Below, in pieces: positions 1-64,000 of a stretch of 64,000 nt of DNA (positions within the stretch are counted from its first letter, which is position 1; each line of letters begins with the position of its first letter). A program made the position numbers and the translations under genes. Origin of the DNA: Heliopora coerulea. Lineage: Eukaryota > Cnidaria > Anthozoa > Scleralcyonacea > Helioporidae. The notes below the pieces were generated by a model that saw nothing but the letters and a program-made list of their open reading frames with translations, was not told the origin of the DNA and ran no database searches. The stretch lies in the NCBI GenBank assembly GCA_030142905.1, contig JASJOG010000207.1, forward strand, positions 62,001 through 126,000. Direction: 5' to 3'.

Positions 1-47
1 CTGTGGCTTTTACAAATTAAAATGATTTATTTTTGTGTGTTCTAAAG

Positions 48-96
48 ATGCCCAAGTGAGTAGTTCCCCATATAGAAAATCTAAAGGAGAAAAAAA
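48..96 (+). CDS. DZANK1: Tentative DZANK1 exon upstream of the first zinc ribbon
   Basis: A 49-nt segment lies between an AG acceptor (46-47) and a strong GTAAGT donor (97). It reads AQVSSSPYRKSKGEKK with two spare bases (AA) at its end. The first zinc-ribbon exon at 6353 starts with a single A, so the joint codon is Lys, directly before Cys-x-x-Cys, as expected in the family. Support is only splice signals, phase and low-complexity similarity; it may be chance. Confidence 0.35.
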
Positions 97-660
97 GTAA
101 GTAGCGATCTGTCTAGGAATGAAAATTTGAGGTGATTTGCCTTGTCTTTTTGGATTTTTACGAGATCTATTCGCATGGTAGTTTTAACATTTTTGAACCT
201 GTGACATCAGATTGCTAAAATTACACTGTATATTGTAAACAAGGTTTAATGACATTAATCCTGTATATTTTTGTTTTTTGGCTTACCTTACAACGTGTTC
301 TCACAAACTGTTGGAAGATATTCAAAATTCTAAAACCGATTTCAGCTATAATAGCATTTGTTGCATTTGTGCCACACTTGCTTTTTAACTCCCCCCCCCC
401 CCCCCCACACACACACACACACACTTAATAGTAGATAACAAGCAGTCTGTTGTTTGTAAACGTTTTCCATTAGTCACATTTTCTATTAGTCACGTCCTTG
501 TCCCCTTGGGTACGGCGTTGTCCTCGTTTCTTTTCTCCCCTTTTTAAAGATTAACTCGTCTAATTTTGGCTCAATTACACTTTAAATAAATAAATAATTT
601 TTAGATTTGGGAGACGAGAGGATGTCCGTTCACCAGAGGTACAATTACTGTTTATTTGAG
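97..660. other. Intron sequence with poly-C / CA microsatellite
   Basis: I see no gene here. A poly-C run followed by a (CA)n tract lies at about 391-424. The rest is unremarkable AT-rich sequence. Confidence 0.6.
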
Positions 661-1116
661 ATAATAATAATAATAATAATATGGTAGGCAAGATGTTTCG
701 GCATCCTCAGGGAGTGGCGCCCCTGCCTTGCCAGCTGGGTAAACGGGTGACTGAAAGCCACTGCTTGCCTTAATTGGCTGTCAGTGGTAATTAACCTCAC
801 CTAAGGTGTTGGCAAACCTTCCCTGTTAGCCCAAGGACTAGTAAATCCTTCTGACTGTCCTGATGTCCTTTACCTTAAGTGGTTGAGTGAGCCCAGGACA
901 CTAACGTGTCTGAAAGGAACTCTTCTAGTCTAAGAACAAAATAGATCACATTATCCAACTTCAGCTATTGGACTGGCGTCTAGCTTGCCTTAATTGGTCG
1001 GCTTTGCGGAACAGACCCTTAGAACAGTCTGAGAGGAAGTGTGATGGTTATTGAGGAAGTCTCATGATTTATAGGTGCAAAGCACCAGCCCTTGACCATG
1101 CCCAACCAACGGAATT
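661..1116 (+). mobile_element. Noncoding segment between TAA tracts, probably LINE untranslated region
   Basis: It starts directly after an (ATA/TAA)n tract at about 661-680 and carries no convincing reading frame. Its position among RLE-type LINE tails that all abut TAA tracts suggests it belongs to the same family, perhaps as a 5' untranslated region. This is inference. Confidence 0.3.
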
Positions 1117-1277
1117 GTGTATGTGAGACTGTGGTGTAAAATGGTATTAACTACTCACGTTTTTCACTTTTGTGATTGCCATACCACTATAATTTATGGG
1201 ACATGTGCCCACTTTGGCATAATATGGCAATTTGGGCTAAACGACCTCATTGGCTCGTATGAGCTGACTTTCCTCAA

Positions 1278-1593
1278 TAATAGGCTTCGACCCCTTCCAC
1301 TGTCCTTAGTTGGGTGGTGTGCGAGTTGTAATAATAATAATAATAATTCCCTGAAATGTGCAATGTCTGTTGCGGCCTTACCTGGCGGGATGCTGGGAGC
1401 CCGTAGCAGGCTTAGACCCCTTCCACTGTCCTTAGTTGGGTGGTGTGCGAGTTGTAATAATAATGGTAAAATTTCCTTTCCCCACAAGTTCCCTGAAATG
1501 TGCAATGTCTGTTGCGGCCTTACCTGGAGGGATGCTGGAGCCCATAGTAGGCTGAGACCCCTTCCACTGTCCTTAGTTGGGTGGTGTGCGAGT

Positions 1594-1631
<38 letters not shown>

Positions 1632-1651
1632 TAATAACAATAATAATAATC
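1278..1651 (+). repeat. Iterated LINE 3' tail (tail A) separated by TAA tracts
   Basis: A unit running from CCTGAAATGTGCAATGTCTG to GTTGGGTGGTGTGCGAGTT recurs at about 1278-1348 (3' part only), 1349-1463, 1490-1651 and again at 3130-3237. Each of the first three ends in (TAA)n, the last tract being about 50 bp with CAA variants. This looks like repeated insertion of severely 5'-truncated copies of one retroelement into, or creating, TAA tracts. Reading frames through the units only translate the repeat and are not genes. Confidence 0.65.
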
Positions 1652-1652
1652 G

Positions 1653-1930
1653 ATGGAATAATCGATGTAGCCATACCAGGAGACAACAGAATTGGTGAGA
1701 AAGAAACAGAAAAGATAGAAAAGTATCAAGCATTGAAACGAGAGATTAAGAACCTGTGGTCAATGAGAAAGGTAGAAGTAATTCCAGTTGTCGTTGGAGC
1801 CTTGGGCTGTGTAAGCATAAAGTTTGAACAATGGATTGAGAGGATTGGAATAACAGTGAACGTTGAGGATATCCAGAAAACGACACTTCTTGGAACAGCA
1901 AGAATTTTAAGAGGATTGCTAGAAAACTAG
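1653..1930 (+). pseudogene. C-terminal fragment of RLE-type non-LTR retrotransposon protein, copy 1
   Basis: An open frame of about 92 codons begins immediately after the TAA tract and ends at TAG. It contains IIDVAIPGDNR, EKIEKYQALKREI, VVVGALG and LLGTARILR, which match the end of the restriction-like-endonuclease region of R2/R4/NeSL-type LINEs. The Asp of 'DVAIP' corresponds to the second acidic residue of the PD-(D/E)xK core; the PD part is missing because the copy is 5' truncated. It is followed by tail B (1931-2036). Confidence 0.7.
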
Positions 1931-2036
1931 TCGTAACAGTGCCACCTTAGTCTACTGGTTCTAGACAGCTGGCACCGATAAATACCGGATCCACAGCAAA
2001 CCGTGCGGAGAAGAAAAAAATAATAATAATAATAAT
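1931..2036 (+). repeat. LINE 3' untranslated tail B with terminal AAT tract
   Basis: A sequence starting CCTTAGTCTACTGGTTCTAG, with GACAGCTGGCACCGAT next, ends in AGAAAAAAATAATAATAAT. Nearly the same sequence recurs at 3243-3350 and again ends in AAT repeats. It directly follows the stop codon of copy 1, so it is the 3' untranslated region of that LINE family. Confidence 0.65.
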
Positions 2037-2775
2037 TTCCGAGGGATATGGAAGAAGGAGCGGATAAATGGGATACATGGACATGACTAAGGAAATCGGA
2101 TCTGAAAGTGGGAACTGAGGCCTTGATATTTGCTGCTCAAGAGCAGGCGCTACGCACAAACTATGTCAAATTCAAGACAGATAGGTCTGGGGAATCACCA
2201 TTATGCAGGATGTGTGGCCAAAGAGGAGAAAGTGTGAGCCATATCATAAGTGAATGTAGTAAATTGATACAGCATGAATATAAGAGGAGACACGACAATG
2301 TGGCAAGAATATTACATTGGAAAATCTGTGAGAAGTATAACCTGGCACGAGTGGAGAGGTGGTATGAGCACCAACCGGATGCGGTAGTGGAATCAAACCA
2401 GGTGAAAGTGCTATGGGATTTTAACATACAGTGTGATTAGGTTATTGAGGCAAGAAGACCAGACATAGTCATTATTGACCATCGGGAAAGGACTTGTAAT
2501 ATATTAGATATAGCAGTGCCTAATGACAACAGGGTCTGCATGAAGGAACAAGAGAAAGTCGAAAAATATCAAGAATTAAGGTGGGAAATATCAAGGATGT
2601 GGAACATGAAGAAAGTTACAGTAATTCCAATGGTGGTAGGGTGCGCTAGGAACAGTCTCTAAGAGGATACAATCATGGATTAAGAAGATTGGTATTGAAG
2701 TAAGGACGGAGCAATTGCACAAAACCGCATTATTGGGGACGGCAAGAGTATTAAGGAAAGTATTTGATGCTTGAT
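2037..2775 (+). pseudogene. RLE-type LINE 3' coding fragment, copy 2 (zinc knuckle plus PD-(D/E)xK endonuclease)
   Basis: The frame shows a CxxC...H...C knuckle (CRMCGQRGESVSHIISEC), the RRHD motif, then after an in-frame TAG at 2438-2440 the endonuclease core RRPDIVIIDHRERTCNILD, with PD and a second Asp 14 residues on. The frame is then broken near 2640 by one extra G, after which VGALGTVSKRI and LLGTARVLRKVF run to a TGA at about 2775. This C-terminal layout is the restriction-like endonuclease domain of early-branching LINE clades that nick target DNA for target-primed reverse transcription. One stop and one frameshift make this copy inactive. Confidence 0.75.
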
Positions 2776-3099
2776 ATTGGAAAAAAGGAATACCTAGGGG
2801 ACCTTTGGTAATTTGTTATTACCCGCTCCCTCAGTATATAGATATATCGGCACAACATCGGCCTGCGTGAAATAACATAATAAATAAAACAATATTCAGA
2901 CTTAACCCTTGCAGTGGCACGCCTAAACTGACCTTAACTGGTTGGAAGTGCAAGAGCGTACTGTTAAGGTCAAACTGGATATACGCATTGAGGAGTACTT
3001 TCAGAGACTTTAAAGGGCTGTACATCCCTTACTCCTTCCTGACTGGATGCGTTGGGCGAGTAAGGGCTGGCCCGGTGGGTGTTTCTTAAAATCCATATT

Positions 3100-3350
3100 A
3101 ATGGTAAAATTTCCTTTCCCCACAAGTTCCCTGAAATGTGCAATGTCTGTTGCGGCCTTACCTGGCGGGATGCTGGGAGCCCGTAGCAGGCTGAGACCCC
3201 TTCCACTGTCCTTAGTTGGGTGGTGTGCGAGTTGTGATAACAATGCCAACTTAGTCTACTGGTTGTAGACAGCTGGCACCGATGAATACCGGATCGACAG
3301 CAAACTGTGCGAATAAGAGAAAATAAAAATAATAATAATAGTAATAATAC
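3100..3350 (+). repeat. Joined LINE tails A and B ending in AAT tract
   Basis: Tail A (about 3115-3237) is followed by a GATAACAATG spacer and then tail B (3243-3350), which ends in (AAT)n. The order shows one truncated element inserted at or next to the terminus of another. Segment 2776-3099, just upstream, shows no recognisable coding sequence. Confidence 0.55.
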
Positions 3351-5225
3351 AAATCTCTTCTTGTACCACCAGCAGGGAACTCTAAAATCTAACCCTATCA
3401 ATATTACCAGTGGCATTTTCCATAGAGATTCTCCCTACTACTCTTGTCTCGTTCTGTTTCTACTCTCACTTGAAATGAATAACACAGGTTACGGATATAA
3501 GATCGGAAATAGAAGCACCGACCATCTATTCTTTATGGATGACCTTAAGTTGTTTGCAAAAAAATGAAGAACATCTAGAGGGGTTGCTGCAAACAGTAAG
3601 GCAGTTCATTGATGATACTGGTATGTCATTTGGCCTTGACAAGTGTGCAAAAACAACGTTTAAAAGAGGAAAACTTGTGCATAGTGCTAATGTGTGCCTA
3701 GATATAAACAACGTTATTCGGGATTTAGACCAAGAGGAAGTGTATAAGTACTTTGGCATCAAGTAATGGCATCCAGCACTCAAGTATGAAGGAAAAAATC
3801 AGGAAGGAATTTTATCGACGAGCAAGGGCAGTGCTTAAAACTGAACTTAACTCCGCAAACACAATTGAGGCAATTAACACCCTTGCCATACCAGTTGATA
3901 CGTACAGTTTCAATATTATCAACTGGACGGTAACTGATATTAAAAAACTAGACACCAAGGTTTATAAGCTGTTAACGACTAATAGAATGCACCATCCTAA
4001 ATCCGATGTCGATAGACTCTACATTCGACGTAAAGAGGGAGACAGAGACCTAATTCAGCTAGAGCTCACTTGCAAAACCACCACCATCGGGCTTGAAAAA
4101 TACTTAGACTCTTCTAATGACTGGATGTTTTAATTAGTCAAACAACATGAAAATTCTAAAAAAGCCCACTCAGTCATAAAAGAGAGTGAGAAGTACAAAC
4201 GTGATCTAGGAGTTGAAATCAATATTGATGAAGACCTAAATTGTACCAAGCAGGCTAAAATTGTGAAAAAAGCAGCTAAGAAGGAAGGCCTTAAACAGAT
4301 CAAGGAAAACTGGGAGAAAAAGCCCCTCCACGGCCAGTATTCCACCCGTACCAACAGTGCTGATGTAGATCTATTGAACACCCATCAATGGTTACGTGGT
4401 GCTGGGCTCAAAACCGAAACGTAGGGATTTATAATTGCTGGCCAAGATCAAAGTCTGTTCAAACGAAATTTCCAGGCTGAAATCCTTCGTAATGGAGTAA
4501 ATCCAAACTGCCATTTCTGTGATAAGCAAAAAGAGATTATAGACTATCTTGTCTCTGGTTGCCCCGTCTTAACACCGTCAGAATATAAAAACAGACAAGA
4601 AAGAATTGACCAATATATTCACTGGAAAGCCTGTCAGCATTTCGATCTACCTGTGCAGCGAAATGGTGTGAACACAAACCGTCGCAGGTAGTAGAGAACG
4701 ACGAAGTTACAATCCTTTGGGACTTCATTATCAACACCGACAGAACCATCCAAGTGAATAGACCTGACATAGTCATTAAAAACCATGAGGAGAAGACCTG
4801 ACTCATGATCAATATGACAGTACCTACAGATAGGAACGTGTCTGCCAAAGAATTCGACAAACTATCTGAATATAAAAATTTGCAAATCGAGATCGAAAGA
4901 ATGTGGCACCTCAAAACATCTATAGCGCCAGTAGTTATTGGAGCCCTCGGACTTGTTAATAGAAATGTGTGCAGTCACATCAAGAAGTTGCCTGGAAAAC
5001 CCAGCCTGCAGGAGTTACAGAAGATTGTCCTCAACAGCGCTGTGCACCTCTTGAGAAAGGCTCTCTCGATATGATTTACTTGCTTCATCTAACAACTTGT
5101 CTTAATTTCTTTATTCATCAAAATTAACATCAGAAAGTTGATAGTATTATCCTTCTTATTGCCTCAGGTCTCTTGGTGAAACCCGGCAATATGATTGTAA
5201 AAAATAGCCTATAAAATAAAGTAAC

Positions 5226-5258
<33 letters not shown>

Positions 5259-5260
5259 TT
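3351..5260 (+). mobile_element. RLE-type LINE, copy 3: reverse transcriptase end, zinc knuckle, endonuclease, TAA tail
   Basis: This is the longest copy. In order it has: an RT catalytic box HLFFMDDLKLF (about 3523-3555; Met replaces the usual Ala/Val before DD); a thumb-like stretch (EHLEGLLQTVRQFIDDTGMS, LDKCAKTTFKRGK); the segment MKEKIRKEFYRRARAVLKTE; a knuckle CHFCDKQKEIIDYLVSGC at about 4512-4565; the endonuclease core RPDIVIKNHEEKT...MINMTVPTD (about 4763-4830); and GALG...LLRKALSI, ending with TGA at 5074. The frame is broken at an A7 run near 3560, near 3765, at TAA 4131, at TAG 4422, near 4660 and at TGA 4799. The tail ends in (TAA)n at about 5227-5259. TAA-tract association plus this domain order recalls the R4/Dong group, which inserts in TAA repeats. 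Confidence 0.75.
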
Positions 5261-5930
5261 CTTCTAGGCAGGAGGAGTGGGTTGATCGAAATGTAAAACT
5301 TTACTACATTCTGAAATCGTAACACACAGAAACATTAATTTTGAAACAGCACAAACCGGAGAAACTACGCGGCATTCAAAGATAAATTTCTGCGTAAGTC
5401 AACGAGCTGTTATTAACAGAAAAGCTTCCCATTACATCCGTGACAAAGCTAGGATTTTGGGTTAATTTATATCACAAAAATGATACTTGTTGGATGACAG
5501 TTTTTTTTATCCTGTGAAATACACCTGTCTCATATTAAGAGCAAAATCCTCGTTCTCGACTCATATTTCGCTATACTACATTTCGACCCGGTATATTACT
5601 TTCAGAAGCTTTAAATGGTAAATAAGGTTGATAAAGTAGTCAGAGGGTTATTTTGACCGGTCAGGGACAATTACTTTTAATGCGGATATTGTTGAAACAG
5701 AGTACAATTGCTGCATTCCATATTGCCAGGGAAAACTGGTAGTTTAGTCGTCAGTTTAGTCTATGCGATCAACTACTCAGTTATTTAGTTATTAAGTTTC
5801 CTTTTAGTTTTAAAATGGATACACCAATGTACAATGCATTGCACTTTAATGGAAATACAGTATGCCAGATAATTTTTTTTTATTTAGTACTTAGGTTTGC
5901 TTTTGGATCGTCCATCTGAAGCAGAGTACA
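5261..5930. other. Intron sequence, no feature recognised
   Basis: I found no coding exon, mobile element end or structured repeat in this stretch. Confidence 0.5.
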
Positions 5931-5934
5931 TGAA

Positions 5935-6335
5935 GTAAGCTACATGTAAGCTACAGAAGTATATGAAGTAAGTAAAGCTACTGAAGTATATGAAGTAAGT
6001 TAAGCTACTGCGACAGACAAAACTGGCTGGATGGCAGGTAGAGAGACAGAATGATGGCAGACAGACAAATTACCAGATAGTGAGCCAGACAAACAGATTG
6101 GAGGGCTGGTAGATGGGGATGTGTTCAGGCAGACAGGTGGGTGGAGACTGGGCTGGACGGACCTCAGAGAGATGGATAGATGGATAGATGGATTGATGGA
6201 TACATGGATAGACCGGTCAATTCATGGACAGACGAACGTAAAGATGGACTGACGGATCGTAGTACAGGCTGATGGGTGGGCAGACTGAGAGATGGACAGA
6301 CAGACATGTAGATCGACAAACAACCACTTAACGTA
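5935..6335. repeat. Degenerate GACA/GATG minisatellite
   Basis: It starts with three related repeats around GAAGTATATGAAGTAAG (5935-6010). Then comes a long purine-rich array of GACAGACAGA, GATGGATAGATG and GGCAGACAGG words. There is no fixed period and no coding content. Confidence 0.65.
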
Positions 6336-6352
6336 GATTTTTCGGTTACTAG

Positions 6353-6470
6353 ATGTATTTACTGTTTTGCTCCTCGTCCATCCGACCCGTACTCAACTTT
6401 CTGTAATGACTGTGGATCGCCATTACCTCAGCCAGCTGCGTCAAACCTTTCTCCGCTACATTCTAATAAG
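6353..6470 (+). CDS. DZANK1: DZANK1 exon: first zinc ribbon
   Basis: The exon follows acceptor TTACTAG and ends at donor AAG|GTAAGT. After one base it reads CIYCFAPRPSDPYSTFCNDC then GSPLPQP, that is CxxC, the hallmark APRPSDP, then CxxC. All four zinc ligands are present. Start phase needs two bases from the previous exon; end phase is 0, agreeing with the next exon at 6756. Confidence 0.85.
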
Positions 6471-6755
6471 GTAAGTCAAGTGACTTGTTTGAATGAATTT
6501 AGTGGCGAGTCTACGTCATTTGTATTTTAACAAACGAGTGCCAAACGAGTGCCGTCTGGGGCTCAGATATCATTTTCTGAGTATCGAGCTTGGAGATCGT
6601 TCATCTACTTCAATATATCCAAGCTCTCATGTTTCCTAAACATCAACTGCGAGTGCCAAGTTTATTGCCCAGCAGTATCAATTTTAGTTTAACCTGAATT
6701 AGAATAAGTAATTCACGTCCAATATATTCCTAAGCGAAGTCTATTTTCGTTTTAG

Positions 6756-6869
6756 CTTGGCATGTGTAAGGTTTGTCATTCGATGGTTCCGCTCAACGCT
6801 CCCACTTGTGTGATTTACGAAGCAGCCATGGTACCACAGCGGCTAACCCAAGAATCTCCAAGACCCCTG
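6756..6869 (+). CDS. DZANK1: DZANK1 exon: second zinc ribbon with one ligand lost
   Basis: The acceptor is TCGTTTTAG, the donor CTG|GTACAC, and the phase is 0 to 0 (38 codons). It reads LGMCKVCHSMVPLNAPTCVI and then YEAAM. Family members have CxxC...CxxC here. The last ligand is TAC (Tyr), so the ribbon probably cannot bind zinc normally. It lies between two other in-phase DZANK1 exons. Confidence 0.8.
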
Positions 6870-6951
6870 GTACACAATTCATTCGGTTTCACAAGGCAGG
6901 ATTGATACAACGAATGCTTTGTGTATTTAATTAAAGTTATTATCGTTCCAG

Positions 6952-7044
6952 GATAAACTTGTGTGAGATATTTGCGATGCGGTTAACCCGCTGAATGTGA
7001 TTACGTGTGTGGCTTGTGGAAGTAAAGTTCCCCTCAACTCCAAG
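6952..7044 (+). pseudogene. DZANK1: DZANK1 exon: third zinc ribbon with TGA at the first ligand
   Basis: The acceptor is GTTCCAG, the donor AAG|GTAGCT, and the length is 93 nt (31 codons, phase 0 to 0). It reads DKLV-stop-DICDAVNP, then NVITCVACGSKVPLNSK. The TGA falls exactly where the first Cys of CxxC is expected, so one change from TGT or TGC would explain it. The remainder of the exon is well conserved, which argues for recent loss. A Tigger element sits 26 bp downstream of the exon. Confidence 0.75.
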
Positions 7045-7469
7045 GTAGCTTAGCAATATTTCGAATGATACAGTCGAACCTGTATTAAGCGGCATCGTAT
7101 TAAGCGGTCACCCTTTATTAAGTGGTCACTTGGCAAAGTCCCGAAAATTTCATAACTTAAATACTGTTAAAGTAACCTTTATTAAACGGTCACCTCTATT
7201 AGGCGGACGCGGTCACCCTTGGTGCTGTCCCAAAGCTGATATTTCATTGTTTTGAACCTGTATTAAACGGACATCAAAAAATGCTTTGTTTAAAGATAAA
7301 ATTGAATTTGACTGTTTACCATAGTCTTGATTAACGTAACAGCTCAACAGTCTTAACACTTCATCACTTCCGTTACTAATAATGGACGATCTCCAATTTG
7401 TTTGCCTGGAAAATCAAAACAAGCACGTCACCACTTGATGATATAATATTGTCAACCTATAAAGTCGTT

Positions 7470-7952
7470 TTATTCAAGTACTTTGAACTTTTCTTTTGTC
7501 AACTTTTTCTTTAACCAATCGCACGAAAATGTATTTCCATTAAACTGGTACTCACAGGCCACTTCTAAACCATAACCACCGCCACTATTAGCACGCTTTC
7601 CTTTGACGATTACTTCGCTAGAATTTGTTGGACGTTTGAGAAATTTTGTAAGCCACAGTGCCATAAGTTTTGGGACATGTCCAAGCATTTCAGCTTGAGA
7701 TATACCATCGCTAACCCTTGCAGAATTGGTGTTGTCTGGGTCCTCTATATTTCTTTGAATGGCTACACGTCTACTTTTTGCTCCTTGATCTTGCTCCGCT
7801 TGTCTTCTTATGATTGCAACGGCATTTGAATAATTTTTGTTGCTTGGTTCCCGCTCAAGTGAATACTTGTCACCGATTGTTGGCTCCCAGTCATTCATAT
7901 ACGCATGACATCCCCTAATAAATGAACTCACTCTGAGTTTTTCCGTAGTCAT
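7470..7952 (-). CDS. HIRAN-like accessory protein carried by the Tigger element
   Basis: A 160-codon open frame starts at ATG (MTTEKLRVSSFIRGCHAYMN); the frame is open to about 7978 but without an earlier ATG. It shows features of a HIRAN domain: an N-terminal strand (FIRGCHAY), LEREPSNKNYSNAVAI (compare L.R.P.N.YDKNAI in HLTF/Rad5), EMLGHVPKLMALWLTKFL (the G-H/Y-hP turn and helix), then GGGYGLEVACEYQFNG and WLKKKL. A polar insert of about 40 residues separates the second and third blocks. HIRAN domains bind 3' ends of single-stranded DNA in HLTF/Rad5. The frame is intact, reads outward toward the left terminus and stops about 400 bp from it. A homologue lies in a different Tigger family at 28623-28766. 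The HIRAN call rests on motif reading only. Confidence 0.65.
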   Translation of the reverse strand: MTTEKLRVSSFIRGCHAYMNDWEPTIGDKYSLEREPSNKNYSNAVAIIRRQAEQDQGAKSRRVAIQRNIEDPDNTNSARVSDGISQAEMLGHVPKLMALWLTKFLKRPTNSSEVIVKGKRANSGGGYGLEVACEYQFNGNTFSCDWLKKKLTKEKFKVLE

Positions 7953-7979
7953 TTTGTTTAACTTCACTCTTGTCTCTAA

Positions 7980-9342
7980 CTATGGGACTGGTATTCAATG
8001 TGTAGAAACTCGAACATACCCGTTTCAGGACCAATGCTCCAGGAAGAAGTGGTTTTGATCGCTGAAAAGTTAGGGATTGTCGGGTTTGTAGCATCCAACG
8101 GCTGGTTGGACTCCTTCAAGAAACAACACTGGATTTGCAATATGTCAGTGGCTGGAGAAGAAGCAGATGTGACGGGTGAAACTGTTGAAAGTTGGCATGA
8201 AAGAGCAAGAGAGATTACAAGAAGATGGAAACCTGAAAACATTTGGAACATGGACGAAACTGGAGCCTTTTGGCACGGATTGCCTGAGAAGACCCTGAGT
8301 GGAAAAGGGAAACGATGCAGCGGTGGTAAGAAGGCAAAGCAACGGAATACTTGGGCTTTCTTTGTGAATGCTGCGGGAAAAAAAAGATCCCATCATCATC
8401 AGAAAATATGCCAGTCCCAGGTGTTTTAAGAATTTAAAAGATGTCAAATGCCCGTATAAGTGTCAGTATTTTTCAAACCCAAAAGCTTGGATGAACTCTG
8501 AAATTTTGAACTCGATTTTGTCGAAGTTAAACCAGCGCTTGCTCAGAGGGAAGAAAAACATCCTTTTGTTCATGGACAACGCACCATGTCACCCACCATG
8601 TCTTGAAGGAATGTTTTCCAGTATCAAAGTAGCGTTTTTGCCAAAAAACACAACATCTAAAACTCAGCCACTAGACGCTGGAATCATCGCTAACTGGAAA
8701 GTAAAGTACAAGAAACGTCTCCTCCGATATGTGTGTTCCAAAGGAAATGAGTCGACTAATGCGTCAGAAATAGTTAAGTCTATAAATATTCTAATGGCCT
8801 GGGGAAGAGACGCATGGAACGAAGTATCTAGCAGCACAACAAAAAAATGCTTTCAGACCACGGGAATGTGTCCACAAGATCCAGTCTTGGAAGACGATCC
8901 TTTCGAGGGAGAAGAGCTTCATGATCTGCAAAATCTTAGAGACAGATTTGAAACACCATGTACAGTGGATGAATTTATCGCGGCCGAAGATGAAATTGAA
9001 ATTTGTTCTGGTTTAATTGACAGCTCGAATCCTAACTGGAGGGATGACGTGCGTCAGGATCTACTTCGTGGCGACGAAGGAGGCGAACTCTCCATCGCAG
9101 CAGAACACGAACCGGCAGCAGAGGAAGAGAATGCTGAATATGATCTGGATGCTAAGCAACCGTCTATTAAAACAGTGAGAGAGACTATAAAATTCGGAGA
9201 TGCACTTCGAGATTTTGCCCAATATAATGGACATCAAGAACTCGCATTAGCCATTTCCAGGGTGAATGACTTGCTGAGCCAAATTAAACTTAGCAGGCCG
9301 CAGCAACAAACACAAATCAATGACTACTTTTCTGCGGTCTAG
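7980..9342 (+). pseudogene. Tigger transposase (CENP-B-type HTH plus DDD catalytic domain), frameshifted
   Basis: The frame opens at 7980 (LWDWYSMCRNSNIPVSGPML), inside the CENP-B-like DNA-binding domain; the first ATG is 7998. SNGWLDSFKKQH completes that domain. Catalytic positions are NMDETGAFW, LLFMDNAPCH and KTQPLDAGIIANWK, with 32 residues between the second and third Asp. The acidic tail ends QTQINDYFSAV. An A8 run at 8378-8385 shifts the frame (before: …WAFFVNAAG; after: DPIIIRKYASPR), so one extra A inactivates an otherwise open gene. The N-terminal psq-type HTH (about 90 residues) is missing; the HIRAN-like gene begins only 28 bp upstream on the other strand. Confidence 0.85.
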
Positions 9343-9714
9343 CTCTGTCTGAACATTTTCTCTGCCAATTTTGTTAAATTTACATTGGGGTTACAAATAC
9401 TGTTCAATTGTTCCCTTCATTTTACTTTAAAAACTTAAAAAATACAAAATACATGACTTATGACAACGTTTTCAACTTTTTGATAATTGATTTATTAATA
9501 TACGTTAAACTTTTAATGACGGATAAGCCGTGGGGTGATTTTTGTGTTGGACCTGCGTTAAACGGTCACCCTGTATTAAGCGGTCGCTGGCTCAATCCCC
9601 AAAGGTGACCGCTTAATACAGGCTCGACTGTATTTCTGTTTCTTCGGTACGTGCGTTAAATGGCGATTACCTATTCTTCTTCTTAGACTGGCTAATAGTT
9701 GTTTTTTTCACTTC

Positions 9715-10690
9715 GTGTCACTTTGCTTCATTTTACATCAATTCACTTTCACTTCACTTTCACTTTACTTCACTTTACTTCACTTCACTTTACTTCACTT
9801 TCCTTTACTTCACTTTCTTGCACTTTACTTAACTTTACTTCACTTAACTTTACTTCACTTCACTTTCACTTTACTTAACTTTACTTCACTTCACTTTCAC
9901 TTCACTTTCACTTCACTTCACCTCATTTCACTTTACTTCACTTCACTTCACTTTACTTTACTTAACTTCATCTCACTTCACTTTACGTTGCTTTACTTCA
10001 CTTCACTTTACTTTACTTAACTTCATCTCACTTCACTTTACTTTGCTTTACTTCACTTCACTTCACTTGACCTCACTTTACTTCACTTCACTTCACTTCA
10101 CTTTATTTCACCTCACCTCACTTTACTGTATTCACTTTACTTCATTTCACTTCACTTTCACTTCACTTTACTTCACTTCACCTCACTTCACTTTACTTCA
10201 CTTTCACTTCACTTTCACTTCGCTTTACCTCACTTTACTTCACTTCACTTTACTTCACTTCACTTTACTTCACTTCACTTTACTTCACTTCACTTTACTT
10301 CACTTCACTTTACTTCACTTCACTTTACTTCACCTCATTTCACTTTACTTCACTTCACTTCACTTTACTTCACTTCCCCTCACTTCACTTTACTTCACCT
10401 CACTTTACATTCACTTCACTTCACCTCACTTCACTTCACTTCACATTACCTCACTTTACCTCACTTCCTTTCACTTTACTTTCTTTTATTCATTTCACTT
10501 CACCTCACCCCTCCGCAGTTCACTTTCCGTTACCTTAAGTCACGTCACTTCATCTTCACCTTTACCTTCACTGCACTTTACCTCACCTCACTTCACTTCA
10601 CACCTTTTCATTTTTTATATGTTTCACTTCATTTCATATGATTTCACTTTACTTCAACCTCATTTGACTTCAAAGTTCACTTTACCTTAG
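9715..10690. repeat. CTTCACTTTA satellite
   Basis: Almost 1 kb is built of the words TTCACTTTAC, CTTCACTTCA and CCTCACTT. Translation gives only periodic FTLLHFTSL peptides. It sits between the Tigger element and a DZANK1 exon. The polypyrimidine run ends at the acceptor AG of that exon (10715-10716). Confidence 0.85.
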
Positions 10691-10716
10691 TTCACCCTCC
10701 TTTTTTAATTTTTTAG

Positions 10717-10783
10717 GAACTGCCTTCAGGAGTCTCTGCTCCACCTTTGCCCAAAGATGACGTCTCTCTCATCACTTGTTCTA
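10717..10783 (+). pseudogene. DZANK1: DZANK1 zinc-ribbon exon, 5' part, cut by Tc1
   Basis: After acceptor TTTTTTAG it reads ELPSGVSAPPLPKDDVSLIT then CS, the linker and first CxxC half of a zinc ribbon, and stops at the TA (10782-10783) where a Tc1 transposon starts. With the transposon and one TA removed, this part and 12162-12217 form a 123-nt exon (41 codons, phase 0 to 0). Confidence 0.8.
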
Positions 10784-12159
10784 CACTGAAGGTCAAAAAG
10801 AATCGATCATGTTAAGATTTATGTTACTTTCTGCTTACATAGGCGGACAGGAAGTACATCGTATACCAACAGCCTTCAGGGTTATAGTCATGAATGTTTT
10901 GGATAGATTGAGATGTGTTCCATGGCTTTTGTAGAGATATTAAAGTATTTTATAGCATACGCTAAATAAATTTCAAGTCTTACAAGAAAGGGTTGTTGGG
11001 CCGTCACAAGTTGGAAGATACGAAATAATGGGTCCAAAGAGAAGAATCAGTTTGCAAGGTCGAGGGAAAGTGCTGGCATTATCCGAAGAAGGCTACACAC
11101 AACGTGAAATTGCTGCTCGTGTGAATTGTACTCAAAGCAGTGTCAGTGAAATCCTCAAGAAGAAGAGACTCACTGGTAGTGTGAAAGATGCCAAGATCCC
11201 TGGACGGAAACGAAAGACATCTGACAGGCTCATGGTAAGGAAAAGCAAGTCAAATCGCTACAAGACTGCACTGCAAATAAAAGCTGAGATGCTAATTGAA
11301 CATGGTTTAAATATCTCGGTTTCCACTACCCAAAGAAGGATTAGAGAGGCTGGTCTAAAGGGCTGCAAGCTGAGAAAGAAGCCTAGGCTTACTGCTCGCC
11401 ATAAGAAGTGTCGATTACACTTTGCACAAGCACACTAAGATTGGACGGCTGAACAGTGGTCCCAAGTTATTTTCAGCGATGAATCAAGATTTTTTCTTCA
11501 TAGGAGTGATGGGCGTGTGTATGTGAGAAGAATGACTGGCGAAGAACTAAAGGAAAGCTGCATTCAGACAACTGTCAAAGATGGTGGTGGTGGCATCATG
11601 GTATGGGGCTGCATCAATGCAAGAGGTGTTGGCTGTCTTTCCAAGATAGATGGAAAGCTCAATGGGGAACGATACCTTGATCTCCTAGAAAATTCGCTTA
11701 TTCCAACCGCACACATGCTGACCATACCAGATGGTTAGATATTCCAGCATGACAATGCAAGTTGTCACACCTCCCGCCTTGTCAAAGGATGATTTCAGGA
11801 AGAGGGCGTAACTTTTATGGAATGGCCAGCACGGTCACCCGATCTCAACCCTATTGAGAATCTATGGGACCAAATTAAGACAATGGTCCAAGAGCAAAAC
11901 CCTACCAATGTCACAGAACTTTGGAGTGCTATAAAAGCTGCATGGCAAAGCTTTCCATTGGATAAGCTAATTATTGTAATAAATAGCATGCCTCGAAGGT
12001 GTAAAGCAGTGATGAAAGTTCGTGGAGGAGCCACTAAATATTAAGATTTGTTTTCTGTTTGTTTTCGGTGTAATTACTTGTCATGATAAAATTTGTTACA
12101 ACGTTTATAGCGTCACCATCTTCATCTTCTGTGTGATCGATTCTTTTTGACCACCAGTG
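10784..12159 (+). mobile_element. Tc1-type transposon inserted in a coding exon
   Basis: The left end begins CACTGAAGGTCAAAAAGAAT; the right end is the reverse complement of CACTGGTGGTCAAAAAGAAT. The 26-bp termini differ at two positions. TA flanks both ends (10782-10783 and 12160-12161). The length is 1376 bp. The TA duplication lies inside a DZANK1 zinc-ribbon codon series, so the insertion point and the original exon can be read exactly. Confidence 0.92.
11028..12044 (+). pseudogene. Tc1 transposase with three in-frame stops
   Basis: From ATG (MGPKRRISLQGRGKVLALSE) the frame shows paired HTH motifs (YTQREIAARVNCTQSSVSEI; VSTTQRRIREAGLKG), a basic region and the DD34E triad: FSDESRFF, FQHDNASCHTS and SPDLNPIENLWD, with 34 positions between the second Asp and the Glu. 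Stops interrupt it at 11436 (TAA), 11736 (TAG) and 11790 (TGA). There is no frameshift. The normal length and intact termini suggest fairly recent decay; the ends could still be moved by a transposase supplied elsewhere. Confidence 0.9.
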
Positions 12160-12217
12160 TAGGTGTTTTCGTGTTAATTACGGTGAAGCCAGATTTTGTG
12201 ACTGATGCGGTTCCAAG
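12160..12217 (+). pseudogene. DZANK1: DZANK1 zinc-ribbon exon, 3' part, with TGA for Trp
   Basis: After the TA duplication the sequence resumes the exon. The joined reading is TCSRCFRVNYGEARFCD-stop-CGSK, that is CxxC...CxxC with TGA at the position usually Trp in FCxWCG. The donor is AAG|GTCAGC. The TGA is independent of the Tc1 insertion. Confidence 0.75.
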
Positions 12218-12239
12218 GTCAGCTCAGACGAGAATATGA

Positions 12240-12405
12240 TTTCCTTCCTTCCTTTCCTTCCTTTTCTTCATTTCCTTCCTATCTTTCCTTTCCTTTCTTT
12301 CCTTCCTTCCTTTCCTTCCTTCCTTTCCTTCCTTCTTTTCCTTCTACCTTCCTTCCTTCCTTCTTTTCTTTCTTTCCTTCTTTCCTTCCTTTCTACTGCC
12401 CTCTT
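12240..12405. repeat. CCTT polypyrimidine microsatellite
   Basis: A (TTCC/CTTT)n tract lies just inside the intron after the Tc1-split exon. Apparent reading frames across it are repeat translation. Confidence 0.8.
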
Positions 12406-12829
12406 ACCTACCTTCGGTCGATCCATATGCACGTCTTCGTGACGCACCTTCCATCAATCTTTCCTTCCACTCTAAAACCAAATTTCAGTATCGCCTTGGA
12501 AAACGTCTTAACCATGGTGAATGGATATAGAAGACAGTTCAGGAAAGAACGCACAGAGAGAAAGTAGATACTAAAAAGAAGCACTGTGCATTTCGGCAGA
12601 CCACTGTTTAGGCGCAAACGTCTGCTAACTTTTAGGAATGAGTTATCAGCTTGTATTTATACCTGATGTAAAGGCAATGATGTCATCCCATGTAGGAGGG
12701 ATTAAACATCAAAATAACGCCAAATTAAAAACAAATTTTTTTTCTCGGCATAGATCCGGATCGTTAAACTTAATACATATGGATTCCATAATCCTTAGAA
12801 AGAATGCTGAGCGGCACTTTGCCAGGATG

Positions 12830-14020
12830 CTAAAAATTTGGAGTCTGAATAGGTATTGGCACAACATCTGTTTGACAACAAGTGTCGACCGATTGCGAGT
12901 CACAATTAATCGTTTGAGCAGAGGTACATTGCCTTTTCGGTTGATTTCTTAATGGTACGGTCTTGTTTCGTATAACACTTGGCACATGTTGCTTGATCCT
13001 TTCACTCAACCGTTGAGTTGTTCTACCTACATAGCGAGAACCACACTCGCATTTAAAATCATAAACTACGCAATTTGAAGAGAAAGCAGACAGAGAATCT
13101 TTAGGTGTAGGTGGTAGGATTGTCCTAATAGAAAAAATGCAGCGGAGTTTTGTTGCGAAAAGTGTCTTCTCCGTGGAGTTTTTGACAGTCTTTTCAAAAT
13201 AATTTTTGAGATATCTCCTAACCAAGGTAGTTTCAAATAAACCGAGCACTTTTGTTGACCGATAAATTTTCCCCCGTTCTTATTGTTATAGTCAAAGAGC
13301 TTATCAAGTAGTCGCCCTGGATAGCCATTCGATAAGAAGATGGATTTTAAATTAACCAGATCCTTTTCTAGGAACTTTTCTGAGGAGATCTTTTGCGTTC
13401 GGTTAATGAGACATTTTATTAAAGATATCTTTTGTCGTTTGGGGCTGAAGGAATCATAGCGTGTGTAAAGTCCAGTAAAAGTAGTTTTATGATAAATGCT
13501 CATTAAAAAGCCATTTTCTTCTTTGTGAACCAATACATCTAAAAACGGCAATTTCCTTTGATTTTCAAACTCACATGAAAACTTCAGAAAGGGATGAATG
13601 CTGTTCAAAGAATTTAAGAAGGAGCGTGCTCGTTCTTCAGTAATGAAAAGAGAAAAAGTATCATCAACATATCGCTTGTACCATTCAGGTAAATCTTGAG
13701 AGCAAGATTCATTGAAGAAGATTGTTTCATGATAACCGACAAAGATGTTCGCGAGCACCGGACCTAGTGGAGAGCCCATCGCTACGCCGTCCACCTGCTT
13801 GAACATAGTTTTACCAAAACTAAATTCATCTCCTTTCGTAGCCGTGATAATTAATTCATAAAACGCATCTTTGGAAAGTGGTGGTGGTTTCATGTCCGAA
13901 TGGTAAAGAGTATCTATTCAGATCTGTATAGTTTCATCGAGAGGAATATTTGTAAACAGGCTGACTATGTCGAAAGAGCACATAATAAGATCACCGGTGT
14001 TTAGTTTCAGATGTTCTACT
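12830..14020 (-). pseudogene. Penelope-like element: reverse transcriptase and GIY-YIG endonuclease, frameshifted
   Basis: On the minus strand the order is: SFDIVSLFTNIPLDETIQI-stop (about 13920-13975), KPPPLSKDAFYELI, the palm motifs DGVAMGSPLGPVLANIF and WYKRYVDDTFSLF, LPFLDVLV, and VYLKLPWLGDISK. A frameshift near 13190 leads to KLRCIFSIRTILPP and then the endonuclease start CVVYDFKCECGSRYVGRTTQ. This is the RT plus GIY-YIG layout of canonical Penelope-like elements. An upstream segment to about 14300 may also belong. The frame after the GIY-YIG start ends quickly, so the endonuclease is truncated. Confidence 0.85.
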
Positions 14021-14299
14021 TATACTATGCTCATTGATCGTCTCGGAGGAATTTTCAAACTGTTTACTTCGAACAGTGTTTTAATCGACTACAAACCGAA
14101 AATCAACTTTAAATTTTCGTATGTCTTCCTTAGGCACAATAAACTTGATGTACGTTACCCGCTGCCAGTAGTTCTGCGGTAAACATCTCGATTTTTGTAT
14201 CACCACGCGACGATCGTTCGCCCAAGAAAAACGGACTTTGATACTTGGCATTAATAAGATAATTGTACTTTTCCAGCTCGACATCATGCTGCAGCCGAT

Positions 14300-15190
14300 C
14301 TCGTTAAGGATCGAAGTCGCACGCGAGAGTTTTTGCCCGTGGTTAAACTCAAACGTTTGCTCGATATTACATGGAGCTCAGTTCTTAAGGTTTTGTTTCC
14401 TCTCTCTTTCGACTGACTGACGGATGGAGTTCTAGGGACACTGGTTGAAAAGGAGAAAGTACCTCGAGTGTGACAGTCGCCGTAAACGTTTGTCAACGTC
14501 TGTCCTCAAATTTGATTGTTGTATCACCATGTATCATACTTATAGATACATCACCATGTATCACACCTACAGATACCGGTCTTGGGACGCGGATATTTAC
14601 AGGTTTAGAAACAGAGGCGAACTGGGGAAGGGGACAGCGGGTTCAATTGTCCCTGGCCAATTAAAATTTTTTTTTATAAATATAGAAGTAATGTAAAATA
14701 TCGCAAAGGGCATTGCAATCTTATCCCCCTGATTATTGTCATGCCGTCATTGGCATCTATTTCGATACTTTTCAAGTTGGCAATGAAGGAAGGGGGGCAT
14801 AAGTTAAGGTTGGCCTTAGATGTGTAGTGAGCTCACTACGGGATTGTGTAGAACCTGTGTTGTGAGTAATTTCTTCATGCTAAAGCTGACAGAATATCGT
14901 GAACCCTCAGTTGGACATCTGTGTGCTTTTCGTTTGAACAATAAACACTGTCTCGAGGTATCAGTCGTAATTAACTGCTGTGTTTCTTTTGAAATGCACA
15001 TCGGAAGTATTATGGACATTTAATGAAAAACAACGGTTAGAATAGGCGGTTCCCCTTATTACGTCAGCTAAATACAACTACCAGAATACTTTGCCGTTTT
15101 TATAACTTTCATGGAAATATTGAATTCCCAAAGCGAATGGAAAAACAATTACTCCGGTTAAACCATTCATAATGTTTATATTGTTTATTT
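14300..15190. other. Intron sequence, no feature recognised
   Basis: There are short direct repeats of TATCACCATGTATCA near 14525-14575, and nothing else I can name. The last zinc-ribbon exon of DZANK1 would be expected between 12218 and 15193, and I could not find it. Confidence 0.45.
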
Positions 15191-15192
15191 AG

Positions 15193-15406
15193 AAACTTAG
15201 TTCGAACAAACTGACAGCATGGGACCCTGTTGATGTTCCTCGTATGTCTGTCGACACCGTGCATCAGTCCACTCAAACTGGAGGGTTATTTTACCTTTCC
15301 AATCCGGCAATTGGTCAGCAACAGAAACTTGTAGAAGAAGAAAGAGCCCGAATTAAGAACCTGAGTGACAGAAGACCAACCTTGGCTGCTGTGAGCCCTG
15401 GGAGAC
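15193..15406 (+). CDS. DZANK1: DZANK1 exon: STQTGGLFY linker
   Basis: The acceptor is TTATTTAG. The exon reads KLSSNKLTAWDPVDVPRMSV, then DTVHQSTQTGGLFYLSNPAI, KLVEEERARIKNLSD and RRPTLAAVSPGR. The donor is AGAC|GTAGGG, leaving phase 1. The motifs HQSTQTGGLFY and LAAVSPGR are characteristic of the family. Without splicing the frame would stop at 15433. The next exon (16978 or 20065) starts with the two bases needed to complete the codon. Confidence 0.8.
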
Positions 15407-15570
15407 GTAGGGAACATGAGACAATTTTTGAGTGAATAGAAAGTGTGTGCTGTGCTTAGTTGATGCAGTTGAAAAGTAGGAAACAAGGTTATGAAAAGTT
15501 GGTTTAGCCTCCTCTCCTCTCTTTTCTCTGAGCTTGTACTGTAAGTTAGTTAGGTGGATGTCTAACTTAC

Positions 15571-15620
15571 CTTTAATAGTGTTAGCTTTCACAATGATGT
15601 GAAAGCTAACGCTATTGAAG
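15571..15620. repeat. Short hairpin at the border of the tandem duplication
   Basis: Arms CTTTAATAGTGTTAGCTTTCAC and GTGAAAGCTAACGCTATTGAAG (22 bp, two G/T-type mismatches) flank a 6-base loop. The right arm is the first base-pairs of a partial copy of the duplicated unit (15597-15847). Confidence 0.6.
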
Positions 15621-15816
15621 GCTCTAGAACGCTAGCAAAATTTACTCATCCGCTATCAAAATAAAACAAGAGTTTGAATAACACATGCATCTTGTTAGTC
15701 AACTTGCTGTTGTGTGCAGGGTTCAAAGCGTTATCTTTCCTTTGAGTTTAACGGGCACTCTCTTTAGTTGGACAGAACTCTGGTGGTCTATCAAAAATTG
15801 CGTTTTTATGCATTAG

Positions 15817-15846
15817 GATATTGGAGACAGCGGATGAATCATATCT
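15817..15846 (+). pseudogene. DZANK1: Truncated third copy of the DZANK1 YWRQQM exon
   Basis: After the same acceptor context (TTATGCATTAG) it reads YWRQRMNHI and then breaks where the 3087-bp unit begins. It has no donor, so it is non-functional. Confidence 0.75.
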
Positions 15847-16977
15847 AACGTCAGATATAGGTTAGGTTGAGTGTTATGGTTAGGGTGCGAAATTTCTTAC
15901 CCGTCACGCTTGGTTAAGCTTTTAAGTATGGGTTTAGGTTAGTTTTCTTTGCCGTTTTTAACTGAGTTATCATTGGCTTTGACTCGTAGGAAGTTGGTGT
16001 TTACCTTAACTCGTATCTATTTCGTTTTGCTTCTTGTTTTTCATCGCTTCGTACAAAAGTAGCACTAATGTTGCAGCACATTTTATGATATGAAATTTTT
16101 CATATAATTCCTACATGACCAGGCGTGGTATTGAATCTGCAGAGTCTTTTTTTTAGATAAGCTTTCAGTTTGGAATCCGATTTGTCATCGTGATTTGGGT
16201 GATCGTATGTATGAGATGTGCGTCAGATATACGTTAGGTTTAGCGTTAGGGTGCGAAATTTCTTACCCGTCACGCTTGGTCAATTTTTTTCGCAGTGGTC
16301 ACTTACCTCGCTCCACACCGGGTTTAATATTCCAGGTTATACACTGACACAGCTCAAAAAGTACACGTGTTTTGTCTCACACTGTCATACCCACAACTTG
16401 AACAGTTGTTCTGATCCGACGCCATTTTGAAAATGATATTAGTGGGGTCCACAAAGCTTAAACGTCGCATTATTGGATAGAAAAATAAATTTTATAAATT
16501 TCTGCATTTTACCAGACTATATTTTATGCGACGTCTCAATCAACGTCGAATTTTCGTGAAATCATGAGGCAGAGCTGGTCGCATAATTCGACACGTCAAA
16601 TAAAATCAGTTCAGACGTCGCATTTCTATCAAATAAAATATAGTCGAATAAAATGGGACGGTGGTAGGGCCAACCAGTTGTAACGTTTAACGATCAGGAC
16701 AAGCTTTTTCCGTCCAGTACCTCTGAATATGACACTTTTCGTGCTGACAGAGATCGTCTTTGAAAGCTAACACCATTAAAGACTTCAGAACGCTAGCAAA
16801 ATTGACTCATCCGCTATCAAAATAAAACAAGAGTTTGAATAACACATGCATCTTGTTAGTCAACTTGCTGTTGTGTGGAGAGTTCAAAGGATTATCTTTT
16901 CTTTGAGTTTAACGGGCACTCTCTTTAGCTGGACAGAACTCTGGTGGTCTATCAAAAATTGCGTTTTTATGTCTTAG

Positions 16978-17080
16978 GATATTGGAGACAGCAGATGAAT
17001 CATATCTGTTCACATTTGAGAGCACATGGTCAGAATAATGCAGACTTCAGGGCCATGGTAGGAGTACCCGGGATTGGCAA
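16978..17080 (+). CDS. DZANK1: DZANK1 YWRQQM exon, copy 1
   Basis: The acceptor is TTTATGTCTTAG. The exon reads YWRQQMNHICSHLRAHGQNN then ADFRAMVGVPGIG, followed by AA|GTTAGG as the nearest donor. Length is 103 nt: it starts in phase 1 (matches 15406) and ends in phase 2. The expected partner exon at 38927 starts in phase 0, so the junction is off by one base. Because 103 is not a multiple of 3, copies 1 and 2 could not both be used in one mRNA without a frameshift. Confidence 0.8.
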
Positions 17081-20064
17081 GTTAGGGGAGCATCTAAAGT
17101 GTTCTTATGGGCTATTTCTGAGTTTTAAACCTGGTAAAATTATATCGATTTTATGCTAGGAGACATTTATATAAATGGCTCCTCAGGTGACATCCTCAGA
17201 GGATCAAGGTAAGAAAACCTACACAGCGGGAAGATGATTGCAGCAATAACCGTGATGCGAGCGCAAAATACTTGATCCTTCCAGGGAATGTTTTAATTGC
17301 CATAGTTTATTACCCTTGGTTTGCAGGATGCTCCATTGACTTGTAAAATCGTCTGGCGTTGTCCAAAGCTCAATAAGAGAAGACCGATCGTGCCAAGGAA
17401 GAGATTAGTGAGTTTTTCCGACCGTTCAGCAACGAATGACCGATTCGTCTCGTACATCTGCTGAATACAGCAACCGGGATGCCTGTCGAAATCTTGTTTG
17501 TAATGTTAATCTGGGCAATTGTCTGTCCACTCCAAAAATCGCAAAGTATTCTGGTAGTTGTATTCAGCTGACGTACAAAGTGGAACTGGCTTTTAGCACG
17601 CTTAATTTTGTGCACGGACCGAAAAACGAATTAAATCGTATTCGCATCTTATTTACCGAGTGTGAGTTCTGTACAACAAAAATATCGAACCGATGTTTTT
17701 AAGTACAGACCGAGACAAACCCAGGTAGTCCAGGTTCGTAAATCAATAAGAGCTTCCCGTGCGCCCCAAGAACAAATTCTCGCGACGTAAAACCAATCCG
17801 AGCTTACCACTTGCGCCAAGAACAAACTCTGGCATCAAGCGGCACAGTCATGTCACAGCCGTGTTTACATAGCCAGATATAAGCACAGTAACTGACCAAA
17901 TTTTGTGTGCGTAACAGGAAGTTTATATTATAATCATTAATGCTTTGATCTTTTGACGACTGCTGTCAGCAGTAGGCACACAATTGAAGCCCGTAACATT
18001 TCAATAGACTTGTGATGAAATATCGATTTATTAAGACATCAAAAATACACAGTTTCTAAGCACTTTCTCGTGGAAATGTTGTGGAACAACCAAAAAGTTA
18101 CCAACGTTTTGCAAAGTTCAGAAAATAATATAGTATTGACGTTTGTGGAAGTGTTGTGTTCAGTCAGAAATAACCACCAAGCCATCAGTTAGTTGATGAG
18201 TTACCGTCAGATGTACAAGGGAACGTGTTGTTGATGGTTTGATAATAACCATGCGAAGTTATCTTCATCAGCTACAGCTCCTTGTCTCCCACTGAGCTCA
18301 CAACCAGCATCAAAATAACGATCGATGTGTGGAGGATAACAACCTACGTGATATTGCAACTACCTGGCTGTACGTTGAGCGCATTTATGACTGCAAATGT
18401 CTCCATAATCTGTTTTCATACAAATACCATCTTGAATGAATTTTATGATGAAAGTTAGCTCTGAATTAATCAGCGTAATTAACGTCGTGAGTTTGGAAGC
18501 TGCACTCTACTCTATTACTCTTCTGATTGTGCGCATGAGCAGAGGATGCGTCGTAAGGGATGTGCATCAGATATAGGTTAGGTTTAGCGTTAGGGTTAGT
18601 GTGCGAAATTTCTTACCCGTCACGCTTGGTGTAGCTTTTAGTATGGCTTTTGGTTGGTTTTCTTATCCAGTTTTAAATGAATTATCATTGGCTTTGACTC
18701 GTCGGAAGTTGCTGTTTACCTTAACTCGTATCTATTTCGTTTTGCTTCATGTTTTTCATCGCCTTCTACAAAAGTAGCATTAGTGTTGCAGCACATTTTA
18801 TGATATGGAATTTTTCATATAATTCGTACGTGACCAGGCGTGGTATTGAATCTGCGGAATCTGTTTTTTAGATAAGCTTTAAGTTTGGAATCCGATTTGT
18901 GATTTTGATCTGGGTGATCGTATGTATGAGATGTGCGTCAGATATAGGTTAGGTTGAGTGTTATGGTTAAGGTGCGAAATTTCTTACCCGTCACGCTTGG
19001 TTAAGCTTTTAAGTATGGGTTTAGGTTAGTTTTCTTTGCCGTTTTTAACTGAGTTATCATTGGCTTTGACTCGTAGGAAGTTGGTGTTTACCTTAACTCG
19101 TATCTATTTCGTTTTGCTTCTTGTTTTTCATCGCTTCGTACAAAAGTAGCACTAATGTTGCAGCACATTTTATGATATGAAATTTTTCATATAATTCCTA
19201 CATGACCAGGCGTGGTATTGAATCTGCAGAGTCTTTTTTTTAGATAAGCTTTCAGTTTGGAATCCGATTTGTCATCGTGATTTGGGTGATCGTATGTATG
19301 AGATGTGCGTCAGATATACGTTAGGTTTAGCGTTAGGGTGCGAAATTTCTTACCCGTCACGCTTGGTCAATTTTTTTCGCAGTGGTCACTTACCTCGCTC
19401 CACACCGGGTTTAATATTCCAGGTTATACACTGACACAGCTCAAAAAGTACACGTGTTTTGTCTCACACTGTCATACCCACAACTTGAACAGTTGTTCTG
19501 ATCCGACGCCATTTTGAAAATGATATTAGTGGGGTCCACAAAGCTTAAACGTCGCATTATTGGATAGAAAAATAAATTTTATAAATTTCTGCATTTTACC
19601 AGACTATATTTTATGCGACGTCTCAATCAACGTCGAATTTTCGTGAAATCATGAGGCAGAGCTGGTCGCATAATTCGACACGTCAAATAAAATCAGTTCA
19701 GACGTCGCATTTCTATCAAATAAAATATAGTCGAATAAAATGGGACGGTGGTAGGGCCAACCAGTTGTAACGTTTAACGATCAGGACAAGCTTTTTCCGT
19801 CCAGTACCTCTGAATATGACACTTTTCGTGCTGACAGAGATCGTCTTTGAAAGCTAACACCATTAAAGACTTCAGAACGCTAGCAAAATTGACTCATCCG
19901 CTATCAAAATAAAACAAGAGTTTGAATAACACATGCATCTTGTTAGTCAACTTGCTGTTGTGTGGAGAGTTCAAAGGATTATCTTTTCTTTGAGTTTAAC
20001 GGGCACTCTCTTTAGCTGGACAGAACTCTGGTGGTCTATCAAAAATTGCGTTTTTATGTCTTAG

Positions 20065-20167
20065 GATATTGGAGACAGCAGATGAATCATATCTGTTCAC
20101 ATTTGAGAGCACATGGTCAGAATAATGCAGACTTCAGGGCCATGGTAGGAGTACCCGGGATTGGCAA
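20065..20167 (+). CDS. DZANK1: DZANK1 YWRQQM exon, copy 2
   Basis: This is the same exon 3087 bp further on, with the same acceptor, coding sequence and donor. Identical coding sequence in both copies points to a recent duplication or to homogenisation. Confidence 0.8.
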
Positions 20168-22365
20168 GTTAGGGGAGCATCTAAAGTGTTCTTATGGGCT
20201 ATTTCTGAGTTTTAAACCTGGTAAAATTATATCGATTTTATGCTAGGAGACATTTATATAAATGGCTCCTCAGGTGACATCCTCAGAGGATCAAGGTAAG
20301 AAAACCTACACAGCGGGAAGATGATTGCAGCAATAACCGTGATGCGAGCGCAAAATACTTGATCCTTCCAGGGAATGTTTTAATTGCCATAGTTTATTAC
20401 CCTTGGTTTGCAGGATGCTCCATTGACTTGTAAAATCGTCTGGCGTTGTCCAAAGCTCAATAAGAGAAGACCGATCGTGCCAAGGAAGAGATTAGTGAGT
20501 TTTTCCGACCGTTCAGCAACGAATGACCGATTCGTCTCGTACATCTGCTGAATACAGCAACCGGGATGCCTGTCGAAATCTTGTTTGTAATGTTAATCTG
20601 GGCAATTGTCTGTCCACTCCAAAAAGCGCAAAGTATTCTGGTAGTTGTATTCTGCTGACGTACAAAGTGGAACTGGCTTTTAGCACGCTTAATTTTGTGC
20701 ACGGACCGAAAAACGAATTAAATCGTATTTTCATCTCATTGACCGAGTGTGAGTTCTGTACAACAAAAATATCGAACCGATGTTTTTAAGTACAGACCGA
20801 GACAAGCCCAGGTAGTCCAGGTTCGTAAATCAATAAGAGCTTCCCGTGCGCCCCAAGAACAAATTCTCGCGACGTAAAACCAATCCGAGCTTACCACTTG
20901 CGCCAAGAACAAACTCTGGCATCAAGCGGCACAGTCATGTCATAGCCGTGTTTACATAGCCAGATATAAGCACAGTAACTGACCAAATTTTGTGTGCATA
21001 ACAGGAAGTTTATATTATAATCATTAATGCTTTGATCTTTTGACGACTGCTGTCAGCAGTAAGCACACAATTGAAGCCCGTAACATTTCAATAGACTTGT
21101 GATGAAATGTCGATTTATTAAGACATCAAAAATACACAGTTTCTAAGCACTTTCTCGTGGAAATGTTGTGGAACAACCAAAAAGTTACCAACGTTTTGCA
21201 AAGTTCAGAAAATAATATAGTATTGACGTTTGTGGAAGTGTTGTGTTCAGTCAGAAATAACCACCAAGCCATCAGTTAGTTGATGAGTTACCGTCAGATG
21301 TACAAGGGAACGTGTTGTTGATGGTTTGATAATAACCATGCGAAGTTATCTTCATCAGCTACAGCTCCTTGTCTCCCACTGAGCTCACAACCAGCATCAA
21401 AATAACGATCGATGTGTGGAGGATAACAACCTACGTGATATTGCAACTACCTGGCTGTACGTTGAGCGCATTTATGACTGCAAATGTCTCCATAATCTGT
21501 TTTCATACAAATACCATCTTGAATGAATTTTATGATGAAAGTTAGCTCTGAATTAATCAGCGTAATTAACGTCGTGAGTTTGGAAGCTGCACTCTACTCT
21601 ATTACTCTTCTGGTTGTGCGCATGAGCAGAGAATGCGTCGTATGGGATGTGCATCAGATATAGGTTAGGTTTAGCGTTAGGGTTAGTGTGCGAAATTTCT
21701 TACCCGTCACGCTTGGTGTAGTTTTTAGTATGGCTTTTGGTTGGTTTTCTTATCCAATTTTAAATGTGTTATCATTGGCTTTGACTCGTCGGAAGTTGCT
21801 GTTTACCTTAACTCGTATCTATTTCGTTTTGCTTCATGTTTTTCATCGCCTTGTACAAAAGTAGCATTAGTGTTACAGCACATTTTATGATATGGAATTT
21901 TTCATATAATCCCTACTTGACCAGGCGTGGTTTATATAATGTAACTATTGCATGTATCTGTTGAATCTGCTGAGTCTTTTTAGGTAAGTTTTAAAAGTTC
22001 GAAGTTGGATTTTTAAACAATAATTTCCAGTACAAAACCAAGTAAACTAGGTTAATAAGAAATTTCTAGTATGGGTTTTGGTTGGTTTTCTTTGCCATTT
22101 TTAACTGAGTTATGATTGTCTTTGACTCATTGGAAGTTGCTGTTTACCTTAACTCGTATCTACTTCGTTTTGTTTGTTGTTTTTCATCGCCTTGTACAAA
22201 AGTAGCACTAGTGTTGCGGCACATTTCATGATATGGATATTTTTCATGTAATCCCCACGTGACCAGGCGTGGTGTAGAATCTGCGGAATCTGTTTTTAAA
22301 AAAGCTTTCACAGTTTGAACAGGGATTAGTGAACTTAATCTGCGTCATGGTGTGTCGTGCGATCA

Positions 22366-22374
22366 TATAAAAAA
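22366..22374 (+). promoter_or_regulatory. TATA box of the fibrinogen-related gene
   Basis: TATAAAAAA lies 87 bp upstream of the start codon at 22453, leaving room for a start site near 22395 and a leader of about 55 bases. It is just beyond the last repeat of the duplicated region. Confidence 0.5.
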
Positions 22375-22452
22375 TCTGATCTCACCACACGGAGGCATCA
22401 CACTCTGGAAGCAAAAACAGTACGATAACATCAAACAACGTGAAACTGGGAT

Positions 22453-23863
22453 ATGGCTATAAAACTTCTTCGATCTCTCATGCCGTTTTTGCTGGCGATA
22501 GCAGCCTTTGGTATGCCGTTAAAAACCAACCAGGTAGTAGAATCGTTTGCTAAGCTAATAATTCTGAAACTATTATGTGCAATTCCATTGTCTGCATATT
22601 AAAGTGCATTTGAAATAAAAGTTAGATTTCTGTGTCGCACAACCTTCGCCTATTTGTGTGGCGCTTGTTCGTGAATTCAGTAGATTCCACTAGGGACTGT
22701 ATCTATCTTTTATTTCACTCTCTCCGTACGCTTCCTTCTGACTTCTCTTCACCTTACGAATACTTTACAATCTGCTTCGACGCTATCCAAAGGACAAGTG
22801 CCAAGCCCAGTCTTTAGGGTCAAGGTCCAGGTTGGCTTACAATGGTTCCTTGTTGTCCAGTATAATGACTAGTTGTTTACAACAGGTTCTCTGTTACTAA
22901 TTTAATTAAAACTATTCTGCCACAGTTTTTTTTATTCCAAAGAGCTTTAAGATTACTAAAAAAATGGCGTTTATGCTCTTTCCTAACCCGTATGGGCAAA
23001 TATGTGACTAATTCTGGATAGACCTTATCATGGTCAGAGCGAAGCGTGTGTGGTAACTCGACTAACTTGTTCCATGTACTTCGATTGACTACCACACATG
23101 ATGAATGTCGTGTATCGTTTCTGCTAACAGTTGCCATTACTTTTTCACTATGTTACAGACGTCCGATGAAGTATGTTCACCTAAAAATTCCGTACAAACG
23201 CCGAAAGGATTTACTCCACTAAGCTGTTTGGACTACTCAAAGAGAGGCTACAAGTCGTGTGGTTATTATCAGATCTACGACTCACAAGGACGCAAATTTG
23301 CCGCCTACTGCGATATGAATTCGGAACCAGGAGCAGTGTGGACCTTAGTCATATCCTTTGCCCTAAAAAATAAAAAAGTTAACCAGTTCCGCCAACCTCT
23401 ACAAAACAACGCTCCAGTGAACCCTAACTCGCCTTCCTGGAACCTCTATCGAATGTCTCACTCTCAACTGACCCATCTTAAGTCCCAGTCCACGCACTGG
23501 AGAGCAACATGCAGCTTCCCAACTCATGGCATTGATTACACTGATTATGTCAGAGTTAAATTTACAGAATTTGACGTGATGAACTTTAAGGGAGATGGTA
23601 TTTGTAAGAAAGCAGAATATGTCAACATTCGTGGTCATCAGTGCGCTGAATGTACAGCCAGATGGTCGCAATATGTCAGGGGATTTCCTCCACAAATAGA
23701 TAGCTTTTTTGTTGATGCAGGTTGTGAACTAGATGCGACACAAGGAGCTGTTGGTGGAGGTGGTGAAGATAACTTCGGCGGGTATTATGACATCAACAAA
23801 AATTTCCGTTGCACATCTGACGGTAGCTCGACAACCAACTGGTGGTTTGGTGGTTATCTGTAG
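22453..23863 (+). CDS. Secreted fibrinogen-related (FReD/intelectin-like N-terminal) protein, two exons
   Basis: Exon 1 (22453-22533) encodes a signal peptide: MAIKLLRSLMPFLLAIAAFG then MPLKTNQ, ending at donor CAG|GTAGTA. Exon 2 starts after acceptor TTACAG at 23159; both borders are phase 0. The predicted protein is about 261 residues. Mature features: SCLDYSKRGYKSCGYYQIYD, then FAAYCDMNSEPGAVWTLV, the fibrinogen-type opening with C...G.Y.I....G....YCDM...WTL; then many Cys and GGGGEDNFGGYYDINKNFRC near the end. The C-terminal half is not a classical fibrinogen fold. Such lectin-like proteins are secreted and often immune or adhesive; that is family inference. The gene has a TATA box and a poly(A) signal, no lesions, and lies within a DZANK1 intron on the same strand. 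Confidence 0.8.
22534..23158 (+). other. Intron of the fibrinogen-related gene
   Basis: GT at 22534 and AG at 23157-23158 with a pyrimidine-rich tract (TTACTTTTTCACTATGTTACAG region). Phase 0. No other feature was seen in it. Confidence 0.7.
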
Positions 23864-24277
23864 CGAACAAAACAACCCAACAACCGTGTGGTTCAATAAG
23901 ATACATTTTTTGAAACTGTAAAATTTAAGCAATTTTTTTTTCGTTATTTCACCAAATTTTTCACGAGAAAGTGCTCTAAAATAGTCTGTTCTTTAGGTTT
24001 TAAATGAATTGACGTCTTATTAAACGTTTATCACAATTATTACGCGTTTCATTTGTTAAAGGAAAAAGATTGGATAATCTACAGCAGACTACAAACGTCA
24101 AAGATATCTGTTTGATATAATTTTAAAATAATTTTCTTATTGCTAATACGCTTTATTACTGGGCCAGTCTTTGAATACCTGTATTTTTTGTTGCTCCGTG
24201 ATAGACACAAGTTTTAAATATGCGTGTAATTAGTCGTAACAGTTGATCTTTTTGTGGTGATGCTTGTAATTTTGTTA

Positions 24278-24283
24278 AATAAA
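24278..24283 (+). terminator. Polyadenylation signal AATAAA
   Basis: AATAAA about 415 bp downstream of the stop codon at 23863 is the first clear signal on this strand and is followed by a mixed A/T stretch. Confidence 0.45.
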
Positions 24284-24299
24284 ATACCCTCAAAATTGC

Positions 24300-25090
24300 A
24301 GAAAGTAGCATTCAGAGTTTAAAGGTTTCCCGGGGGGTATGCCCCTGGGCCCCCTAGGTTAATGAGCCTTATCACGAATTCGAGCATCATGGGATATATT
24401 TTGGTTTTGGAGGTAAATTCAAAATTCAAAATGGCGGCAACGCGTGATAAAATATATCCCGGCGTACCAACCACTGGTACCAACCGAGATACTTTACACC
24501 ACAGAATAAGGAAGTAACCAGAAGGACCACTCGACGGTGTAACGTGTCCTCACTTTTTCGGAGCCGTTCCCATACTCTTCGCTCGGCCAAAGTCGTCGCA
24601 GCCAGTAAATCGCAGCTAGCTCAACAAGGATTTAATCTACGAAATGCAGTGTTGGCTCAGTAGAATGGCTGTATCTTGAAAAGTATTTGACCGATTTTCA
24701 TTCTACGAAGACTGGTTGAAGAGGAAAGGTAAATCATAATATTTTTGGTAACTATAAGTTATGAAAAGATTCCCAGCTGTTAAAGTGTCACTGAGACGAA
24801 AAATCGACCCTAACAATTTGCCCAAATTATATTTCGACAGGCTATAAAAGCGTATAACTAGCGCGTGCACGAAGTTTTAACGGATCTCGGCCAATAGATA
24901 CAACGTTATAAACTTTGAAACTTGTCAAATTTACCGTCCGCCATTAAACATCTGCCATCTTTGACCTTGGTCTGTTACGACCACTTCTGACGTCATAGTC
25001 TTAACCGAACACCTCGAAGGAAAGCAAAAACAAGAATAAACGGTTGTGCATCTCTTAGGATTATATCTCTTTCGTCCGCATGTAGCTGTT
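24300..25090. other. Spacer upstream of the P2X7-like exon
   Basis: No certain gene. The segment 24370-24440 (GAATTCGAGCATCATGGGAT; AAATGGCGGCAACGCG) has an inverted copy at 36865-36945. An ATG in it opens a short frame (MAATRDKIYPGVPTTG) that I cannot place. Confidence 0.4.
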
Positions 25091-25097
25091 TTTCTGA

Positions 25098-25193
25098 TCT
25101 GAAACAAAGTCTTCTTGTGGTTCGTCTGTATATCATACAGCGAATTCTGAAGAATCTGAATCAGAATTTCAACCGTACGACGACAACGTCGAG
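25098..25193 (+). pseudogene. P2X7-like C-terminal-domain gene, first coding part, cut by hAT
   Basis: The frame reads SETKSSCGSSVYHTANSEES then ESEFQPYDDNVE and stops at the 8-bp duplication ACGTCGAG (25186-25193) where a hAT element begins. The frame resumes in phase at 29699 with PLASAEEIAQYEETLAREEG. The acidic Ser/Glu-rich lead followed by PLA(D/S)AE…Y is the usual lead-in to the cysteine-rich P2X7-C-like domain, common in cnidarian genomes as a stand-alone cytosolic protein. Confidence 0.65.
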
Positions 25194-25598
25194 TAGGGTT
25201 AGATACATTATGCTCAAAAATTTGAGCATTATGCTTTTGAACGTCACCCGCAAAACAGTAGCATTATACCCAAAATTATGCTCGAGAAGTAGCATTATGC
25301 ACGATTGGTTTTGGTATATTTTATGCCGTTTTTCATCCCTGTAGAGTCGTAGACAAAAAGCTCAACAGAAACCCAACATTTTATTGCATCGATTACAACT
25401 TACATCCAATAAACAACAATTAATGCTCAAAAGCACTCAAAAAGTCTTATTTCATTGGAACACTTCGGGGCCGTGTCATTTGTTATGATAATAAAAACCA
25501 TAACCACTAACCAGCTGACAATTTCAACAAATAAAGAATAAAAAATAAACCGAAAATAGTCATTTTGGAACTTGATATTCAAGAATCAAGTAACAACA

Positions 25599-25684
25599 AG
25601 AATAGACACAGTGATCGTGGTAATATTTCGAATGACCCTGAAATAGAGTCGAAATATTACCAGGATCACTGTGTCTATTCTTGA
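25599..25684. repeat. Hairpin at the outer border of the PLE pair
   Basis: CAAGAATAGACACAGTGATC plus TGGTAATATTTCGA is repeated in reverse complement around a 17-base loop. The loop-flanking TGACCCTGAAATAGAGTCGAAATATTACC resembles the degenerate hammerhead-like core of the foldback at 50246-50284. Confidence 0.55.
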
Positions 25685-25746
25685 CATGTTTGAGGAAGTT
25701 GATCGTCCAGGTTAGTGTAGTCTTGAGAAAGACTGTTGGTTGAAGT

Positions 25747-25785
25747 GACTGACGTTTCGACAGCCTTAGCGGCGGTCATCTTCAG
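25747..25785 (-). ncRNA. Hammerhead-like motif, left PLE copy
   Basis: This is the reverse complement of the motif at 28475-28513, in the same position relative to the end of the PLE. Confidence 0.45.
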
Positions 25786-25941
25786 AGTCAAAAGGAGAGT
25801 AAAGTTCAGGTTCGCCTGTATTTGTATCTGGCTCGTCCGTGATAAGTGGGCGGTCGTATTAGTCATGGAGGTGTGATATTTGGAGAGAAGCAATGGGTGT
25901 GGTTGTGTAGGCGTTAATTATCAGTTTGTCGAAGTGTAAGT

Positions 25942-27380
25942 CTATTGGCTGCTCGCACGTTTGACTTTGTGAATTAGTCGTTTGTAAGGTCCCGGTAATT
26001 GTTGTGATCGGTTTAATGGATTTTGTTCTAAGTTCGTATACCAGCTTTCTAGTGTGAGTCGCTGTTTGTAGTTGCTGCTGTACGTAATGCATTTTGCCGA
26101 ATCCCAGTCAATGTTGTGTTTGGTTTGTCGGTGGTGTTCGGCAATGTGGTTGGTTTTGTCTCCGTTTTTTGTCGCTCGTTTGTGTTCTGTTAGTCGTATA
26201 TTTAAGTTTCTGCTAGTCTCACCTATATAAGTGGCTTGGCAGTCGGAGCAATTAATTTTGTAAATTGCACCTTGTCTTTCGTGCGGTTGTTCTCTGTCCT
26301 TAACGTTAGTCAGTACATGTCGTAAAGTTGTGATGGGTTTGTGCGCTACTCGTATGTTGTATGGTTGTAAGATACGCGAGATAATCTCAGACGTACCTTT
26401 TATGTAGGGTATCGTTGCTGTAGTTGTTGTCGGACTGTTGTTTTTGTCGCGTTCATTGTCTTTGTAAGTGTTAAGTTTGATGAAGTCAGAGTTATAGTTG
26501 TTTTTGTGGAAAACGCATTGTAGGTAGTCATTTTCTTGGCGTAGAGCGTCGGGTGAGTTACAAATGAGTTGTGCGCGTCTCGTCAATGTTTTGATGGTGG
26601 TAGCTTTGTGTGAGGTTGGATTGTACGACGATTGGTCAAGTAGTCTGTCAGTATGCGTTGGTTTCCTGTAGACAGTGGTCTGTAGTTTGTTATTGTCACG
26701 ACTTACCAAACAGTCAAGGAACGGAATAGCTCCGTCTTCTTCAATCTCTTTGGTAAATTGTATGTGACTGTTCTGTTCGTTAATGTGTTTGTGAAACTCG
26801 TCAATCTCGTCTTCGGGTAGTGCAGTAATCGTGTCGTCAACGTAACGAAACCAAAAAGGTAACGTGTGTTTGTAAGTTGCAAGAGCTCGTTCCTCTATGG
26901 ATTGCATTACAATTTCAGCAACCACAACAGAAACGGGTGAGCCCATTGCCGTGCCATGTAACTGTTTGTAGTGTTTACCGTTGTATTGAAAGTAAGTTGA
27001 TGTGAGACAAAGTTCCAGTAGTTCCACGATGTCCCCTGTAGGTAAAGGAAGTGCGTCAGTAAATTCGTTGATGGCAGTTTTGGTGCATTCTAGCGCCAGT
27101 TGAAGCGGAATACTGGTAAACAGTGATTTCACGTCAAAAGACACTAGCTTGTGGTTGTGTGGTATTTGTACTGTTTTGAGATTGTTGATGAAGTTTTCAG
27201 TCGATCGTAGTCTATGTTGTGACTTGTTGGTTAGTGGTTGCAGTATAGTTGTTAAGTATTTGGAAAGTTCGTAAGTAGGCGACCCACAGAACGAAACTAT
27301 AGGTCGCATGGGTATTTGTGGCTTGTGAAGTTTCGGTAGTCCGTACAGCTTTGGTGATCGCGGTACCGAACACCTGAGTC
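25942..27380 (-). CDS. Penelope-like RT plus GIY-YIG protein, 5' truncated
   Basis: From a truncated start (RLRCSVPRSPKLYGLPKLHK) the frame is open for about 475 codons. RT motifs are: IPMRPIVSFCGSPTYELSKY, KLVSFDVKSLFTSIPL, HGTAMGSPVSVVVAEI and FWFRYVDDT (catalytic DD), then IPFLDCLVSR. The GIY-YIG domain has YKINCSDCQATYIGETSRNL and RLTEHKRATKNG, preceded by a linker with HVLTNVKD. The end is LIHKVKRASSQ. There are no stops inside, so this is the best-preserved retroelement protein in the window. It lacks only the N-terminal region. Confidence 0.9.
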
Positions 27381-27386
27381 GATATT

Positions 27387-28318
27387 ACAAACACACGTTA
27401 CCTTTTTGGTTTCGTTACGTTGACGACACGATTACTGCACTACCCGAAGACGAGATTGACGAGTTTCACAAACACATTAACGAACAGAACAGTCACATAC
27501 AATTTACCAAAGAGATTGAAGAAGACGGAGCTATTCCGTTCCTTGACTGTTTGGTAAGTCGTGACAATAACAAACTACAGACCACTGTCTACAGGAAACC
27601 AACGCATACTGACAGACTACTTGACCAATCGTCGTACAATCCAACCTCACACAAAGCTACCACCATCAAAACATTGACGAGACGCGCACAACTCATTTGT
27701 AACTCACCCGACGCTCTACGCCAAGAAAATGACTACCTACAATGCGTTTTCCACAAAAACAACTATAACTCTGACTTCATCAAACTTAACACTTACAAAG
27801 ACAATGAACGCGACAAAAACAACAGTCCGACAACAACTACAGCAACGATACCCTACATAAAAGGCACGTCTGAGATTATCTCGCGTATCTTACGACCATA
27901 CAACATACGAGTAGCGCACAAACCCATCACAACTTTACGACATGTACTGACTAACGTTAAGGACAGAGAACAACCGCACGAAAGACAAGGTGCAATTTAC
28001 AAAATTAATTGCTCCGACTGCCAAGCCACTTATATAGGTGAGACTAGCAGAAACTTAAATATACGACTAACAGAACACAAACGAGCGACAAAAAACGGAG
28101 ACAAAACCAACCACATTGCCGAACACCACCGACAAACCAAACACAACATTGACTGGGATTCGGCAAAATGCATTACGTACAGCAGCAACTACAAACAGCG
28201 ACTCACACTAGAAAGCTGGTATACGAACTTAGAACAAAATCCATTAAACCGATCACAACAATTACCGGGACCTTACAAACGACTAATTCACAAAGTCAAA
28301 CGTGCGAGCAGCCAATAG
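27387..28318 (+). CDS. Second PLE copy: RT C-terminal half and GIY-YIG domain
   Basis: The open frame starts mid-palm (YKHTLPFWFRYVDDTITALP) and runs to the same C-terminus as the minus-strand copy. The first ATG/GTG-like start (27551) is internal and there is no promoter, so it is a truncated insertion. Amino-acid differences from the other copy are very few, e.g. ILRPYN for ILQPYN. Confidence 0.88.
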
Positions 28319-28474
28319 ACTTACACTTCGACAAACTGATAATTAACAACTACACAACCACACCCATTGCTTCTCGCCAAATATCACACCTCCATGACTA
28401 ATACGACCGCCCACTTATCACAGACGAGCCAGATACAAATACAGGCGAACCTGAACTTTACTCTCCTTTTGACT

Positions 28475-28513
28475 CTGAAGATGACCGCCGCTAAGGCTGT
28501 CGAAACGTCAGTC
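28475..28513 (+). ncRNA. Hammerhead-like motif downstream of PLE, right copy
   Basis: CTGAAGA (CUGANGA box), then a stem II of GACCGCC against GGCTGTC with one mismatch around GCTAA, then GAAAC, a four-base GTCA loop and the NUH site GTC. PLE termini are known to carry type I hammerheads with minimal stem III. Stem I pairing is weak here, so activity is unproven. Confidence 0.5.
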
Positions 28514-28619
28514 ACTTCAACCAACAGTCTTTCTCAAGACTACACTAACCTGGACGATCAACTTCCTCAAACATGTCACGATTCTCCCAGGTTCAAACCA
28601 TTTACTTTAAAATAATCGG

Positions 28620-29154
28620 TCAATGCTGTTTGACGTTGTGAAAGGCAAGCTAGTAAACAGAGGGGCCGGCTACGGTTTAGAACTCCCATGCGAGTATTGT
28701 TTCACAGGAGACGAGTTCTCTATTCGATGGCTTAAAACGAAACTTGAGCAGCAAGGATTTTTATAGACTAGCAATACCGTAGTTTTTCGTGTCACAGAAC
28801 AGTGGGTGCTTTCAGTACCGGATGTGAAAGATTTCCACGTGTATACATTTTGGGGCTTGTGACTTGTCATTACAATGGAGATTAAATTGCAGTTCTTGTC
28901 GTTATCAGTTATCACCTATTCTTATTGTCGTCTTCCTGTCACTATTTCGCTTGAAAAGATAATTTGCAGGCCGCTTAATAGAGTTAAAAAAGCAATAAAT
29001 AATGACCTTGCAACAACGAAAAGGTGGCCGCGGCCGCTTAATGGAGGTGGCCGTTGAATAGAGGTATCAAATACAGCATTTTAGTGACAAATAATTCGGG
29101 ACTTTAGAAAGTGGCCGTTTAATGGAGGGTGGCCGCTTAATAGAGGTCGCACTG
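28620..29154. mobile_element. Right end of a second Tigger/pogo-family element
   Basis: The right terminus reads as the reverse complement of CAGTGCGACCTCTATTAAGC, followed by TA at 29155-29156. Subterminal copies of GGCCGCTTAATGGAGGTGGC lie at about 29025-29065 and 29110-29150. The left end was not found; the PLE pair adjoins it. After the TA the hAT transposase frame resumes. Confidence 0.7.
28623..28766 (+). pseudogene. C-terminal fragment of a HIRAN-like protein from a second Tigger family
   Basis: The frame reads MLFDVVKGKLVNRGAGYGLE then LPCEYCFTGDEFSIRWLKTK and LEQQGFL-stop. It aligns with the C-terminus of the protein at 7470-7952 (VKGK, N.G.GYGLE, CEY.F.G, FS..WLK.KL). It ends about 390 bp before the right inverted terminus and reads toward it, the same geometry as in the first Tigger. 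The N-terminal part is missing at the PLE border. Confidence 0.65.
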
Positions 29155-29166
29155 TATATCTCTGAT

Positions 29167-29457
29167 CTATCTCTTATTAAATTGAAGCATTAATGAGCAC
29201 TCAATGTAGTCCTGTAAGGTAAGATCCTGCAAGTGACTAAATGTTGTTGTCAAGATAGAGAAGACTTTCTCAGATGCTGCTTATGAAGGCTGCATCAGTA
29301 GAATAAGCTTAGCTGCCGTGGACCAACATGGCAGTTCAGCTTCATTTGTCTTCCACCATCCAACGGGGTCAACGTCAACGGCTATCCCATCTGCCTTGGC
29401 AATATATCTCGGAAGCTCGTTCTTCAGGTTTTCAATCAAGGTGACATCATTTAGGAA
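29167..29457 (-). pseudogene. hAT transposase C-terminal dimerisation domain, one stop
   Basis: The minus strand reads FLNDVTLIENLKNELPRYIA, then DGIAVDVDPVGWWKTNEAEL, PCWSTAAKLILLMQPS-stop-AASEKVFSIL, DLTLQDYIECSLMLQFNKR-stop. The DP.GWW, LP.W..AAK..L and S.ASERVFS motifs are those of the hAT dimerisation region. The rest of the transposase is missing. Confidence 0.8.
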
Positions 29458-29698
29458 AGTGATTTAAAGTACGTTTTTATTAACTTATGTTGTTAAATGA
29501 TTTTAATATAAATATCCTTAGTAAAAGCATGTGAAAGTGAAAATTTCTGATTATACTTATGGAAGAATTACCTTTGTCTATTATTATTCTCTTTATGCTG
29601 AAAAAAATGGCCATTATGCCGGCATTATGCTTGATGCGCCGACTGCGCCATTATGCCCAAAATTATGCCGGCATAATCTATCTAACCCTAACGTCGAG

Positions 29699-29811
29699 CC
29701 GCTAGCTTCGGCCGAAGAAATAGCACAGTACGAAGAAACTCTGGCACGGGAAGAAGGAGAGGAAAACGTCCTTCAGCATCGCTTTAACGCTAGGGTTGAG
29801 GTTGCTTCTTG
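29699..29811 (+). pseudogene. P2X7-like gene, continuation of first exon
   Basis: The exon resumes after the hAT duplication: PLASAEEIAQYEETLAREEG then NVLQHRFNARVEVAS, and ends TG|GTGAGT. The split Trp codon is completed by the G that starts the next exon. Confidence 0.65.
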
Positions 29812-30058
29812 GTGAGTATTTTCTATATAGTTTGCTGGTTGCCAATACGGTGCATTAGTGATTTTCACCCTACTTTTGTTTACTGATTTACTATACAGTA
29901 TATGTATGCACATCACTTTAAAGGTGTGAATGTGGCTACTGTAGTTTAGAGTTTAATATAAATAACAATGCCCAGCAGATTGTGCGAAGTATCGCCATAT
30001 GTAAACATTAACAATTGCTTAAACAAAGAAGGCTAGAAGAGTTTAAAACATATTTATT

Positions 30059-30093
30059 GACTAACGTTTCGTCGCTACAAGCAAAATCTTCAG
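30059..30093 (-). ncRNA. Hammerhead-like motif, left arm
   Basis: On the minus strand: CTGAAGA, stem II TTGCT/AGCGA (one G-U type pair) with a TGT loop, GAAAC, GTTA and the site GTC. The conserved core is complete; stem I is not evident. Confidence 0.5.
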
Positions 30094-30123
30094 AGTGGAG
30101 ATCAGGGATTAGTGGAGATCAGG

Positions 30124-30230
30124 GATCGCCTTCTGCTTCTGAACTACTCCTTAAAGAAAGTCTTCTAATTAATAAATTAAAACCCATTCTTAACGGGAAT
30201 ATTGGTTCTATGCCTCTTTCCCTTTTCTGA
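30124..30230 (+). pseudogene. PLE GIY-YIG domain C-terminus
   Basis: It reads GSPSASELLLKESLLINKLK then PILNGNIGSMPLSLF-stop, matching the ends at 43750-43858 and 56990-57080 (ELLIRESLLISK.KPSLN.NI.S.PLSLF). Confidence 0.75.
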
Positions 30231-30350
30231 TATCACCTTACTGCTGTCTCCCGTCAATTTCCGTTACTGTTGTAAATATATTATCTTAATTGTCATTCGA
30301 TACTGTTTGTTTAATATAAATATATCTCGTTGTAATCCCTGATCTCCACT

Positions 30351-30385
30351 CTAAAGATGTTGCTTGTAGCGACGAAACGTTAGTC
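30351..30385 (+). ncRNA. Hammerhead-like motif, right arm, core base changed
   Basis: CTAAAGA replaces CTGAAGA. Stem II GTTGCT/AGCGAC, GAAAC, GTTA and GTC are kept. The G-to-A change hits an invariant core base, so this copy should be inactive. Confidence 0.5.
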
Positions 30386-30445
30386 ATTAAATATGTTTTA
30401 ACCTCTTCTAGTCTTCTTTGTTTAACCAATTGTTAATGTTTACAT

Positions 30446-30529
30446 ATGGCGATACTTCGCACAATCTGCTGGGCATTGTTATTTATATTAAAGTTACGAT
30501 TTCCGCCTGGACAATCACTCGTAGTTTAG
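30446..30529 (+). CDS. Hydrophobic micro-ORF in PLE terminus, copy a
   Basis: 27 codons, MAILRTICWALLFILKLRFP then PGQSLVV, beginning 60 bp after the hammerhead-like motif and running into the target site. A truncated mirror copy lies at 29998 on the minus strand. Related peptides occur at 44064, 57297, 50157 (minus) and 45119 (minus) in divergent elements. It could be the N-terminus of the PLE protein read from the terminal repeat, a short leader ORF, or a signal anchor. Confidence 0.45.
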   Translation: MAILRTICWALLFILKLRFPPGQSLVV

Positions 30530-30811
30530 AGTTTGTTGTCAAGCCTGAAGAATGTCGCTGTTGTATGGAGATAGAAAAATGTCGTCACAAAATGTTTGAT
30601 CACGAAGATGGGGAAAGTCAGAAATGCATTTTGGATCATCCAGGGTTTAATGACGTTTGTTTAAACGAATGGGTGCTCGAGACCACTTCCTTGGCTTCCG
30701 TCGGGTTTTATTACGGATTACTGTTATCCGATAAACTTCTCGAGAAGTTTTATATACACTTGCCTTGCGACCCTGTCTTGAAGATGTCTCAGGAGATGTT
30801 GTCGGTTTCTT

Positions 30812-31072
30812 CTAAATCGTAGGTATACTGCCAAGCTTAAGGCGGCGCGTCGATCCTTCCAAATGGTACGATCGTTCAAAACACTCTGGCGAAAAGTGAT
30901 CTGAACAAACCATAAACCGTGCTTCTCCCGGGTTAAAATTCGCGCGCTTCGTTTTGACAAAATTAATCCAGATTCTTTTGGAAATTTTGTCGATTGGACT
31001 CTTATGTAAGGATTCTGCCTTAGTACCAGAGCCATTGCTGCAATTCTGCACAACACAGCGCATTGATGGCAT
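30812..31072 (-). CDS. THAP-domain exon
   Basis: From ATG the minus strand encodes a complete THAP zinc finger: MPSMRCVVQNCSNGSG (C6, C11), W35 in KRIWINFVKTKR, then MVCSDHFSPECF (C56, H59) and the closing RRLKLGSIPT. This C2CH module binds DNA sequence-specifically. The frame stops right after the domain (87 codons), so either splicing continues it or it is a fragment. Its end meets the P2X7-like region tail to tail. THAP domains are shared by host factors and P/Kolobok-type transposases; I cannot tell which applies. Confidence 0.75.
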   Translation of the reverse strand: MPSMRCVVQNCSNGSGTKAESLHKSPIDKISKRIWINFVKTKRANFNPGEARFMVCSDHFSPECFERSYHLEGSTRRLKLGSIPTI

Positions 31073-31079
31073 GACGGAA

Positions 31080-32036
31080 TGATTTAATTTGAATTAGAGA
31101 TTTCTCCAAGCAGTGCTCAATCTTCGCGCTTGTTCACTATACTAAACAAAGTTCACAAGGTCTTGGGTTAAGACTCTGACGTCGACCCAGTCTCAAATAT
31201 TAAAACACGTCCATTTTAATGGCGGCTGCGAATTAGCCGATTTCGTTTATCAATAACCGCTTTACTTTTGTGATTATTGACGGGAAACTTCGTTTGGTAT
31301 GTTTCTGGTACCTACACTTTATGCCCATGGGAAATAAAGTAGGACTGAAAATTTCGTCTCAATGACACTTTAAATTTAGACGTATAGTATTATTTATACG
31401 TATTTAGACGTATTAGTTTCCACGGCAAGGAACAATAATGAACATTATAAACAAATCAACCCATAGTTTTAAGTCTAACGCAAATCGAAGTTATTTCATA
31501 CATTACATAAGGAAAGCCTGTTGTTGCATAGCTGTGACTGTACCAGGGTAACGTGTGACTGTATGATCGTCATTCGTTGTGACAATAATTTGTCTCAAAG
31601 ACGCTTAATATTAATTCAAGAACTTGATTGTTGATTACTGAACCTTATACTAGCACACAGACTTCAATATCCAAGCCTTAGATTAAGCTGACAGAAAAAT
31701 AACTCATAGAAGGTGTCTGGTGTAAAAAAGGATTTAGTTGAAAGGTGAGTTGATTTTTAACACAGTTTATTGTAAGACTGAACGAGCTGTGCTAATGTTG
31801 TATTTACATATGAATTTTGATGAGCAAATACTAATTTCTTTCCTGAATTTGTTTTGAAATATCTCGAAATATTCAAGAATCTTAACACTCTTTGCCAATG
31901 GGACTTCATCAAATTCTACTTTTGACAGCAGAAAATCACTAAACTGTGTTAAAACGTCCTCGTCGGCATCGGTAGGCTTACCAGGTATCTGGCCGGATTG
32001 GAGATCCAACATACATACTAGCTAAGGGTTTTAAAG
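31080..32036. other. Spacer, no feature recognised
   Basis: A minus-strand frame at 31767-32012 (81 codons, acidic start) is not recognised and lacks splice context. The rest shows nothing definable. Confidence 0.4.
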
Positions 32037-32295
32037 TTACCCGATCTGTTGTGCATGACTATCTTGTAAATAAAGTAGCAACGGCTATTGAATGTCAAAA
32101 TGATTTTCGAGCTCTGAGCCGAGGACTAAATTTATATCGTTCGAAGCATGTTACTGCGGTAGAATGGAATAACAATGCCCAATGTTACCGCGGCCTGGTA
32201 AGACCGACTATGAAGAAAGATCGACTTTATCGAGTCAATATTTATTGTACTCATATGGAAGGAATACACATGGCTTACTGCGAATGTACTGCAGG
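32037..32295 (+). CDS. SWIM zinc-finger-type exon
   Basis: Acceptor TTTTAAAG and donor GG|GTACGC bound a frame with ALSRGLNLYRSKHVTAVEWN, then RGLVRPTMKKDRLYRVNIYC and AYCECTAG. CxC followed by TAG(Y) is the first half of a SWIM finger (CxCx(n)CxH) as found in cnidarian SWIM/YqaJ-associated proteins; the second half (CxH) would be in the next exon, which I did not find. Host fragment or transposon passenger. Confidence 0.5.
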
Positions 32296-32900
32296 GTACG
32301 CTAACAATTACTAATACTTCATTTTAACACCATCCTGTAAGGATAATTGTGGCACTTTGGTATTGTCATGTTCAAGTAAGCAGCCTCTTTACGTTGATTT
32401 TTTCCTCAGGAACTGTGTGTACACGTCAGTACGTGAGATTTGTGTTATTTAGTCTTTCAGAGTCCTGTGTTCATGTTTCTGCAATTTTTCATGCCTTGGA
32501 AGATTTATTCTGCTGAGAAAAGCTCCCTATGTCAACTACATCCGGTTGTTCTTGGCTTGATCCCAGAGACCTAGAAAAATAAGTGCCTATGTCATGGTTG
32601 GGGAATCCACATATTTGGGATATTTAGACCATCCTGAGAAAATTTGCAATATATCTTCTCAGGCGAAAATTTCATCTTCATAGACGTTTTTACTGTTAAA
32701 GTTGGCTATTTTGGCCTTCGACCGCGTGACAAAAAAACCTGGAACTAGTTGCCGGAAGTGACGTCAATTCAGGGAGACGCTAAAGACTGTTTCAAGACAT
32801 TTACATAAGGAATACAAGCCAAACTGCAGTATCTGTCGTTTTTTTTTCCACGGCATTATTGTTCGGATTCGGTTGAGAGTAGACCGTCGTATAATTCACA

Positions 32901-33173
32901 ATGTACTGTAACTCCTCCAATGCAGATGACAGCCACAATTACTCAGATATGAACTTTATTCGTGGATACGTGATGGAAGTCGAAAACGGCGCAAACATGT
33001 CTTCCACAGACGCTTTCATAAATGAGCATGAATAATTTTTCAAGCCTTATCAAGACAAGCCAATGGCCGATGTAGATTGGATTGCGAAGTACAATGAGCA
33101 TAGATGATCTGAAGAGGATAAATTGCAAATGCTACAAATTCGCTTAGAAGGACGCGATAAGGTGGAAAGTAGG
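32901..33173 (+). pseudogene. P2X7-like N-terminal exon, left arm
   Basis: From ATG: MYCNSSNADDSHNYSDMNFI, stop after INEHE, then KPYQDKPMADVDWIAKYNEH-stop-SEEDKLQMLQIRLEGRDKVE. P(L/M)AD.(D/E)WI..Y…RLEG..V matches the lead-in of P2X7-C proteins. The donor is AGG|GTAAGT, with Arg instead of the expected split Trp. A possible second exon after acceptor AATTGCAG (33310) reads TTASECKQGQCCVEV. The shared stop in both arms predates the duplication. Confidence 0.55.
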
Positions 33174-34058
33174 GTAAGTTTAACAGCATGTGTAATTGTT
33201 TATTATTGTTTACCGACTGTTGGAGTATTTTCAAAATCTGTATCGTGTGTATGTTTTTGTGGGTTTAATTTGGTCTTTCGCTAACGGGTTTAAGTGGGTT
33301 AATTGCAGCGCACAACTGCTTCGGAATGCAAACAAGGTCAGTGTTGCGTGGAGGTCGATGCTGTATCAACAAGCTGCGTCACATTGACAAACCAACTGTT
33401 ACTCCGTGTTTGTTGCTATTAAAGATATAAACCTGGTCATTCTGGCTCCGCTTATCTCTTTTACAACAAGATACGTCTCTTAAAATCCTGACTACATCCC
33501 AGACCTGAAAATAAATTTATTTTCTCAATAGTTAGCTGCTTACCTATATCCTGCATTAGGACAAAAACCTAAGATGCAAACAATGGCCAGGTTTATATCT
33601 TTAATACCAACAGACATGGGATGAGAGTTGGTTTGGTAATGTGATGCAGCTTGTTGAGATCTCGAGGAGAACTTGATCGCTGTCAGTTGTCTCTACACAA
33701 GCATCAATCTCTTTGCAACCCTTTATTCCTTTGCATTCCGAAGCAGTTGTGTGCTGCAATTGATGCATTTTAACACGACATAAACCAGGTTTATAGAACC
33801 ATTATATCTTTAATAGCAACAAACACGGAGCAACAGTTAGTTTGTCAATGTGACGCAGCTTGTTGATACAGCATCGACCTCCACGCAACACTGACCTTGT
33901 TTGCATTCCGAAGCAGTTGTGCGCTGCAATTAACCCACTTAAACCCGTTAGCGAAAGACCAAATTAAACCCATAAAAACATACACACGATAGAGATTTTG
34001 AAAATACTCCAACAGTCGGTAAACAATAATAAACAATTACATATGCTGTTAAACTTAC

Positions 34059-34331
34059 CCTACTTTCCACCTTATCGCGTCCTTCTAAGCGAATTTGTAG
34101 CATTTGCAATTTATCCTCTTCAGGTAATCTATGCTCATTGCACTTCGAAATCCAATCTACATCGGCCATTGGCTTGTCTTGATAAGGCTTGAAAAATTAT
34201 TCATGCTCATTTATGAAAGCGTCTGTGGAAGATATGTTTGCGTCGTCTTCGACCTCCATCACGTATCCACGAATAAAGTTCATATCTGAGTAATTGTGGC
34301 TGTCATCTGCATTAGAGGAGTTACAGTACAT
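34059..34331 (-). pseudogene. P2X7-like N-terminal exon, right arm
   Basis: This is the mirror copy of the exon at 32901-33173, with the same first stop but without the second one (NEHRLPEEDKLQMLQIRLEG). Differences between arms show some divergence since inversion. Confidence 0.55.
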
Positions 34332-34840
34332 TGTGAATTATACGACGGTCTACTCTCAACCGAATCCGAACAATAATGCCGTGGAAAAAAAACGACAGAT
34401 ACTGCAGTTTGGCTTGTATTCCTTATGTAAATGTCTTGAAACAGTCTTTAGCGTCTCCCTGAATTGACGTCACTTCCGGCAACTAGTCCCAAGTTTTTTT
34501 GTCACGCGGTCGAAGGCCAAAATAGCCAACTTTAACAGTAAAAATGTCCATGAAGATGAAATTTTTGCCTGAGAAGATATATTACAAATTTTCTCAGGAG
34601 GGTCTAAATATCCCAAATATGTGGATTCCCCAACCATGACATAGGCACTTTAAGTGATTTAAATATGCAAAAACTTGTTTTGAACCGCAGCCCGGCATGA
34701 CAGTTTAAAAAAATAGCAAAATTTTAATCCGTTCCCCCTAGAAGCAAGATCACAAAATTTTCACCAGCAATGCACAGCCAACATGGTTTCAGATATGGAA
34801 AACGTTGGATACATTTCTTCTACACTACTGATACTGAAAG

Positions 34841-35890
34841 CAGTGGCGTAACTGTGGTTGAAAAGAAGGGGGGCACTCAGGGGGGCATAACCACTTTTCG
34901 GGGTGGCACTAGATATTTCTCTATAACGCACTTTTATTAAATTTGGTGAATTTCGACATTGTGCATTTACATGGTTGGTGAATTACAGTACCAAAGCAGT
35001 TCCAAATACGTAGGTTGGCCCTAATGCTTTAATACCCATGGTCTTTGACACTCAATGCAAAGAAACAACTCCATTAAAATACCAACAAAGATTATTTTGC
35101 AAAAAGCATAGTTAAAACAACTGGACCAGTCTGTTGTTATGTTTATTTCCAAATAGGTCGATAAAGTCATCCACGTCAATTTGTTTGGCTCTTTGATGAT
35201 GGATGCCAATCACATAAACAGAGAACAACTTATCACTTGACATGAAATTTCTCAGGCAGTTTTTGATAAGTCTCGTTGATGAGAAACTTCTCTCACAGGA
35301 AGCTGACGTTGGAAGTAGTACAAGAGCAATAGTTAGCAGTTTGTACAGATCCGGAAATGCATCTTTGTATGGCACTAAGAATGTTGAGAAATCCACAAGG
35401 TTGTCAATCTTGATATTTTCAGCTTGCTTGTTGGTAACTAAGTTTGGTCTGTCGGAGTTCAACTTCTGGAAAATCTTTGTTAATGTTATACTGAGTTATC
35501 AACATGTCCAGTTGGTTAAGTTGTAAAAAATTTGCTGAGCCTGGATCAAGAGCTGAAATTGAGTGCAGAAGGGACTTGTTGGTGGAATAAAATCGTAACC
35601 CGATCTCTGCTGAAAGTCTGTCCATTACGGGATAATAAAGAACGTTTCTGTTGCTTTCTTCATGCTCACATGTTTCAGTATGACCAACATGCTGCATTAC
35701 CACGCTACTTTGCAGTCCTTTTAGACTTAGAAGTAAATATGTTTCATAAGCAAAAATAGCAACTGAATTTGGTTCTGTAATTTTTTTTGCAATTTCAAAA
35801 TTTCAAATGGGGGAGGGGGCACTTGGAGGGGCACTGTCTTCAGATGGGGAGCACATATGCCCCCCATGCCACCCCGTAGTTACGCCACTG
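34841..35890. mobile_element. hAT element, 1050 bp, 8-bp target duplication
   Basis: The left terminus is CAGTGGCGTAACTGTGG and the right is the reverse complement of CAGTGGCGTAACTACGGGGT. ACTGAAAG flanks both ends (34833-34840 and 35891-35898). It encodes only a C-terminal piece of transposase, so it is internally deleted. Confidence 0.92.
35112..35703 (-). pseudogene. hAT transposase C-terminus, frameshifted
   Basis: The upstream frame (35703 to 35419) reads YYPVMDRLSAEIGLRFYSTN, then ALDPGSANFLQLNQLDML and NKDFPEVE. The second frame (35462 to 35112) reads FSTFLVPYKDAFPDLYKLLT, LPTSASCERSFSSTRLIKNC and MSSDKLFSVYVIGIHHQRAK. P(T/V)S.(A/S).CERSFS...K is the hAT dimerisation signature, of the ZMYM/ZNF862-like type. 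A frameshift lies between 35419 and 35462. Confidence 0.85.
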
Positions 35891-35899
35891 ACTGAAAGA

Positions 35900-36860
35900 A
35901 AATCTCAGGTCACACAATCATTAATCTTTTATTGACTGGTTTATTTAACCTGTAAAGTTATTTACAGAACAATTATTCGAAATAAACAGCATAATACAGT
36001 AATTACATAATATTTCAATGGTTAATAATATAGCTTATTGGTATTCATCTGTTGTAAAATGTTTTCCAGAAAATCCACATGTGCTTATAAATGTTAAATT
36101 GCTGATCTTGAGTGAATCGACAAATGGAAGCTTGTGGTGGGAAGGCTTGCCTGAATACTAATGATTAATGAATTTGCTATTCGAATTCCAAATGTAATTT
36201 TCACCCTAAACAACTCAGCAATAATAAACTGAGCATTATTCACTGCATGTTATAAACAGTGATATGTCACACTAAAGATTTCTTAACATCCTTGTGCACA
36301 CCTCTGGACTGCTCTGATATTTTCTAATATGGCTGAAGCTAGCCAATGACCTACAATCTGTTCAACATACATTTACTTCAATAGCCTTTACATACACACA
36401 ATAAGACAGTATCTCTTTGAGGGTGTTTTAGGGGGGGTGCTTTCCTTGAAATACCATGGTTTGTGCTAGATCATTATATAAATTCCAACCAGAGTTTAAC
36501 CCAAGTTGTTTTTCAACATTAAAAACTGAAATGAAATGGCCTGGGAGCCGAAATGTGCATGCCATAAGATAATATGTACAGGATGGATATAAGGTTATTT
36601 GTTGAAGCAAGTCAGAAATGTGATCCAGTATTTTGTGTCATTTGGTAACTCAAGTAAATAAGTGGAGTGGGTGGAGGCTGGTTTGCAAATAATTTTGGCT
36701 GGTAGACTCTTTCACCTGGGCGCATTTGTTATTCACTGTTTATGTATAAAAAAAGTATGATTTACTAAACTGTTCGAAAGAGTTCAGTTGGAAATTTCTT
36801 AAGTGCTGAAAACGTCAAAACAAACGTGCAAAATGGTTGAGACTCAAGTTCTTTTAATAT
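35900..36860. other. Intron sequence, no feature recognised
   Basis: AT-rich sequence without coding or repeat structure that I can support. Confidence 0.45.
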
Positions 36861-36950
36861 TCATTGCGCGTTGCCGCCATTTTGAATTTTGAATATACCT
36901 CGAAAACAAAAATATATCCCATGATGCTCGAATTCATGATATGACTCGGG

Positions 36951-36995
36951 TGAGGCTATTCTGCACGCAGTTGATGTAGTGACGTCATACCGACA
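36951..36995. repeat. Inverted repeat flanking the LINE fragment
   Basis: GGGTGAGGCTATTCTGCACG, with CAGTTGATGTAGTGACG next, has its reverse complement at about 38737-38780. The arms bracket the minus-strand LINE fragment and lie 1.75 kb apart. No element ends or duplications were recognised. Confidence 0.6.
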
Positions 36996-37139
36996 AATAA
37001 CGAAACGTGTATAAAAGTTCTCGGGCAGTGTCCGTGCTGCCAGCAAAATTTGCCACGAATCTTAACAGTTCAAATCCAAATTGTCACAGCTGACTAATAC
37101 TTCTTTTAAGAAAATTAGTATTTGGTTTTTGAAATGCAT

Positions 37140-38450
37140 AATTTAAGTCATTACTTCGGAGTTCGTAATTTCTTCTGTTGCTCAGCTCAAACATGCTCGT
37201 TCTGCTTTCTGGGTATATATTATTTCTTTGTAAATTAATATACTTTTTTGGTATATCCTTCTTTCTTTTAATGATTGCCTGTTTGACTCTTTCAATACAT
37301 CATTAGACCTGACTTCATACGATCGACCTGTAACTATCCTAGCTACTCTGTTTTGCATTTTCTATACTTTGTCCAGGAGATAATCACTACAATTATCCCA
37401 AACTAGACTACAATAATTAAAGTGTGGTAGAATCAGAACATCATAAGTGCTAAGTAATGTATACTTGGGCAAAGAAACCAATACCTTTAGAAACTTTAGG
37501 AAGTATACCATTGATTTACTTGTTCCATAAAAGTTGATTATTAATTATAATTCCTTGTGTTTTAGACTGTTTAACACTATTGATACTGGTGCCACCCAAT
37601 TTAATCTCAGGGGTCCTTTCTATATTTGTTAACTTTTGCCTGAAACCAATTACCATACACTCTGTTTTGTACTTATTTGATGTAAGCTTTTTTCCATTAA
37701 CCACTGATGTACATTCTCCAAATCAGTATTTAATTTATCTTCAACTTCTATTATCAATTTGCATGTTGTGGATGCAACATACTTGTGGTAGAGCATGTGA
37801 GGTAATTTGGCAAATTATTAACATAAATAAAAAAAAAGTAATAGTCCCAATGAAGAACCTTCTGGTACCTCATATTTTATGCTGGTCTGCTTAGATTGTA
37901 CATGATCAACTTTGCACACTTGGATTTTATTTGTAAAGCAAGACCTGAACCACTTCAAGGAATGCTTAGTTAAGCCATAGAGCTTCATTTTCATCCACAG
38001 AATATTGTGGTCAATAGAATCGAAGGCTTTCTTAAGATCTAGGAAAATTACTCCATTCAGATACCCTTGGTCCATGTTTATCAGCCACTTGTTAGAAGTA
38101 CTAAGAACTACAAAGAAGGTCTGCTTGAATTGATTTTTCCTGAAATCTGCCTGTTGAGAAGAGTATGTTATTGGCTTCCAGATATTTAAACAATTGTTTA
38201 GAGACCAGTTTTTAAAAAACCTTAGTCATTGTAGAGAGAACAGAAATAGGCCTATAATTGTTGCAATCTGCTTTATCACCAAATATATATATGAGTGAAA
38301 TAATTGCTACTATTAAATCGTCAGGCAAAATACCTGTTAGAATAGACTAATTGAAAATTGCTGTAAAAGATGGTGCCATAATGTCCTTTGAATCTCTTAA
38401 CAGCTTAGGAGGAATTTTATCATATCCTGCTGCCTCGCAAGTCCGCTCAG
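37140..38450 (-). pseudogene. LINE reverse transcriptase fragment (Jockey/CR1-like)
   Basis: On the minus strand, from about 38445: AAGYDKIPPKLLRDSKDIMA and GILPDDLIVAII; then QGYLNGVIFLDLKKAFDSID HNIL region with KLYGLTKHSLKWFRSCFTNK and YEVPEGSSLGLLLF (37818-38075); TECMVIGFRQKLTNIE (37516-37704); and a C-terminal part with HFNYCSLVWDNCS and KMQNRVARIV to about 37200. The frame is broken many times and the YADD box is not clear. It is truncated at its 5' end at the RT start. Confidence 0.75.
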
Positions 38451-38926
38451 TTGAAACAAGACAACCGCCTGTTGCAACCAACCAGATAATTCACGACATC
38501 ACCCGTCAGAATTCTTTGATAAACACCTTAGAATATCAACTACTTATGTATGCTATCCATCTGCTCTTTTATCCATCGCCAGATTTAAAAAATCACCTCA
38601 AAGCTGCTTAGCGACAGGTCATATTAAAGGCTGTTTTCCAGTAAGCGAATTCACCTAGTGGAAAATTTAATTTTTAACAGTAAACAACTGCCTTCTCGTA
38701 AATTACGAAGACTTTCCGAACGAATTGTCAGTATAACGTCACTACATCAACTGCGTGCAGAATAGCCTCACCCGATATGGCTCACTTCCTCTCAGCAACT
38801 GCCAGATTTGGAGCTGGATCCACCCCTGGGGTAGATGGGATAAGTGGAAACCCGCTTATCCAAAAAATCGTATACGCCACTGCCGTGCGTTCGTGTTTCA
38901 GAACGTTGTTATTGTTTTTGTCCCAG

Positions 38927-39004
38927 CTTGTTGCTACGACTGTGCACGAAGATTTTGAAGGCGAAGAACTGACATTAACGGTGACTTTCACTCGACGACA
39001 GACC
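38927..39004 (+). CDS. DZANK1: DZANK1 exon: TVHED block
   Basis: Acceptor TTTTTGTCCCAG and donor ACC|GTAAGT enclose 26 codons: LVATTVHEDFEGEELTLTVT then FTRRQT. Family proteins have GK-L-ISATVHED here, following the YWRQQM exon. The incoming phase (0) does not fit the phase-2 end of that exon; one missing G at the exon start would explain it. The phase into the next recognised exon (42558) also requires an undetected exon in between. Confidence 0.7.
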
Positions 39005-39009
39005 GTAAG

Positions 39010-40860
39010 TGTGTTACCACTCGACATGTCTTTTATTACCATTAAAGATAGCTTAGGCCAAATTTACTCTAGACCAAATTTCTCCTGACTCGTAGACAAT
39101 CCTGAGACTTCTTCACACTCAAAGTAGCCGTTTGCACTAAAGTAACGAATCTGGAAAAGAATATGGATATTTTGAAACCGGAGAGCTAGGATTCTGGAGA
39201 AGTCTTTCTCGTTTTTGTGAATAACAGCAGAAGTAACGAGTAGTGGACAACATTTTTATGACAGATTGTAACAAACAAGAAAATGGAAGGAAATTTTTCG
39301 GTTGGCCAGGGTAACATTCAACAAAATTTGCGAGGACTTACGTCCATTCTTAGGTAAGAAAGCACTGTTTCCATTTCCAGATACTTTTTCCTGCGTAAAC
39401 CACCAACGAATCCGAATACAATTTTTGTGTGAATCCGAAGACTTTTGCTGTGATGTAAACGTAGCCTTAATCTGAGGGACGTCTTGTTTGCGACTAGTTT
39501 CGAGGATTGTGGGCTGAGGATTTTCTTGGGTTCGTTACAGCTGGCATTAGTCGTTGTCATACATCTTGGGGTAATACGATGCATCGTTAACGTGAAAGTA
39601 TGAGCCGACGTTAAGATGGTCTCACACGAAACAGAGGTAGTGTTGCCCGCAGGGTAGTAGTCCACCTGAGCTCATAGCCTGTAAAATTTAGAAAGAAAGT
39701 GTGATGTCCTCTCTGTTGCCGATTACTGCAGGTCTCGATTAGTTTTTCACTAAATGAAGGTAGACAATCCTTGACTACCAAACGAATACCAACGTAAAAT
39801 TGCTTTAAATTAGTAGAAGTATAAAACGTAACCACGAGCGAAAAAAGTCGGAGTAACCGACTTTTAAATCAAATTAAACGTTCAGTCGCAAAAACGTATT
39901 GAAACGTGGGAGGGTGCGTGATTATGTATGTTGTTGCGAGACAATCACTTCACTTCGGGCCACCATTTCATTGGCTGTTGCTTGATATTTCAGAGGTAAA
40001 AAATACTCTTCGGTAAAAATTCGGCGCACTGCAGACGTCAAAAATCATTTCCGCTGCAGAACTCAATCCCCACCACATTGCGCAGAGCGTGCGTCTCGAA
40101 CAGACTTCGAAAGTACTTTTGTAAACTCTGTCTATCTTGGTGAGGATTGCAGTTAAGATAGTCTTCAGAACAAAAAATTATGTTGTCCTTTACGACCTGA
40201 CAGCAGGCAACTTGAACCGTTTGTGTCAAAAGATTTAGTCCGTCCTTTTGATTGTAAACTGAGTATCATAATACTTGTTCAAAGTTGGCTTATTTGTCCG
40301 GGATAATTCCCGCAGGAAATCCGATAAAGGTGTTATGAAACACATATTCCATCAACTTGGTGGTCTGCAACTTATGTTATTATGAATTAAATGAAATTTT
40401 TCAAACTTCAACGTAGTCTATTGTGAAAATAGCTGCTATAAATAGGTAGACAATCGTATCACGAAAGTTGTAATGTTTGTTTGAGTTTTGTCTAGTTTTA
40501 GGCATGTAAAGTTATCTTATTTCTGTAACCAGCACCATAATTAGTCCTCTCGAAAATGTCAGTTATGGATCTGGCTTAAAAGGTTTTTCTTTATGTTATC
40601 GAATGTAAGGTCAAGGTACAAGTTGGTATTGTTAAATCCTTGCTCTGGTTTGTATTAGTCTCGCCTATATTGATTGGCTACTTTGCTGAATTCCAGATAT
40701 GATGTAATTCTGTTCAGATCAGATTTGAGCTCGAAAGATGATGTGAAATGGTGAAATAACATAACTGAGATAAGAACTAGTATATTCTGATTCTACTATT
40801 ATAATTTTACAAAGAACTACATACATTTGGTACCGATAAATCTTTTTCAAACATCCTTCT
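39010..40860. other. Intron sequence, no feature recognised
   Basis: Minus-strand frames at 39318-39665 and 40038-40229 are not recognised and have no supporting context. No repeat structure was seen. Confidence 0.4.
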
Positions 40861-40867
40861 TAATTAT

Positions 40868-41246
40868 GTCACATTCCAAACAACTCCTTCACCCGGCAGA
40901 GTGAAAGACTTGGTTAGAGTGTGTCTGATTGGTCAACTTCTACTGTCAGTCACCGTGAACCAAAACTGCCCACTAAAAGCATAAAAAGAGATGCTCCTTT
41001 CCCAACAGCAGACAACAGACAAGAGAGCAGAAAATAGAGAACCAACGAAGAGGAGCAGACAAGAGAGCAGACAAAGCAGAACTGAAAAGCAAGTAGAAGA
41101 GAACTCAGACTCAGAACAACTACTCGCTGGAGTGAACAGTTATTGAACATTTATAAATCATTGGTTATTGTACGTTGTCTTGTGATCCAATAAAGATCCA
41201 GTACCTTGCCAAAGCGTGACTCTACTGAGCTAACAACCCATTAATT
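40868..41246 (+). mobile_element. Possible solo LTR
   Basis: The segment starts TGTCACATTCC, has an inverted CCAAT-like GATTGGTC (about 40928), a TATA-like CATAAAAAG (about 40979), purine-rich CAGACAAGAGAGCAGA repeats, AATAAA at about 41190 and ends near AACAACCCA. TTAAT occurs just outside both ends but not in perfect register with TG…CA. The order promoter-box to poly(A) signal within 380 bp fits an LTR; no coding region or second LTR is present. Confidence 0.3.
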
Positions 41247-42064
41247 TAACAAAGGTAAGCATGTAGATAAAAGTAGTAGATGGAAATATGCGTGTGTGCA
41301 ATTGTTCTTCCGGGAAAGTCACTGCAGGCCAACTTACGTCAACCTCTGGTAACTTGTGTTATCTTCTGGTGCAGTTTCTTAGCCATTAATTCGTGTCATT
41401 TTAACCCTTTCATACCTTTGATCTCGAGGTGATCAACAATACACGAACTTTAACCAAACTTGGTACGCGAGAAAGTTCAAGCGGTATAGGTAGCGGTAAA
41501 TATATCCAGAGATTGTAAACTTTGTGTGGAAGATAATACTTTATTTACTGTTTCACTGCAACAGCGGGAAAAGAACATTTCTGCCGGTAGGGTAGAGCTT
41601 GATGGGGCCTTAGTAAACTTTTGAGTGGTCAACATTGATAACACTTGCAAGGAGGTTCGCTTTGAGGACTATAAAATGTTGTCTTGTAAACCTGTAATTG
41701 TGGAAAAAGTTAAAAACATGACTTTTTCCTGTTATACTGTCTTGTTAGTGTTAAACAGGTACATATTTAAAAGAATCACGTATGTTTTTTTATTCCCTTG
41801 TGTAATTAATCCCTCTGAGCAGAAGAGGTCCATCTTGTTATGGCGAAAGTCAAGAGAAATAGGGGAGACGTTTGCCAGTTTTGGATACCTTTGCTGTCCT
41901 GTGGCGCATGTGTGAAGTTATCTAGGAATTCAGTGACGTTTAGACCACGTTAGACATAACGGCATCAAAAAACGTTAACGAGAAATGGCACTTGGATAAC
42001 GCTAGTGCTGAATTTGGCTCCTGTTAATAATACAGTAACGCAAAATTAGACCACGCACATCACC

Positions 42065-42330
42065 TCCCTCACATAAATTTCACATATGAAATTAATTTCC
42101 ATATCCGCAGCTGAATGTTCCATTTCAAATGTGAAATACCTGTTTTGTGGGCCAAGATTTCACATGTGAAATTTTGAAACAGTCCATTGCGCATGGGAAT
42201 TGGATATTTCATGTATGAAAAGCTTACCATTTCGTATCTGAAATGAAAATTTTATATGCGAAAATATACCAAACTGCATGTTCTTCACATTTGAAATCAA
42301 ATATGAAATTTTTGTGAAGGCAAGTAAATA
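42065..42330. mobile_element. Palindrome-array MITE, copy 1
   Basis: Ends CCCTCACATAAATTTCACAT and ATATGAAATTTTTGTGAAGG are imperfect inverted repeats. Inside are about ten variants of the 14-bp palindrome TTTCACATGTGAAA spaced irregularly. Related copies lie at 53531-54208 and 55846-56127. Confidence 0.6.
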
Positions 42331-42557
42331 CGATCACCTGATTGTTCGAGAAGAACTGCCACCATACTGGTAGAACCTATTGGGCGTATGACTTTCTTCC
42401 AAGTGTAACACACATGTACAAAAAAAAAAAACGGTCAAGGTTGCTACCTAGCCCTTTTAACTGCCTCTGTAAACCAGGCTAGCTTTATTCTCGTTCATTT
42501 AAACCTGCTTCCGATACTGGTTTGATGCATTCAAAATGATCTTTGTGTAATGTTTAG

Positions 42558-42649
42558 GCAGCTGTAGAAGCCCTGCAAAAAAGAAGACGCCCAAGAGAAG
42601 TGATAAGAAGAAAACAATTTCGAGCAAATCAAAGGGAAACGCCTTATTC
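42558..42649 (+). CDS. DZANK1: DZANK1 exon: Lys-rich linker before ankyrin repeats
   Basis: The acceptor is TGTTTAG and the donor TTC|GTAATT. After two bases it reads SCRSPAKKKTPKRSDKKKTI then SSKSKGNALF, ending in phase 0, in register with the next exon. The Lys-rich stretch precedes the ankyrin part in the family. The incoming phase does not fit 39004 directly. Confidence 0.55.
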
Positions 42650-42766
42650 GTAATTAAGAACTGCAATTTTGCTTACCACTAGCTTTTCGCCTTTTTTGTT
42701 CAAGATTGGTATGCTGTCTTTATTATGACTTGTTACTATTTGTTACGATGACTTATTTCTGTTTAG

Positions 42767-42847
42767 AGTGAATTGAGGTTGGTTTTTAAAGAGCTTGGAA
42801 AGTCGGGAGAAGGCAACCCTGAAGAAGTTGAAAGGCTTATTAGTGAG
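42767..42847 (+). CDS. DZANK1: DZANK1 exon: start of ankyrin region, probable GC donor
   Basis: The acceptor is CTGTTTAG. It reads SELRLVFKELGKSGEGNPEE then VERLISE (27 codons). Joining phase 0 to 44873 gives ERLISE-DADVN, which aligns without gap to the family's LLDEGADPN. No GT lies there: the base pair after GAG is GC, so a GC-AG intron is implied, or the site is damaged. Confidence 0.65.
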
Positions 42848-43169
42848 GCATGCAAGTAGTTTTGTTTCTTATTTTTTCTTTCGGTTTTGACTTTTGTTTT
42901 TGAGGTATTATAAAAACGAAAATCAGACTTGATATCAGAATTTAAAGTATTACAGCTAGCTACAGTGACCTTTTGTTTCAAACAAGAATTTAAGTCCCCA
43001 ATCGCTAAAGTAAAAGACAAAGTCACTTACTTGATAAGAAAAATGTCGCTAAATTGAATCTGCCTTGTACCTGCAAGGGTACGTAAAGGTTAATTGAATT
43101 TATTTTATTCCATTTCTTAAGTGTATCGCCATAGTGAAGTAGGCAAGTCAAAAAGTTTTAAAACATGTT

Positions 43170-43206
43170 TACTGACGTTTCGTTGCCGCGTGCAAAGAAA
43201 CTTCAG
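43170..43206 (-). ncRNA. Hammerhead-like motif, left arm, stem II damaged
   Basis: The minus strand reads CTGAAGTTTCTTTGCACGCG then GCAACGAAACGTCAGTA. The A of CTGAAGA and the 5' side of stem II are altered relative to 43992-44026. Confidence 0.4.
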
Positions 43207-43214
43207 TAAACATG

Positions 43215-43858
43215 TTTTCACGCTGAAGTTCTTAAACTTAAGAAATTCTTGTTTAGGAATGGTTATCCTGAGATTTTTCTCGATCGCTGCATCCGTCTTT
43301 TTCTTGATCGTCTGTTTTGTCCTCCCACAAAAGATTCTGATTCTACTCCGAAAAATATCGTCTATTTTAAGCTTCCTTTCACAGGATCACATGCTCTACA
43401 GATCCCAACACAGGTATCTAAACTATGTTCATCTGCTTTCCCACAAGTTACTTTGCGTTTTATTTTTCAATCTGTAAACGGTTGTCTGGTTTCTTCCCTT
43501 TCAAGGACCGGACCCCATGTTAATAAGATCGCGTATTGTCTACAAATATACCTGTCAATGTTGTGGAGCATTGTATTTGGGCCAAACAAGGCGCCACTTA
43601 CACACGCGTATCTCAGAACATATGGGGGTTTCGCCTTTGACGGGTAAGAAACGAGCAACCACTTCGTTTCCTACTTCCAGTATCCAGGCTCATACTCGCC
43701 AGACTAATCACGCCATTTCTCCCAACGATTTTTCCATTATTTCTTGCTGCAGGCCTTCCTCTAACTTTGAACTCCTCATTCGTGAGAGTTTACTTATTTC
43801 TAAATACAAACCGTCTCTCAACGAAAATATCTCTTCCACACCTCTTTCTCTATTCTAA
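43215..43858 (+). pseudogene. PLE RT end and GIY-YIG domain, frameshifted
   Basis: The first frame reads FLFRNGYPEIFLDRCIRLFL, NIVYFKLPFTGSHALQIPTQ and RFIFQSVNG. The second frame (from about 43517) reads RIVYKYTCQCCGALYLGQTR, RISEHMGVSPLTGKK, NDFSIISCCRPSSNFELLIR and ends LNENISSTPLSLF-stop. This is the linker and GIY-YIG endonuclease. The frames join near 43480-43520. Confidence 0.8.
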
Positions 43859-43991
43859 TGCTTTCTTCTTCCGTATGCGTGTCACTTCCTGTCACGTCTC
43901 CCAGTTTTCTATTGGTTAGCCGTCTAATTATTCCAATATGTAATTATAGATTCATATATATAGTTTTTTCTCATCCCTGTAAACCTACACT

Positions 43992-44026
43992 CTGAAGATG
44001 TTGCACGCGGCAACGAAACGTCAGTA
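43992..44026 (+). ncRNA. Hammerhead-like motif, right arm, intact core
   Basis: CTGAAGA, a perfect 5-bp stem II (GTTGC/GCAAC, loop ACGCG), GAAAC, GTCA and the site GTA. All conserved core positions are present; stem I is not evident. Confidence 0.5.
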
Positions 44027-44063
44027 AACATGTTTTAAAACTTTTTGACTTGCCTATTTCACT

Positions 44064-44180
44064 ATGGCGATCCACTTAAGAATTCTGAGCTGGGCTCTGA
44101 TCTTTTTATTACGATTACGCTTTCCGCCCGGAAAATCAATAGCCAAGATTATTCCATTTCTATCCACATTCTTAACTTAA
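44064..44180 (+). CDS. Hydrophobic micro-ORF in PLE terminus, copy b
   Basis: 38 codons starting MAIHLRILSWALIFLLRLRF then PPGKSIAKII, 38 bp after the hammerhead-like motif. It shares the WAL.F.L.LRFPPG(K/Q)S core with copy a although the surrounding nucleotides differ. Confidence 0.45.
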   Translation: MAIHLRILSWALIFLLRLRFPPGKSIAKIIPFLSTFLT

Positions 44181-44872
44181 TCTATTTTATTTTTCAAATA
44201 AAACAAAATAAAGTAAAAGTAAAAACAAAATAAATTTATCTATATATTGTGTTTACTTTATTTTCATTTATTTTGTTTTGTTTTCTTTATTTAGCATTTA
44301 TTCCATTAATATATTTTACTTAAGTCGACTGCTTAAGGAACGTGAAAACGTTATCGGTTTTTAGAATGACTTCTGATAAAAAGTTTATATCGCAAAATTT
44401 AATTTTGAATTCTTTTATGGGCTAGACAAACGGTCGGTTGTTTATAAGCAGTGAATAGATAGGGATTTGCTGCGTGGTAATTCGTACGGGTTTGGATATT
44501 AGAAAATTTTTTAATGTTCTTTATACGCATGCTCTTAAGCTATTCTAGTCAGAAAAACTTTCTGAGTCACTTTGGCTACTTGATTATTGAAAAATAAAAA
44601 TCATTAATACCTGTAGAAATATTTGGGATACCCATCGCGTGACTCATCGTCAGGTTTGGCTGGATGCCATAATGAAGGCTCGAGTCCATACGATGGAAGC
44701 CGTGCACCATGTAAACCATTTTACATACAGTTTCCATTAGTAACATAATAAGTAGTAACTGTCAACGTTATTCCTCAGACACGTGATGTGTGATGTTATC
44801 TTTTTATGAGTGTCGATCGAACAACTTTGATTCGTGTCTGTGTTTTAAACGTAATTTCATACTTGGTTATAG

Positions 44873-45000
44873 GATGCTGACGTCAATGGTGAAAATGCAG
44901 ACGGTATTAGGGTTCTAACAATAGCTGTGCTTAATAACCATGTGGACTGTATGCCCTTGTTGGTAGATCAAGGAGCGGAACTCAATCATCAATTGAGCAA
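44873..45000 (+). CDS. DZANK1: DZANK1 exon: ankyrin repeat
   Basis: The acceptor is GGTTATAG and the donor GTAAGA. It reads DADVNGENADGIRVLTIAVL then NNHVDCMPLLVDQGAELNHQ and LS, a full ankyrin unit with the A.L..H…LL..GA..N pattern. It ends in phase 2 and the codon AA|A joins exactly to 45884. Confidence 0.8.
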
Positions 45001-45049
45001 GTAAGAAAAAAAGAAAATTGTGTTGAGCATTTGAAAGGTCTAGTGCCGT

Positions 45050-45320
45050 CCAAAAAATCATGCCCAGCCGAAAATTTTAAAAAATATAAGATAAAACATA
45101 TTCCGAAGAATAACGGCATGTTGAAAACTCAAGATATGAATCAATGACAAGACGAATTTTTGGTCGAGACTGCGATATTTTGACTTTATTTCAAAGTGAT
45201 CCTCAGACTGAATGAAAATGACTTTGAAATAAAGCCGACATATCACAGTCTCGACCAAAAAAATTTTCTTGTCATTGATTCATATCTTGAATTTTCGAGA
45301 TGACGTTATAGCACTGTACA
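45050..45320. mobile_element. Foldback element related to PLE ends, truncated
   Basis: A left arm (ATTCATATCTTGAGTTTTCA on the minus strand, with TTTTTGGTCGAGACTGCGAT) and right arm surround CCTCAGACTGAATGAAAATG. The motif TGACTTTGAAATAAAGCCGACATATCAC is a decayed version of the hammerhead-like core at 50246. The minus strand from 45119 encodes MPLFFGICFILYFLKFSAGH, matching the micro-ORF at 50157. It sits in the last DZANK1 intron. Confidence 0.6.
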
Positions 45321-45883
45321 CACGGGCAAGTTTTCCATGGCAAGTCGTCCTTTTCAAAAGCAGGTATGACCTGCTTTTGAGCAAAGCTCCTTGTCAAGGA
45401 AATATTGTCAAAGAAAATTTCGTCGTGCATATGGGGCTTATTCTTCGGAGTACCGTTCACTTCTCACCGTTTCCGTAAGACTTGCAATTAATGTTAAAAG
45501 TATCTGATAAAAAGCGTGAAGTTGAATATCTCTCGAAACGATGTTGGTAAAAGCGGAAAGCACAAGTACCATTCGTATGGAAAAAAATCTTTGCCGTAAT
45601 ATGAAAAACATACAAGAAAAATATCTTGTCTAATTTAAATTTTATTATCCCAAATGTATAGCAGAGTGGTGTTTATGGTCGTCTGTTGGCGCTATGGAAT
45701 GCCCTTTGATACAAATGGTGGCGTATCTACGCTAGTGAATGTCGATTTAATAAAATGAATGTATCTTTCCGTTAATAAGTTTGATGTTGGCGTTAATGGT
45801 AGTATATTTCCTGGTAATGAACAGCAAAAGCTGTACTATCGTATGATATAGTAACATAACCTATAGGGCCGTCCTTGTTTTAG

Positions 45884-45998
45884 ATGTGGTGCGGATGCCA
45901 TGATAACGAACAAGACTGGTGAGTCAGCGTATGATCTAGCCGTCAAGTCTAGAAACGATTGTATAATGGAGAAGTTCACAATTCATCTTGGACAATAA
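45884..45998 (+). CDS. DZANK1: DZANK1 last exon: ankyrin repeat and stop
   Basis: The acceptor is CTTGTTTTAG. After one base it reads CGADAMITNKTGESAYDLAV then KSRNDCIMEKFTIHLGQ-stop (TAA 45996-45998). The family ends similarly (ANK unit with G.TAYDLA). The central ankyrin segment expected between this and 45000 is absent. Confidence 0.8.
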
Positions 45999-45999
45999 T

Positions 46000-46470
46000 T
46001 ACTGGAAGAACTGACAAAATCAAAACGTAGATGACGGTAGCAAAACAACTGAACAGATATTTCTTTTAAACTGTGTGAACTAGCAAGGAAACCGATTGCA
46101 TGGCATGATACAGGCCATGTGAACTGATGAGTGTTTTCCAAAACCTTTGAAACAATTATTGTCACGAATATTTAAAGAGGACCTTCTAAAATAGATTTCC
46201 AAACTTCGTGAATGATTAAGGAAGAAAACACAAAGGAAAATCAAAACGTCGTCTGATCTATATCTGATATAAATTCTGCTCCCTTTTCTCCTTAGGTTTT
46301 TGCGGTTCCGAAAACATTGGAATCAAATTTTCTTCTTTAGTTAAAGCGCAAAGAGGTTCAATTTTCGAAGTTGTTGGAAAATTCGTCAAACATTCTGTCT
46401 AAATAATTCGTAGAACAAAATTTGCATTCGCTGGGATATAAAACACAAAACTGACATCTGGTGTTTTCTA
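46000..46470. other. 3' flank of DZANK1, no feature recognised
   Basis: I saw no AATAAA close behind the stop codon and no other feature. Confidence 0.4.
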
Positions 46471-46477
46471 TATTAAG

Positions 46478-46625
46478 TACCACCCCTTGGGTCAGGACCA
46501 TTCCATTGGGATTACATGAACTATTACCCATGGATTGGATCCACTATATTGGAGTTACGTGAAGTATCACCCCTAGGGTCGGGTCCACTACATTTGGATA
46601 GTATGAAGTATCCTTGGAATGGATG
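46478..46625. repeat. Short degenerate tandem repeat
   Basis: About two and a half units of roughly 60 bp built on ACCCCTTGGGTCAGGACCAT, TGGGATTACATGAACTAT and variants. Confidence 0.55.
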
Positions 46626-46879
46626 AAATAATATTGCGAAACCAATAATTAAAAAAAACACAACATTGACTCCTCAAGTTTTGAGTTGGTTTTGAGGGAA
46701 ATCAATTCTCACAAACCACTCAACTAATTTAGTCAAAAAATTCATTAGGTTAAGGTTCTTGCTTTAGTCTACAAACTGCTAAATTTTCAGTAAAATATTC
46801 TCTCGAAGTCGTGAATAATAGGTTCCAATATCTGACCATATTTTATGAGAAATGAATCACGTAATTCTCGACAACAACT

Positions 46880-48095
46880 TGAAATTTTCAAATCGGTCGA
46901 AAAATCGTCAAAAACCATGGGTTAACCCTCTTACTTTTTGACGAAATTTTTCGACCACAAAAATCTACTGCATTTCACCCTGAAATGACCCAAATAATTC
47001 CAGAATTAACTTTCTTGGCGTAAACAATCATATTCTGACCTTATTTCCAAAGCTTCAAATTCGTCGAAAAATCGTTAAAAACCATGGGTTAACCCTTTAC
47101 TTTTTCATCAGATTTTTCGACCTCAAAAATCAATTGCATTTCCTCTTAAAATCACTCAAATCAGTCCGAAATTAACTTCTTTCGTCTAAACAGTCATTTT
47201 TTTAGCTGATTTCGAAAGTTTCAAATTGCTCAAAAAATCGTCAAAAACCGTGGCTTAAGCCTTTTACTTCTTCATAAGATTTTTCGACCTTAAAAATCAA
47301 TTGCATTTCACTGATCCTAAAATCAAATTAAATTCGTTCCCCTAAACAATCATATTCTGACTTTATTTCGAAAGTTTCAAATTGGTCGAAAAATCGTCAA
47401 AAACCATAGGTTAACCGCTTTACTTTTTCATGAAATTTTTCGACCTCAAAAATCAACTGCATTTCACTTTAAACTGACTCAAATATGTCAAGAATTAAAT
47501 TGCCTGGCCTAAGCTTTCAAATAGGTCGAAAAATTGTCAAAAACCATGGTCTAACCCCTATACTTTTTTGGTGAAATGTTTCGGCCTCAAAAGTCAATTG
47601 CATGTCAACCTAAAAGGACTCAAATAAGTCCAGGTGAAATTCCTGGACATAAACAATTGACTTAAAAAATTATCTCAAATTTTACTCTAAAGTTCTTCAA
47701 ATAAGGGCAAAACTATGTTATTCGGGCCAAAAATTCATATTTTGGGCTTATTTCGAAAGTTTCAAACTGGACAAAAAACCCGTCAAAATGCTATGAGTTA
47801 ATCCCCTTACTTTTTGGTGAAATATTTCGAACTTCAAATGAACCTAAAATGACCTAAATCAGTGCAAACTTAAACTTTCGGGCCGGACTTTGATATTTTA
47901 AGTTAGTTTAGAAGTTTTGAAATTGGTCGAAAAATCGTGAAAAACCATGGTTTGACTCCTGTACTTTTTTGTGAAATTTTCCGACTCCAAATTTCAGCCG
48001 TCAATTTTTAACGTAAAATTACTTAAGTAACTCGAAAATATAATTATATGGTCGAAACATTAATGTTCTGACCATATTTCATCACTTCCAAATTG
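46880..48095. repeat. Degenerate minisatellite, about 155-bp unit, seven copies
   Basis: The core AATTGGTCGAAAAATCGTCA then AAAACCATGGGTTAACCC recurs near 46900, 47065, 47230, 47390, 47530, 47770 and 47930. Each copy is followed by TTACTTTTT…GAAATTTTTCGACC and CAATTGCATTTCA. Spacing is mostly 141-166 bp, once about 245 bp. Confidence 0.75.
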
Positions 48096-49735
48096 GTCGA
48101 AAATCATTACTTTAAAGTTTATTCCTCGCTCACAGCGTAATGACCTCATGGTTCATGACACTGTAGTTTACTAAAAGCTTATTGAAGACAAACGTATCCA
48201 TCGCCATTTTCCCGGGAACCCTTTTTCCCTTGACAAGTAAAATGGTCTGCTAAGAATAATAGTAAAAACAGTAAAACTAACGGAAGACTAATCCCGCTGG
48301 GAGAGAGTTAAATCTGTACATTAGGTTGCGACACTCAAGGCATTTCAATTTGCGTCAAACTGTAGAGGTGCGCTGCATTAAATTGGTTCTACTACATTCA
48401 TCGTAACAAAATTTACACAACTATCCGCCTGGTAAGTTAAAGGGAGGATGAACAGCATTGTATGCAACTTCACAATTTAAAAACTGGTTTCACTGGTTCC
48501 CTAACCTTTCTGGCTTTTAACACGTCGCTCAACATCGTCTAAACAATCGACTTTAGATCACTGTTAAAACTTTAAAAATACTATCCGACCAGAGAGGATT
48601 GAGATAGGTTTTGACCCTTTTCAGCCCTAGTGTTTTCTCCAACTGAACAAAAATCCACGGGTGTTAACCAGAATAAAAGCCTGTGGACACTGTCAGTGCG
48701 GATAGGATTGATCTATGATGTAGTTTCAACACTACGAGAACTCAAGACCTCTGTTCAGAACCTTTCAGCATTGATGAGCGAAGTTAAAAGATGTCAAAGT
48801 CAGGTTCATGGCCAAACACATACAACATATTCCTCAGTCGGCCAGACCAATAGTAATGTTGAAGGGATGTTGAACAAAAATTTAAAAATGTTTCAATTTC
48901 TTTCAACATCACTTATCACCGTTTAACGACGTTCAACATTCAACATGGGTGGCTAAACGCGTTCAACATGTTACATTCAACAATGTTAAATGATGTTGAA
49001 AAAAATATATGTGAATTATAAAATACGAGTTAAACACTCCCGATGGGAGGCAGGCGCGAGATAGGAATATGGGCATGAGGGCATTTTTCGACTTTTAATA
49101 GTGGCAAACTGTGTTTCCTCAGTAGAATACACAACTATAAAATAAAACAGACTAACTGACAACGCCGTCGAGAGCCAAAGCGGGCCCCGGGTGAAAATTT
49201 GGATGCAGGTCCCTCCAAGCCTCCAATATTTTTAGTTCTAACGACGTTATCGTGAAGTAAATAACTAAACGGAAGCCATCGCATTTTCATTTCATTAAAG
49301 ATGTAAAAACGTCTCTTCACCTAACATTTATGAATTTATTCACCTAAAATACGTTTGTATGTTACGTTCTACAAAATTTGAAGTACTAAAAGTACAAAAA
49401 GCAAATAATATAGTCTCTGATAATGTACGAGAGCTTCTCAATTCTTCATTCGCGCGTTGCTGCTTCCCTCGCCTTTTTTGGGCACCGGACATATGTTGGT
49501 AAGAGGACATCACACAATAATTACTGATCAGATCGATCATGTTGTATGAAGCTCTGAAGCCGATTGTGACTTGTAGGAACAAATTAAGTATAATATCCAG
49601 ACAGGGCGACAGATTGCGCCGAGTTATGTCTAATTTAATTTAGACTACACACTACACAGTCGGTTTTCAGTACATTTGTTTTGTTTCAATTTTGTGTATT
49701 TGAATAAACAACAACCTAAAAAGTATCATAAATTC
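48096..49735. other. Intergenic; contains a GTTCAACATTCAACATG repeat patch
   Basis: The patch at about 48860-49015 is rich in TGTTGAA/TTCAACA words in both orientations, which can fold back. A frame at 48630-48926 is not recognised and ends in that repeat. Nothing else could be named. Confidence 0.45.
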
Positions 49736-50088
49736 AAAGCAAAACAACAGTGATATGAAGAGCTGGAGAAGATATCTCGAGTATGTACACCATGTAACAA
49801 CGATGAATTAGCTGAAGAAGATATGGTAGTGAACGCTTCTTATGAGACTATCTGCGAACTCAGTTCTAGTAATAACTTGAATAGTGACATTAAAGGTAAC
49901 ATTAGTAGAATGAATAGCAAGCTGACGGAGGAGTTCAAATTAGTTCATGGCACCTCACCCACAGGTATGAATACCCAGTTTATAAATCATGACAGGGAGT
50001 CCACTAATAATTATTCAGATAGTAGCTCGGTGACTAAGAACACATTAAATAACTTAAGGGGATTTAAATTTGCTCATCTTAATATCGC

Positions 50089-50157
50089 CTAAAAACCATG
50101 ACCAGCCGACAACTTCAAAAAGTATAAAATAAAACATATTCCGAAGAATAAAGTCAT
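50089..50157 (-). CDS. Hydrophobic micro-ORF in foldback element, copy d
   Basis: It reads MTLFFGICFILYFLKLSAGH then GF-stop on the minus strand, just after the hammerhead-like motif of the left arm. The related copy at 45119 (minus) differs at few residues. The IC(F/W).L.F.LKL core links it to copies a to c. Confidence 0.4.
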   Translation of the reverse strand: MTLFFGICFILYFLKLSAGHGF

Positions 50158-50203
50158 CTTGAGAACTCAAGATATGAGTCAATGCAAGATAAACTATTGT
50201 TGA

Positions 50204-50240
50204 AACTGATATTTCGATTTTATTCCAAAGTCATCTTCAG
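50204..50240 (-). ncRNA. Hammerhead-like motif, left arm of foldback
   Basis: Minus strand: CTGAAGA, stem II GACTTT/AAAATC (one weak pair) with loop GGAAT, GAAAT, ATCA and the site GTT. Confidence 0.4.
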
Positions 50241-50245
50241 ACAGT

Positions 50246-50284
50246 CTGAAGATGACTTTGGAATAAAGTCGAAATATCACAGTT
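50246..50284 (+). ncRNA. Hammerhead-like motif, right arm of foldback
   Basis: CTGAAGA, a perfect 6-bp stem II (GACTTT/AAAGTC, loop GGAAT), GAAAT, then ATCACA and GTT. Two bases longer in the last loop than the left arm. Confidence 0.4.
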
Positions 50285-51799
50285 TCAACAATAGTTTTAT
50301 CTTGCATTGACTCATATCTTGAGTTCTCAAGATGACTTTATTCTTCGGAATATGTTTTATTTTATACTTAATATCGCCTCCTTGCCTAACCATTTCGACG
50401 AATTTAAATTTTTTATCACTGATAATCCAGTCGACGTATTTAGCATAAATGAAACCAGACTAAATTATACAATAGACGAAAATGAGATCAATATTCCTGG
50501 ATATCAATTATTTAGGAAAGACAGATCAAGAAATGGGGGTGGTGTAGGCCTTTACGTAAGAAATGTGTTTAATGTGGTTACCAAAATGCAATTGGTGTCG
50601 GATGAGCTTGAAGCTGTATGTATTGAGATTGCAAAACCATAATCAAAACCTGTACAAATTGTCTCAATTTCCCGACCTCCGAATTCTGGCTCCGAATTTA
50701 TGAACAACATTGACGATTTTCTAAATGATTTAGGTAATGAAAACAAAGACATAATTCTCACCGGAGATTTAAATTGTGATTTGTTATCAAATGCTAGTCA
50801 TGCTCATCCAAACAGATTAATCGAAATTTTAAATTTCTATCTACTTGAGCAAATGATCACTGATCCTACAAGAGTGACAAATTGCTCTGAGTCTTTAATT
50901 GATATCCTAGCAACAAACAGGCCAGAAAAACTATTAACTTCTGGAGTGTTAAATATTGGGATCAGTGATCATAGTCTCGTCTTTGGATGTTTTAAAATTG
51001 CGGTCCCGAAGACAGATCCAAAGCTGATCGAAAGCAGAAATTTTAAAAACTACCAAGAAGATCTGTTTAGAAGAGATCTTTTTGATGCTTTGAACAAATA
51101 TGACTGACAATCCGACGATCCTAATAAATTATGGGAGATTTTTAAGTGCATCTTTACTTTGATCTCTGAGATGCACGCTCCTTTAAAAATGTGCAAGGTG
51201 AGAAGCGAATATGCTCCCTGGATGACTTCAAATATAAAATGAGAGATGAACCATCGTGACTATTTAAAAAGGAGGGCTGTTGCATCTAAATGCGACAACC
51301 AATATACAACATATAAGAAACAAAGAAATCGTGTCAATAACTTAATTAGATCTGCAAAAAAGAAATTCTGTTTGCGAACTATTGACCGAAACAGAAATAA
51401 TCCAAAGAAAATGTGGAAGAACATTAACATGATTCTTGGGCGTCGTGGTCGCTGCTCAAAAACTACCTTAATACCTTCAATCAGAGTCGACAATACCACA
51501 TTTACACAGGAGGATCAAATCGTGGAAACTTTAAACACATATTTTAGTAACACAGGTGAGAATCTTTCTTCTAATCTAGACGAAACTGACAGAGAATTTT
51601 CTGATTATATGACACCAGTGTAGAACGAGTTTAAATTTTTTAACTGTCACTGAAAATCTTGTCTCAAAAGTTATTAATGAAATGAAACCAAGTAAGGCTG
51701 CAGGTCTCGATAAAATACCTGCAAGATTGCTGAAAGATTCTTCAGTCGTTATAGTTCCTTACTTAACCAATATTTTCAATCTATCTCTATGTCGGAAAC

Positions 51800-53520
51800 C
51801 TGCCAGGTCGTAATTACTTTTTAATTATCTGAGGTTTATGACGTCATTGATCACGGACCCTTAACTTTATATTCCTTCTAAGGACCCCCTTTTATGTAAA
51901 TTTAATTCTACCCAATGAACTGTAAAAAGACTGGAACGATACCTTCCAACTATCTGACATGCCGGTCCACTTGCAGGTCATTCTAGTCCCACATGCGATA
52001 AAACACGCAATCTATTGCGAAAAACGTAGCTTAAATTTCGGATTTTTTGACAGTTTTCTTTTTCGTCCTTCGTAAGTAAAGGAAATTGTCCGTAGGACTG
52101 TGTATTTGTCAGAATTAACTGTCAATGAAAAGTAAAGGTTCAATAAGACTTTTTCTCACGCGTGGTTTTGACCTGCGTAGCTACCCCAATGTCGGCTTCT
52201 TTCAATCATTAGGTCTGGTACAACGAGATCTCGTTCCAATCTTTTTAGAGTTCATTGGTTCTACCTCACTGGTTCAAGTTCTTGTCAATAAGAGAAAATG
52301 GCAAACATGTAACTCCAATTCAAAAATGTGCGTGTTCATATGATTTATACAAGTTTTGAGTCCACCTGTTTTAGGTGGTCTGAGAATAGACCGAATTTGG
52401 ACCGGTAACGGACAGGTTTTCATGCTTAGGTAGTCGTTCGATGTATGAAGAAATTGCAGTGAACGCGTGCGTGTTGAGAATTTAAAAACAACGCAATCTG
52501 TTCTGCGAACGAAGAGTTCTTTCAAAACACCCAAACCCAGTCCAACCAGGTAAAGTGAACACAACTAGTCCGTTTTCAACAAAGTTTAACAAACTCTTCC
52601 ATTTCAACAGAATACACCTTTTTAAAACATTAATTATACTTCATTTTGCTTTCCTCTTGCCAACTTTCGGGCTCTTGGGAGTTTCTTTATCTCCACATGA
52701 GAAACCGAACTGTTGAGACAGTGCTTCGTTGCTAACCTTTAACTGTTCTTCAATATTTAAACGCAACTAAATAATAAAACATTACATTACGTCAAGGACA
52801 ATAAGAGCTGACCTGCACGCCACTAGTGCTGATCTCTACGCCACAAACAAACCTGTCCTAAGCAAGCTGAACAACACTCCACTTAACCTTAACTGAGGTA
52901 CAATAGCAAGTCACAGAGACATTCTCATCGTGTAATACGGGATAACCGTTCTGTTTCAGCATATACTATCGTATTTCACATCACTACGAGATCAATGTGA
53001 TACGCGTATACTTTGTGTAACTGGGTTTTTCAGAAAGTTTTCTTTTGATATCACTCTTAAGCATATACTTCGCAAGTGAATAGTGTTTTTGCACAGTATG
53101 ATTGGTTCCTCTGTCTCAAAGAACCTTGCACTATTCACCTCCGGGCGAAACAATTGGGGCTCCCGTTTTGTTTCATTTACGTAAGAAGAAGATTGTTTTG
53201 AATAAACGAAGTCACTATGCCAGACAATTCCAAAACAGCAACTAAATTTGGCTAGAAGGTATTCGGAGATTAGTTTTTTCTTTTACTTTTTAGTGATAAA
53301 TGCACTCGGTATGTGTTCAAACTGTTTTGTTTACAAATGTGAGTGGGCGACAAGCCGACGTTCCTTCAAATTGTTTTAAAATTTAAAAAAGAAATATATG
53401 TGAAGGCACTCATGAGAGGTATATGCTAAAACAATTATTTACCTCAGTGTCGATGAATAGCGTAAATATTTACCTCTACTTCAGCGTATAATTATTCATT
53501 AGTTTTCATGCGAAATAATT
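51800..53520. other. Intergenic, no feature recognised
   Basis: Frames at 52125-52343 and 52274-52564 are unsupported. No repeat ends were seen. Confidence 0.4.
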
Positions 53521-53530
53521 TTTAAGTGGA

Positions 53531-54208
53531 ACAACCCTTACGAAAATTTTATAAGTCATTTCACATATGGAATCGCAGGATTTCCAAAAATTGAAAATGT
53601 CGGCGTAAACGAAGCTTTGCACAAATCAGTGCTCAAGTAAACGTGTTTACGCCGCCTTTACCGCAGACGACTCGTATAGGAGCAATGGGTGACAGTAAAA
53701 GTTTTAAAACAGAAAATTAACGTATAAAGGTTAAGGCTTAGGTCTATTTAATATTAGAACATTTTTGAACTGTTTGAATAGTTTTCTACTTTGGTAAAGC
53801 GGTCTAATAACGAATCTAAAAGCAACAATTTATTGTTTTGACAGTCTAACAAATAAAACTCATATAACAATAGTACTTTGGGAACTGTATTTTGGGTAAC
53901 AAAAAATCGTTACCGCAAACTAGGTTTGCGGTAACGCGGTGGTAAGGCACGTTTTCTTACCGCAATTTTGGACAGCTTGAGTCGGAGCGTTTTCACATGT
54001 TATGAAATACTTAACTCACTTGTAAATTAAGTGGTTAAAATTTCACATGTGAAACGTTTTTAAACGAAGTATGTACTTCAAATATGGAATGAGATATTTA
54101 TATATGAAAATTGATTTCACATGTGAAATTTTCTTATTACATATGGAATTGAAATTCTTTCTTCATTTATGAAATGGCGTATGAAATTTTTGTATGGGAG
54201 AAATTTAC
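53531..54208. mobile_element. Palindrome-array MITE, copy 2, with internal insertion
   Basis: Ends CCCTTACGAAAATTTTATAA and GAAATTTTTGTATGGG match the other copies. The palindrome array is split: a short part at 53551-53575 and the main part at about 53990-54185. The 410 bp between contain GTAAAC/GTTTACGCCG and GCGGTAA words in both orientations, probably a second insertion. Confidence 0.55.
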
Positions 54209-54460
54209 CTGATCAACCTGCTCTGACAGTGTCGCGGTTATAAGACTTTTGAGCTCTTTTATGGCTGGCGAATCTATGGCTGATATAATGTCAGTGAGTA
54301 AAGCAAAGATTTAAGAAATCATTGACCTCTTATTTCGTTGAAGTGAAACAAAAATTTCCTGACCTTCTTCCTCAGTAGACGTCTCTTTGACATCTGAGGT
54401 GACATCAGTTACAGTTTCTGCGTTTTCTAACTAAAAAGGAAAGACAATATTAAATAAGTA

Positions 54461-55064
54461 CCGTAAATGATCTAATAAGCGTCTTTTATCTAATAAACGC
54501 CCTCTGTAGAATTTTCATTTTGTAATAAACACTTCTTTGTAATAAACGCCAAATGTCTAATAAACGCCTCCCCTCAAGCAACAAACAACGAGAGAAAAGA
54601 GTGAATTCAACACATTAATCACGGTTAATGAAATTTATAGAGGTGTTTTGATTTACCAGTAAAGGTTTGGAAACGACATCCTGTCCTAGCTAAAATTTAA
54701 AATTAGAGTACCACTCCTTAATATCTTTGCATTTTGATAACAGCCGGGAGCAACCAGACCCATTTCACACTTGCTCTTACCATAAACTTGAACAGATGTT
54801 GAATTCTTCCACTAACTGACGACTACTAGGACAATGGCGTAAATATCCTGAATTAAGTCAACTGTAATATATCATGTTTCCACGATTTACCCCTATCTTT
54901 AGATAGGTCGTGTTTTCTATGACTATATTTAGATCAAAGTCTTCTTACCCCAAATCAAAGTCTTCTTACCCTAGACATTTGTGTGAAAATGGAAATAAAC
55001 GCCGCTCTATGATAAACGTTTCGTATCCAATAGACACTCGGGGCGTTTATTAGATCAGATACAG
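54461..55064. mobile_element. Tigger/pogo-like MITE with TA target duplication
   Basis: The left end is CCGTAAATGATCTAATAAGC; the right end is the reverse complement of CTGTATCTGATCTAATAAAC. TA flanks both (54459-54460, 55065-55066). Many subterminal copies of TCTAATAAACGCC are present. There is no coding region; 604 bp. Confidence 0.75.
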
Positions 55065-55277
55065 TATTGAGATCTTTACACACTGAAAGATGCAAAACTG
55101 AGATAGGACTCGTTGGCGGTACACTTAAAGGCAATCAGTGATTATTCGACTTGTTTCACGAGTAAAAAAGTATTGTATAGGCGTTCTGATTGGTAATACA
55201 ATTTTCTCTTCACCTCTGAAAGATTTTGTCGCATCTTTCTAATTGGCTAACTTGCCAACATCGCGGTAAGGTGAGAA

Positions 55278-55540
55278 TAAGAACTTTGTTTTGACTGAAT
55301 CAGGTAAGAAATAAAAAGTGGGCTGAGCTAACATTGTTAAAAATTTCTGTTTTTTAGCACAAAAATCTACTGTAATCATTTACGGCAAGTGTATCGTAAA
55401 AGTACTTTAAGAATTTCGATCTGACTAAATCAGGCAAGAAATAAAAAGCGTGCTAAGCTTACACTGTTAAAAAAATTCTGATTTTTAATCCGGGAGGAGT
55501 CTACAGTAATATTTTACGGTAAGTGTATAGTAAAAATACT
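55278..55540. repeat. Two-copy tandem repeat of about 130 bp
   Basis: CAGGTAAGAAATAAAAAGTG…GTTAAAAATTTCTG…TTACGGCAAGTGTAT occurs twice in a row with substitutions. Confidence 0.65.
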
Positions 55541-55734
55541 TCACAGTACAAAGTACTACCTTCGGAAAAATTTCCGTATTTTAACCTGATTAACTACTCC
55601 AATACATTCCCTCTTTAATATTTCTTCACTGTAAATTTGCTTTCATTGAGTGAATTTACAGCATTTTCTCTTTCTCAAGCTACCTGTAGTTTTCACTGTA
55701 AAGTAACAGATATTTTTTGACAATGTGGCTGTCG

Positions 55735-55840
55735 CAATCCGTAAACAAGAAACATCTTGAAATCCCAAAATATGGGTCAGATTCAATACAAAAAGTTGAA
55801 TAAGTGGTACTTCGACTTCCATCGAAGCCATCATCATACC
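55735..55840 (-). repeat. Degenerate relative of the PLE-type foldback core
   Basis: The minus strand reads ATGATGATGGCTTCGATGGA, AGTCGAAGTACCAC, then TGACCCATATTTTGGGATTT and CAAGATG. Order and words parallel the foldback at 50246-50340 (TGATGACTTTGG…AAGTCGAAATATCAC…TGACTCATATCTTGAG). Confidence 0.4.
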
Positions 55841-55845
55841 ACCCC

Positions 55846-56127
55846 TACGAAAATTTCATGTCATCTCATATGTGAAAAGTATATGGAACTGGAACGTTTT
55901 TACGAATGAAACTTTCATTTCACATATGAAACTTAAACGTTTTCACATAGGAAATACATAATTCACATGTGAAATTGTGTGGTTCAAAATTTCACATGTG
56001 AAATGTTGCTGTACGAAACATGTATTTCACTTGTGAAATTTTCATTTCACATGTAGAATTGAAATACTTTCATATATGAAACACTATTTTCATATGTAAA
56101 ATAATATGTGAAATTTTTGTCAGGGCA
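55846..56127. mobile_element. Palindrome-array MITE, copy 3
   Basis: Ends CCCCTACGAAAATTTCATGT and GTGAAATTTTTGTCAGGG are inverted repeats. The inside is almost entirely variants of TTTCACATGTGAAA (about twelve). This is the clearest copy. Confidence 0.7.
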
Positions 56128-56705
56128 GTTCGTTAAAATATGATATATTTCCCTTCGGGCCAGCAAAGAACTCACTCTCTCATCTTTTCTCTCTGCCACT
56201 AACCCTGAGTAACCTTTTGCCAGCCCCAGTCTGGATTAAAAATTTGGTAATGTTACCTCTATCTTTTCACCATCGTTTGGCTCTTCCTCATCTGCTATAA
56301 AAAAAAAGAAAGTAAATTATCACTATTAAAAGTCCTTAAATAAAGTCCTTGAGGACAAAATGAATTTTTGTGTAAAGACCCAGAAGCCTTCTCTTTCCGT
56401 AGGGCATGACACATCAGTAATGTCTATTATCATAACCCTCTAAGTCTTTAATCCCCGAACATACATATACATATTGCTCGGAGTTTCACGCCCGTGGCTT
56501 CTTTATGCCACGGTCAGGTTACAAGACATTAGGCTGTGGATATTTAAATAATAAAAGAACACATACCATCAGGTGCTGGTGTTTCTGGCATATTAGCATA
56601 ATCAAACGTCAGATTAAGGCGAACCTATTGAAATAAAAGTACAGAACAATCACCACAATAAGAAAATAAGAGACATCGGTCCTTAAGTACTTGTGAAATT
56701 TGTAT

Positions 56706-56835
56706 CGAATGTAAAATAAAGTAAAGTAAAGTAAAGTAAAGTAAAGTAAGGTAAAGTAAAGTAATGTAAAGTAAAGTAAGGTAAGGTAAAGTAAAAGTAA
56801 AGTAAATGTAATGTAAGGTAAGGTAAGGTAAAGAT
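56706..56835. repeat. (GTAAA)n microsatellite
   Basis: GTAAA/GTAAG pentamers continue up to the PLE fragment at 56826. Minus-strand frames rich in FTLLYFTLLYF are repeat translation. Confidence 0.85.
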
Positions 56836-57080
56836 TTCGGCTATCTGTGAACACATAGGCATCTCGGCATACACAGGAAATGAGATCTCTCACCCCTCTT
56901 CTTTGTCCAGCATTTTAGCACATAAAAGAGAAACTGGACACCCGATTTCTTTCGATGATTTTTCAGTTTTAGCTAGTGGTCGTTCAGAATTAGATACTCT
57001 TATTCGAGAAAGTTTGCTAATCGCAAAATTAAATCCCTCTCTCAACGTAAACATTAGGTCATTTCCTCTCATGTTGTTTT
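56826..57080 (+). pseudogene. PLE GIY-YIG domain fragment
   Basis: It reads KISAICEHIGISAYTGNEIS, HPSSLSSILAHKRETGHPIS, FDDFSVLASGRSELDTLIRE and SLLIAKLNPSLNVNIRSFPL ending MLF-stop. This is the second half of the endonuclease with the conserved ISEH and FDDF…LI(R/K)ESLL parts. It directly follows the GTAAA repeat, so it is truncated. Confidence 0.8.
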
Positions 57081-57212
57081 GAATTTTTTTTTCCTTTTCC
57101 CTCACCTTAATCCCAGTCTTGGCACATCATTTATTATCCTGTCCTTGTCTCATCTCTATTTTTGAAATCGTGCAGATTATTTAAGCCGAAAATTTTCATG
57201 TAAACAGACACT

Positions 57213-57249
57213 CTGATGATGTTGCTTGTAAAGTGACGAAACGTTAGTT
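57213..57249 (+). ncRNA. Hammerhead-like motif after PLE fragment
   Basis: CTGATGA, stem II GTTGCTT/AAGTGAC with two wobble pairs and a GTA loop, GAAAC, GTTA and the site GTT. Confidence 0.45.
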
Positions 57250-57296
57250 CCTTATTAAAGTATTTTCCAAAGTATCCTGATGTGTATATTTGTGAT

Positions 57297-57359
57297 ATGG
57301 GCTTCCTGAAAATTATTTGTTGGGCAATAATCTTTATTATTAGACTTAAGATAAGGTAA
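57297..57359 (+). CDS. Hydrophobic micro-ORF in PLE terminus, copy c
   Basis: 20 codons, MGFLKIICWAIIFIIRLKIR-stop, 47 bp after the hammerhead-like motif. It shares the IICWA.IF..RL core with copies a and b. Confidence 0.45.
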   Translation: MGFLKIICWAIIFIIRLKIR

Positions 57360-57523
57360 GATATAATGGCAGGTAATGAAAATTAATGGAAGGTAATAAA
57401 AGGGAAGGGAAGAGGAAGTAACATGACAAAGAGTAAAGCTATCACCTACATATGTACATTCAATGGAACATGGCATTTACGCTCGACTGCTCACAGTTAA
57501 ATCGATATTTCGGATGAAGGAAA

Positions 57524-57725
57524 ATTTCGAGTGTCTGATACAATTTTTACGACCTAACCGGGACTTGTTCCGAAAAATGCAACTTTGGGGCATCCGGCTG
57601 TGGCTCGAATCCGCGACCTTCCAAATCTAGTGCGATGCTCTCCCACCTGGATGGCCCAAAGTTGCATTTTTCGCAACAGGTCTCGGCTAGGTCTTAAAAA
57701 TTGTATCAGACACTTGAAATTTTAC
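57524..57725 (-). repeat. Foldback element with a tRNA-like core
   Basis: Arms of about 70 bp (TGTCTGATACAATTTTTA… and …TTAAAAATTGTATCAGACA) flank a core. The core's minus strand reads GGTGGGAGAGCATCGCACTA then GATTTGGAAGGTCGCGGATT and CGAGCC, resembling the D-arm, anticodon region and TTCGA T-arm of a tRNA. The T-stem pairs poorly. Probably a tRNA-derived SINE or pseudogene folded in an inverted repeat. Confidence 0.5.
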
Positions 57726-58400
57726 TACATCAGAACTATCAGCTAGATAGGCTGTTCTCCCTAGAGGTCCAGTAAGGGCCACCCTTCATGGTCCAGTGTT
57801 ACTACAGGAGGAAACCGGTGAGCAGATAGCGCCCCCCGCACAGAGTGTTTTCCCAGACAGTATCCGCCAGCAGATAGTGTCCCCCTAGGCAATATCCTTA
57901 GCAGATACTGTCTCCCCAGACATAATCTGCTGAGCGGATAGCCCCTTGAAGATTCTACCTTCCCTTCAAAATTTGTGCGATAACTTTCAGTTTTTACTTA
58001 CTTTGATAAAAAATATAAAAGGAATCTCCAAGTTTAAGCAATCAGTTTCGTATAACGCATAATTCACAAAGGGCTATAGTTTATCAAAGCAACTCCCAGC
58101 TCAGTTTCGGTGTTCGGTTTCTGACAATTAACAGTTATTCATCTAAGGCAGAGTGAATATTGTTGAATGATCCTCTGAGCCTGACGCGAATAAATGTTTT
58201 AGTATAATTACACAGGTGATTATTTGAAAGAAAGTAGTGAACTAGCACTTTTTTTTAAATCTCATCGGTAACACTTACAAAGGTAGCTACCATCTTGTTT
58301 CTGAGCCTTCACTATTGTATTCAGCTGTAGGTGATCATTGAGATTTATGACGTGAATTTCTAGCTAATCACCACGCAGGATTGTCGATAATCACCTGTGT
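57726..58400. other. Intergenic with CAGATAGTG/ACAGTATCC words
   Basis: Between 57820 and 57960 words such as GCAGATAGTGTCCCCC and ACAGTATCCGCC repeat imperfectly; related words recur at 59165-59230. The rest is unrecognised. Confidence 0.4.
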
Positions 58401-58409
58401 AATTATACT

Positions 58410-58640
58410 AATAACAGATATAAGTAAGCAAAACAACGATCGGCAACGAGGTCCCAAATGTCCAAGTAACTGCCAAGTTTTCTTTAAGCAACAAAGCGCC
58501 GTTTCCGTGTTCAGTTTCAGTGACAATAACAGGTATGGGTCATCAAAGCAACAATCGGCAACAGAGTTACTGAAGTCAAAGTAACTCCTAAGGGTTTCAT
58601 TAAGCAACAAAAAAAGCAACGGTCACGAAAGCAAAAACCG
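58410..58640. repeat. Imperfect tandem repeat with ATCGGCAACGAGG
   Basis: Two units (about 58425 and 58550) share AACAACGATCGGCAAC, AAGTAACT, AAG…TTT…TTAAGCAAC. A part of the same unit is at 58090-58150. Confidence 0.5.
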
Positions 58641-58663
58641 CACCGACAAACCGCAGTTACAGT

Positions 58664-58985
58664 CAATGGCGTTGCTAGGATAAATATATTGTGTGTGTGT
58701 GTGCAAAATTGTGGCATACCTTGAGGTTTTACTGGTTTTTAATTATGAAATCGGTGCTCACCACCAAGCAACATGTTTGGGATCACTGGGTAAATGAGAA
58801 CGAGTATTTGTTTGACGTCGCACCAAGAAAAACTTGGTTGAAGAAACGAATGTTGACGAGATGCAGAACACGAGGCAACGATTTAATTGTTCAACAGGTT
58901 CAATATACTGGTATGAAATGGGCAGGCCCCCCAATTTAATGGGGGGGGGCATGGCCCTCTGGACCCCCCTTCGCGACGCCTATGG
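58664..58985. mobile_element. Possible hAT-like MITE
   Basis: Left ATGGCGTTGCTAGGATAAAT and right reverse complement ATAGGCGTCGCGAAGGGGGG are partly matching inverted ends with G-rich subterminal sequence. No clear target duplication. Confidence 0.3.
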
Positions 58986-59229
58986 TTTCAGTGTTTAACC
59001 GAGATTTGTATAGGGAGGAATTGTATTACTAGTAAGTTTTGACTCACTTTGTCACATAAACTTGTTAATTTTGTAACATAAACAATTTCTCAGGAAAGTC
59101 TATGCTTTACTTACTGTCTTTCACTTTCGTATGTGGGACATTTAATTCGCAAGACATTTAATTATAGAGGACAGTATCCGCTAGCGGATAGCGTCTGGAG
59201 GGATAGTATCCACGGGTACACACTATCTG

Positions 59230-59420
59230 CTGTGACACCGGAGCACTCGGAGAAAACCTAGGATGCTTGGTAAAGTCAAACTTGACAACACTCCTCTGAC
59301 ATAAGACCAACCTAACTTTAACCCGACAACTGCGTGAAGCCAGAAACGAACCCTAGTCAAAGTGGTGAGAGACTCGTGTATTACAATTGTGCCACCAGCA
59401 GCACACCCACAACTTTTATG
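59230..59420 (-). repeat. Possible tRNA-derived SINE fragment
   Basis: The minus strand has GCTGGTGGCACAATTGTAAT, then CTCTCACCACTTTGACTAGG and GTTCGTTTCTGGC, suggestive of A and B boxes of RNA polymerase III. Confidence 0.3.
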
Positions 59421-59631
59421 TTGTACCTTGTGCGTGAAGGCGTACTTGTACAACTTGTAATGCTTGAAATATCTACAAAAAGGAACAAGAACGGGAATGG
59501 TTCGCATTGAATATGTAAATTGCAAAGACGATGTAGGTTTCGGATTGTAAGCGAAAAATACTAGGGCGTACGGCTACGAAAATTCATGATGATAAATGCA
59601 AGCCAAGTTTATGCTTCTCTCACAGGTTCAC

Positions 59632-59805
59632 ACGTTCGTCATAATCATGATCATAATCATAATCGTAATCATAATCATCACAATCAGAATCACAATCCTA
59701 ATTACAATCATAATTACAATCATAATCACAATTACAATTACAATCATAATCACAGTCACAGTCACAATCAGAATCACAATCATAATCACAATCAATCATA
59801 ATCAC
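59632..59805. repeat. CATAATCACAAT microsatellite
   Basis: A (CATAAT/CACAAT)n array of about 170 bp. Frames across it give only HNHNHNHN or IIIIII peptides. Confidence 0.88.
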
Positions 59806-59979
59806 AATGACACACGCAAGCGAAGTAAACACTTCACGTACAGCTTAACTCATGTTCACTCCAAGTACAAAAGAGTTAACTAACCATGAAGTGCTTGCTG
59901 CGCTTGCGTATGTCGTTATCATTATCATTTGGGACCTTAGAATCAACAATGTCATCGAAGTCCTTTAAAATTTCCGCAT

Positions 59980-60193
59980 TTAACCCATTAAGGGACAGAG
60001 GCACGTTTTGGTATTTTACTCTGGCTAACATCAGACAATTTTACTCGTCCAAGGGACCAGCCCAGCCCCTTAATGAATTAATAACCATCTCCTAAACCCA
60101 TTAAGGGGCAAGGGGGTGCTTTGGTATTTTACTCTGGCTAACAGCAGACGATTGTACTCGTGAAAGGGAGGAGCCCTGCCCCTCGATGAGTTA
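59980..60193. mobile_element. Two adjacent copies of a small CCCATTAAGGGG MITE
   Basis: Each unit of about 100 bp starts AACCCATTAAGGGGCAAGGG, has GGTATTTTACTCTGGCTAAC and AGACGATTGTACTCGT, and ends near the inverted sequence CCCCTTAATGA. Units are at about 59980-60082 and 60092-60193; others are at 63118-63217 and, inverted, 63447-63537. Confidence 0.65.
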
Positions 60194-60902
60194 CAGAAAC
60201 TATGGTTTGTTAACCACCGTTCCGGATACTTGCAATTGTGACTTGTTTTATGACTTCTAAAATGGCTCCAGTTCTCTTAGAACGACTGTACTCTCGGGTT
60301 GAATTTATTCTCAAATAACAGGGTTTTTTCCACCCTGCAAGCTGACGTCGTCCTTAAGACGTGAAAATGGTCTGGGGGACGTTGTATACAGAACGACGAC
60401 GGTGTTGAGAATGCTCTAGAAAATAAAAACTATTCAGTCTCTTTATTTTGCATGAAGAATTCTTTCGTTCAAAGAACGTCGTCGTTGAAGGTGACGTCGT
60501 AGATCTTAGGATCCCTATTATGACGAACATGCAAACAAGGCTTTAGGCACGCCAGCGCGAACAAGAATGATTAGGGAATGAGTGTGTGAAGATATGACAT
60601 AATTGATGAGAAAAAGCCTGGAACTAGAGGTGTGGTAATACACTAGGTAGAGAGTTGTGATCTGTAAGATTGAGAATCAAACGAGTTGAATTTAAAAAGA
60701 GAATAAGAGAATACTTCGTTACAAGTGACATACAGTATCTGTATGAAGAAAATACAATGACATTTAAACACTTACGTGTTCAGCGTGTAATCTGTTATCG
60801 TTTGCACTTGGCCAGCAGAAAAAAGTTGTATGCTGAACGGAGGCCTCTGAAACAGACAAGTACCTTTCAATCTCCATTATTTAAAATGATAATGCTAATT
60901 TC

Positions 60903-61388
60903 CAGGGGCGTAGCGAAAGGAGGGCGCAGGAAGTGCCACATCCCCCAGTGACCCGTTTGTCGGAAATTGTCAGCACAGCAGAAGTCTTGTCGGCAAAGTT
61001 TTGCTTTAAGAAACTATCAAACGATTCATTCTTGGGTAAAATTTCGAACGCTCAATCGTGATATAATTTTGCAGCTTTCTGACGCACGTCAAGTTACCAA
61101 TTGCTGATGACTGCGACAGGTTTTCTTTCATAGCACCTGGATATCATTTAACAGGGAGCAACCTCTTGTCAGTTTGCCATTTGTGCGAATGCTAGAAACA
61201 GTTAAAAATTACAAACACTTGAAAAGCTTTGAGCTTTTGATCCCTGTTTGGGTGTTCTATGTGCTTTTTAGAAAAATGGATTGTAGAAAACAACTCAGCT
61301 GTTTTGTACCATACCAGGACCACGCCAACTTTGTCGCCAAAATCTAATTATGCTCCTTTCCAAATATCGAGGCTTCGCTACGCCCCTG
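60903..61388. mobile_element. hAT MITE, 486 bp, 8-bp target duplication
   Basis: Termini CAGGGGCGTAGCGAAAGG and the reverse complement of CAGGGGCGTAGCGAAGCC. Flanks are CTAATTTC (60895-60902) and CTAACTTC (61389-61396), one mismatch. There is no coding sequence. Confidence 0.8.
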
Positions 61389-61389
61389 C

Positions 61390-63117
61390 TAACTTCATTC
61401 CAACGTAGTTTACCATGCCCCATCCGCGGGGCATTTTTTAATTAATTTTTGTGGACGCAAAGGAAATGTGCTCATTCGAGGTGGGCCGCTTTAAAATCGA
61501 GTCTGGAACCAGTAATAGGCGGTAAGCTTTCATGAATATCCCCAAACAGAAATTTCTCTTCGTGCTAAATGTTTCCCGACACTATGAGGTGATAGTTCAG
61601 AGACGTGTGAACCAACTAATTATGGGGGGCACAACCCACCTGTAGAGGGGTCCAAGGCCATGAACCCCCGGGAAATTTGGGGGGTTTTCCTGGTTTTTTA
61701 TTTGAGGCTTTGAAACACTATTTCCGGCATTTTAAGAACAATTCCACAAAAGAATATACAGATAATAAACAAGTGGTAATTACAAATATTTACTCTACAG
61801 CTGATTGTTGGGTCCAACCTGATCAATTGCATCATAAAAAATGCGACTGTCGTAAATACTGGGCGACAAGACCCCCACTTCTACTATTGGGAAGCACGTG
61901 TCTCCATACTCCCCCGCCTCCTACGCATATGTAGTTCTCAATGTAGACATGACTATGTGCGAGAAAACAGGAAAACGGATAGGTTGTGCCTTATCGATTG
62001 TAGTGGACTACGACGGCCAGTCACGGGCGATTACAGATACTGAGTAATCGATACGATAAGCATGGGGCCTGGGTCTACACGTCACTGCAGGCCCCTACAG
62101 AGCCTGAAGAGAACAACAATATCCTATCTGAAATCTAATCCTGGCAGTTGATGCTCATCTTTGATCTTCAGTGACTACCCAAAAATAATAAATCAATTTC
62201 AGTTGTCCTTCCTGAAGACACTGACATATTATTTTACAGGGAGATGACCATGGTGTCATGGCCTCCCTCACACACTCTGTTCCATTGGAAATTTGCACAT
62301 ATAGTAGACTAATACACATATTACTTATTAGAAGAGATGTTCACCAAGGAATGTGTCTTAAAAACTGACCCAGGTCACAACAGTTTCAATGGTTTTAACT
62401 GGCCTTTTCACCCTTGTAGTTAGTTACTGAACACCCCTCCCCAAAGGAAATCCTACTAATGCCACTGCCTTTATAGGGGAACCTCATTCAGGATGCCTTC
62501 TTCAGGATGCCTTATTCAAGAGTAAGCTTATATTCAAGAGACCACTGAGAGTGGTTGTTTCATAAAAAGTCTTGATGGTTTAAACCTTAATGAAATGTAA
62601 TAGTTGACATTACACACTACCTTTACACTGTGGCAAAGCAACAGTTCTTTGAAGAATTTATAAGTATCGTCCACATTTCCATAAGGAGTACCTAAACAAC
62701 AACTGCCATTGTCATTTTAAAATGGACTAATTAATTAGTATATTTCCATTTTTATCAATGAGAGTTATATAATTTTGCCCACTCTGTACAATTTACAAAT
62801 ACAGGTAGTGTCATGATGAATTTCACCACTCAAAACTTGTAAATGTTCCTTTGTAACTTTGTGACCAGTAACAAAATTTTTGAAGTAAATGATTTACATT
62901 TGATTTAAAATCAATTTTGCAACTGCAAAGAACTAATTAATGCAACACTTTTCCCCATCTGATTGATAAATAGTTATTCATGAACAAAAATATGATATAA
63001 ATTTTGAAACCCTGTTCAAGTGCCAGTTTGATCAGATGAGAAAAAGTTTCAAATTATTTACAACTAATTTTCTGCCAAATTTCAATCCCCATATCCATAA
63101 ATTAAACACAGCTTCCT
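61390..63117. other. Intergenic, no feature firmly recognised
   Basis: A G/C-rich patch at about 61620-61685 (GGGGGGCACAACCCACC; CCCGGGAAATTTGGGG) resembles decayed DNA-transposon ends. The rest is unremarkable. Confidence 0.35.
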
Positions 63118-63217
63118 TAACCCACTCAGGGGCAAGGGTGAACTTTAGTGTTTTATTGTGGCTAACAGCAGATGATTTACTTGTCACTGGGATGACTCCT
63201 GGTCATTAAAGGGTTAA
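63118..63217 (+). mobile_element. CCCATTAAGGGG-family MITE, copy 3
   Basis: AACCCACTCAGGGGCAAGGG, then GTGGCTAACAGCAGATGATT and TCATTAAAGGGTTAAAC. Confidence 0.6.
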
Positions 63218-63249
63218 ACTTTGTAACTATTATTATATATACTGAATGT

Positions 63250-63412
63250 AAAACAACAGGTCATTAAAAGAAAGGTAAGAAATTATAATGTTGTGACTTT
63301 GATTGAACTTCATTATCAAAGCAAAATTTAAGCTCAAGTAAAACTTGATAATGACATTCAATCAAAGTCAAAATATCATTTGATAATTTTAATTTTCCTT
63401 TCTTGTAATGGC
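63250..63412. mobile_element. Foldback element, diverged relative of the 50.1-kb foldback
   Basis: Arms TTAAAAGAAAGG…ATAATG…TGACTTTGATTGAA and TTCAATCAAAGTCAAAATATCA…CCTTTCTTGTAATG are inverted. The centre TTGATAATGACATTCAATCAAAGTCAAAATATCA parallels TGAAGATGACTTTGG…AAAGTCGAAATATCA. Confidence 0.5.
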
Positions 63413-63446
63413 CCTTAGTAATTACTAACAATTTTATTAACTCATG

Positions 63447-63537
63447 GCAGAGCTCATCCCTTCAATGAGTAAACTCCTCTGACATTAGCCAGAGTAGAAT
63501 TATTATTAAAGTGTGCCCTAATGCCCCTTAATGGGTT
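63447..63537 (-). mobile_element. CCCATTAAGGGG-family MITE, copy 4, inverted
   Basis: It ends CCCCTTAATGGGTTC and contains GACATTAGCCAGAGTAGAAT, the reverse complement of the conserved inner part. Confidence 0.6.
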
Positions 63538-64000
63538 CATATACATTTTGCAACTCAAGTCTGCAACTAGTTTCTTTAAGAAATTTCTTCCCTAGCAACA
63601 TTTTTTATAACTATAGTTACTTTTGACCTGATGTAACTGCTGCTGAAATTGGTTAATAAAATAAATCTCATAACCCAGACTCACTGTAATTAGTTGTCTG
63701 AGGATTATTGTGACAATAATTAACTTGAAGTGCAGAACCAAAATGTATATTCTATTCTTAAACCAGTTTAGAGCTTGTATGACCATATACTGATCTCAGT
63801 AATAAATTTGAACTTACCTACTGCTCTCTCATGAATGCTTTTAATGATTGACAAAAATGCTGAAGTCTGTTCATCATTAAAACCTTTTTTCTCAGCAAAC
63901 ATTATTAAGGTCAAGGATTAAAAATGTATATTGCTTACAGTTACTAGCTGTCACATTAATTACTGTTAATGAAAGCTTCCAACCATTTTCTAAAATTAAT
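63538..64000. other. Window end, no feature recognised
   Basis: AT-rich sequence; a minus-strand frame at 63592-63786 is unsupported. Confidence 0.35.

What the first reader, a model, noticed from the sequence alone, without database searches (positions are those of the whole stretch)
7470..7952. A Tigger transposon carries an intact HIRAN-like gene divergent from its transposase
Seen: an open 160-codon frame on the strand opposite the transposase, inside exact inverted termini and TA duplication, with LEREPSNKNYSNAVAI, EMLGHVPK and GLEVACEYQFNG blocks. Known: HIRAN domains (HLTF/Rad5) bind 3' single-stranded DNA ends and serve repair. Inference: the element may encode a protein that recognises ends or gaps left by transposition and steers their repair. 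Pogo/Tigger elements are usually described with transposase only.
Basis: partly seen in the sequence, partly recalled or inferred. Interest (0 to 1): 0.88.

Follow-up and report, generated by a model that had tools for sequence, protein, structure and literature searches.

The report
Two-gene Tigger transposons carrying a HIRAN
In a genome that is likely a coral's, a group of Tigger 'cut-and-paste' transposons carries a second gene for a small HIRAN-domain protein, set back to back with the transposase and kept under selection over deep divergence, so the protein likely helps the element handle DNA ends, gaps or replication forks when it moves; the copy in the window is itself a damaged one.

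Summary
Confirmed and widened. Window 7470-7952 (-) is an open 160-codon frame matching HIRAN (PF08797, E 6.7e-8) inside a 2,560-bp Tigger element (7071-9630; TA duplication; termini alike at 21 of 22 bases). It is not a one-off: in the 430-Mb host assembly, 82 of 134 listed transposase loci have a HIRAN frame within 6 kb, back to back (about 0.5 expected by chance). Four 3.45-kb copies at different sites are 98% alike; one (L027) has an open 644-aa transposase and an open 150-aa HIRAN. Deep HIRAN lineages show purifying selection (omega 0.25), and HIRAN and transposase distances track each other (r 0.81). Against it being obligatory: one transposase subfamily lacks the gene and some copies have truncated ones. 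The window copy is decayed: transposase truncated and frame-shifted, about 750 bp including the intergenic region gone. Most transposase tails carry a PCNA-binding-like motif. Seven literature searches pairing HIRAN with transposon terms showed no such element, though one was too broad to read through.

The parts
7069..7070 (.). TA, left target-site duplication
   Evidence: sequence; TA/TA
7071..7092 (+). left terminal inverted repeat CAGTCGAACCTGTATTAAGCGG
   Evidence: 21 of 22 bases agree with the right end
7097..7273 (+). left subterminal copies of the TTAAGCGGTCACC-like motif (7097-7115, 7176-7195, 7254-7273), possible transposase binding sites (inferred)
   Evidence: inverted repeats I3, I4, I7
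7470..7952 (-). HIRAN gene, 160 aa, open but with changes at near-invariant residues
7980..7981 (.). deletion junction: about 753 bp present in L010 (intergenic region plus transposase N-terminus) are missing here
   Evidence: blastn of the window element against L010
7998..8429 (+). transposase, first frame: truncated HTH_Tnp_Tc5 (profile 15-62 of 66)
8368..9342 (+). transposase, second frame: DDE_1 domain, 324 aa
9307..9330 (+). C-terminal PCNA-binding-like (PIP) motif QTQINDYF of the transposase
9570..9585 (+). right subterminal copy of the terminal motif
   Evidence: inverted repeat I10
9609..9630 (-). right terminal inverted repeat
9631..9632 (.). TA, right target-site duplication
   Evidence: sequence

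Best explanation
A group of Tigger/pogo transposons in this genome carries two back-to-back genes, a transposase and a small HIRAN-domain protein that has been kept under purifying selection, and the HIRAN protein likely serves as an accessory transposition factor that would bind single-stranded or gapped DNA, and perhaps PCNA, where the element is cut out or inserted. Shown: the two-gene layout between TIRs with TA duplications, its recurrence, selection on HIRAN, co-divergence with the transposase, and a PIP-like motif at the end of most transposase tails examined. Inferred: that both proteins meet at PCNA-loaded DNA (ends, gaps or forks) and that HIRAN raises the yield of transposition or repair there. 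The window copy is a decayed relic with a broken transposase.
For: HIRAN match above Pfam's cut-off, and 42 of 43 alignment rows match. 82 of 134 merged transposase loci have a HIRAN frame within 6 kb back to back, 1 on the same strand, 51 none listed (about 0.5 expected by chance for the first lists). 18 of 20 loci fetched by HIRAN alone have transposase sequence, each in divergent orientation (one of them, L009, is the window's own insertion in duplicate). Four 3.45-kb elements at different sites are 98% identical; L027 has both genes open. HIRAN omega 0.249, lnL -5862.3 against -6048.7 at omega 1 (38 open frames); median dN/dS falls from 0.74 at dS below 0.05 to 0.22 at dS 1-2. HIRAN and transposase distances correlate, r 0.81, 0 of 2000 permutations as high (20 elements). 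PIP-like C-terminus in 17 of 21 transposase tails. [quoted passage not shown] HIRAN domains of HLTF and Rad5 bind ssDNA, Rad5's also PCNA (PMC7804152, passages).
Against: No structure or assay. The family profile meets HLTF's HIRAN only at E = 1, and a tyrosine of HLTF's pocket is not a tyrosine here. One transposase subfamily has no HIRAN gene (TIR 384 bp before its ATG, two loci) yet keeps the PIP-like motif in 5 of 5 tails fetched, so HIRAN is not needed by every member and the PIP motif does not depend on it. Some copies of a HIRAN-bearing subfamily have truncated HIRANs. 84 of 167 HIRAN loci have no transposase row in the capped lists, and 4 of 10 loci fetched showed none with the window's queries. 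L013 is out of step (HIRAN 0.46 but transposase 0.19 from the window). The window copy can hardly make a working transposase.
Confidence: 0.5

Rival explanations
1. Regulator: the HIRAN protein acts at the shared intergenic region or on the transposase itself to set the level of transposition, like regulators encoded back to back with their target gene.
For: The start codons lie 116 bp (L056) and 396 bp (L027) apart and the genes point away from each other, so they may share a promoter region.
Against: HIRAN is described as an ssDNA- or PCNA-binding domain in the passages seen (PMC7804152 and PMC4666394), not as a sequence-specific repressor. No binding motif was tested.
Confidence: 0.2
2. Host evasion: the HIRAN protein is a decoy that occupies ssDNA or PCNA and keeps the host's HLTF/Rad5-type repair or fork remodelling away from the element.
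For: Same Pfam domain as in the host-type proteins HLTF and Rad5 (passages); the element's protein is about 150 aa and has no other Pfam domain.
Against: No interaction data; whether this genome has HLTF could not be checked, because the PF08797 search did not complete (13 tries).
Confidence: 0.15
3. Passenger: a host HIRAN fragment was captured by one element and hitch-hikes without use.
For: One subfamily does without it; close copies evolve almost neutrally (median dN/dS 0.74 at dS below 0.05); the window copy decays.
Against: Omega 0.25 over the tree, absence of that signal in four of five other frames, nine or so lineages co-diverging with the transposase, and HIRAN frames still open in 1.7-kb derivatives that have lost most of the transposase (L015, L018, L022).
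Confidence: 0.07
4. Not a gene: an open frame antisense to something else, or a chance HIRAN likeness.
For: One antisense frame also shows a lowered ratio (0.50 and 0.33).
Against: Pfam score above cut-off, 99 relatives at E 0.001 or better, lowest dN/dS in the coding frame.
Confidence: 0.01

Closest known systems
Tigger elements of the pogo superfamily (Tc1/mariner group)
   Same: HTH_Tnp_Tc5 and DDE_1 transposase, CAGT-type TIRs of about 22 bp, TA duplication, PIP-like C-terminus; 32 residues between the presumed second and third catalytic D (counted by eye on the window sequence).
   Different: Most complete Tiggers are described with a single ORF (PMC9219625, passages) and pogo elements with one or two ORFs encoding transposases (PMC7386202, passages). 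Here a second, divergent HIRAN gene is present, and the transposase has an N-terminal Cys-rich block.
HIRAN domain of HLTF and Rad5
   Same: Same Pfam family (PF08797); EPxNxxDxNA and GHVPK blocks in the family alignment.
   Different: Protein of about 150 aa with no SNF2 or RING match; a family-specific block GKRVNRGGGYGLEIPCEY; a pocket tyrosine of HLTF is not conserved (weak alignment).
TnsE of Tn7
   Same: Proposed likeness only: an accessory protein of a transposon that reads DNA structure and works with the sliding clamp (PMC5371812, passages on TnsE).
   Different: No sequence relation is claimed or tested; here the clamp motif lies on the transposase, not on the accessory protein; eukaryotic.
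Two-gene DNA transposons such as PIF/Harbinger (transposase plus MYB-like protein; recalled, from no call)
   Same: Transposase plus a separate helper gene in one cut-and-paste element.
   Different: The helper is a different domain (HIRAN) and the superfamily is different.

Membership tests
Tigger/pogo transposon | pogo-type transposase (Tc5/CENP-B-like HTH plus DDE_1) | tested here: met
   Window: HTH_Tnp_Tc5 E 7e-9, DDE_1 E 6.4e-26. L027: HTH_Tnp_Tc5 1.7e-19, DDE_1 3.5e-34; CENP-B_N is below its cut-off (E 0.016). Several named relatives are 'tigger transposable element-derived protein 6-like'.
Tigger/pogo transposon | TA target-site duplication and short TIRs | tested here: met
   Both ends were sought in 31 loci. 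15 pairs are tabulated, 14 with TA on both sides (L017: TA/TC); L057 gives one more TA/TA pair; the rest gave no clear pair. The search demanded TA, so TA is partly by construction; one search's search did not, and 7 of the 8 pairs used from it alone or re-found by it outside one search's list (L010, L017, L024, L026, L027, L028, L056, L058) have TA on both sides.
Tigger/pogo transposon | transposase clade within Tigger by phylogeny | not tested
   Only a tree inside this genome was built; no reference Tigger set was added.
HIRAN (PF08797) | profile match above the curated cut-off | tested here: met
   Window 32.7 bits against 24.7; L027 HIRAN 30.9 bits; 42 of 43 A1 rows at E 0.01 or better.
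HIRAN (PF08797) | HIRAN fold (beta barrel) by structure | not testable with these tools
HLTF-type HIRAN with a 3'-OH pocket | tyrosines 72 and 93 bordering the pocket | tested here: inconclusive
   The NNPYD tyrosine (Y93, numbering recalled) falls on a lysine of the family profile in a weak alignment (E = 1); Y72 is not covered by that alignment.
PCNA-interacting transposase | PIP-box motif near the C-terminus | tested here: met
   17 of 21 tails found in 31 loci (4 without: L010, L021, L023, L026), 5 of 5 tails of the HIRAN-less subfamily, and 57 of 95 database relatives of 480 aa or more among the 120 listed, against 0.17% of shuffled tails. The pattern is a little wider than the canonical one. 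Motif only; binding not testable.
TnsE-like targeting factor | binding to recessed 3' ends and the clamp, with insertion bias to forks | not testable with these tools
   No binding or replication-direction data.

The most novel reading that the evidence does not exclude
These Tiggers are a eukaryotic counterpart of Tn7's TnsE route: the HIRAN protein reads single-stranded or 3'-ended DNA at replication forks, the transposase docks on PCNA through its PIP box, and together they steer insertion into replicating DNA.
Probability: 0.2. Interest if true: 0.9.

Novelty: new variant of a known kind. Interest (0 to 1): 0.76.

Why it matters
Tigger elements are described as one-gene transposons (PMC9219625, passages). 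A stable second gene from the HLTF/Rad5 domain family, kept under selection over deep divergence, suggests that these elements bring their own protein for dealing with DNA ends, gaps or forks. The meaning of the PCNA-binding motif in pogo/Tigger transposases is called unclear in a review (PMC5371812, passages); a partner gene from a PCNA- and fork-related family makes that old question testable, because 3.45-kb copies that look young exist and natural HIRAN-less relatives offer a comparison.

Tried and rejected
Rejected: the frame as a chance or antisense artefact. In one search the coding frame gave median dN/dS 0.28 and 0.21 at nucleotide distance 0.15-0.32 and 0.32-0.40; four of the five other frames gave 0.81 to 1.71 there, and one antisense frame gave 0.50 and 0.33, which weakens that control. 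Among closer pairs the coding frame (0.72, 0.62) does not stand out from the others (0.44 to 0.96). 486 deep pairs were saturated in the coding frame and left out.

Rejected after a check: that the window copy and L009 are two insertions of one deletion derivative. They share flanks at about 95% over several kb, so they are one insertion, duplicated or seen in two haplotypes.

Led nowhere: viral contigs and genome-contig scans for the family, phage tblastn, PDB search with the single sequence. The genome search for all HIRAN domains (PF08797), meant to compare with the host's HLTF, did not complete. Same-contig evidence from other species: HIRAN relative P0003 and transposase relative P0112 both list a longest contig of 100,096 bases, and P0066 and P0180 both 2,948; by my rough estimate the first is unlikely by chance and the second could be; adjacency could not be seen.

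Seven paired HIRAN with a transposon-related or coral term: HIRAN+transposon (1,678 papers, 20 seen, swamped by the word as a name), 'HIRAN domain'+transposase (4), HIRAN+pogo (0), HIRAN+Tigger (0), 'HIRAN domain'+'transposable element' (4), HIRAN+Repbase (0), 'HIRAN domain'+coral (1). Titles and abstract starts of the listed papers pointed to none on such an element; of them only PMC2292703 was looked into (passages). The other three searches were on pogo and PCNA, HLTF, and pogo structure.

Rows dropped: three short HIRAN frames (L050, L052, L053) before the omega run (38 of 41 kept). My notebook says 18 of 22 tails carry the PIP motif; a recount gives 17 of 21. The fetched loci were chosen mostly for open HIRAN frames, so the lower stop rate of HIRAN than of transposase (0.68 against 3.44 per 1000 codons) is biased and not used.

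Full report
What is in the window. The element runs from 7071 to 9630 (2,560 bp) between TA dinucleotides at 7069-7070 and 9631-9632. Its ends read CAGTCGAACCTGTATTAAGCGG and agree at 21 of 22 bases; copies of the TTAAGCGGTCACC motif recur inside both ends. On the minus strand, 7470-7952 is an open frame of 160 codons whose only Pfam match at E 1 or better is HIRAN, 32.7 bits against a cut-off of 24.7. On the plus strand lie two transposase frames: 7998-8429 (HTH_Tnp_Tc5, first part missing) and 8368-9342 (DDE_1). The frame changes between them and the N-terminus is absent.

The window copy is decayed. Against L010, a 3,230-bp relative at another site, the window element lacks about 753 bp at 7980/7981. 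That removes the intergenic region and the transposase N-terminus and leaves about 28 bp before the HIRAN ATG. The window HIRAN departs from the family at nine columns that are at least 80% conserved. Five of these (C15, Y41, A121, S123, A132) also differ from L010; three (Y41, S123, A132) are conserved in 40 of 42 other rows. L009, which shares the deletion, also shares flanks with the window at about 95% and is the same insertion in duplicate.

The gene belongs to the element. The host assembly G000 has 429.8 Mb in 769 contigs. Searching it with the window HIRAN gave 151 matches, only 150 of 1,815 candidates being scored. A second search with the L027 HIRAN added 18 rows. Transposase searches gave 124 and 104 rows. 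Merged by hand-copied coordinates there are 167 HIRAN loci and 134 transposase loci, fragments included. 82 transposase loci have a HIRAN within 6 kb in divergent orientation, 1 on the same strand, 51 none listed; of the HIRAN loci, 83 have a divergent transposase and 84 none listed. Chance would give about 0.5 neighbours for the first lists. Because the lists are capped, 'none listed' is an upper bound on absence. I fetched the upstream side of 6 of the 51: two have a broken HIRAN that the lists missed (L061, L064), one has its first 39 codons (L062), one has other sequence there (L063), and two (L059, L060, one subfamily) have no HIRAN, with a TIR 384 bp before the transposase ATG. Of 20 loci fetched by HIRAN alone, 18 contain transposase sequence, each divergent, L009 being the window's duplicate; of 10 more, 6 do with the window's queries.

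Whole elements. L024, L026, L027 and L028 are 3,451 to 3,463 bp long, 98% identical, with TA on both sides and no shared flanks. L027 has an open 644-aa transposase (N-terminal Cys-rich block, HTH_Tnp_Tc5, DDE_1) and an open 150-aa HIRAN, their start codons 396 bp apart. This looks like a recently mobile two-gene element (inferred). L015, L018 and L022 are 1.7-kb derivatives at different sites in which only the last part of the transposase was found while HIRAN is still open; L057 looks like a similar derivative of another lineage. The terminal pattern of two of the lineages occurs 136 times in the genome, its reversed control never.

Selection. For 38 open HIRAN frames (of 41 distinct; three short ones dropped) and 148 codons, a codon model gives omega 0.249, lnL -5862.3; fixing omega at 1 and kappa at 2 on the same tree gives -6048.7. 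Median pairwise dN/dS is 0.74 at dS below 0.05 (63 pairs), 0.55 at 0.05-0.2 (14), 0.57 at 0.2-0.5 (1), 0.29 at 0.5-1 (17) and 0.22 at 1-2 (49); 550 pairs had dS above 2. Pairs are not independent. This is the usual mark of a gene selected while the element moves and left to drift in each copy afterwards. In the deeper bins the other reading frames give 0.81 to 1.71, except one antisense frame at 0.50 and 0.33; among close pairs the coding frame does not stand out. On alignments anchored to L027, which include broken copies, omega is 0.32 for HIRAN (31 rows) and 0.20 for the transposase (20 rows).

Common history. In 20 elements with both genes, window and L009 both counted, HIRAN and transposase distances correlate with r 0.81; 0 of 2,000 permutations reach it. 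By eye the HIRAN tree has about nine lineages; those with two or more rows reappear in the transposase tree, while deeper branching differs. L013 is an exception, with a degraded HIRAN (four stops). The HIRAN-less subfamily falls among HIRAN-bearing ones in an unrooted tree of 24 rows whose bootstrap had not settled, so loss is the simpler reading, but the root is not known.

How it may work. HIRAN domains of HLTF and Rad5 bind single-stranded DNA; HLTF's prefers a free 3'-OH, Rad5's does not and also binds PCNA (PMC7804152, passages; PMC4666394, one passage on the pocket). The family profile matches HLTF only at E = 1, and a pocket tyrosine (Y93, numbering recalled) meets a lysine, so an HLTF-type 3'-end reader is not supported; ssDNA or PCNA binding stays open. 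The transposase ends in a PIP-like motif in 17 of 21 tails, in 5 of 5 tails of the HIRAN-less subfamily, and in 57 of 95 long database relatives among the 120 listed, against 0.17% of shuffled tails. The pogo transposase was found as a PCNA interactor by yeast two-hybrid, and the review calls the role of such motifs unclear (PMC5371812, passages). I therefore infer an accessory factor that works with the transposase on gapped, single-stranded or PCNA-loaded DNA. The bold form is a likeness to TnsE of Tn7, which binds recessed 3' ends and the clamp and directs insertion to forks (PMC5371812, passages). None of this is tested.

Known or new. Reviews describe most complete Tiggers with a single ORF (PMC9219625, passages) and pogo elements with one or two ORFs encoding transposases (PMC7386202, passages). 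Seven searches of open-licence PMC papers for HIRAN with transposon, transposase, pogo, Tigger, transposable element, Repbase or coral showed none on a HIRAN-bearing transposon; the first gave 1,678 papers of which 20 were seen. Subscription papers and Repbase itself were not searched. An older paper suggests that eukaryotic HIRAN may have come from restriction systems or other mobile elements of bacteria (PMC2292703, passages). Relatives of the small HIRAN protein exist elsewhere (99). Named relatives of the transposase come mostly from cnidarians (Montipora, Stylophora, Actinostola, Hydractinia; one crinoid, Anneissia) among the 120 listed of 1,328, which is why I call the host a likely coral or near kin.

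Noticed in passing
L059 and L060 (upstream of transposases C579:1030218 and C27:773794): A Tigger subfamily without HIRAN but with the same kind of TIR and a C-terminal PIP-like motif: a natural comparison for HIRAN's role.
   Followed up: partly
L015:3660-5385, L018:3599-5303, L022:3826-5506: 1.7-kb derivatives with only the transposase tail found, yet an open HIRAN frame, at three different sites.
   Followed up: partly
L027:2205-4139 (-), first 60 codons: Cys-rich N-terminal block in the transposase, without a Pfam zinc-finger match; a similar spacing occurs in 21 of 25 listed relatives of 585 aa or more.
   Followed up: partly
L010, L024, L028: Three of the 20 first-fetched loci show inverted repeats outside the Tigger termini, as if the element sat inside another inverted-repeat element; in L028 one outer pair is itself Tigger-like (3704 and 8235).
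   Followed up: no
L013: HIRAN and transposase distances disagree (0.46 against 0.19 from the window); degraded HIRAN or recombination.
   Followed up: no
window 9707-10601: 895-bp array of a degenerate TTCAC pentamer (177 copies) about 75 bp right of the element.
   Followed up: no
window 25942-27309 (-): Open 455-aa frame with reverse transcriptase (RVT_1, E 2.9e-9) and a GIY-YIG match just below its cut-off, as in Penelope-like elements (the element name is recalled).
   Followed up: no
window 23105-23863 (+): 252-aa frame with a weak Fibrinogen_C match, below the cut-off.
   Followed up: no
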